Shown here: positions 1 through 33,037 of the stretch, one piece after another
Layout: the number at the start of each line of letters is the position of its first letter
How positions within the stretch are numbered: the stretch's first letter is position 1
Assembly (NCBI GenBank): GCA_947589225.1
Contig: CANQBC010000023.1
Coordinates: 1 to 33,037 of the forward strand
Direction of reading: 5' to 3'
DNA from: an uncultured Oscillospiraceae bacterium
Lineage (GTDB): Bacteria > Bacillota > Clostridia > Oscillospirales > Oscillospiraceae
DNA: 33,037 bases
Program-made: the position numbers and the translations under genes
Notes under the pieces: model-generated
Told to the model about the DNA's origin: nothing
Databases searched by the model: none
The model's input: the letters and a program-made list of their open reading frames with translations, nothing else

Positions 1-214
1 GTTTCGCTCCCGCCCGGTGGGCGGAACCGCGAAACATGGCGAATATACCATCCCCGCTTCGCGGGTATGGTATAATAACCGCATAGCGGATATTATGTTT
101 AATTTTCGGCCGTTTTTCTCCCCGGCTTCGCCGGGAACCGAAAAACATGGCGATTATATTTGATTTCATGCCGTTTCGCTCCCGCCCGGGGGGCGGAACC
201 GCGAAACATGGCGA
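1..214 (+). repeat. Array of three stem-variable hairpin repeats plus an extra hairpin
   Basis: Three units share one design: outer stem, TC, inner stem, 3-nt loop, inner stem, AACC, outer stem, then ATGGCGA. Outer stems are GTTTCGC/GCGAAAC (1-7/29-35), GTTTTTC/GAAAAAC (112-118/140-146) and GTTTCGC/GCGAAAC (173-179/201-207). Inner stems are CCGCCC/GGGCGG, CCCGGC/GCCGGG and CCGCCC/GGGCGG. The arms change together, so pairing is conserved rather than sequence. Units 2 and 3 are 61 bp apart. Between units 1 and 2 lies another hairpin (44-74, 13-14 bp stem with one mismatch) and a small CCGC-ATA-GCGG hairpin (79-89). A fourth copy lies at 22832-22909. I do not recognise the family. Unit 1 touches the window edge, so the array may extend further left. 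Confidence 0.85.
68..76 (+). promoter_or_regulatory. Candidate extended -10 promoter inside the repeat array
   Basis: TGG-TATAAT forms an extended -10 element. No good -35 hexamer lies 16-18 bp upstream. The same position of the related element at 22.8 kb carries TGT-TATAGT, there with a good -35. This makes a promoter for the LysR gene plausible but unproven. Confidence 0.35.
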
Positions 215-225
215 ATATACCGGTC

Positions 226-261
226 TGTCAAATAAGCTCTGGGCGCCGACAAGGGGGACGT
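226..261 (+). repeat. Dispersed repeat, copy A (TGTCAAATAAGC ... ACGT)
   Basis: The block begins TGTCAAATAAGC and ends GACAAGGGGGACGT. It aligns with 30809-30855 (identical first 12 bases, then CAAAGGGACGT) and more loosely with 4939-4984 (CAAAGGGGAACGT). Here it directly precedes the LysR start and supplies its AAGGGGG ribosome binding site. Confidence 0.5.
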
Positions 262-263
262 AT

Positions 264-1202
264 ATGAACATTCTCCATATGAAATACGCCGTAGAAGTGG
301 CCCGGACAGGGTCGTTGAGCCGCGCCTCCGAGACGCTTCTCATTGCCCAGCCGAACCTGAGCCGGGCGATCAAGGAGCTTGAGTCGGATCTGGGTATCAC
401 CGTTTTTGACCGTTCGGCCAAGGGGATGACCCTGACCCCTGAGGGTGAGGAGTTCATCGGCTACGCGTCCCGGATCCTGGGGGAAATCTCCGATGTGGAA
501 AACCTCTACAAGGGCGAGGTGCGCAAAAAGCAGCGCTTTTCCATCTCCGTGCCCCGGGCCGGCTACATCTCCGACGCCTTCTCCCGCTTCTCCCAGGCCC
601 TGGGCCCCGACGGGGCGGAGATTTTTTATAAGGAAACAAATTCCGACCGGGCCGTCCGGAACATCCTTAACTCCGACTACCACCTGGGTATCATCCGCTA
701 CGCCGAGAGCTTTGACCGGTATTTCCGGGACATGCTGGTGGAGAAGGAACTGGAGAGCGAGCTGGTCGCCCGGTTCCACTATGTACTCATGATGAACGAA
801 AAAAGCCCCCTGGCGAGTCTGCCCGAGATCCATTTTTCCGATCTTGCCCCGCTGATCGAGATCGCCCACGGCGACCCGTTTGTCCCCAGCCTGCCCATGT
901 CGAGAGTGCGGAAGGAGGAGCTGCCGGACAACGTCTCCCGCCGCATCTTCGTCTTTGAGCGCGCCAGCCAGTACGAGCTCCTCGCCCGAAATCCGGAGAC
1001 CTTTATGTGGGTCTCCCCCACTCCCGACGGTCTTCTCCGTCGTTTCGGCCTCACAGAGCGCGAGTGCCCGGAAAACAAGAAGATCTACCGCGACGTGCTT
1101 ATCTACCGCAAGGGCTACAAGCTCACCCCCCTGGACAGGCGGTTTATAGCCGAGCTTATGGAGTCCAAAAAGAGGTATATTATTACCCCGGCGGCAAAAT
1201 AA
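264..1202 (+). CDS. LysR family transcriptional regulator
   Basis: A 312-residue protein of normal LysR length. The N-terminal winged helix-turn-helix (about residues 3-62) includes SRASETLLIAQPNLSRAIKE and the family's F-D-R-S turn. The rest is the two-lobed effector-binding domain, so an unknown small ligand probably controls DNA binding. The start at 264 is chosen because AAGGGGG lies just upstream and the protein then begins directly with the HTH. An in-frame ATG at 147 would add 39 residues that only translate the hairpin repeat. The next gene, adhE, is 260 bp downstream on the same strand and is a possible but unproven target. LysR genes more often face their targets divergently. Confidence 0.9.
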   Translation: MNILHMKYAVEVARTGSLSRASETLLIAQPNLSRAIKELESDLGITVFDRSAKGMTLTPEGEEFIGYASRILGEISDVENLYKGEVRKKQRFSISVPRAGYISDAFSRFSQALGPDGAEIFYKETNSDRAVRNILNSDYHLGIIRYAESFDRYFRDMLVEKELESELVARFHYVLMMNEKSPLASLPEIHFSDLAPLIEIAHGDPFVPSLPMSRVRKEELPDNVSRRIFVFERASQYELLARNPETFMWVSPTPDGLLRRFGLTERECPENKKIYRDVLIYRKGYKLTPLDRRFIAELMESKKRYIITPAAK

Positions 1203-1242
1203 CCGCGGGAGCGGCGGGCGTTTTTGGACCGGACGCCGCGCG

Positions 1243-1278
1243 GCGGGTCAAACGGCGCTAGAGCCTGTTTTGACCCGC
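1243..1278 (+). terminator. Hairpin after the LysR gene, possible weak terminator
   Basis: A 10-bp perfect stem, GCGGGTCAAA/TTTGACCCGC, with a 16-nt loop lies 40 bp after the stop codon. No T-run follows, so intrinsic termination is doubtful. It could also be an operator or part of the adhE leader. Confidence 0.3.
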
Positions 1279-1279
1279 G

Positions 1280-1288
1280 TGATATAAT
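1280..1288 (+). promoter_or_regulatory. Candidate extended -10 promoter for adhE
   Basis: TGA-TATAAT is a perfect extended -10, but no convincing -35 is seen. A start here would give a leader of about 170 nt that contains the 1320-1336 hairpin and the Rex-type site. Confidence 0.3.
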
Positions 1289-1319
1289 GGCCGGTTTCAT
1301 AAATATTTTTCACAAAAAC

Positions 1320-1336
1320 CCGCCGATTTTCGGCGG
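1320..1336. other. Short GC hairpin in the adhE upstream region
   Basis: CCGCCG and CGGCGG pair around a short loop, flanked by A-runs on both sides. Read on the minus strand it is followed by TTTTT and looks terminator-like. On the plus strand it has no T-run. Its role is unclear. Confidence 0.35.
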
Positions 1337-1412
1337 AAAATTCAGTGCGCAATGATATATCGTTTCTACTATACCCATATGCTTTTTTGATCATTCCCAA
1401 AGCAAGCGGAGC

Positions 1413-1430
1413 TTGTTAAACTGTTAACGG
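1413..1430 (+). promoter_or_regulatory. Rex-type redox operator upstream of adhE
   Basis: TTGTTAA-ACTG-TTAACGG matches the clostridial Rex pattern (TTGTTAA-N4-TTAACAA) except for the last two bases. It ends 32 bp before the adhE start. Rex represses fermentation genes such as adhE when NADH/NAD+ is low, so position, target and sequence agree. The rex gene itself is not in this window. Confidence 0.75.
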
Positions 1431-1462
1431 TAAAAAAGCAAACTTCTCAGGAGGTCAGATAT

Positions 1463-4096
1463 ATGAAAGAATATAGCACGGTGGACAGCGTAGAGAAGCT
1501 GGAGGAGGCCATCGCGCGGGTGCGCGAGGCTCAGCGCCTTTTCGCGTCCTACACGCAGGAACAGGTCGATAAGATCTTCCTCGCGGCCGCCACAGCCGCG
1601 GGCAAGGCGAGGATCCCCCTTGCCAAGCTGGCCGTGGAGGAGACGGGCATGGGTGTGGTGGAGGACAAGGTCATAAAGAACCACTTTGCCGCCGAGTACA
1701 TCTACAACGCCTATAAGGACACCAAAACCTGCGGCGTCCTTGAGGAGGACAAGTCATACGGCATAAGGAAGATCGCGGAGCCCATCGGTCTTGTGGCGGC
1801 GGTGATCCCCACCACGAACCCCACCTCCACCGCCATCTTCAAGACGCTGATCAGTCTCAAGACCCGCAACGGCATCATCATCAGCCCCCATCCCAGGGCG
1901 AAGAAGTCCACCATCGCCGCCGCGCGGGTGGTGCTGGAGGCCGCGGTGGCGGCCGGCGCGCCCGAGGGGATCATTGGCTGGATCGACGTACCCAGTCTCG
2001 ATATGACCAACCTTCTCATGAAGGAGGCGGACATCATCCTGGCCACCGGCGGCCCCGGTATGGTGAAGGCCGCCTACTCCTCCGGAAAGCCCGCCCTGGG
2101 CGTGGGCGCCGGAAATACCCCGGCCATCATCGACGACACGGCGGACATCCTGCTGGCCGTGAACTCGATCATCCACTCCAAGACCTTCGACAACGGCATG
2201 ATCTGCGCCTCCGAACAGTCGGTGATCGTACTGGACGGGGTATATGACGCGGTGAAGGCCGAATTCGCCGCCCGGGGCTGCTATTTCCTCTCCCCCGAGG
2301 AGACGGATAAGGTGCGCCGTACCATCATCATCAACGGCGGCCTCAACGCCCGCATCGTCGGCCAGAGCGCGGCTAGGATAGCGGAGCTTTCCGGCGTCAC
2401 GGTTCCCGAGGGAACCAAGGTCCTCATAGGCGAGGTGGAGAGCGTGGATCTCTCGGAGGAATTTGCCCACGAGAAGCTCTCCCCCGTCCTTGCCATGTAC
2501 CGGGCGCTGGACATTGAGGACGCCTTTGGGAAGGCCGAGCGCCTCATCGCCGACGGCGGCTACGGCCACACCGCGTCCATCTACCTCAACACCCTCACCC
2601 AGCAGGCAAAGCTCGACGCGTTCGCCTCCCGCATGAAGACCTGCCGTATTCTCGTCAACACCCCCTCTTCCCACGGCGGCATTGGGGATCTCTACAACTT
2701 CAGGCTCGCCCCCTCCCTCACCCTGGGCTGCGGCTCCTGGGGAGGGAACTCGGTTTCCGAAAACGTGGGCGTCAAGCATCTTATCAACATTAAGACCGTT
2801 GCCGAGAGGAGAGAGAATATGCTTTGGTTCAGGGCCCCCGAGAAGATCTACCAGAAGAAGGGCTGCCTGCCCGTGGCCCTTTCAGAGCTCAAGACCGTCA
2901 TGGGCAAAAAGAAGGCGTTCATCGTCACCGACACCTTCCTTTACAAGAACGGCTACGCAAAGTGCATTACAGACAGGCTGGACGAGATGGGCATACAGCA
3001 TGCCACCTTCTTTGACGTGGCCCCGGATCCCACCCTCGCCTGCGCCAAGGCGGGCGCCGAGCAGATGCGGCTTTTTGAGCCGGACGTGATCATCGCCCTG
3101 GGCGGCGGCTCCGCCATGGACGCCGGCAAGATCATGTGGGTGCTCTACGAGCACCCGGAGGCGGACTTCATGGATATGGCCATGCGCTTTTCCGATATCC
3201 GCAAGCGCATTTACACCTTCCCGAAGATGGGAGAGAAGGCATATTTCATCGCCATTCCCACCTCCGCCGGCACGGGCTCCGAAGTCACGCCCTTCGCCGT
3301 CATCACCGACGAGAAGTCCGGCACCAAGTACCCCCTGGCCGACTATGAGCTTTTGCCCGACATGGCGATCATTGACGCCGATCTGCACATGACCGCTCCG
3401 AAGGGACTCACCGCCGCCTCCGGGATCGACGCCGTCACCCACGCCCTGGAGGCCTACGCCTCCATGATGGCAACGGACTACACCGACGCGCTGGCCCTTC
3501 AGGCGTTGAAGGTCATCTTCGAGTACCTGCCCAGGGCCTACGACAACGGCCCCAACGACCCTGTCGCCCGTGAGAAGATGGCCAACGCCGCCACCATGGC
3601 CGGCATGGCCTTCGCCAACGCCTTTTTGGGCGTCTGCCACTCCATGGCCCACAAGCTGGGCGCGTTCCACCATATCGCCCACGGCGTTGCCAACGCCCTG
3701 ATGATCGACGAGGTGCTGCGCTTCAACTCAGCCGAGGTCCCCGCCAAGATGGGCACCTTCCCCCAGTACGACCATCCCCACACCCTGGCCCGCTACGCGG
3801 AGGTCGCCGATCACTTGGGCTTGGGCGGCAAGACGGATACCGAGAAGCTTGAGAACCTTATTCGCGCCATTGACGAGCTCAAGGCTAAAATCGGCATCAA
3901 GCCCACCATCCGGGACTACGTGCCCGACGAGGCCGACTTCCTCGCCCGCCTGGACGACATGACAGAGCAGGCCTTTGACGACCAGTGTACCGGCGCAAAC
4001 CCCCGGTACCCCCTGATGAGCGAGATCCGCGAGATGTACCTGAACGCCTATTACGGCCGGACCTTCACCGAGGCCCCCGCCCCCGGGCGCAACTGA
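1463..4096 (+). CDS. adhE: Bifunctional acetaldehyde-CoA/alcohol dehydrogenase AdhE
   Basis: An 877-residue protein, full length for AdhE, which reduces acetyl-CoA to acetaldehyde and then ethanol and so reoxidises two NADH in fermentation. The N-terminal half (about 1-440) is the CoA-acylating aldehyde dehydrogenase with catalytic Cys248 in FDNGMICASEQ and nucleotide-binding GVGAGNTP. The C-terminal half (about 455-870) is an iron-dependent alcohol dehydrogenase with ALGGGSAMDAGK, GTGSEVTPFAVI, and metal-binding histidines in GIDAVTHALEAY and CHSMAHKLGAFHHIAHG. AdhE forms spirosomes in the cytosol in other bacteria. A strong site (AGGAGG) lies 7-8 bp before the ATG. The Rex-type site upstream points to NADH-responsive control. 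The next gene starts 18 bp downstream, so both are probably co-transcribed. Confidence 0.98.
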   Translation: MKEYSTVDSVEKLEEAIARVREAQRLFASYTQEQVDKIFLAAATAAGKARIPLAKLAVEETGMGVVEDKVIKNHFAAEYIYNAYKDTKTCGVLEEDKSYGIRKIAEPIGLVAAVIPTTNPTSTAIFKTLISLKTRNGIIISPHPRAKKSTIAAARVVLEAAVAAGAPEGIIGWIDVPSLDMTNLLMKEADIILATGGPGMVKAAYSSGKPALGVGAGNTPAIIDDTADILLAVNSIIHSKTFDNGMICASEQSVIVLDGVYDAVKAEFAARGCYFLSPEETDKVRRTIIINGGLNARIVGQSAARIAELSGVTVPEGTKVLIGEVESVDLSEEFAHEKLSPVLAMYRALDIEDAFGKAERLIADGGYGHTASIYLNTLTQQAKLDAFASRMKTCRILVNTPSSHGGIGDLYNFRLAPSLTLGCGSWGGNSVSENVGVKHLINIKTVAERRENMLWFRAPEKIYQKKGCLPVALSELKTVMGKKKAFIVTDTFLYKNGYAKCITDRLDEMGIQHATFFDVAPDPTLACAKAGAEQMRLFEPDVIIALGGGSAMDAGKIMWVLYEHPEADFMDMAMRFSDIRKRIYTFPKMGEKAYFIAIPTSAGTGSEVTPFAVITDEKSGTKYPLADYELLPDMAIIDADLHMTAPKGLTAASGIDAVTHALEAYASMMATDYTDALALQALKVIFEYLPRAYDNGPNDPVAREKMANAATMAGMAFANAFLGVCHSMAHKLGAFHHIAHGVANALMIDEVLRFNSAEVPAKMGTFPQYDHPHTLARYAEVADHLGLGGKTDTEKLENLIRAIDELKAKIGIKPTIRDYVPDEADFLARLDDMTEQAFDDQCTGANPRYPLMSEIREMYLNAYYGRTFTEAPAPGRN

Positions 4097-4114
4097 TCAA
4101 AGGAGGACAACGAA

Positions 4115-4870
4115 ATGCAGCTCAGCGAAAAAAATATTGTCGCCGTCCGCAGCAACAAGACCATCTACCGTGACGGGGACAGATGCGTCAAGGTGTTCCA
4201 CGAGGGGTTTTCCAAGGCGGACATTCTCAACGAGGCCCTGAACCTGGCCCGCGTTGAGGAGACGGGTCTTCCCGTACCCCATCTGCTGGCCGTTACCATG
4301 GTGGACGGCGAGTGGGCGATCGTCACCGACTTTATCGAGGGCGAGACGCTGTCCCAGATGATTAAAAAGGATCCGGAGAAAAAGGACGAATACATCGAGA
4401 GGATGGTGGATCTCCAGCTCGAGATCCAGTCCAAGACCTGTCCCATGCTGAACCGTCTCAAGGAGAAGATGAACCGGAAGATCAGCGCCACAAAGCTTGA
4501 CGCCACCACCCGATATGACCTTCACACCCGGCTGGAGTCCATGCCCAACCACGACCACGTCTGCCACGGCGACCTGTGCCCCTCCAACATCATTATCACC
4601 CCCCAGGGCAAGGCGTACATCATCGACTGGGCCCACGTCACACAGGGCAACGCCAGCGCCGACGCGGCCCGCTCCTATCTGCTGTTCTGCCTCCAGGGCG
4701 ACCGGGCCGCCGCCGAGAAATACCTCGATCTCTTCTGCCGCAAGAGCGATACCGCCAAGCAGTACGTCCAGAAATGGATGCCCATTGTGGCCGCCTCCCA
4801 GTCCGTCAAGGGCAACGAGGAGGAGCGTGATTTCCTTCTCAATTGGGTCGGCGTGGTGGACTATCAGTAA
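4115..4870 (+). CDS. APH/choline kinase-like phosphotransferase
   Basis: A 251-residue protein of the aminoglycoside phosphotransferase / protein-kinase-like fold. Visible motifs are a nucleotide-binding lysine in RCVKVFHEG (about K26), the catalytic loop HGDLCPSNI (H151, D153, N158) and the metal-binding IIDW (D171). These active-site residues are all present, so it is probably an active small-molecule kinase. The substrate cannot be read from sequence. It sits 18 bp behind adhE with its own AAAGGAGG site, so it shares the adhE transcript and probably its redox control. An aminoglycoside-resistance role is possible but unlikely from this context. Choline, ethanolamine, sugar or a metabolite-repair substrate would fit equally well. 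Confidence 0.85.
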   Translation: MQLSEKNIVAVRSNKTIYRDGDRCVKVFHEGFSKADILNEALNLARVEETGLPVPHLLAVTMVDGEWAIVTDFIEGETLSQMIKKDPEKKDEYIERMVDLQLEIQSKTCPMLNRLKEKMNRKISATKLDATTRYDLHTRLESMPNHDHVCHGDLCPSNIIITPQGKAYIIDWAHVTQGNASADAARSYLLFCLQGDRAAAEKYLDLFCRKSDTAKQYVQKWMPIVAASQSVKGNEEERDFLLNWVGVVDYQ

Positions 4871-4901
4871 TCAAGATTCTCCTTTTTACGCCGCGGCTAT
4901 A

Positions 4902-4933
4902 AAACGCCTGATCTCTTACGAGATCAGGCGTTT
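4902..4933. repeat. Perfect 14-bp hairpin, first of two identical copies
   Basis: AAACGCCTGATCTC pairs with GAGATCAGGCGTTT around a TTAC loop, 31 bp after the kinase stop codon. It resembles an intrinsic terminator but has only TTT after the stem. A 31-bp block (4902-4932) recurs without change at 5336-5366. Confidence 0.85.
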
Positions 4934-4938
4934 GAGCG

Positions 4939-4984
4939 TGTCGGAAAAGGCCTGCGGCCTTTTCCGACAAAGGGGAACGTGCGG
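4939..4984. repeat. Dispersed repeat, copy C, with a perfect hairpin
   Basis: A perfect 14-bp stem (4939-4952/4956-4969, loop TGC) is followed by AAGGGGAACGTGCGGG. The GGCCTTTTCCG and ACGTGCGGG parts recur at 30827-30855, so this is a dispersed element rather than only a local terminator. Confidence 0.6.
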
Positions 4985-5026
4985 GAAACTCCGCGTGAAT
5001 TTTGCGAAATTCACGCGGAATTTCCC
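4983..5026. repeat. Long 20-bp hairpin
   Basis: Two 20-nt arms (4983-5002 and 5007-5026) pair around the loop TGCG with a single C-A mismatch (4989/5020). In minus-strand RNA that mismatch would be a G-U pair, which hints that the minus strand is the transcribed form. Confidence 0.75.
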
Positions 5027-5150
5027 TGCCGTCGCCCTGCGCGCCTCGTCGTCGCGGATGCCGCTTAACCTCGCCTCATCGTCCTCACACGAGCCGCTTT
5101 GCTTCGGGCTCCCTTCGGTCGCCCTCAGACGCTGGCTCGGTTCGTCCTCT

Positions 5151-5243
5151 CCCCAACAGGCTTTGCCTGTCGGGGGCCCCTTATCGAGGCTCAGGCGCTA
5201 TCATCGCTCCTCCTCTCCCCACGCAATCTCCGATTGCGCGGGG
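5151..5243 (-). repeat. Pair of CCCCA...CGGGG hairpins with exchanged stems
   Basis: Two hairpins share the frame CCTCTCCCCA-stem-loop-stem-CGGGG. The first has stem ACAGGC/GCCTGT (5156-5161/5165-5170). The second has CGCAATC/GATTGCG (5222-5228/5232-5238). Both keep the same A-C mismatch between the GC clamp and the stem, which is a G-U pair on the minus strand. Minus-strand RNA here would be the tail of the amidohydrolase operon. Confidence 0.65.
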
Positions 5244-5335
5244 ATCCCATCGCGACACACTTGGGCGACAATAAGTATTTTTTCCGACGTACATGCCGCC
5301 GGAAAAATACTCAATTTGAGTTTTTTGACAATCTG

Positions 5336-5366
5336 AAACGCCTGATCTCTTACGAGATCAGGCGTT
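5336..5366. repeat. Second identical copy of the 31-bp palindrome
   Basis: Identical to 4902-4932. It lies 26 bp beyond the amidohydrolase stop codon and may act as the minus-strand operon end, though no T-run follows in that direction. The two copies bound 403 bp. Confidence 0.85.
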
Positions 5367-5392
5367 CTTATATATTGTTATAAGACGGTGTG

Positions 5393-6538
5393 TCAGGCTA
5401 CCCGGTTACCGTCGATGACCACCGCCTTCACCGTGTGGAACACCTCAAAGGGGCAGCCCTCGGTGACGACAATGTCCGCGTCCTTGCCGATCTCAAGGGA
5501 GCCAACACGGTCGGAGACCCCCGCGTGACGGGCGGCGTTGATGGTGATGGCGCGCAGCGCGTCGAAGGGGTCCATCCCTGCTTTCACAGCCATACCGGCG
5601 CACAGCGGGAGATACTGCTGGGGGATGACGGAGTTATCCGTGATGATGGACACATGGCACCCGGCGCTTGCCAGCGCCCCCGGCGTCTCCCAGGACTTGT
5701 TCTGAAGCTCAAACTTGGAGGCGTGGGTCAGCGTCGGCCCCACGGCCAGCATCACGTTCTCCTTCGCCAGCTCCTCCACGATAAGGTGTCCCTCGGTGAC
5801 GTGCTCCAGGGTGATGTCCACGTCAAACTCGCGGGCAATCCGCAGCGCGGTGAAGATGTCGTTGGCCTGGTGGGCGTGGGCCTTCAGGGGGATCTTCTTC
5901 TCCAGCACGGGAAGGAGCGCCTCCATCTTCATGTCGAATTTGGGCATCTTGGCGGCGTCGCCCGCCGCGGCGTCCTTCCGGGCCTTGTAGTCCTTCGCCT
6001 CAAAAAGCGCCCGGCGAAGGATGGCGGCGGTGGACATGCGGGTGGAGTCGCACTTGTCACGGTAACAGCGTTTGGGGTTCTCGCCAAAGGCGCACTTCAT
6101 AGCCACCTCGGCCTTTACAATCATGTCGTCCACCCGCCTTCCCACCGTCTTGATGGCGGTAAACGTGCCGCCCAGGACGTTGGCGCTGCCGGGGCCTGTG
6201 CAGACGGTGGTGACGCCCGCCTCGCGGGCGGTTCGGAGGCTGGGATCCATGGGGTTGATACCGTCGATGGCCCGCAGCTGGGGACAGCAGATGTCGTTCA
6301 TCTCGTTGTAGTCCCGGCCCTCAAACCCGATGCCGGAGCCGTCTAGCCCGATATGGGTGTGGGCGTCCACAAATCCCGGCCACACCTCAAGCCCCTGGGC
6401 GTCAAAGCTCCGGCACCCCTCCGGGGCCGGAAGGTCCGCGCCCACGGCGGCGATCTTCCCGTTTTCCACAAGAATGTCCGCCCTGTAGGCCTCCCGGTGT
6501 ACGGCGTCGTGGACGTTCCCATTTTTTATGAGAAGCAT
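5393..6538 (-). CDS. Metal-dependent amidohydrolase
   Basis: A 381-residue protein of the amidohydrolase superfamily (imidazolonepropionase/prolidase-like branch). The beta-sandwich N-terminus leads into GFVDAHTHIG with the metal-binding HxH (H60, H62). Further expected ligands are KAHAHQAND and LEHVTEGH, with the catalytic Asp in SIITDNSV. The C-terminus has the usual GSLEIGKDADIVV. The fold hydrolyses amide or C-N ring bonds; the substrate is unknown. No signal peptide is seen, so it should be cytosolic. It follows pmbA by 9 bp and is the last gene of the tldD-pmbA operon, suggesting it works on the same peptide or modified amino-acid material. A GTGAGG site precedes the ATG. Confidence 0.9.
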   Translation of the reverse strand: MLLIKNGNVHDAVHREAYRADILVENGKIAAVGADLPAPEGCRSFDAQGLEVWPGFVDAHTHIGLDGSGIGFEGRDYNEMNDICCPQLRAIDGINPMDPSLRTAREAGVTTVCTGPGSANVLGGTFTAIKTVGRRVDDMIVKAEVAMKCAFGENPKRCYRDKCDSTRMSTAAILRRALFEAKDYKARKDAAAGDAAKMPKFDMKMEALLPVLEKKIPLKAHAHQANDIFTALRIAREFDVDITLEHVTEGHLIVEELAKENVMLAVGPTLTHASKFELQNKSWETPGALASAGCHVSIITDNSVIPQQYLPLCAGMAVKAGMDPFDALRAITINAARHAGVSDRVGSLEIGKDADIVVTEGCPFEVFHTVKAVVIDGNRVA

Positions 6539-6547
6539 ATGGTTTCC

Positions 6548-7894
6548 TCACTTTCCCGCCACGGTCAGGCCCTCCACGAGGACGCTGGGCGAGGCGTAGT
6601 TTGTGATGCCGCGGGCCTCCGCAAGCTCGATGTTGGCCCCCACGGCGGTAATGCCCTTCAAAAGGCCGAAGAAGTTCCCGGCCACGGTGAAGGACTTCAC
6701 GGGCGCGGTCTTTCGCCCGCCCTCGATAAGGAATCCGCCGCTCTGGAGGGAGAAGTCCCCGGAGATGGGGTTGGCCCCGGCGTGAAGGCCGCCCACCATA
6801 TTGATGTAGACGCCCTCCCCCGCCTTTCTCAGCAGCTCCTCCTCGGAAAACTCTCCCGGCACGATGTACATGGTGAAGGGCTGAACGCCTATTTTGGAGG
6901 CGTACCCCGATTTGGCCGCGTTGCCGGTGGTCTCCCGCCCGGCCTTCGCCGCGGTCTGGAGGTTATAGAGGAGCGTCAGGAGCTTTCCGTTCTCGATGAT
7001 ATTCTTTTTATGGGCCGGGGAGCCCTCCGCGTCGAAGGGCACGGGCATGGGGCTGTCCTTGTAGAAGGGGTCGTCGCACAGCGTCACGCATGGCGCGGCC
7101 ACGACCTCCCCCTCCTTGCCTGCCAGCGCCGACAGGCCCTTCTGGGCCATCTCGGAGGAGAAGGAGGAGGCGAACGTCGCCAGGATCGCCCCCATGGCGT
7201 CGGGTGAAAAGACGATGGGCACGGCGCCCGTTTTGGGGACGCCGCCGCCCAGCTTGGCCTTGGCGTTTTCAACGGACTTCTTCACCACCTTCTCCCGGTC
7301 CAGCTTGGAGAAGTCTCCCCTGTCCACCTCGTAGGCGTTGACCATCTCCGTCCCGTCGGTGACGATGGGCATGGCCATGATCATGGCGTTTTTGGCGGTG
7401 AAGCTCACATCCAGCCCCCGGGAGTTGAAGATGGCCACGGTGGAGGTTCCCGCCGCGGCCGCGCTGCGGCTGTTCTCCGTCACGGCGCCGTCCTCCCGGC
7501 GGAGCATCTCCTGGATCTCCAGCGCGGTTTTCACAAGCTCGGAGGGCTCGGGCAGGGCGAAATCCGCCGTCTCATGCGCCTCATAGGTCTGCCCGCCGGG
7601 GACGAACACCGCCGCCTCGTCGGACTCCATGGTCTCCGCGTTGCTCATGGCGCGCCGCACCAGGGACTCGGCCTCCCCGGCGCTCAGGTTCTCCGTGGAG
7701 GCGTAGCCCAGCTTGCCCGCGTGGACGCACCGAAGGCACACGCCCCCGTCCACGGCGGAGCCGAACTGGTTGATCTCCCCCCGGAAGGCGGAGGCGGACA
7801 CGTCCTCCCCGCCGGAGTAATAAAGCTCGTATTCCGTGACGCCCAGCTTTTCCGCCGCGGCGATGACGGCCTTTTTGAAATCCTCAAAATTCAT
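6548..7894 (-). CDS. pmbA: TldE/PmbA-type metalloprotease partner subunit
   Basis: A 448-residue protein of the TldD/PmbA family, the TldE-type subunit. It lacks the HExxxH metal site found in its neighbour, as expected for the non-metal partner. Typical features are the N-terminal domain with YELYYSGGEDVSASAF, the central FNSRGLDVSF and the conserved C-terminal GANPISGDFSLQSGGFLIEG. In E. coli TldD and TldE form a heterodimer that threads and cuts unfolded or modified peptides, maturing microcin B17 and degrading CcdA. It starts 12 bp after tldD with a GGAGG site. The two genes form a tight pair, which supports a heterodimer here. Confidence 0.95.
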   Translation of the reverse strand: MNFEDFKKAVIAAAEKLGVTEYELYYSGGEDVSASAFRGEINQFGSAVDGGVCLRCVHAGKLGYASTENLSAGEAESLVRRAMSNAETMESDEAAVFVPGGQTYEAHETADFALPEPSELVKTALEIQEMLRREDGAVTENSRSAAAAGTSTVAIFNSRGLDVSFTAKNAMIMAMPIVTDGTEMVNAYEVDRGDFSKLDREKVVKKSVENAKAKLGGGVPKTGAVPIVFSPDAMGAILATFASSFSSEMAQKGLSALAGKEGEVVAAPCVTLCDDPFYKDSPMPVPFDAEGSPAHKKNIIENGKLLTLLYNLQTAAKAGRETTGNAAKSGYASKIGVQPFTMYIVPGEFSEEELLRKAGEGVYINMVGGLHAGANPISGDFSLQSGGFLIEGGRKTAPVKSFTVAGNFFGLLKGITAVGANIELAEARGITNYASPSVLVEGLTVAGK

Positions 7895-7906
7895 GTTTCC
7901 GCCTCC

Positions 7907-9286
7907 TTATCTTCCGCCCACGGTGATGGAGGACACCCGGATGAGTGGCTGGCCCACATTCGTGGGGATGGAGCCAGAGGAGGAGCCGCACATACCCTGC
8001 CCCATGTCCATATCCGTGCCCACCATGTCGATCTTCTGAATGACGTCGGAGCCCTTTCCCACAAGGCTCGCGCCGCGCACAGGCTCGCAGATCCTGCCGT
8101 TTCTGATCATGTACCCCTCGTTGACGGCAAAGTTGAACTCCCCGGTCACCGGGTTTACGGAACCGCCGCCCATCTCTTTGGCGTAGAGGCCGTACTCGAT
8201 GGAGGCGATGATGTCCTCGTTCCTGTCCTCCCCGGCCGCGATATATGTATTGGTCATGCGGGATGTCGGGGTAAACGCGTAGGACTGGCGGCGGGAGGAA
8301 CCCGTGGAGGCCATTCCCATGCGCCGTCCGTTAAATTTGTCGATCATGTAGGTCTTGAGCACGCCCTTCTCGATGAGCACCTTGCGCTGCGCCGGCGTGC
8401 CCTCGTCGTCGATGTTGATGGATCCCCACGCCCCGGGAATGGTGCCGTCATCGATGGCGGTGACCTTGGGGTTGGCGATGGTCTGGCCCAGCTTCCCGGC
8501 AAACTGGCTCGCCCCGTAAGCCACGGAGCTTGCCTCCAGGGAGTGTCCGCAGGCCTCGTGGAAGATGACGCCGCCGAAGCCGTTCTCGATGGCCACAGGC
8601 ATCACCCCCGCCGGGCAGTACCCCGCCCCGGCCATGGTCACGGCCTGCCGCGCCGCGTGGACGCCCACCTTGACGGGGTCGATGAAGTCGAACATCTCAA
8701 GCCCCATCCTGCGCCCCGGACGGCAGGCCCCCGTCTGGGTCTCGCCGTTTATCTCCGCTACGGCGTTCACCATGAGGCGCGTGCGGATCTGGCGGTCCTG
8801 GGCGTAGATGCCGTCCGTGCTGGCGATGAGGATGTTGTGATCCACATCCAGGAACGTCCCCGTCACCTGCCGGACCTTGTCGCTGTACTCCATGGCCGCG
8901 CAGCAGGCTGAGCGCAGAATGTCCGCCTTCGTCCTGTTCTCAACGCCGGAGGGCACCACGCGCACCGGGTGGATGTCCCCAAAAAGCCTCTCGTTGAGGA
9001 CGATCTCGATCTCCGCCTTCCCCTCACCCAGCGCCGAAGCGGCCGCTGCGGCGCATCGGAGAAGCCCCGCCTCCGTGGTGTCCACCGTAGTGGCGGAGAC
9101 GCTGCGAAGGCCCTTGTAGACGCGGATCCCCGCGCCAGCAATGACGTTGTCGTTGATGGCGTCCACCTTTCCGCCCACCATCTCGATGGAGTGGTTCAGC
9201 GTGTTCTCCGCGAAGATCTCCGCGTAGTCCGCCCCGGTGGAGACGGCCTTTGCCAGAACGCGCCGGCAAACTTCAACAGGTATCAT
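7907..9286 (-). CDS. tldD: TldD-type zinc metalloprotease
   Basis: A 459-residue protein, normal length for TldD. The metal and catalytic motif HEACGH (243-248) fits the HExxxH of this family and lies in FGGVIFHEACGHSLEAS. The C-terminal GEFNFAVNEGY and MCGSSSGSIPTNVGQP also match the family. Together with PmbA it should form a cytosolic heterodimeric protease for small unfolded or post-translationally modified peptides. It is the first gene of the operon, with AAGGAGG before the ATG and a good promoter about 100 bp upstream. No precursor peptide gene was recognised nearby, so the natural substrate is unknown. Confidence 0.95.
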   Translation of the reverse strand: MIPVEVCRRVLAKAVSTGADYAEIFAENTLNHSIEMVGGKVDAINDNVIAGAGIRVYKGLRSVSATTVDTTEAGLLRCAAAAASALGEGKAEIEIVLNERLFGDIHPVRVVPSGVENRTKADILRSACCAAMEYSDKVRQVTGTFLDVDHNILIASTDGIYAQDRQIRTRLMVNAVAEINGETQTGACRPGRRMGLEMFDFIDPVKVGVHAARQAVTMAGAGYCPAGVMPVAIENGFGGVIFHEACGHSLEASSVAYGASQFAGKLGQTIANPKVTAIDDGTIPGAWGSINIDDEGTPAQRKVLIEKGVLKTYMIDKFNGRRMGMASTGSSRRQSYAFTPTSRMTNTYIAAGEDRNEDIIASIEYGLYAKEMGGGSVNPVTGEFNFAVNEGYMIRNGRICEPVRGASLVGKGSDVIQKIDMVGTDMDMGQGMCGSSSGSIPTNVGQPLIRVSSITVGGR

Positions 9287-9376
9287 CTTATTCCTCCTTA
9301 TGTGTGATCATAGTCATTTTTCGGCGCGGGACTTTTGCGCCGTGTCAAGGACTTTTCCCTTTTTCGCACATATCCC

Positions 9377-9405
9377 ATTATATCCGTCCGCGCCCTTGAT
9401 TTCAA
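9377..9405 (-). promoter_or_regulatory. Sigma-A promoter of the tldD-pmbA-amidohydrolase operon
   Basis: On the minus strand TTGAAA is followed by a 17-bp spacer and a perfect TATAAT. It lies about 90 bp before the tldD start and gives a leader containing a 6-bp GC hairpin. Confidence 0.75.
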
Positions 9406-9437
9406 GAGCGCGCAAAAGAAAACATTCCGCCGCGCGC

Positions 9438-9474
9438 GATCCCCTTACCGGTCGATCCCCTTACCGGTCGATCC
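9438..9474. repeat. 16-bp tandem repeat
   Basis: GATCCCCTTACCGGTC occurs twice head to tail (9438-9453, 9454-9469), followed by a third partial GATCC. The unit is short and may be only a slippage product. Confidence 0.8.
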
Positions 9475-9612
9475 GCTCTTGGACGGTCTCCCCGGGGCGC
9501 TCTCGTCAAGCTCTGGCTCCCCTCCGGCGGTCACGGGCTCCGTCCCGCCTGTCCCCGTAGATTCTCCGTTTCGCAGGCCCCCACGGCCTCGCGCATACAA
9601 AGCAAAAGATAA

Positions 9613-9779
9613 TACTGATCTTCAACTAATACTAATATCTATTTAAAAGGAGACACCGAGCGGCGAGGATTTTTCGTGTCAGGCAAGAAAGACGCCGCAG
9701 GGAATACTGTATGTATTCCCAAGGCGGCTGACGCAGCATGGCGCGCCGCCTGGTGGAAGCCTTTAATGAAAGATCAGTA
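9613..9779. repeat. 167-bp near-palindromic element (MITE-like or structured RNA)
   Basis: The ends are perfect inverted repeats, TACTGATCTT (9613-9622) and AAGATCAGTA (9770-9779). Moving inward, arms keep pairing: TTAAAAGG/CCTTTAA, CACC/GGTG, GCGGCG/CGCCGC, GTCAG/CTGAC and GCCGC/GCGGC. The apex is a perfect GGGAATAC/GTATTCCC hairpin (9700-9707/9713-9720). The whole block therefore folds into one long interrupted stem. No reading frame inside is credible. It resembles dispersed palindromic elements that I believe occur in gut clostridia, but I cannot confirm this without a search. Confidence 0.75.
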
Positions 9780-9780
9780 C

Positions 9781-9817
9781 AAAAATGCGGGGGCGTTTCG
9801 ACGCGCCCCGCGTTTTT
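9781..9817. terminator. Bidirectional intrinsic terminator
   Basis: GCGGGG-GCG pairs with CGC-CCCCGC (one bulged G), with TTTTT after it on the plus strand and A5 before it (TTTTT on the minus strand). In the minus direction it ends the long operon that closes with the radical SAM gene 105 bp upstream. Confidence 0.8.
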
Positions 9818-9921
9818 CACTTTAGTGTTTTTTGACAGATCGAAGGGCAGAAATTATTCTGCTTTTTTGCATATAAGGATAAAAGATCAAGAGTATTTTT
9901 AAAAAGTACTTAGTTTTATGC

Positions 9922-10926
9922 TCATATACGTTCAACGGTCACATCAGGCATGGGACGCTCCGTAAATTTTACGGTTTTTACACCGTACCGCGCGCGGAGG
10001 GCCTCCGCGTTTGCTCGCTTCTGGCCGATGGCGGCGGAGATCCTGCCCGGGCTGACGGCAAAAACGACGTCGCGGCCCCGGTCGGCCTCGGAAAGCAGCT
10101 CCATCTCCCGGGCAAGATACCGGCGGGACAGCACCAGCTCCCCCAGCGCCGGGTGATAGGCGCCCGCGACGGCACCGCCGCCGGAAAGGTCGTCCGTGGG
10201 GTTAAGGCCCAGACGTACGATGGGGATTCCGGCGGCGGCAAAGATCTCCGAAAGCTCCGCGCACAGCGCCACCGCGTCCTCCACGGTGTGCTCCCTGTAC
10301 GTCCCGGCCCTCCACATATTGTAAAGAGGCGTGTCCCGGACGATCACGGTGGGGTAGATCCGCACCCCGCTCGGGGCAAGCTCCACGAATTTCTTCGCCG
10401 TGGCAAGGCTCTTCTCAGGGGTGTCGCCGGGAAGGCCGGTCATCATCTGCAGGATGAGCTCAAACCCGGCGGCCTTCACCGCTTTCGCCGCGTTTTCCGC
10501 GTCCTCAGGGGTGTGGCCGCGCCCGGAAAGGCGCAGGACCTCCCCATCCATGGACTGGACGCCCAGCTCTATGGTTCGCACGCCATAGCTTTTGAGAAGG
10601 GCGAGGATCGTATCGTCTATGGCGTCGGGGCGCGTGGAGAGGCGTATGTCCGTAATCCGCCCCGAGGAGAGGTAGGGCCGCGCGGCCCGGAGGAGCGCCT
10701 CCTGCTCGGGCAGGGGGATGGCGGTGAAGCTCCCGCCGTAAAAGGCCAGGGTGACGGGCGCGCCGGGCTCCAAGCGGGAAAGGCCCTCCTCAACGGCCCG
10801 GGTCACGTCCGCAGGCCCGGCGGGCCGAAGCTTGCCGGTGATCTTTCGCTGGTCGCAGAACACGCACATATGGGGGCAGCCCAGGTGGGGCACAAAGACC
10901 GGTATAAGGCGCCTCCGGGGGGTCAT
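9922..10926 (-). CDS. Elp3-like radical SAM protein
   Basis: A 334-residue radical SAM enzyme. The 4Fe-4S cluster motif C17-x3-C21-x2-C24 lies in GCPHMCVFCDQ, followed by the barrel motifs FYGGSFTAI, IRLSTRPDAID and ELGVQSMD. This is the pattern of the Elp3/coproporphyrinogen-oxidase-like group, but the protein has no acetyltransferase domain and is shorter than Elp3. Clostridia often carry such a gene directly after rnc; its function is not established and a tRNA or translation role is only inferred. The start overlaps the rnc stop in an ATGA. Here the operon ends after it; the frequent next neighbour, smc, is absent. Confidence 0.88.
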   Translation of the reverse strand: MTPRRRLIPVFVPHLGCPHMCVFCDQRKITGKLRPAGPADVTRAVEEGLSRLEPGAPVTLAFYGGSFTAIPLPEQEALLRAARPYLSSGRITDIRLSTRPDAIDDTILALLKSYGVRTIELGVQSMDGEVLRLSGRGHTPEDAENAAKAVKAAGFELILQMMTGLPGDTPEKSLATAKKFVELAPSGVRIYPTVIVRDTPLYNMWRAGTYREHTVEDAVALCAELSEIFAAAGIPIVRLGLNPTDDLSGGGAVAGAYHPALGELVLSRRYLAREMELLSEADRGRDVVFAVSPGRISAAIGQKRANAEALRARYGVKTVKFTERPMPDVTVERI

Positions 10927-11597
10927 TGCAGGGCCTCCAGCGCCCTGAGGGCGGCGTGCTGCTCGGCGTCCTTCTTGCTTCTCCCCTCGCCCGACGCCAC
11001 CAGCTCCCCGTTGAGCCAGACCTCCACGGAGAACACCTTCATGTGGTCGGGGCCCGTCTCGCCCACATGGCGGTACTCCAGCAGCTGTCCGCTCTTGCGC
11101 TGGACGAGCTCCTGAAGCTCGCTCTTGGCGTCCCTGTCCAGGTGGGCGTTCCCGGCCTCAAATTCGTCCAGGATGAATTTGTGTATGAATCCCGCCGCCG
11201 GCTCCAATCCGCCGTCAAGAAACACCGCGGCGATGACTGCCTCCACCGCGTCGGCGTTAATGGACGGGCGCGTTCTGCCGCCGGTGGACTCCTCCCCCCG
11301 GCCCAGCAGGAGATGCCGCCCAAGCTCCAGCTTCTCCGCCACCCGGCTCAGGCTCCTCTCGCAGACGAGCTCCGCGCGAAGGCGGGTCATTTTTCCCTCG
11401 GGCAGCTCCGGAAAGCGGTTATAGAGATACTCCGCCGTCACAAAGCCCAGCACCGCGTCGCCGAGAAATTCAAGCCTCTCGTTGCAGGGCCCCGCCTCCC
11501 CCCGAAACTCGTTGGAGTAGGAGCTGTGCGTGAGGGCGTTCCTCAGCAGGTCGCGGTCTTTGAAGGCGTAGCCGATGGCCTTTTCAAGCGTCTCCAT
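10923..11597 (-). CDS. rnc: Ribonuclease III
   Basis: A 224-residue RNase III, which cuts double-stranded RNA in rRNA processing and mRNA control. The signature ERLEFLGDAVLGF carries E43 and D47, and the second metal site NADAVEAVIAAV has D116 and E119. A double-stranded RNA-binding domain fills about 152-223 and ends with the helix KKDAEQHAALRALEAL. The length is standard. Its start lies inside the end of plsX (14-bp overlap) with AAGGAG upstream, implying translational coupling. Confidence 0.97.
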   Translation of the reverse strand: METLEKAIGYAFKDRDLLRNALTHSSYSNEFRGEAGPCNERLEFLGDAVLGFVTAEYLYNRFPELPEGKMTRLRAELVCERSLSRVAEKLELGRHLLLGRGEESTGGRTRPSINADAVEAVIAAVFLDGGLEPAAGFIHKFILDEFEAGNAHLDRDAKSELQELVQRKSGQLLEYRHVGETGPDHMKVFSVEVWLNGELVASGEGRSKKDAEQHAALRALEALQ

Positions 11598-12639
11598 TTT
11601 CCGCTCCTTTTTCAGGCTCCCTCACCACCTTCATGTACTCAATATTCCCGGCGATCATCTCCGCCACGCCGCTCTCCGCGGCCCTCATCGCCTGACGGAC
11701 AGCCGAGCGGATGGCGTAGGCGTTGCTCGACCCGTGGGCCTTGATCACGGGCTTCTGGATCCCCAAAAGCGCCGTGCCGCCCACCTCCTCGGAGGAGACG
11801 CGCTTTTTGAGCGCCATAAGGTCGTTTTTCAGGATCGCGGCGGCCAGCTTCGACAGGACGCCCTTTTTAAACATGCCCTTGAGCTCCCGCATGAAGAAAA
11901 TGCCCATGCCCTCGGTCGATTTCAAAAACACGTTGCCGGCGAAGCCGTCACAAACGAGAACGTCGCAGACGCCGTCCATCACGTCCCGGGCCTCCACGTT
12001 GCCGATGAAGTTGATACGGCCCTCCTCCCCCGTGGTTTTGAGAAGCCGGTGCGCCTCCTTGTAGAGGGTGCTTCCCTTCGTCTCCTCCACGCCGATGTTG
12101 AGAAGGCCGACCTTCGGGGATTCCACATTCTTGAAGGATCTCACAAAATAACTGCCCATGAAGGCAAATTGGAGAAGATACTCCGGCGTACACTCGGCGT
12201 TGGCGCCCACGTCCACCATGAGCGTGCCGCCGTTGGAGGGGGTGGGAAGCATCGGTGCAAGACACGCTCTGCGGATGCCCCGCACCCGCTTGACAATGAG
12301 CGTGGCGCCGCTGAGGAGCGCGCCCGTGGAGCCGGCGGAGACCATGGCATCGGCTTTACCGTCGCGGAGGAGCTTGAGTCCTACGGTCATGGAAGAGTCG
12401 GCCTTTTGCTTTGTGACGGTGGAGGGGTCATCCTCCATATCCACGACCTGGGTGGCGTTCGCCACCTCCACGTTGGAGGGTAGATCACTCTCCCCCAGCT
12501 CCTGGAGGCTCCGCAGGATATCCTCGCCACGGCCTACAAGTATGATATCGGTCTGAAACTCTCTTGCGGCCATGAGGGCGCCCTTGACGATCTCAAGGGG
12601 CGCGTTGTCGCCTCCCATGGCGTCGACTATTATCTTCAT
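11584..12639 (-). CDS. plsX: Phosphate acyltransferase PlsX
   Basis: A 351-residue PlsX, which makes acyl-phosphate from acyl-ACP as the first step of phospholipid synthesis in Gram-positive bacteria. The start MKIIVDAMGGDNAP is the family hallmark. The motifs SAGSTGALL and VCDGFAGNV are also present. It is a peripheral membrane enzyme in other species. It overlaps rnc by 14 bp; the acpP gene often found between them is missing. The start is preceded by a purine-rich site (GAGGGAG). It begins 64 bp after trmFO with no terminator between, so read-through from that block is likely. Confidence 0.97.
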   Translation of the reverse strand: MKIIVDAMGGDNAPLEIVKGALMAAREFQTDIILVGRGEDILRSLQELGESDLPSNVEVANATQVVDMEDDPSTVTKQKADSSMTVGLKLLRDGKADAMVSAGSTGALLSGATLIVKRVRGIRRACLAPMLPTPSNGGTLMVDVGANAECTPEYLLQFAFMGSYFVRSFKNVESPKVGLLNIGVEETKGSTLYKEAHRLLKTTGEEGRINFIGNVEARDVMDGVCDVLVCDGFAGNVFLKSTEGMGIFFMRELKGMFKKGVLSKLAAAILKNDLMALKKRVSSEEVGGTALLGIQKPVIKAHGSSNAYAIRSAVRQAMRAAESGVAEMIAGNIEYMKVVREPEKGAENGDA

Positions 12640-12703
12640 GTGTACTCCCTCTTTCTCTTGTGGTGTGAGAATTCGCGGGGCTGGCCGGCGCGGACTTCGG
12701 CCC

Positions 12704-13999
12704 TTATGGGTGAAGGCGGTCGATCAGCGCGAGGCTCCTTTCGGACAGGGCGGCGTTTTTATTGCGCTTGCCGCGGACACGGTATCCGAGAGGCGGGATA
12801 ATGCCGAAGTTAATATTCATAGGCTGGAAATCGCCCACACTGCCGCCCGAGACGTACAACGCCAGGGCACCGATGGCGGTCTCCCGTGGGAAATCCACCG
12901 GAGGCTCTCCCAAAAGCTCCCTGGCCGTTTCGATGCCCACAAGCATCCCCGACGCGGCCGACTCCACATACCCCTCCACTCCCGTCATCTGTCCGGCGAA
13001 GGAGATACGCGCGTCGCTCCTGAGCCTGTAATAGCGATCCAGAAGCTTCGGGGAATTGAGGTAGGTATTGCGGTGCATGACGCCGTAACGCACAAACTCG
13101 GCGTTTTTGAGGGCCGGTATCATGGAAAAGACCCGCTTTTGCTCCGGGAAGCGCAGGTGGGTCTGGAAGCCTACCATGTTATATAGCGTCCCCTCCGCAT
13201 TGTCCATGCGAAGCTGGACAACGGCCCAGGGCTCCCGGCCGGTTTTCGGATCCCGCAGGCCCACGGGCTTCAGGGGGCCGTAACGGAGGGTGTCGGCGCC
13301 GCGCCGGGCCATCACTTCCACGGGCATACACCCCTCGAATACCCCCGAGTCCTCAAAGCCGTGCATTTCGGCCTCCCGGGCGGAGGCGAGCTCCGTGACA
13401 AAGGCGGCGTACTCGTCCCTCTCCATGGGGCAGTTTACATAATCTGAACTCCCCTTGCCGTAGCGGGAGGCGAACCAGGCGGAGGCCATGTCCACGCTCT
13501 CAAGGGTGACAATGGGGGCCACGGCGTCAAAAAAATGAAGGCCGCTGTCGGGGCAAAGCTTCGCGATCTCATCGGCCATGGCGCCGTCGGTGAGCGGGCC
13601 GGTGGCGATCACGACGCGGCCGCCGGGTATCTTCGTGACCTCCCCGCACACCACCGTTACGCGGGGATGGGCGCGGAGCCTTTCGGTGACAGCCCGGGAG
13701 AAGCCCTCCCGATCCACGGCGAGCGCTCCCCCGGCGGGGACCTTATGGGCGTCGGCGCAGGACATGATGAGGGAGCCTAAGCGGCGCATCTCCTCCTTTA
13801 AGAGGCCCACGGCGTTGGTCAGCTCGTCGCTGCGCAGGGAGTTTGAGCAGACAAGCTCCGCGAAGTTGTCGGATACGTGGGCGGGCGAGCGTTTTTGGGG
13901 TTTCATCTCATAGAGCGTGACGTCTATTCCCCTTTGGGCAAGCTGCCAGGCGCACTCACAGCCGGCAAGGCCCGCGCCGATAACAGTCGCACCCATCAT
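12704..13999 (-). CDS. trmFO: Folate-dependent tRNA (uracil-54-C5) methyltransferase TrmFO
   Basis: A 431-residue flavoprotein that methylates U54 in the tRNA T-loop using methylenetetrahydrofolate and FAD. The N-terminal dinucleotide-binding motif is VIGAGLAGCECA. Conserved cysteines appear in LVCSNSLRSDE (C51) and in FEGCMPVEVM (about residue 220), the latter matching the catalytic cysteine of the family. Two adjacent ATG codons are possible starts; the first (13999) gives an ATGA overlap with the topA stop and is preferred. The dprA-topA-trmFO order is common in Firmicutes. Confidence 0.97.
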   Translation of the reverse strand: MMGATVIGAGLAGCECAWQLAQRGIDVTLYEMKPQKRSPAHVSDNFAELVCSNSLRSDELTNAVGLLKEEMRRLGSLIMSCADAHKVPAGGALAVDREGFSRAVTERLRAHPRVTVVCGEVTKIPGGRVVIATGPLTDGAMADEIAKLCPDSGLHFFDAVAPIVTLESVDMASAWFASRYGKGSSDYVNCPMERDEYAAFVTELASAREAEMHGFEDSGVFEGCMPVEVMARRGADTLRYGPLKPVGLRDPKTGREPWAVVQLRMDNAEGTLYNMVGFQTHLRFPEQKRVFSMIPALKNAEFVRYGVMHRNTYLNSPKLLDRYYRLRSDARISFAGQMTGVEGYVESAASGMLVGIETARELLGEPPVDFPRETAIGALALYVSGGSVGDFQPMNINFGIIPPLGYRVRGKRNKNAALSERSLALIDRLHP

Positions 14000-16287
14000 G
14001 AATTATCCTCCGGGGTCTTTTTTGAGGCTTTTCCTGACGCGGCGGACTTTTTTGAAGCTTTTCCTGTCGCGGCGGGCTTTTTTGCGGACGTCTTTTTTGC
14101 CGCCGGAGGCTTTTTGGCCGTTGACTCTTCGGCTGTCTTATCCTCATTGGCGCCGGATCCGGCCTCGTCTGTCTTGGTCTTGCGCTTGTAGCCCCGCTTT
14201 TCCTCCGGGACGAAGCGGGAGCATTTCTCGTTTACGCAGAAGGGCCTCTGGAAGCCGCGGCCCGATTTTTTGAAAAGCGTGTGGCCGCACTCCGGGCAGT
14301 TGTCCTTTGTGGGCACGTCCCAGGTCATAAAGCCGCACTCCTTGCCCCGTTCGCAGGCGTAATAGGCGTAACCGTTTTTGCTGGTACGCTTCAATATACG
14401 GGAGCCGCAGTTGGGGCATTTTCCCGGCATCTCCACCACGATGGGCTTTGTGAAGGTACACTCCGGGTAGCCGGGGCAGGCCAGGAAGCGCCCGTAGCGT
14501 CCGGACTTGACCACAAGCTTTCTGCCGCAGTTGGGGCAGATCTCATCCGTCTCCTCGTCGGGGATCTTGATCCTCTCCCCCGCCAGGGCCGTCTCCGCCT
14601 CGGTAAGGGACCGGGAAAAACCGCCGTAGAAATCGGAAAGCACCTGTTTCCAGGGCTTTTCGCCCTTCTCCACGCTGTCGAGCGTCGCCTCCATGTTGGC
14701 GGTAAAGCCGGGGGAGACGATGTCGGAGAATCGCTCCTTCATGAGGTTCGTCACCACCTCGCCGAGGGGGGTGGGCTTGAGGCTCTTTCCGTCCTTGACC
14801 ACATATTCCCTGTCCAGGATGGTGGACACGGTAGGCGCGTAGGTGCTGGGCCGGCCGATGCCCGTCTCCTCCATCTCGCGGATCAGCGTGGCCTCGGTGT
14901 ACCGGGCGGGGGGCTGGGTGAACTTCTGCTCCCGGATAAGCTCCAGAAGCTTCACCTCATCGCCCACCTCCAGAACGGGCAGGGGCGCTGTGCGCACGTC
15001 GGACTCCTCGTCCCGGCCCTCCTCATAGACCGCGGTGAAACCGGCGAATTTCAGGGACTGATAGGCCGAGCGGAAGGTGTGCCCGGCGCTCTCGATGTCC
15101 ATTGTCACGCTGTCGTAGACGGCACAGGCCATCTGGCTGGCGATGAAGCGGTTCCAGATGAGCCGGTAGAGGCGGTACTGGTCAGACTGCAGACTCTGGC
15201 GCACCCGCTCCGGGGTAAGCTCCGGGGACGAGGGACGTATGGCCTCATGGGCGTCCTGAGCGGAGTTCTTATTTTTATATCTCCGGGGGGAGCCGGCGTA
15301 ATAATCATCGCCGTAGCGGGCGCGGATGAGCCCCGCGGCGGCGGAGAGGGCGTCCTCGGAAAGGCGCAGGGAGTCGGTACGCATGTAGGTGATAAGGCCC
15401 ACGGTGCCCTCGCCCTCGATGTCCACGCCCTCGTAGAGCTGCTGGGCGATGGCCATGGTGCGGCGCGGGGTCATGCCGAGCTTCCGGCTGGCCTCCTGTT
15501 GAAGGGTCGAGGTGATAAACGGGGGCGCGGGGGAGCGTTTGGCGTCCTTGCGCTTGACCTCGGAGACGACGAAGGGCGCTCCCTTCACGTCCCGCTCCAC
15601 CCTGTCAACTTCATCGGCGGTGTGAAGATCGACCTTCTTGCCGTTCTTTCCGAAATATTTGGCGTTGAAGGCGGCGTCCGCCCCGTGGGTGAGCCGGGCC
15701 TCAAGGTTCCAGTACTCCTCCGGTACGAAAGCGCGTATCTCCTCCTCGCGATCCACCACAAGGCGTGTGGCCACGGACTGTACCCGGCCGGCGGAGAGCC
15801 CGTATTTGAGCTTTGTCCAAAGCAGTGGGGAAAGCTTGTAGCCCACGATGCGATCCAGGATCCGGCGGGCCTGCTGAGCGTCCACAAGATCCTGATCAAT
15901 GGGGCGGGGGTGCTGGATCCCCTCGGAAACGACGCGTTTTGTTATTTCATTGAAAGTGACGCGGTAGACCTGGTCGTCGGGAATGCTCAAAAGCTCCTTG
16001 AGGTGCCAGGATATGGCCTCGCCCTCCCGATCCGGGTCGGTGGCCAGATACACGCGCTTTGCGGCCTTTGCCTCCTTCTGAAGCTCCTTTATGGTGTCCT
16101 CGCGGCCCTTGACCGGGCGGTAATCGGGTATAAAGCCGCCCTCGATGTCCACACCCATGGAGGACTTGGGAAGGTCTCTGAGATGGCCCATGGAGGCCGT
16201 GACGCGATAGTCCGGGCCAAGATACTTCCCGATGGTCTTGGCCTTGGCGGGGGATTCGACGATAACAAGATTTTTTGCGTTTGCCAT
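13996..16287 (-). CDS. topA: DNA topoisomerase I
   Basis: A 763-residue type IA topoisomerase that relaxes negative supercoils. The TOPRIM domain has E11 (VIVESPAKAKTIG) and D84/D86/E88 in DPDREGE. The active-site tyrosine is Y301 in LITYMRTDS. Three C4-type zinc ribbons lie at about 582-690, starting CPNCGRKLVV, CPNCGSRIL and CPECGHTLF. A tail of about 60 residues is rich in Lys, Ala and Ser, with repeated SKK and AKKP units that could bind DNA. AAGGCAAGG precedes the ATG. It lies 58 bp after dprA and overlaps trmFO by 4 bp. Confidence 0.98.
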   Translation of the reverse strand: MANAKNLVIVESPAKAKTIGKYLGPDYRVTASMGHLRDLPKSSMGVDIEGGFIPDYRPVKGREDTIKELQKEAKAAKRVYLATDPDREGEAISWHLKELLSIPDDQVYRVTFNEITKRVVSEGIQHPRPIDQDLVDAQQARRILDRIVGYKLSPLLWTKLKYGLSAGRVQSVATRLVVDREEEIRAFVPEEYWNLEARLTHGADAAFNAKYFGKNGKKVDLHTADEVDRVERDVKGAPFVVSEVKRKDAKRSPAPPFITSTLQQEASRKLGMTPRRTMAIAQQLYEGVDIEGEGTVGLITYMRTDSLRLSEDALSAAAGLIRARYGDDYYAGSPRRYKNKNSAQDAHEAIRPSSPELTPERVRQSLQSDQYRLYRLIWNRFIASQMACAVYDSVTMDIESAGHTFRSAYQSLKFAGFTAVYEEGRDEESDVRTAPLPVLEVGDEVKLLELIREQKFTQPPARYTEATLIREMEETGIGRPSTYAPTVSTILDREYVVKDGKSLKPTPLGEVVTNLMKERFSDIVSPGFTANMEATLDSVEKGEKPWKQVLSDFYGGFSRSLTEAETALAGERIKIPDEETDEICPNCGRKLVVKSGRYGRFLACPGYPECTFTKPIVVEMPGKCPNCGSRILKRTSKNGYAYYACERGKECGFMTWDVPTKDNCPECGHTLFKKSGRGFQRPFCVNEKCSRFVPEEKRGYKRKTKTDEAGSGANEDKTAEESTAKKPPAAKKTSAKKPAATGKASKKSAASGKASKKTPEDNS

Positions 16288-16345
16288 TGAAATTACCTTG
16301 CCTTTTTAGAAATAACGCGTGGGCGGGCCGACGTGGGAGCAGCCC

Positions 16346-17638
16346 CTAGGAATTTACATATTTGAAATGCGGGACGAAGTATCTGCCCGGCTCCCGGGTG
16401 ACGGCTCCCTCTATCTCAAGCACGGTGAGGGCGGCCATAACGGCCTGGGGAGGGAGCGCGGTGGAGGTGATTATCTCGTCCACATGGCGGCGGCCGGTCA
16501 TGGCGTCCAGGACAGTCCGCTCGTCCAGCGTGAGCTTTTTGGGGTCTATCATTATGTCAATATAAACCGGGGCGCTTTCATTGTCAATTGCTTTTTTTGT
16601 CGCATCCGGCTTATTTTCCTGATTTTTGGGCGTATCCGCGGCCGGTTCGGGCGGCCGCGTTTTTATGACCTTCCTCTTTTCGGGGGCATGGGCGGTCTCG
16701 GATCCGGCCAGGGCCTCCACGGCCTCGCCGTCCAACGTTCTGAGCTTCACTCCCTCCGGGGCTCTCACCGCGTCCGGATAGATGGCGATGTACTGGCTCA
16801 TGATGTCCCAGCCGTTCATGGCGGGGCTGGCTCCCTCCTTCAAGAGCGCGTTGGAGCCCCGGCAGGACGGGGCGTCGATATTGCCGGGGACGGCGAACAC
16901 GTCCCTCCCCTGCTCCAACGCCAGGGCGGCGGTTATGAGAGCGCCGGAGCGCTCGGGGGCCTCAACGACAACAACGCCGGTGGAGATGCCGGACATGACG
17001 CGGTTGCGCACGGGGAAGTTGAAGGCAGCGGGCGGCGTGCCGGGAGGAAATTCGCTTATGAGCGCGCCGGTGGCGGACACGTCCTCAAAGAGACGTCCGT
17101 TTGACCTGGGGTAGACGATGTCAAGGCCGCAGCCCAGGACGCCCACGACCCTGCCTCCCGCTCTGAGAGCGCCACGGGCCGCAGCGGAGTCGATGCCTCT
17201 GGCCATGCCCGTCACCACCACGCCCCCGTAGCTCGCCGCCTCGTAGCCAAGCTTCTCGGCGCTCACCACGCCGTATGGGGTACAGCTTCTTGTTCCCACC
17301 ATGGCGATGGCGGGCCTGTCGTCCAGATTCGGAAGGCGGCCCTTTACGTATAGCACCAGCGGCGGGTCAAAAATGTTTTTCAGGCGCGAGGGGTATTGGG
17401 AGTCGTGGAGAGTGAGGATGTCAAAGCTCTCCTCCTCGCATTTGAGCAGTATCTTCCGCGGCTCCGACATGGATTTATTGAGAAACGGCTCACACCCCTC
17501 CTCCAAGACGCGCCCCAGATCGCGTCCATCCGCGAAGTAGATCTCGTCGGGCGAGCCAAAGTGGTCAAGGAGCGTCAGCGCGTCCCGGCGCTGGGCCCCG
17601 CGGGTGGCAAGCCACAGCCAGTATTTGAGCTCGGCCAT
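16346..17638 (-). CDS. dprA: DNA processing protein DprA
   Basis: A 430-residue DprA/Smf protein, which protects incoming single-stranded DNA and loads RecA during transformation. The Rossmann core shows MVGTRSCTPYG, GMARGIDSAAARGAL, GCGLDIVYPRSNG and FPVRNRVMSGIS, then VVVEAPERSGALITA and AVPGNID. A basic, low-complexity linker (about 310-365) leads to a C-terminal winged helix (about 370-425). GAGGTG lies just before the ATG. No other competence genes are in the window, so natural transformation cannot be claimed from this gene alone. Confidence 0.96.
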   Translation of the reverse strand: MAELKYWLWLATRGAQRRDALTLLDHFGSPDEIYFADGRDLGRVLEEGCEPFLNKSMSEPRKILLKCEEESFDILTLHDSQYPSRLKNIFDPPLVLYVKGRLPNLDDRPAIAMVGTRSCTPYGVVSAEKLGYEAASYGGVVVTGMARGIDSAAARGALRAGGRVVGVLGCGLDIVYPRSNGRLFEDVSATGALISEFPPGTPPAAFNFPVRNRVMSGISTGVVVVEAPERSGALITAALALEQGRDVFAVPGNIDAPSCRGSNALLKEGASPAMNGWDIMSQYIAIYPDAVRAPEGVKLRTLDGEAVEALAGSETAHAPEKRKVIKTRPPEPAADTPKNQENKPDATKKAIDNESAPVYIDIMIDPKKLTLDERTVLDAMTGRRHVDEIITSTALPPQAVMAALTVLEIEGAVTREPGRYFVPHFKYVNS

Positions 17639-17730
17639 ATTTTCACCTCACAATCTCTGTATACGTGAGTGCGTAAGAGCGCGGGGAGGATCGCGGCCAC
17701 GGGCGAAACGGCAAGGCGTAAGACCCGCCC

Positions 17731-18489
17731 TTAGAGTCTGCTCTTTCCCATCTCCCACATGATAATGGAGGCCGCCACGGCGGCGTTGAGGGATTCGGCG
17801 CCGGGGGTCATGGGGATGAGGACGGCGCCGGCGCAGATGGCGAGGAGCTCGTCGGAGAGACCGGAGCCCTCGTTGCCTATGGCCACGGCTGCGCGGGAGA
17901 GATCCACCTGCCTCAGATCCTTTGCCTCCCGGTGGAGGGCGGCGCCGTAAATGGGAGTCCCGGCGGACATGTCCGCAAGGTCATGGAGCGTCATTGCCAC
18001 GGCTCGTCGGCGGAAAATCGCGCCCATGGAGGCACGGACGGTTTTGGGATTGTAGAGATCCGCGCAGCTGCCGGTGAGAACGACGTTTTCTATCCCGAAG
18101 GCGTTTGCCGTGCGCAGGACGGCGCCCAGGTTCCCCGGATCCCGGACATCCTCGAGGATCACCGAACCGGCAAGGCTCTCCGGGTGCCCGGGCTCTGGCA
18201 TGGCCACGGAGAAAATAACGCCCTGGGGGGATCTGAGGGGCGAGGCGGACTCCACCACGTCCCGGGGCGCCCGGTAGAGGCGGGCAAAGGGCGGAAGGTC
18301 GAAAGCCACGTCCTCGCTTGTGAGGACTTCCCGTATGTCCGCGCCCCACTTCACCGCCTCCTCCAGAAGCTTCATCCCGTCGCAGAGAAACTCCCCCCAC
18401 TCCCGGCGGTATTGGGCGGAGGCGCCAAGCTCTTTCAAATGGCGGACGCGGTCGTTCCGGCGGCTCGTTATCTCAAGGTCAGGCTTCAA
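17731..18489 (-). CDS. SpoU/TrmH family RNA 2'-O-methyltransferase
   Basis: A SPOUT-class methyltransferase of about 252 residues. The N-terminal substrate-binding domain begins ITSRRNDRVRHLKEL and contains GEFLCDGMKLLEEAV. The knotted catalytic domain has all three motifs: RDPGNLGAVLRTA, AIGNEGSGLS and IPMTPGAESLNAAVAAS. It probably methylates a ribose in 23S rRNA or tRNA; the site is unknown. The chosen start is TTG at 18489, with GGGGA about 7 bp upstream, because it fits the family N-terminus and overlaps the HAD gene by only 11 bp. Upstream ATG starts (to 18600) would add residues unlike the family inside the HAD frame. Confidence 0.88.
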   Translation of the reverse strand: MKPDLEITSRRNDRVRHLKELGASAQYRREWGEFLCDGMKLLEEAVKWGADIREVLTSEDVAFDLPPFARLYRAPRDVVESASPLRSPQGVIFSVAMPEPGHPESLAGSVILEDVRDPGNLGAVLRTANAFGIENVVLTGSCADLYNPKTVRASMGAIFRRRAVAMTLHDLADMSAGTPIYGAALHREAKDLRQVDLSRAAVAIGNEGSGLSDELLAICAGAVLIPMTPGAESLNAAVAASIIMWEMGKSRL

Positions 18490-19108
18490 GTTCGATTCCC
18501 CGCTCTCTGAGCCGCCGTCTGGCATCGGCGGCATTTGTGAACACCTCCGCGTCGATCCCGGCCTCCCGCGCGCCGGCGGCGTTTTGCTCCATGTCGTCAA
18601 AAAACAGGCACTCGGAGCCCTTAAGGCCCCAGGAGTCCAGCAGCAGCCGGTAGATCCTCCCGTCCGGCTTTGTCAGATGGGCCTCGAAGGAGGCGACGCC
18701 CCCGTCAAAGAGGTCGTGAAGGCCGCGCTTCCCAAACTCCGCCCACAGATCCCTGGGCATATTGGTGAGGTAGTAGACGCCGCAGCCGCTCTTTCGCAGG
18801 TCGCGGACAAGGGCGACGGTGTCGTCTTTCGTGGGCATCACATTCTCAAACCAGTTATCCTGAACAAAGGCCATCTGTTCCCCGAAGCCCGCCTCACGGG
18901 CGTTTTTATAAATTTCGGCGTTGGCGTCCTCACGGGTGACCGCGCCCAGATCCAGCTTCTTCCACAGGTCGCTGCCGAAGAGATTTTTCATAATATAATC
19001 ATATACGGCCCCACGGCCATAAAGACTCTCCACCCACGCGGCGGGATCGTAGCCCACCACCACGCCGCCAAAGTCGAATATGACGTTTTTGACCGATTTC
19101 ATTTCCAT
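18479..19108 (-). CDS. HAD family hydrolase (YihX-like, subfamily IA)
   Basis: A 209-residue haloacid-dehalogenase-type phosphatase. Motif I is VIFDFGGVV with nucleophile D12; the second Asp of classic phosphatases is replaced by Gly, as in the YihX/epoxide-hydrolase-N branch. Motif II is YYLTNM, motif III the Lys in TKPDGRIYR and motif IV LFFDDMEQN. A sugar phosphate or nucleotide substrate is likely, but it cannot be named. The start at 19108 is set by GAGG 6 bp upstream and the family N-terminus; longer frames to 19273 have no support. It heads the long minus-strand run from its own promoter. Confidence 0.9.
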   Translation of the reverse strand: MEMKSVKNVIFDFGGVVVGYDPAAWVESLYGRGAVYDYIMKNLFGSDLWKKLDLGAVTREDANAEIYKNAREAGFGEQMAFVQDNWFENVMPTKDDTVALVRDLRKSGCGVYYLTNMPRDLWAEFGKRGLHDLFDGGVASFEAHLTKPDGRIYRLLLDSWGLKGSECLFFDDMEQNAAGAREAGIDAEVFTNAADARRRLRERGIELEA

Positions 19109-19141
19109 TCCATACCTCATATGTTGGGAGCATGATTGATT

Positions 19142-19170
19142 ATTATACATTAAACAGAAATAGATCGCAA
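19142..19170 (-). promoter_or_regulatory. Sigma-A promoter of the HAD-to-radical-SAM gene run
   Basis: On the minus strand TTGCGA, a 17-bp spacer and a perfect TATAAT lie about 35 bp before the HAD start. Confidence 0.7.
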
Positions 19171-19217
19171 TTACAAGGTTTTTCGAAAAATTCGGTTCAT
19201 GGACAAATTTCAAAAAA

Positions 19218-19247
19218 ACTCCCCGCGAAACGTCGCGGGGAGTTTTT
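19218..19247. terminator. Intrinsic terminator of the zinc-ribbon gene
   Basis: An 11-bp perfect stem, ACTCCCCGCGA/TCGCGGGGAGT with loop AACG, has seven Ts after it on the minus strand (A-run 19212-19218) and five Ts on the plus strand. It separates the zinc-ribbon gene from the HAD promoter. Confidence 0.92.
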
Positions 19248-19260
19248 AACCAAGCTGTTC

Positions 19261-20013
19261 TCAGCCCCCACAACGGACAATAAAGGTGTAATCCAAGCTG
19301 TCCACCGTGACGGTGATATTGGCGACGCCCGTGCTCATGCCGGTGATGTTGACCTTCATGCCGGTCTCGTCAGTGGGGATGACGGATACGGCGTCGCTGT
19401 CGCTGCTCCAGACGGGGATGCTGGTGACGTTGGAGGGGGTAATGATGGCGGTGACAGGCTGCGTCTCGCCGATCTTCACCGTGAATTCCTTCACGGGGTT
19501 GGCATAGAGGGACTTGGCCGAGATGCTGGAGGCTATGACCGTGGGAGGAGGCGTCGGTTGATCGCCGCCGTTGCCGCCCTCGCCGCCGTTGCCGCTCTCG
19601 CCGCCGTTGCCGCCCTCGCCGCCGTTGCCGGCCTCGCCGCCCTGGTTTCCGGCGCCCTGGTTTCCGGCGCCCTGGTTTCCGGCGCCCTGGTTTCCGGCGC
19701 CCTGGTTTCCGGCGCCCTGGTTTCCGGTGCCCTCGGTTCCATCGTCGGCGTTATTGGGCTGCCCCTGGATATCCTTGTCAATATCCCCGTTATTGTTTTT
19801 ATCGTTGGAGCTGGTGACGAGGATCACGACCACCGCGGCGATAAGAACGACAATGAGGAGGACGCCGATGATAAGCTTCCAGGTGGCGTTGTCGCCGTCG
19901 GTAGTCCTCTTCCCTTTTTTATGCCGGTGCGCCCCACAGTAGGGGCAGCGGCTGCGCAGACCGGAATAAGTACGGTCGCATCTTCCACATTTTGTCTGAG
20001 GTATAAGTCCCAC
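19261..20013 (-). CDS. Zinc-ribbon membrane protein with Gly/Asn repeat linker and Ig-like domain
   Basis: A 250-residue protein that starts with GTG, preceded by GGAGGG. Residues 9-26 form a zinc ribbon (CGRC ... CPYC). One transmembrane segment spans about 43-67. A low-complexity linker follows, with five GNQGA units plus one GNQGG, then four six-residue GNGGEG-type units. The last 90 residues look like a bacterial Ig-like (Big2) domain: KIGETQPVTAIITPSNV and ITVTVDSLDYTF. The expected layout is a cytosolic ribbon and an exported sensor or wall-facing domain. The function is unknown. It has its own promoter and terminator, so it is a single-gene unit. Confidence 0.85.
   Translation of the reverse strand: MGLIPQTKCGRCDRTYSGLRSRCPYCGAHRHKKGKRTTDGDNATWKLIIGVLLIVVLIAAVVVILVTSSNDKNNNGDIDKDIQGQPNNADDGTEGTGNQGAGNQGAGNQGAGNQGAGNQGAGNQGGEAGNGGEGGNGGESGNGGEGGNGGDQPTPPPTVIASSISAKSLYANPVKEFTVKIGETQPVTAIITPSNVTSIPVWSSDSDAVSVIPTDETGMKVNITGMSTGVANITVTVDSLDYTFIVRCGG
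19564..19730 (-). repeat. Two adjacent coding minisatellites (18-bp and 15-bp units)
   Basis: At 19641-19730 a 15-bp unit (CCTGGTTTCCGGCGC on the plus strand) occurs six times, nearly without change. At about 19564-19635 a degenerate 18-bp unit occurs four times. Both keep the frame of the zinc-ribbon protein, so copy-number change would alter only linker length. Confidence 0.9.
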
Positions 20014-20075
20014 GTATATCCCTCCGTATCAGCTCTTTGGTCAAAGGGGATCAGGATCCCCCCAATTTACATAAC

Positions 20076-20104
20076 ATTTTACCTCATTCTCCCTGATTCG
20101 TCAA
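20076..20104 (-). promoter_or_regulatory. Sigma-A promoter of the zinc-ribbon gene
   Basis: On the minus strand TTGACG, a 17-bp spacer and TAAAAT. The leader then holds a perfect hairpin, GGGGATC/GATCCCC (20046-20061), between the promoter and the GTG start. Confidence 0.7.
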
Positions 20105-20122
20105 GAGGTCAATTTAAATTAA

Positions 20123-21070
20123 TTATGGATCTTCCGTTATATCTCCCAGAACGCCGGACAAAAACTCGTTGAGAGCGGTCTGGCAGACGGTCATATCCAC
20201 CACGTAGCTCAGGCCGTGACCGGCGCCGGGGACGGTGACCAGCCTCTTCGGTCCGGCGTAAGCCTCGAAATTGTCCCGGCCCATCCGGCAGGGCACGAAG
20301 TCGTCGGCCTCGCCGTGGATGAAGAGGGCGGGGACGCGGGCGTGTCTGCCCGCCTCCAGAGCGGAGCACTCCTCCACGTCGAAGCCGCCCAGAACCTTTC
20401 CCGCCAGCCGCACCATGGGGTAGCAAAGCCCCACCGGCAGATGCCAGCTTTTAATGACGGTGCGGATAATGTCCCGTGGGGAGGTGTAGCCGCAGTCGCA
20501 GATGATGCCCGCCACGGACGCGGGAAGCTCCCTCTCCCCCGCCGCCATCAGGACGGTGGAGGAGCCCATGGAAAGGCCCTCCAGGATGATCCTCTTTCCG
20601 GGGAAGCGCCCCTCGGCGTACTTTATCCACTCCATCACGTCCCACCGCTCCCGGATGCCGAAGGTCATGGCTTGCCCGCCGGAGCGGCTGTGGGCGCGCT
20701 GGTCGGGCATGATCATGGCAAAGCCGGACTTATGGACGTACTCGGAGGAGCAGGAGAAGTCGTTTTCCGACATGGAGCGATAGCCGTGCATCATGACGAC
20801 CACGGCCCGGGCGTTCTCCCGGTCGTAGACCCGGGCGAAGAGCTTCACCCCGTCCCGGGCGCGGATCTCCACGTCCTCGTGGGGCGTCTCCAGGCAGTAG
20901 CGCTTGCCGGAGAGGATCAGGTCGGAGTAGGGACGCAGCTCCGGCTTGAGGGCGAAGTCGCGGCGGGTGAAGTCCGCGTTTGTGTGGCCCTGAAAGGCCA
21001 TCAGGTAGAAAAGCGTCTCCAGCAGGAGGAAGAGGCCGAAAAGGGTCAGAAGTATGTACAAAACGATCAT
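20123..21070 (-). CDS. Membrane-anchored alpha/beta hydrolase
   Basis: A 315-residue serine hydrolase. A hydrophobic N-terminal segment (about 1-24) should anchor it in the membrane. The oxyanion region is MMHGYRS. The nucleophile elbow is GLSMGS with S167. The acid is in HGEADDFVP (about 255) and the histidine in PGAGHGLSY (about 287), so the triad is complete. It resembles BAAT/dienelactone-type or YqkD-like esterases of Firmicutes; the substrate is unknown. It lies 81 bp after yitT on the same strand with AAGGAGG before its ATG. A hairpin sits in that gap. Confidence 0.88.
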   Translation of the reverse strand: MIVLYILLTLFGLFLLLETLFYLMAFQGHTNADFTRRDFALKPELRPYSDLILSGKRYCLETPHEDVEIRARDGVKLFARVYDRENARAVVVMMHGYRSMSENDFSCSSEYVHKSGFAMIMPDQRAHSRSGGQAMTFGIRERWDVMEWIKYAEGRFPGKRIILEGLSMGSSTVLMAAGERELPASVAGIICDCGYTSPRDIIRTVIKSWHLPVGLCYPMVRLAGKVLGGFDVEECSALEAGRHARVPALFIHGEADDFVPCRMGRDNFEAYAGPKRLVTVPGAGHGLSYVVDMTVCQTALNEFLSGVLGDITEDP

Positions 21071-21113
21071 GGGATGCCTCCTTAGGGAATTGAACCCGCG
21101 TCCTCCACGCAGA

Positions 21114-21137
21114 CCCCCGGCGCTTGCGCTCCGGGGG
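21114..21137. other. GC-rich hairpin between the yitT-family gene and the hydrolase gene
   Basis: CCCCCGG-CGC pairs with GCG-CCGGGGG around a very short loop with a 2-nt bulge. There is no T-run on either strand, so it is more likely an mRNA-stability or attenuating structure than a terminator. Confidence 0.45.
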
Positions 21138-21151
21138 CGGGGCGGGGTGAG

Positions 21152-22051
21152 TTACAGCTTGTCGGCCTCGGAGAGGTTCTTTAAGGGGACGGTCACGTCC
21201 AGGCCCTTGAAGCCCTCGCCGATGACCTCGTTGGCGTCGATCATCACGGCGAAGGATCCGGGGGCGAGGGAGCGGATCAGATCCTTGACCTCGTAAATCT
21301 GCTTGGGGGACACGGCGACCATAAGCATATTGCGGTCGCTGTGCCGGTACATCCCCACAGCGGGGATGAGGGTCACGCCCCGGTTGAGCTTATCCATCAC
21401 GGCCTGACTGAGCTTTTCGCAGGTCTCGCTGTCGGGGGTAATGACCTCAAAGACCACGGCCTTGTTGAAGCCGTGGATCATCTTGTCCATGGTGAAGGAG
21501 CAGACGGCAATGGCGGCCCCGGCGTAGATGCCGGACTCGATATCGCCGAAGGCGAACACGGAGGCCAGGACAACGGCGGCGTCGCAGATAAAGACGCAGG
21601 AGCCCAGGGAGATATGACGGATCCTGGTAACGATCAGACGCGCCAGGAGGTCCGTGCCGCTTCCGGCCACGTACCCGCGCACCAGCACCGCCCCGGAGAC
21701 TCCGTACAGCGCTCCGCCGCACACGGCGGCCAGGAGGCGGTTCTCCGTAAGGCAGGGCAGGAACGAAAGAAGATCCGCAAAGACGGAAAACGCCGCGGTG
21801 GACAGCAGGGCCGAGATGGTGTAGGCCGGCCCCTGGACGAACCAGGACCAGATGAACACAGGCACGGAGATCAGGAATACCACCGCGCCAACGCTTATGG
21901 GCAGCAGGGAGTTCACGATGACGCCCACGCCCCCGAAGCCCCCGGCGGCGATCTCGTTGGGCGCGAAGAAGCAGTCAAGGGCCGCGGCCAGGCCCAGATT
22001 TCCCACAATAATATAGAGAAGGGATTTTAAAGAGACCTTATAGGCGGACAT
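21152..22051 (-). CDS. YitT family membrane protein (DUF161/DUF2179)
   Basis: A 299-residue protein. The first 200 residues hold about five to six hydrophobic segments with the family-type LDCFFAPNEIAAGGFGGVGVI near the start and VRGYVAGSGTDLLARLI in the middle. The last 90 residues form the cytosolic DUF2179 domain (VITPDSETCEKLSQAV, MLMVAVSPKQIYEV, DANEVIGEGF). The family is widespread in Firmicutes and is thought to transport small solutes, but no substrate is established. It starts 13 bp after the Pr6Pr gene with GAGAGGTG upstream, so they are co-transcribed. Confidence 0.93.
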   Translation of the reverse strand: MSAYKVSLKSLLYIIVGNLGLAAALDCFFAPNEIAAGGFGGVGVIVNSLLPISVGAVVFLISVPVFIWSWFVQGPAYTISALLSTAAFSVFADLLSFLPCLTENRLLAAVCGGALYGVSGAVLVRGYVAGSGTDLLARLIVTRIRHISLGSCVFICDAAVVLASVFAFGDIESGIYAGAAIAVCSFTMDKMIHGFNKAVVFEVITPDSETCEKLSQAVMDKLNRGVTLIPAVGMYRHSDRNMLMVAVSPKQIYEVKDLIRSLAPGSFAVMIDANEVIGEGFKGLDVTVPLKNLSEADKL

Positions 22052-22064
22052 GCGGCACCTCTCG

Positions 22065-22718
22065 TCAGACGATCCTGAAGATCCAGCTCACTCCATAGAG
22101 CGCGAAGCCCAGGACTATGTAGAAGGCGAGGGCCATCCCCACGTTGACGCACCACCGCTTCAGGCCCTGCTCGTCAAGATCCATGAAGGAGTAGGGGTAG
22201 CGGTAGACGCCGCTCTTGGGGTTGGGCCCCAGGATCTGGGCCCTGAGCATGGCGAAGATCAGATACGCCAGGGGGATCAGGAGCCAGCCGAACACGGCGG
22301 CGAAGGGGACGTTCTTGTCGGCGCACACCAGCCACTGGAGAAGCGCCAGCAGGGGCACCGCGTAGTGGACGTCCAGATTCTTGAAGGTGGACCACTCTTT
22401 TTTGAAGTCCTCCCCCTGCTTTTTCCTGAAATCCGGCACCAGCAGGAAGTGGTAGATGAGGTGGGTGACCCAGATCATCAGCGTCAGGCTGTAGCGCACC
22501 CCCGCGCCGGCAAGGCGGTCATACACGGCGCTGCCGGGGAGGGCGAAGATGAAGATGAGCAGCTGATAGACGCCGGTGATGAGGTTGGAGAGGTTGGTGT
22601 AGTAGGAGAAGGTGCCAAGCCTATAATGTCCGTGGTGGAGCCCCGCTTGAAGAAAGACTCCCACAAGGGCGAGGACGGCGATGGCGAGCGAGCTTACAAG
22701 TTCGATGGTATGCAGCAT
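22065..22718 (-). CDS. Pr6Pr family integral membrane protein
   Basis: A 217-residue protein with about six hydrophobic segments and almost no large soluble part. FSYYTNLSNLITGVYQ, HLIYHFLLVPDF and the late YRYPYSFMDLDEQG are typical of the Pr6Pr group. The function is unknown. The start at 22718 is preferred because GGGAGG lies about 10 bp upstream. An ATG six codons earlier would place that site inside the gene. It heads the yitT-hydrolase run; a TAGAAT box lies upstream but without a clear -35. Confidence 0.82.
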   Translation of the reverse strand: MLHTIELVSSLAIAVLALVGVFLQAGLHHGHYRLGTFSYYTNLSNLITGVYQLLIFIFALPGSAVYDRLAGAGVRYSLTLMIWVTHLIYHFLLVPDFRKKQGEDFKKEWSTFKNLDVHYAVPLLALLQWLVCADKNVPFAAVFGWLLIPLAYLIFAMLRAQILGPNPKSGVYRYPYSFMDLDEQGLKRWCVNVGMALAFYIVLGFALYGVSWIFRIV

Positions 22719-22803
22719 TTTTGACGCGCCTCCCATTTATTATTCTACCATTAAGAATAAATCTTTCAGCCAAGTTTTGCAAGTGATTTTTAACCGTTTA
22801 TTC

Positions 22804-22832
22804 ATGACAGAGGGGATCTTTTGTGTTATAGT
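22804..22832 (+). promoter_or_regulatory. Sigma-A promoter of the ABC transporter operon
   Basis: ATGACA, a 17-bp spacer and TATAGT, with an upstream TGT that makes an extended -10. Transcription should start near 22839, inside the hairpin repeat that follows. Confidence 0.75.
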
Positions 22833-22909
22833 ATCCGCAGAAACGGATATTATATTTATTTCAAGCCGTCCCGCTCCCGTCCACCGGGCGGAACTGCGGG
22901 ACATGGCCA
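22832..22909 (+). repeat. Fourth copy of the stem-variable hairpin element, in the ABC operon leader
   Basis: A small TATCCG/CGGATA hairpin (22832-22837/22844-22849) leads through TATTATATTTATTTCAAGCCG-like sequence to the main hairpin. The outer stem is GTCCCGC/GCGGGAC (22868-22874/22896-22902) and the inner stem CCGTCC/GGGCGG with one G-U pair. The spacers TC and AACT and the final ATGGCCA match the copies at 1-214, but the outer stem differs on both arms. The ATG at 22903 opens a four-codon frame (Met-Ala-Thr-Thr-stop) just before the ATPase ribosome binding site. Confidence 0.82.
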
Positions 22910-22936
22910 CTACATAAAGTTGAGGTAAAGCAGGTC

Positions 22937-23638
22937 ATGGCCTTCATTGAGTTTGAGAATGTAAAAAAGATCTACCGCTCCGGCGAGGTGGAGGTGGAAG
23001 CCCTCCACGGGGTCTCCTTTGAGGTGGAGCGGGGTGAGATCTGCGTCATCGTGGGCCCCTCCGGCGCGGGAAAGACCACGCTTCTCAACATCTTGGGGGG
23101 CATGGACAGCCTGACGGACGGGAGGATCACCCTGGACGGGGAGGAGATCTCCGCCTACACGCCAAAGCGCCTCATCTCCTACCGGCGGCGGGACGTGGGG
23201 TTTGTTTTCCAGTTTTACAACCTCATTGAGAATCTGACGGCTCTGGAGAATGTGGAGCTGGCCGCGCAGATCTGCCCCGACCCCCTGGACGCGGCGGAGA
23301 CGCTGCGGGCCGTGGGGCTGGGGGAGCGGCTGCGCAACTTCCCCTCCCAGCTCTCCGGCGGCGAGCAGCAGCGGGTCGCCATCGCCAGGGCTCTGGCCAA
23401 GAACCCGAAGCTTCTTTTGTGCGACGAGCCCACCGGGGCGCTGGACTACAACACGGGCAAGCAGATCCTTCAGCTTTTGGAGGACACCAGCCGTAAGTCC
23501 GGCATGACCGTCCTCATCATCACCCACAACTCCGCCCTCACCGCCATGGCCGACCGGGTCATCACCGTGCGCAACGGCACCGTGCGGGACGTGAAGCTCA
23601 ACGAGGCCCCCGTTCCTATTTCTCAGATCGAATGGTGA
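22937..23638 (+). CDS. ABC transporter ATP-binding protein (MacB/LolD type)
   Basis: A 233-residue ATPase with every motif intact: Walker [10 protein letters not shown] (40-48), Q-loop FVFQFYNL, signature LSGGEQQ (139-145), Walker [13 protein letters not shown] (D163, E164) and the switch histidine in IITHN. The type is that of FtsE/LolD/MacB, which drives mechanical work by FtsX-fold permeases rather than ordinary import. The permease gene starts 7 bp after its stop. GAGGT lies before the ATG. Confidence 0.96.
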
Positions 23639-23645
23639 TTTTGTT

Positions 23646-26600
23646 ATGACGCCGCTTGCGAAAAACACCTACCGCGAGATCCTGCGCTCGCCTGGGCGGT
23701 TTCTGGCTATCCTTGCCATCATCGTCCTGGGGAGCGGATTTTTCGTGGGTCTGCGGGTGTCGGAAAAGGCGATGACGGCGACGGCAAACACATATCTTGC
23801 CGAGACGCGCTTTCACGACTTCTCCGTGGCCACAACGCTGGGGCTTTCCCAGGAGGACGTGGAGGCCCTGGCCGCCGACCCGGACGTGCTGGACGCGGAG
23901 GGGAGCTTTGAGCGGGACGCCCTGGTGGACCTGGGCGACGGCACCGACCGGGTGTACGCCTTCTACTCCCTGCCCCGGCGCATCGACATCCCGGACGTTG
24001 TGGAGGGGCGGCTGCCGGAGAACGCGGGCGAGTGCCTCGCCGACTCCTGGTCGAACCTCTCCGTGGGGGACAAGGTGTATCTCTCCGGGACAAACGACGC
24101 CGAAACGCTGGAGCTTTTTAAAACGCGGGAGCTGACGGTCGTGGGCGTTTGCACCTCCCCGCTGTACCTCAATTTTGAGCGGGGCAGTACCTCCCTGGGC
24201 TCCGGCGCGGTGACCAGCTTCTGCTACGTCCTGCCGGAGGTCTTTGACGCGGACTACTACACCAGCGTCTATGTGCGCTGTCCCGATATGCCGGAGGGGT
24301 ATTCCGAGGAATACGACGAGCGCAGCGAGGCGCTGGAGGACAGGCTGACGGACTTGGCTGAGGAGCGGGCGGAGGCCCGCTACAACTCCGTCGTGGCCGA
24401 CGCCGAGGCGGAGCTTGACGACGCCAGGGCGGAGTATGACGACGCGCTCGCCACCTATACGGCTGAGCGGGCCGACGCGGAGGCGGAGCTGAGCGATGCC
24501 TGGGCCGAGCTTGAGGACGCGCGGGCTGAGCTTGCCGACGCGGCCGCTCAGATCGAGGATGGGAAAAAGGAGCTGGCCGACGGCAAAGCTGAGCTTGCCG
24601 AAAGCTGGGCCGCCCTTCTGGACGCAAAGCGGGAGCTGGACGAGGCGAAGGTGGAGCTTGACGACGCCAAACGGCAGCTGGACGAGGGCTGGGAGGAATA
24701 CGACAAGGGCGTCTCCCAGTTGGAGGAGGAGCGCTTCAAGGGGCAAAATGAGCTGGACAGCGCCAAAGCGCAGCTGGAGGACTCCCTGGCGCAGTTAGAG
24801 GACGGCGAGGCGGAGTACGCGGAGAGCCTGGCCCTCTACGAGGACGGGGAGCGGCAGTACCAAAGCGGCATGAGCTCCTACAACGCCGGCGTCTCCCGCC
24901 TCAACGCCGCCGAGGCGGACTATAAGTCCGGCATGGCGACGCTGAATGACGGCAAGGACAATCTCAGGGAGAACCTTGGGACAATCATTCAGCTTGCCCC
25001 GCTTATGCCCGGTGTTTTTCCCAGCGTGCCCTATTCAAACACCGATGAATTCTATGACGCTCTGATGGCGGAGGACGCCGAAGCCCTGGAACTTCTTCAG
25101 GAAGGGCTTACCTTCATCGGGGATTCCAGAAAAGCCGAGGAAATCGTGAATCAGATCAAGGCCGGCGAACAGACCCTTGCCGACTCCCGCAGACAGATCG
25201 ATTCCGGCTGGGCGGAGCTCAGCGCGGCCCGCGCCACGCTTCGGGACTCCCGCGCCCAGCTGGACGATGCCAAAAGCCAGCTTGACCAGGGCCGGAAAGA
25301 GCTTGACGAGGGCTGGACGGAGTACAACGGCGCGCTCTCGGAGTACGAAAGCGGGCTTGAGGCGTTCAACGCCTCAATCGGGGAGGCGGAGCGTGAGCTT
25401 TCCGAGTCCAACGACAAGCTTCTGGACGCGCAGGCAAAATACGACGAGGGACTGGCGGACTACAACGACGGGCTTGCCGAATACGAGGACGGGCTTTCAA
25501 AATACTACGACGGCGCCGGGGAAATAAGGCGGGCGGAGGCGGAGCTTGCCGACGCCGAGCGGCAGTACGCCGACGGGCTTGCCGAGTACGAGGACGGGCT
25601 TCGGGAATATGACGACGCGAAGCGTGAAACGGATCGGGAGTTTGCCGACGCGGAGGCGGAGCTTGCCGACGCGAAGGAGGAACTGGACAGAGCCCAGCAG
25701 GAGATTTTGGACATCCCGCGCCCGGAGTCGTACCTTCTCGGCCGCTGGGGGAACGTGGGGTACGAGTGCTTCAAGTCCGACGCCTCCATCGTCAGGAGCA
25801 TCTCCGCCGTTTTCCCCCTCTTTTTCTTCCTGGTGGCGGCGCTCATCTGCATCACCACCGTCTCCCGCATGGTGGAGGAACAGCGGTCCCAGCTGGGGGT
25901 GCTGATGGCCATGGGCTATTCGCGGCTCGCGGTCATGAGCAAATTCCTCATCTACGCCGGCCTTGCCACCACCCTGGGCGGGGCGACGGGCATCCTTCTC
26001 GGCTCCAGGGTGATCCCCCTGGTGGTGTGGCAGGCGTACAGGATCATGTACTCCTTCTCCGACACCATCGAGTTCACCTTCGACCTCCCCCTCTCCGCCG
26101 GGACGTTCCTGGCGTATCTGGCCGCCATGCTGGGGGTGACGTACTTCTCCTGCCGGCGGCAGCTTGGCGACGTGCCCGCCAACGTCATACGCCCCCGCGC
26201 CCCCAAGGCTGGGAAGCGGGTGCTGCTGGAGCGGGTCCCCCTCATCTGGAACCGCCTCAGCTTCCTCTGGAAGGTGACGGTGCGCAACATCTTCCGCTAC
26301 AAGGCGCGGGTCCTGATGATGATCCTGGGCATCGGCGGCTGCACCGCCCTGATGATGACAGGCATGGGCATCAACGACTCCATCCGCAACGTGGTGGACT
26401 ACCAGTTTTCGGAGATCTCCCTTTACGATTTCACGGTGACCTTCGCCTCGGAGCTGGACGCGGAGGAACAGGCGCGGTTCATGGAGTCGGTGTCCCATCT
26501 TGCCGACGACGCGCTCTTCCTGCACCAAAGCTCCTTCACCGCCGCCGCCAACAGGACGGAGAAGGACGTCTACCTCAACGCCGTGGACTCCCGGCAGCTT

Positions 26601-27392
26601 GACCTCGTCGGCGAGTTTGTGGATTTCCACCGGGGCGGCGCTCCCCTGCCCTTCCCCGGCGAGGGGGAGGCGCTTATCAACTCCGGCCTCGCCTCGGCGC
26701 TGTCGCTGAGGGCCGGGGACGTTATCGAGCTTCGGGACGGCGACGGCGGGACCATGACGCTGACGGTCTCCGGCGTTTACGACAACTACATATACAACAA
26801 CATCTATATCACCTCGGACACATACGCCGCCTACGCCGGGGGAAGCCCGGAGATCAACTACGCGCTGGTGCTGAAAAACGACGGGGCGGCCACCGGGGAG
26901 GCCCTGGCGGAGATCCTGGGCATGGAGAACGTGCTCACCGCCTCCGCCAGCCAGGAGATGCGCGACCGCATCGGCAGCATGATGGAGAGCCTCATCTACA
27001 TCGTGCTTCTCACCATCGTCTGCGCCGCGGCCCTGGCCTTCGTGGTGATCTACAACCTCACCAACATCAACATCCAGGAGCGGCTGCGGGAGCTTGCCAC
27101 GGTGAAGGTGCTGGGGTTCTACGACCTGGAATCGGCCCTCTACGTTCTCCGGGAAAATATGCTCCTCACCGTCATCGGCGCGGCGGTGGGCGTGCCCATG
27201 GGGCTGGCGCTCAACGCCTACGTGATGGCGCAGGTGAAGATCGACCTCATCCACTTCACCCCCCGCGTCCTGCCCATGAGCTATGTGTACTCCATCGCCC
27301 TCACCGTCCTCTTCAGCCTTTTGGTGGACGGCATCATGTTCCTGCGGCTCAAAAAAATAAACCCCGCCGAGGCCCTGAAAGCGGCGGAGTGA
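23646..27392 (+). CDS. FtsX-type ABC permease with very long coiled-coil insert
   Basis: A 1248-residue permease. Transmembrane segments fall at about 20-42, three more at about 712-835, one at about 885-905, and three at 1115-1238. This gives two FtsX-like domains as in the ABC3/MacB permease group. Between the first segment and the first FtsX domain is a large outer part. Residues about 230-690 are almost wholly charged heptad-like repeats (AEAELDDA, AQLEDSLAQLEDG, EYEDGL), broken once near 445-510 by a non-coiled segment. The extracellular coil may reach the cell wall or a partner. The cargo is unknown; lipid, peptide or wall-hydrolase control are all possible. It ends at a shared terminator. 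Confidence 0.92.
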   Translation: MTPLAKNTYREILRSPGRFLAILAIIVLGSGFFVGLRVSEKAMTATANTYLAETRFHDFSVATTLGLSQEDVEALAADPDVLDAEGSFERDALVDLGDGTDRVYAFYSLPRRIDIPDVVEGRLPENAGECLADSWSNLSVGDKVYLSGTNDAETLELFKTRELTVVGVCTSPLYLNFERGSTSLGSGAVTSFCYVLPEVFDADYYTSVYVRCPDMPEGYSEEYDERSEALEDRLTDLAEERAEARYNSVVADAEAELDDARAEYDDALATYTAERADAEAELSDAWAELEDARAELADAAAQIEDGKKELADGKAELAESWAALLDAKRELDEAKVELDDAKRQLDEGWEEYDKGVSQLEEERFKGQNELDSAKAQLEDSLAQLEDGEAEYAESLALYEDGERQYQSGMSSYNAGVSRLNAAEADYKSGMATLNDGKDNLRENLGTIIQLAPLMPGVFPSVPYSNTDEFYDALMAEDAEALELLQEGLTFIGDSRKAEEIVNQIKAGEQTLADSRRQIDSGWAELSAARATLRDSRAQLDDAKSQLDQGRKELDEGWTEYNGALSEYESGLEAFNASIGEAERELSESNDKLLDAQAKYDEGLADYNDGLAEYEDGLSKYYDGAGEIRRAEAELADAERQYADGLAEYEDGLREYDDAKRETDREFADAEAELADAKEELDRAQQEILDIPRPESYLLGRWGNVGYECFKSDASIVRSISAVFPLFFFLVAALICITTVSRMVEEQRSQLGVLMAMGYSRLAVMSKFLIYAGLATTLGGATGILLGSRVIPLVVWQAYRIMYSFSDTIEFTFDLPLSAGTFLAYLAAMLGVTYFSCRRQLGDVPANVIRPRAPKAGKRVLLERVPLIWNRLSFLWKVTVRNIFRYKARVLMMILGIGGCTALMMTGMGINDSIRNVVDYQFSEISLYDFTVTFASELDAEEQARFMESVSHLADDALFLHQSSFTAAANRTEKDVYLNAVDSRQLDLVGEFVDFHRGGAPLPFPGEGEALINSGLASALSLRAGDVIELRDGDGGTMTLTVSGVYDNYIYNNIYITSDTYAAYAGGSPEINYALVLKNDGAATGEALAEILGMENVLTASASQEMRDRIGSMMESLIYIVLLTIVCAAALAFVVIYNLTNINIQERLRELATVKVLGFYDLESALYVLRENMLLTVIGAAVGVPMGLALNAYVMAQVKIDLIHFTPRVLPMSYVYSIALTVLFSLLVDGIMFLRLKKINPAEALKAAE

Positions 27393-27410
27393 GAACTTTT
27401 AAAAAGGCGC

Positions 27411-27453
27411 AAAAATCTGCCGGGGAAGGCACACGGCCCTCTCCGGCAGGTTT
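27411..27453. terminator. Bidirectional terminator between converging genes
   Basis: CTGCCGG (27417-27423) pairs with CCGGCAG (27443-27449) with further pairing inside. The minus strand continues into TTTTT, the plus strand into GTTTATTTATTT. It serves the permease and the lipid kinase. Confidence 0.85.
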
Positions 27454-27455
27454 AT

Positions 27456-28337
27456 TTATTTCATCAGCAGGCTCGCCGCGTGGGGAATGACGCGGATGTC
27501 CGCCTGGCCCGGCCAGTCGGCCCGCTCCCCGTCCAGGGTCCAGGGTTCGCAGTCGGAGGAGCTGATCTTCAGCGACGGGACGGACACGAAGGTCATGCCC
27601 TCGGCCCGGAAATCGGCGGTGCGCAGCGCCTTGACATACCCGTGCAGCTGCATGGGGGTCTTTTCCCGCTCCACCAGCAGAAGCTCGAAAAGCCCGTCGG
27701 ACAGGTCCACCAGGTCCTCCCCCAGGCTCACCACGCCCCCCAGCTTCCGGGAGTTGGACACCACGCAGGCCAGATACTCCCCCTCGTACACCTGATCCCC
27801 CGCCTCGATCCGCAGCGGGATGGGGTGGACGGTGGGCACCTCGCGGATGCCCTCCAGCACATAGGCCAGGAACCCCAGGGTGTTCTTCATGTCCTGGGGC
27901 GTCTCGTAGCAGGTGCGGGAGAAGATGCCCAGAAGCCCCACGTCCATGAAGATACGCCCGTTGAAGCTCCCCACGTCGATGGGGTGGGGCGTGCCGTTGA
28001 CGATGCCCTCCAGGGCGGCGTCGATCTCCGAGGGGATGCCCAGGGAGGCGGCAAAGTCGTTGGTGGACCCTAAGGGGATGTAGCCGATGGGCTTGTCGAT
28101 TTTGGCGGCCAGGACGCCGCTGATCACCTCGTTGAGGGTGCCGTCCCCGCCGGTGCAGACCAGCAGGTCATACTCCCCGGCCTGGGCGGCCAGCTCCGTG
28201 GCGTGGCCCCGGTGGGCGGTGAGGGCCACGGTGGGGGTGTACCCGGCGGAGGAGAGCTTTTCCACGATGGTGTAAAGCTCCGTCTGAATCTTCTGCTTTC
28301 CCGATTTCGGGTTTGCGATCAAAAGCGCTTTTTTCAT
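27456..28337 (-). CDS. Diacylglycerol kinase family lipid kinase (YegS/BmrU-like)
   Basis: A 293-residue soluble lipid kinase. The nucleotide-binding signature is CTGGDGTLNEV (G63-D65-G66-T67), followed by IPLGSTNDFA. The C-terminal beta-rich domain includes DLSDGLFELLLV and WTLDGE. It should phosphorylate diacylglycerol or a related lipid at the membrane face; DgkB recycles lipoteichoic-acid by-product diacylglycerol in other Firmicutes. It lies 12 bp after the GNAT gene with AAGGAGGA upstream, so the two share a transcript. Confidence 0.94.
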   Translation of the reverse strand: MKKALLIANPKSGKQKIQTELYTIVEKLSSAGYTPTVALTAHRGHATELAAQAGEYDLLVCTGGDGTLNEVISGVLAAKIDKPIGYIPLGSTNDFAASLGIPSEIDAALEGIVNGTPHPIDVGSFNGRIFMDVGLLGIFSRTCYETPQDMKNTLGFLAYVLEGIREVPTVHPIPLRIEAGDQVYEGEYLACVVSNSRKLGGVVSLGEDLVDLSDGLFELLLVEREKTPMQLHGYVKALRTADFRAEGMTFVSVPSLKISSSDCEPWTLDGERADWPGQADIRVIPHAASLLMK

Positions 28338-28349
28338 GGGGCTTCCTCC

Positions 28350-28817
28350 TTATAAGATCGTCTCCATCCCGTATTTGTACGGCTTCAGGCCCATTTTCTC
28401 GTAAAACGCCCTGGCGCCGGGGTTGCACTCCCACACGTTCAATGTCACGTTGTAGCACCCGGCGGATTTGGCCCAGGCGCGGACGTACTCGTAGATGGCA
28501 CGGCCCACGCCCCTGCCCCTGGCGTGCTCAAAGACGCAGATGTCGTCGATGTACAGCGTGAGAATGGGTGTCAGCACGTTCTCCCCGGCGTGGTCCTCAA
28601 AGACGCAGAAGGCGTACCCCAGAACCCCCTCCGCCTCATCGTCATAGACGAAAACCGGGCGGCGGTCGTCCCGGAGGATCTCCTCAAGCTGGGCGTCGTT
28701 ATACTTCCGCCCGCCGTTTTTGAAAAGATCCGGCCTCCCCCTGTGGTGAACCAGCTCCACCTGCTCAAGAAGCTTCCCGATGGCGGGCATGTCCCGCAGC
28801 TGCGCGCGTCTGATCAC
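28350..28817 (-). CDS. GNAT family N-acetyltransferase
   Basis: A 155-residue acetyltransferase. The acetyl-CoA-binding motif A is HARGRGVGRAIYEYV, preceded by LYIDDICVFE, with the late NPGARAFYEKMGL typical of the fold. The start is GTG, with GGGGGAG 5 bp upstream. The substrate is unknown. It leads the two-gene unit with the lipid kinase. Confidence 0.93.
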   Translation of the reverse strand: MIRRAQLRDMPAIGKLLEQVELVHHRGRPDLFKNGGRKYNDAQLEEILRDDRRPVFVYDDEAEGVLGYAFCVFEDHAGENVLTPILTLYIDDICVFEHARGRGVGRAIYEYVRAWAKSAGCYNVTLNVWECNPGARAFYEKMGLKPYKYGMETIL

Positions 28818-28849
28818 GGTATCTCCCCCGTCCGCATGAATTGTTTTTT

Positions 28850-28877
28850 ATTATACCACTTTTATGAAAAAAAGCAA
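28850..28877 (-). promoter_or_regulatory. Sigma-A promoter of the GNAT-lipid kinase operon
   Basis: On the minus strand TTGCTT, a 16-bp spacer and a perfect TATAAT with an upstream TGG (extended -10). Confidence 0.7.
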
Positions 28878-28895
28878 CCATAAGCCGCGTACAAT

Positions 28896-28927
28896 AAAAA
28901 TGGCCCGGAGGCTCACGGTCTCCGGGC
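28896..28927 (-). terminator. Intrinsic terminator after the BlaR1-like gene
   Basis: GCCCGGAG pairs with CTCCGGGC (28903-28910/28920-28927), and on the minus strand the stem is followed by CATTTTT. It lies 20 bp past the stop codon. Confidence 0.85.
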
Positions 28928-28946
28928 GTTTGAGAAAAGCGGGGGT

Positions 28947-30248
28947 TTATTCGCCGTGGGTCACGTAGTGGATGACGATGTCCTCGGGAGCGTCCACCAG
29001 CTCAAAGTCGTTGAGGTCGACGGTGACGCTCTCAAGGGGCTCGCCGGTCTCGGTGTCATAGAAGGTAACGTCCGGGGCAATGCTTAAGGCGACGTCCGGG
29101 GCGATGCTTCCGGAGAAGTCGTAGGCCACAACCTTCCCAAGGGGCTCGCCGGTGGCGGTGTCGTACCACACGCACCCGGTCTTCCCGTCGTCCTCCGTGA
29201 CCGTCGTGACCGTTATGTCGCTGATTTCGCCGGTGATGACGGCCTCGGCGTTGGTGCAGTCGATGACCTTCACAGGCTCCGCGTCCGCTCCGGCGGCCAG
29301 GGCCGTGGTGGCGACGCAGCCCACGGCGAGGATGAGGGCCAGCAAAAGCCCGAATATGACGTGGGACTTCTTTCTTGATTCCATCATTGTTTCAATTCTC
29401 CTTTCAAGCTTCGTCCGGCTTGAGGCAAAGGCCACGAAGGCCCCGGCCGCCTCCTGCCGGGCATTGGGCGCGCAGTCGATCAGGAGATAGCCGTAGCTCT
29501 TCCGCCCCACGCGGTCCATGGCGCTGACGACGCGCTCGTCGCAGGCCGTCTCCATGCGGTAGGAAAAGTCGCGGCTCAAAAGGCACACCAGCGGGTTGAA
29601 CCAGTGGAAGCACCGCAAAAGCGCGAAAAACAGCTTCTTCCACAGATCCCCCCGCCGGAAGTGGGCCAGCTCGTGGGAGAGGATGAGCCGGAGGTTCTCA
29701 TCGCTCCACTCCCCCTCCGGCAGCATGACCGTGGGACGCAAAAAGCCCGTCAGCATGGGGCTTCGAACCAGGGGCGACACCAAAAGCCGCGGCGCGGCGC
29801 GCACGCCGGCGCAAAGGGCCTCCTGCGCGGCGATCCGGCAGAGGCGTCCGTCCGCCTCCACGGCGCTGCCCTCCAAGAGCCTTTTTGCGCGCAAAAGCCG
29901 GAAAAGCTCCCGCGCGGCAAGACACAGGGCCGTCGCCAGCCACACCGCCGCCGCGATCCGGACGCCCCGCCCGAGCGCCGCCACGGAGCCGGGGTTTTTG
30001 GCCGCCGCGCCGCTAAGCCCGGCGGCCCGCGCCGCCCTGACAATGCCGGACACGGCCTCCGGGCGCGGAATGAGCCTCCACAGCCTGTGGAGGGGAAAAA
30101 TGAAGAGCGCCCCCACGAGCAGAAGGCCCCGGTAGCGCCAGCCCTGGCTCAGCCGCCGCCCGCCCAGGAGCGACAGCAGCTTGAAAAGCCCATACGCGGC
30201 GCTCCCTGCGGCGCTCATGAGGAGTACGGACGCAAATGCGTTTCTCAC
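28947..30248 (-). CDS. BlaR1-like M56 membrane metallopeptidase without a penicillin-binding domain
   Basis: A 433-residue protein. Hydrophobic segments lie in the first 115 residues. The M56 zinc site HELAH is at 192-196 (ILSHELAHFRRGD), with a downstream METACDERV that matches the family's third ligand region. A further membrane segment spans about 293-313. The outer C-terminus is only about 118 residues, with no SxxK or other transpeptidase motif, unlike true BlaR1/MecR1. It carries two copies of a YDTxTGEPL motif. The likely role is to sense an unknown envelope signal and trigger cleavage of the BlaI-like repressor. It overlaps that gene by 4 bp. Confidence 0.88.
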   Translation of the reverse strand: MRNAFASVLLMSAAGSAAYGLFKLLSLLGGRRLSQGWRYRGLLLVGALFIFPLHRLWRLIPRPEAVSGIVRAARAAGLSGAAAKNPGSVAALGRGVRIAAAVWLATALCLAARELFRLLRAKRLLEGSAVEADGRLCRIAAQEALCAGVRAAPRLLVSPLVRSPMLTGFLRPTVMLPEGEWSDENLRLILSHELAHFRRGDLWKKLFFALLRCFHWFNPLVCLLSRDFSYRMETACDERVVSAMDRVGRKSYGYLLIDCAPNARQEAAGAFVAFASSRTKLERRIETMMESRKKSHVIFGLLLALILAVGCVATTALAAGADAEPVKVIDCTNAEAVITGEISDITVTTVTEDDGKTGCVWYDTATGEPLGKVVAYDFSGSIAPDVALSIAPDVTFYDTETGEPLESVTVDLNDFELVDAPEDIVIHYVTHGE

Positions 30249-30631
30249 CTGAACTCCTCCTTATCCAGCCACTCCCGCAGCGCCTTTCTGTCCTCCCCGG
30301 ACAGGGGCGTGTCGCCGCACAGCGCCGCGAAAAACTTCGTCACCGAGCCGTCGTACATGGTGTCCAGCAGCTCCCTCGCCTGGTCGCGGGAATACTCCGC
30401 CCTGGTTCTCGCGGGAAAATAGTAGGGCACCCGGCCGCGTTTCTCCGCGTCCACCAGCCCCTTTTGCGAAAGCCGGGCCAGGAACGTGGCCAGCGTCGGG
30501 GCCTTCCAAACCTTCCCGCGGCTGCGGGCGAAATACTCGATAAGCTCCGAGGCCGACATGGCCTCCTCCGCGTCCCACAGCACCTCCATGATCTCTGCTT
30601 CTGTTTCTGACATCTTACGGGATCGATCCAT
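30245..30631 (-). CDS. BlaI/MecI family repressor
   Basis: A 128-residue repressor of normal length. The winged helix covers about 5-75 (SETEAEIMEVLWDAEEAMSA, then WKAPTLATFLARLSQKGLV). The C-terminal dimerisation part includes LLDTMYDGSVTKFFAAL. Family members bind TACA/TGTA dyads and are cut by the M56 partner. Two such dyads lie in its own promoter, so autoregulation is very likely. No beta-lactamase gene is nearby. Confidence 0.94.
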   Translation of the reverse strand: MDRSRKMSETEAEIMEVLWDAEEAMSASELIEYFARSRGKVWKAPTLATFLARLSQKGLVDAEKRGRVPYYFPARTRAEYSRDQARELLDTMYDGSVTKFFAALCGDTPLSGEDRKALREWLDKEEFR

Positions 30632-30673
30632 ATTTCTTCCTCCTGTCCCGGTGCGTCCACCGTGGATGAGCTT

Positions 30674-30702
30674 ATACTACTACATGGTTGTAGAAATGTC
30701 AA
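30674..30702 (-). promoter_or_regulatory. Promoter of the BlaI/BlaR1-like operon
   Basis: On the minus strand a perfect TTGACA, a 17-bp spacer and TAGTAT. The spacer is almost entirely filled by operator 1. Confidence 0.8.
30680..30693. promoter_or_regulatory. BlaI-type operator 1
   Basis: CTACA-TGGT-TGTAG is a perfect dyad of the TACA-N4-TGTA type. It lies between the -35 and -10, where a bound repressor would exclude RNA polymerase. Confidence 0.8.
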
Positions 30703-30711
30703 GAGTATTTT

Positions 30712-30723
30712 TACATATTTGTA
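30712..30723. promoter_or_regulatory. BlaI-type operator 2
   Basis: TACA-TATT-TGTA, same form and spacing as operator 1, centred 31 bp from it (about three helical turns) and upstream of the -35. Confidence 0.7.
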
Positions 30724-30776
30724 GAAATATTTTTTGATGGCAGGAAAAGCGTATGCTCCCCCTTTTCCGGCAGACA

Positions 30777-30803
30777 AAAGGCCGGCATTTCATGCCGGCC
30801 TTT
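30777..30803. terminator. Perfect 12-bp hairpin, terminator of the cytidylate-kinase-like gene
   Basis: AAAGGCCGGCAT pairs with ATGCCGGCCTTT around TTC. On the minus strand the stem ends in CCTTTTG, a modest T-run. It lies between the kinase-like gene and the BlaI operators. Confidence 0.6.
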
Positions 30804-30808
30804 CCGAT

Positions 30809-30855
30809 TGTCAAATAAGCCCTGACGGGCCTTTTCCGCCAAAGGGACGTGCGGG
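30809..30855. repeat. Dispersed repeat, copy B
   Basis: Starts TGTCAAATAAGC as in copy A (226), continues GGGCCTTTTCCG and CAAAGGGACGTGCGGG as in copy C (4954-4984). It links the other two copies into one family and ends 6 bp from the cytidylate-kinase-like stop codon. Confidence 0.65.
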
Positions 30856-30860
30856 GGCGG

Positions 30861-31481
30861 TTACAGGCGTCCCGCCGCCTTCAGGTACTGCAAGATCATC
30901 TCCACGGCCCCGTCCGCGCCGATCTTGGTGACGTTGATGCACAGGTCGTGCGCCTGGGCGCGGCCCCAGTTCTCGCCGGTGAAGTTCTTATAGTAGTTCT
31001 GGCGGCTGCGGTCCAGCTTGCGAAGCTGCTGCTCCGCGCCCTTGTCGTCCAGGCCGTACTCGGCCTTGCACTGGGCCAGCCTGTCGGCCTGTTCGGCGTA
31101 GAGGAACACCTTGACGCAGTCCGGGTCGTCCCGCAGAAGGTAGTCCGAGCAGCGGCCGATAATGACGGCGCTGCCCTTTTTGGCGATCTCCTGGATGACG
31201 TTGGCCTGGGCGGAAAACGCCGTGTAGCTCATAGGTACGTCGTAGCTGTGGTGGAAGCCGTGGACGTTGTAGGAGCTGGCGGCCAGGTTGAAAAGGAAGG
31301 AGCCTGTGACGTTCTCCTCAAGCTTCCCTATGTAGTCCGGGGAGAGGCCGCTCTTCTCCGAGGCCAGGTCAATGATCTTCCTGTCAAACATGGGGATCCC
31401 TAAGTTTGCGGCGAGCTTTGAGCCCACCACCGTTCCGTGCGCGCCGTATGCGCGGCTTATGGCGATAATGGTTTTTTTCAT
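30861..31481 (-). CDS. Cytidylate kinase-like family protein
   Basis: A 206-residue P-loop protein of the Cytidylate_kin2 type. The modified P-loop is ISRAYGAHGTVVGSKLA, followed by PMFDRKIIDLA. The middle has VIIGRCSDYLL and a lid rich in Arg and Lys (KLDRSRQNYYKNFTG). It is distinct from housekeeping Cmk and its substrate is not established. The start at 31481 has AAGGAGGG upstream. Longer frames to 31610 add 43 unsupported residues. It is divergent from the DUF1015 gene. Confidence 0.9.
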   Translation of the reverse strand: MKKTIIAISRAYGAHGTVVGSKLAANLGIPMFDRKIIDLASEKSGLSPDYIGKLEENVTGSFLFNLAASSYNVHGFHHSYDVPMSYTAFSAQANVIQEIAKKGSAVIIGRCSDYLLRDDPDCVKVFLYAEQADRLAQCKAEYGLDDKGAEQQLRKLDRSRQNYYKNFTGENWGRAQAHDLCINVTKIGADGAVEMILQYLKAAGRL

Positions 31482-31543
31482 AGCCTGCCCTCCTTGTGCG
31501 AAATGGCTAAAAAATCCGGGTATCCGTCCCCGGCCTTTATGTA

Positions 31544-31572
31544 AATATACCACACGTTTCCCAAATTTGCAA
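31544..31572 (-). promoter_or_regulatory. Promoter of the cytidylate-kinase-like gene
   Basis: On the minus strand TTGCAA, a 17-bp spacer and TATATT, about 63 bp before the start codon. Confidence 0.6.
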
Positions 31573-31610
31573 TAATTTACCGAAACAAAATCCATTTTAT
31601 TTTTATGCAT

Positions 31611-31639
31611 TTGACTTTTCGGGGCAAAGCTGTTAGAAT
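31611..31639 (+). promoter_or_regulatory. Promoter of the DUF1015 gene
   Basis: TTGACT, a 17-bp spacer and TAGAAT, with the ATG about 34 bp further on. It is back to back with the kinase-like gene promoter. Confidence 0.75.
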
Positions 31640-31673
31640 AGATGAAACTTTTTCACCTGAAAGGATGCTTTTC

Positions 31674-32891
31674 ATGTCAGAACCGGCCTTCAAGCCAGCG
31701 GATATACTTCTCCCTCTCACCGGGGATATGACCGATTGGAGCGTCATCGCCTGCGACCAGTTCACCTCGGAGCCTGAATACTGGGATCGGGTGGCAAAGC
31801 GTTGCGCGGACAAGCTCTCCACCTTCCACATGATCCTGCCGGAGGCGTATCTGGGGAGCGTGTCGCCCCTGGACGTGGCCGGAAAGGCCAACGAGGCCAT
31901 GCGCGGGTGCCTGGAGGCGGGCATTTTCGAGACGCTTGCCGATTCCTATGTCTACGTGGAGCGCCACGTCACCGGCGGCGTGCGGCGGGGACTTGTGGGG
32001 GCCATCGACCTTGACGCCTACGACTACTCCCCCGCCTCCACCACCCCCATCCGGGCCAGCGAGCGCACGGTGGCGGACCGTCTCCCGCCCAGGATCAGGA
32101 TCCGGGAGAACGCCCCTCTGGAGCTGCCCCACACGATGGTGCTCATCGACGACCCGGAGCTGTCCGTGGTGGAGCCGCTCCACGGCAAGACCCATCGGAT
32201 GCGCCGCCTCTACGATTTTGACCTGATGGAAAACGGCGGCCACATCACGGGCTGGCAGGTCGCCGGCGAGGAGGCCAGGGCGGTAAACGAGGCACTGGCG
32301 GCGCTGGCCCTGCGCCCGGTGCAGATCGTGATCGGCGACGGGAACCACTCCCTGGCGGCGGCCAAGGAGCTTTGGAACCGCGTCAGGGCCGGCCTTACGC
32401 CGGAGGAGCGGGAGACGCACCCGGCGCGGTACGCCCTTGTGGAGCTGAACAACGTCTACGACCCCGGCGTGGTGTTTGAGCCGATCCACCGGGTGGTCTT
32501 TGACGTGGATCCGGAAAAGCTCCTTGAGCAGATGGAGCGCAAGCTGTCCATCCCCGACGGGCGGGAGATCGAGTACGCCGTGGGCGGCCGTCGGGCCGGG
32601 AAGATGCGCATACGCGGCCGCAGCTTCGGCGGCATGATCGAGCTTTTACAGAGCTTCCTGGAGGAGTACGCCGCCATGCTGGGCGCGGGCGAGGTGGACT
32701 ACATCCACGACGAGGCGTCGCTTCTCAAGCTCACCGAGGAGCCGGACACCGTGGGCTTCCTGCTGCCCGCCATGGATAAGTCGGAGCTGTTCAGCACCGT
32801 CATCGCCGACGGGGTGTTCCCCAAGAAGTCCTTCTCCATCGGCCACGCCAGAGATAAGCGGTACTACCTGGAGTGCCGGAAGATAAAATGA
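31674..32891 (+). CDS. DUF1015 family protein
   Basis: A 405-residue protein of the DUF1015 (COG4198) family, function unknown. Conserved-looking stretches are CDQFTSEPEYWDRVA near the N-terminus, the glycine/histidine motif VIGDGNHSLAAAKE in the middle, and LLPAMDKSELF near the end. It has no signal peptide or membrane segment, so it is cytosolic. The start at 31674 is used because the protein then begins with the family's KPADILLP and GAAAGG lies upstream. In-frame ATGs at 31605 and 31665 lie upstream of or close to the promoter. It has its own promoter and terminator. Confidence 0.9.
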   Translation: MSEPAFKPADILLPLTGDMTDWSVIACDQFTSEPEYWDRVAKRCADKLSTFHMILPEAYLGSVSPLDVAGKANEAMRGCLEAGIFETLADSYVYVERHVTGGVRRGLVGAIDLDAYDYSPASTTPIRASERTVADRLPPRIRIRENAPLELPHTMVLIDDPELSVVEPLHGKTHRMRRLYDFDLMENGGHITGWQVAGEEARAVNEALAALALRPVQIVIGDGNHSLAAAKELWNRVRAGLTPEERETHPARYALVELNNVYDPGVVFEPIHRVVFDVDPEKLLEQMERKLSIPDGREIEYAVGGRRAGKMRIRGRSFGGMIELLQSFLEEYAAMLGAGEVDYIHDEASLLKLTEEPDTVGFLLPAMDKSELFSTVIADGVFPKKSFSIGHARDKRYYLECRKIK

Positions 32892-32896
32892 AATTT

Positions 32897-32938
32897 CCCC
32901 CCACCCGTTGTGAGATCACATCGGGCGGGGGGATTTTT
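32897..32938 (+). terminator. Intrinsic terminator after the DUF1015 gene
   Basis: CCCCCC-A-CCCG pairs with CGGG-C-GGGGGG, followed by ATTTTTA. It lies just behind the stop codon. The remaining 99 bases to the window end show nothing I can name. Confidence 0.92.
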
Positions 32939-33037
32939 ACCCTCTATTACCGAAAGCGCAGGAGAGCTGCGCCGCGGCGAACCCTCTCAAAGGTTTTGAA
33001 AACCACCGGCAAATAAATCATAACCCCCGGTAAACCG

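Follow-up and report, generated by a model that had tools for sequence, protein, structure and literature searches.

Gene-less elements of about 111 bases with three hairpins lie behind promoter −10 hexamers in gut Clostridia

Elements of the IS200/IS605 group carry a copy of their own target at the 3′ end, and integron attC sites are recombination sites made of a folded single strand with extrahelical bases and with boxes of the form RYYYAAC...GTTRRRY. The ends-only IS200/IS605 elements known as PATEs are described as gene-less elements that form an imperfect hairpin, insert 3′ of a short specific sequence without target duplication, and hold a guide that pairs with the cleavage site (PMC7290912; PMC8266576). 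REP/BIME repeats are dispersed and consist of a strand-polar hairpin with an irregular stem (PMC8266576), and CGTC-tagged palindromic repeats are said to be without a dedicated transposase (PMC3733652). A search of the open-licence literature returned no description of a hairpin element that targets the −10 of promoters.

In this study, we analysed a stretch of 33,037 nt from an uncultured Oscillospiraceae bacterium (hereafter the window), which starts at base 1 of its contig. Its hairpin repeats belong to a family of gene-less mobile elements of about 111 bases that have inserted repeatedly behind the −10 hexamer of unrelated genes in gut Clostridia. Aligned copies revealed that the full unit is ~111 bp in length and contains three hairpins, H1, H2, and H3, in the order host −10 hexamer, H1, a linker ending in GCC, H2, GGC, and H3. 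H1 has the form TATAAT-ATCCGC-loop-GCGGAT-ATTATA, with the −10 within its 5′ arm, and H3 has the form ATTATACCAT...ATGGTATAAT, with a second −10 within its 3′ arm. The left end of the element is ATCCGC-like and the 3′ end is the element's own TGGTATAAT-like copy. The right end was of the TATAAT type in 19 out of 22 single-unit rows; 16 of these were 110 to 112 bp in length, and the other three were 113 bp (L019, where a degraded unit comes next), 119 bp (L336), and 126 bp (L021). The degraded second unit of L019 (1259–1413, G000:C32) is followed by a cobalamin riboswitch in the same orientation (Rfam RF00174, 42.7 bits). Units are also found in arrays, which have a single orientation and mix H2 subtypes (e.g., GTTTTTC, GTTTCGC, GTTTTTC in L010), as expected from serial insertion.

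The first 214 positions of the window are the remnant of an array of three units (Table 1). Unit 1 has no H1 because of the contig start, unit 2 has no H3, and unit 3 has no H1 and only the start of H3, units 2 and 3 being fused by one deletion. The 3′ arm of H3 of unit 1 extends into the terminal TGGTATAAT at 68–76. A second copy in the window (22827–22907) has lost H3. Contigs break in or near arrays (window position 1, C9, C17, L136, L140), and copy numbers in MAGs are therefore probably underestimated. At L031 (1426–1637 and 2714–2815, G032:C14), a gene and its promoter are apparently duplicated in tandem, with two element units at one copy versus one at the other.

Table 1. Positions in the window of the parts of the repeat units and of neighbouring promoter and gene features
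Feature	Position	Strand	Basis or remark
H2 of unit 1, GTTTCGC-TC-CCGCCC-GGT-GGGCGG-AACC-GCGAAAC-AT-GGC	1..40	+	Sequence; GCC and H1 beyond contig start
H3 of unit 1, TATACCAT..CCCGC-TTC-GCGGG..ATGGTATA	44..74	+	Sequence; H3 in other copies
TATAAT common to H3 of unit 1 and H1 of unit 2; junction after 76	71..76	+	Empty sites of other copies
H1 of unit 2, TATAATAACCGC-ATA-GCGGATATTAT, one A-A mismatch	71..96	+	Sequence; homologous H1 in 49-unit alignment
H2 of unit 2, GCC-GTTTTTC-TC-CCCGGC-TTC-GCCGGG-AACC-GAAAAAC-AT-GGC	109..151	+	Covariance model, 110.5 bits for 60-160
Fusion of start of unit 2 H3 to unit 3 linker (internal deletion)	152..169	+	Comparison with full units
H2 of unit 3, GCC-GTTTCGC-TC-CCGCCC-GGG-GGGCGG-AACC-GCGAAAC-AT-GGC	170..212	+	Sequence
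Start of unit 3 H3 (GAATATACC), unique sequence thereafter	213..221	+	Sequence
Downstream gene, LysR-type regulator (HTH_1)	264..1202	+	AAGGGGG at 251-257 possible RBS (by eye)
Host promoter -35 (ATGACA), 17 nt before -10	22804..22809	+	Sequence; -35 signal over 96 flanks
Host promoter -10 (TATAGT, TGT before); element starts after 22832	22827..22832	+	Sequence
H1 of second element, TATAGTATCCG / CGGATATTATA	22827..22854	+	Sequence
H2 of second element, GCC-GTCCCGC-TC-CCGTCC-ACC-GGGCGG-AACT-GCGGGAC-AT-GGC	22865..22907	+	Covariance model, 87.2 bits for 22816-22916
Downstream gene, ABC transporter ATP-binding protein	22937..23638	+	Gene-neighbour identification

The layout of the element, with insertion 3′ of its target, a strand-polar irregular hairpin, and pairing arms, resembles that of single-strand IS200/IS605 elements. 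Like PATEs, it is gene-less, has an imperfect hairpin, is inserted 3′ of a short specific target, shows guide-like pairing and, at one decisive locus (L334), gives no target duplication; it differs from them in that no Y1 was detected in the genome, in its three hairpins, in having a promoter element as target, and in guide-like stretches of at least six bases versus four in PATEs. An attC site is likewise a folded single strand with extrahelical bases, but the RYYYAAC...GTTRRRY boxes are absent in that order (H2 alignment, by eye) and there is no cassette gene. Dispersal and a strand-polar hairpin with an irregular stem are shared with REP/BIME and RAYT systems; however, no GTAG/CGTC tag is present here, H2 being flanked by GCC and ATGGC in the H2 alignment, no RAYT was found in the genome, and the unit is of ~111 bp with flanking hairpins and one-orientation arrays. 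The CGTC-tagged repeats are alike in that they are said to lack a dedicated transposase (PMC3733652), although the present element has no CGTC tag and has an exact insertion site in promoters.

A preliminary description of the window had noted four hairpins in which a left-hand TC faces a right-hand AACC or AACT, the loop is 3 nt long, and a box lies 3′ of the stem. All four H2 hairpins were found, at 1–35, 112–146, 173–207, and 22868–22902, with ATGGC as the 3′ box. Elsewhere in the window's genome, the loop is 3, 4, or 6 nt and the box is ATGGC, ACGGC, TTGGC, or AAGGC; its conserved part is GGC, which starts two bases 3′ of the hairpin and pairs with the GCC just 5′ of it. In a distant lineage (L406, L407), GTGC and GCAC are present in place of GCC and GGC. 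A MAFFT alignment of 49 units had 96.7% of its cells paired and double changes in 15 out of 28 pairs; the observed value was reached by none of 500 shuffles on four of five measures and by 3 of 500 on the fifth, counts that are not true probabilities because the element copies are related. Among 63 distinct H2 sequences, drawn from several genera and including a second element type, 96.0% were paired, a percentage that is partly a matter of choice since these sequences were selected by eye from 156 pattern matches; 14 out of 16 pairs had double changes, and the covariation score was 0.511 versus 0.164 when shuffled and at most 0.153 when slid. The internal loop is nearly constant across the 63 sequences (left TC, right A[A/G]C[C/T]). 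The stems pair as the preliminary description had written them, outer and inner stem both co-vary, and the co-variation in the two data sets supports its proposal of selection for a folded hairpin.

The same description had given the number of copies as four. This is too low: the hairpin that it saw, H2, forms the centre of a mobile element with three hairpins, and this element has 41 matches in the genome; further copies with co-varying pairs, for which it had advised a search, turned up in the genome and in the order. The enzyme that it imagined to read the asymmetric internal loop is plausible, although none was found, neither Y1 nor RAYT being detected in the genome. It had known no named element of such form, and we likewise found no named family: Rfam gave no match for the window at the gathering threshold, and the three matches for window 1–300 at E up to 10 were all far under the gathering score (best E 0.018).

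In the window's genome, the covariance model R1 gave 41 matches that scored 56 bits or more, including two of type B (see below); its lower-scoring matches there include antisense echoes. R1 matched 29 out of 147 genomes and 17 out of 85 genera of the order (E up to 0.01), some of the 29 genomes resting on weak or partial matches (L100, L101, and L104–L106 are not full elements), and 12 out of 391 genomes and 7 out of 222 genera of the class (E up to 1e-4). Families outside the order have the three-hairpin layout at L406–L408, while at L409 and L410, also outside the order, the internal loop differs. A pattern scan of genome contigs found at least 108 stretches, and the named carriers listed are mostly Oscillospiraceae/Clostridia MAGs with isolate names beginning with Lapin, which we infer, from the name only, to be from rabbit gut. 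The pattern also fitted 26 loci that, by their titles, are not from Clostridia; none of these had an R1 match, and they look like chance. This re-test took 108 of the 111 loci L107–L217, the short L113, L176, and L184 being left out. Three viral contigs fit the pattern and none had an R1 match. A plasmid or phage origin was rejected, window 1–158 having no match in the plasmid or phage collection. No autonomous copy was seen among the loci read, and the XRE-type gene whose end closely precedes an H2 (L016/L073) looks like an ordinary neighbour. A further repeat (CCGCTCCACGCGGGCCC...; query 366–440) is present in many copies in each of the six genomes searched; at L202 it adjoins the tRNA-T-arm-like GGGAGTCGAACCC, and neither L329 nor L202 has an Rfam match.

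Besides the promoter-associated element (type A), a second type was recognized. Type B (L220–L228, L231, and others) has H2 as in type A, with the flanking hairpins TTATTAAATCGGCA... and ...CGCGGGAGTAATA. Its copies are intergenic, have no promoter signature, and apparently lie in both orientations relative to genes; L233 in the window's own genome and L240 are also type B.

Insertion takes place immediately 3′ of the host −10 hexamer (TGNTATAAT). We examined the sequence to the left of 96 first units (50 at named loci, 46 from other genomes). The left hexamer was TATAAT in 81, TG was present at −3/−2 in 77, and a −35 signal at 17-nt spacing was seen as T in 70, T in 58, and G in 50 flanks at −23, −22, and −21, counts that retain a few rows in which the left hexamer was wrongly assigned (L044, L154; type B L220, L222, L227); L168 was missed and is quoted by sequence. 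At least four of the six letters of TTGACA occurred at spacing 16–18 in 48 of the 96 flanks versus 9 to 20 at six control offsets. With a strong −35, TG was present in 17 out of 24 element promoters versus 15 out of the 62 TTGACA-N16-18-TATAAT sites found in the own genome (Fisher p = 1.2e-4), the 24 coming from several genomes and at least two of the 62 being element sites. Ten of the 16 type A neighbours in the window's genome encode a LysR regulator, an ABC ATPase, an amidase, MurJ, a GH31 glycosidase, TsaE, an ATP-grasp protein, a HAD phosphatase (YqeG-like), AddB, and a Phos_pyr_kin kinase; these downstream genes are unrelated and have no common theme. Transcription is expected from the loop of H1, about 7 nt after the left −10, and from the native site behind the right −10.

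Empty sites were found in sister species at nine loci, namely tsaE, yqeG, L339, L328, L343, L332, L344, L329, and L334. At tsaE, the site is empty in G019 (...TTAAATTACTGTGCTATAATACCTCC), while in its sister G005 the element follows directly after TGTGCTATAAT and is itself followed by ACCTCC. For tsaE and yqeG, the promoter region was read for 24 of 30 loci per gene: the element occupies tsaE in three of the 24 rows (G000, G005, G033) and yqeG in one, that of the window's genome (G000). In two of the yqeG rows (G017 and G022) the reading was not in frame; the promoter of G020 is a different one, and G010 has TATAATATCCGCG with no H2, perhaps a remnant. Comparing the joined flanks of 17 elements with six genomes revealed empty sites for seven; those of L328, L332, and L343 show small indels or divergence beside the junction. 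L336, L346, and L347 align to more distant element-free places, and poorly at the junction, and the other seven had no contiguous match among the matches listed. The fact that occupancy is not conserved and that the downstream genes are unrelated indicates a mobile gene-less element rather than the leader of a regulon.

Both outer hairpins hold an inverted copy of the −10. The H1 stem is present in 94 of the 96 first units, and its arm is exactly complementary to the left hexamer in 70 of the 94. In 83 cases, the N of the left TGN was matched by the right copy 54 times (shuffled mean 36.2) and by the H3 5′ arm 56 times (shuffled mean 37.9). The agreement with the arm is due for the most part to the frequency of G: for a left N other than G, it was seen in 12 out of 36. 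Rare hexamers are mirrored in all four copies at L168 (TAGAAT type) and L141 (TACAAT type) and in H1 only at L331; at L328, the TACAAT-type arm is kept and the empty site of the sister reads TACAAT, but the flank of L328 itself has become TATAAT. No mirror accompanies the rare hexamers of L334, L025, and window 22827, and the H1 arm is an exact fit in only three of the 14 rows whose left hexamer is a variant, an assignment that is wrong for some of these rows. At L202, in the genome of L168, a TAGAAT-type H1 arm lies behind TATAAT, a mismatch that suggests that arms are passed on within element lineages and are not taken anew from each target. Strict complementarity of target and arms was not found, and this counts against the explanation that we favour.

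The insertion point, the empty sites, the promoter context, the co-varying hairpins, the arrays of different units and, at the single decisive locus L334, the lack of a target duplication are all observed features of the element. On this basis, we consider, with a probability of roughly 0.55, that it is a non-autonomous mobile element of ~111 bp that inserts 3′ of the −10 (TGNTATAAT), brings its own TGGTATAAT-like 3′ end, and moves as a folded single strand. Movement would proceed as folded single-stranded DNA, as in IS200/IS605 elements, with H2 as the recognition hairpin, which a putative enzyme may recognize strand-specifically via the TC/AACC internal loop. The inverted −10 copies in the 3′ arm of H1 and the 5′ arm of H3 may act as guides by pairing with the cleavage sites, that on the left (host) and that on the right (element), respectively, and the single-stranded target may be the unpaired non-template strand of an open promoter. 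The −35 and −10 of the host would stay intact and a second extended −10 would be placed before the native start, so that insertion should be cheap for the host. That this is a widespread selfish family of Clostridia that lands in the melted promoter (the non-template −10 strand of the open complex), is directed there by guide-arm pairing, leaves the promoter working, and is moved by a not-yet-recognized kind of enzyme is a more far-reaching idea, which we put forward tentatively and ourselves rather doubt.

Stem co-variation would also be expected of a cis-regulatory 5′ leader RNA (riboswitch-like or protein-binding) that is kept, together with a promoter, by selection, and a start codon with an RBS does lie within 260 nt downstream in 58 out of 66 named arrays and 14 out of 20 own type A arrays. 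Such a start is also found on the other side in 45 out of 66 and 11 out of 20 arrays, however, which makes the measure weak. Moreover, H1 straddles the −10, so that half of it would be left untranscribed from that promoter, type B copies are without a promoter, and the element has no Rfam match. Most sister species read have the same promoter without the element, and the genes downstream are unrelated to one another, which leaves a conserved regulatory RNA unsupported; we dropped this explanation after the empty sites had been found and regard it as highly improbable. A classical MITE, with terminal inverted repeats, target duplication, and a DDE transposase, is improbable as well, even though the element is short, gene-less, and dispersed and many copies have the −10 as a direct repeat at left and right. 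By eye, the two ends (ATCCGC-like and ...TGGTATAAT) are not related by a terminal inverted repeat, and the right −10 can be traced to the element at L334, where the left copy is TACAAT, the right copy is TATAAT, and the empty site in the sister (L378) is TACAAT. This one decisive case shows an element that brings its own 3′ −10 and no target duplication; L331 has a similar pattern, in the filled copy only. The other empty sites do not discriminate: L339 and L343 are indecisive because the right copy equals the target, yet the H3 5′ arms largely fit too. L022 and L024, where right equals left although the H3 arm does not pair completely, lean towards target duplication or later change.

A recombinase that acts site-specifically on double strands (of the tyrosine, serine, or RNA-bridged IS110 type) deserves more weight than these two. 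A circle with a TGGTATAAT junction would recombine with a chromosomal TGNTATAAT, donor and target sharing the sequence left of the crossover, and the hairpins would be secondary. The same junctions would result, which counts against the single-strand reading, and the concordance at N above chance is in keeping with such an exchange. On the other hand, this enzyme would have no obvious use for an H2 that is conserved in a strand-polar manner with near-constant unpaired TC/AACC, and the left and right copies are unequal in L331, L332, and L334. We see the recombinase as possible but unlikely.

For the folded single-strand element that we favour, two known kinds of enzyme were considered as mobiliser and rejected. 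Y1_Tnp (PF01797) gave no match in the own genome, a 97.3% complete MAG, while control genomes matched in 5 out of 14; Y1 is absent from 20 of the 29 motif genomes, including G000, G042, G066, G084, G106, G129, G141, and G160. A Y1 match, in some cases short or weak, occurred in 9 out of 29 motif-carrying genomes versus 43 out of 118 other genomes of the order, so that Y1 is not associated with the motif. A protein of G024, which we take from its motifs to be a RAYT, was used as query and left the own genome unmatched; it matched 5 out of 147 genomes, among them G129 only over the repeat-like residues 43–78. The RAYT-like gene at L394 (G024:C45:18191–19006) carries an in-frame segment (residues ~50–80) that recurs in more than 10 other places in G024 and seems to be a different small repeat with insertions in coding sequence.

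If the favoured reading is true, the element would be a mobile element that targets the promoter element itself, keeping the host promoter and adding an extra extended −10 and a hairpin leader. H2 offers a search handle for the putative mobilizing enzyme. Single-strand insertion into transcription bubbles could be tested on this family, which would also offer a direct route for the rewiring of gene expression across gut Clostridia.
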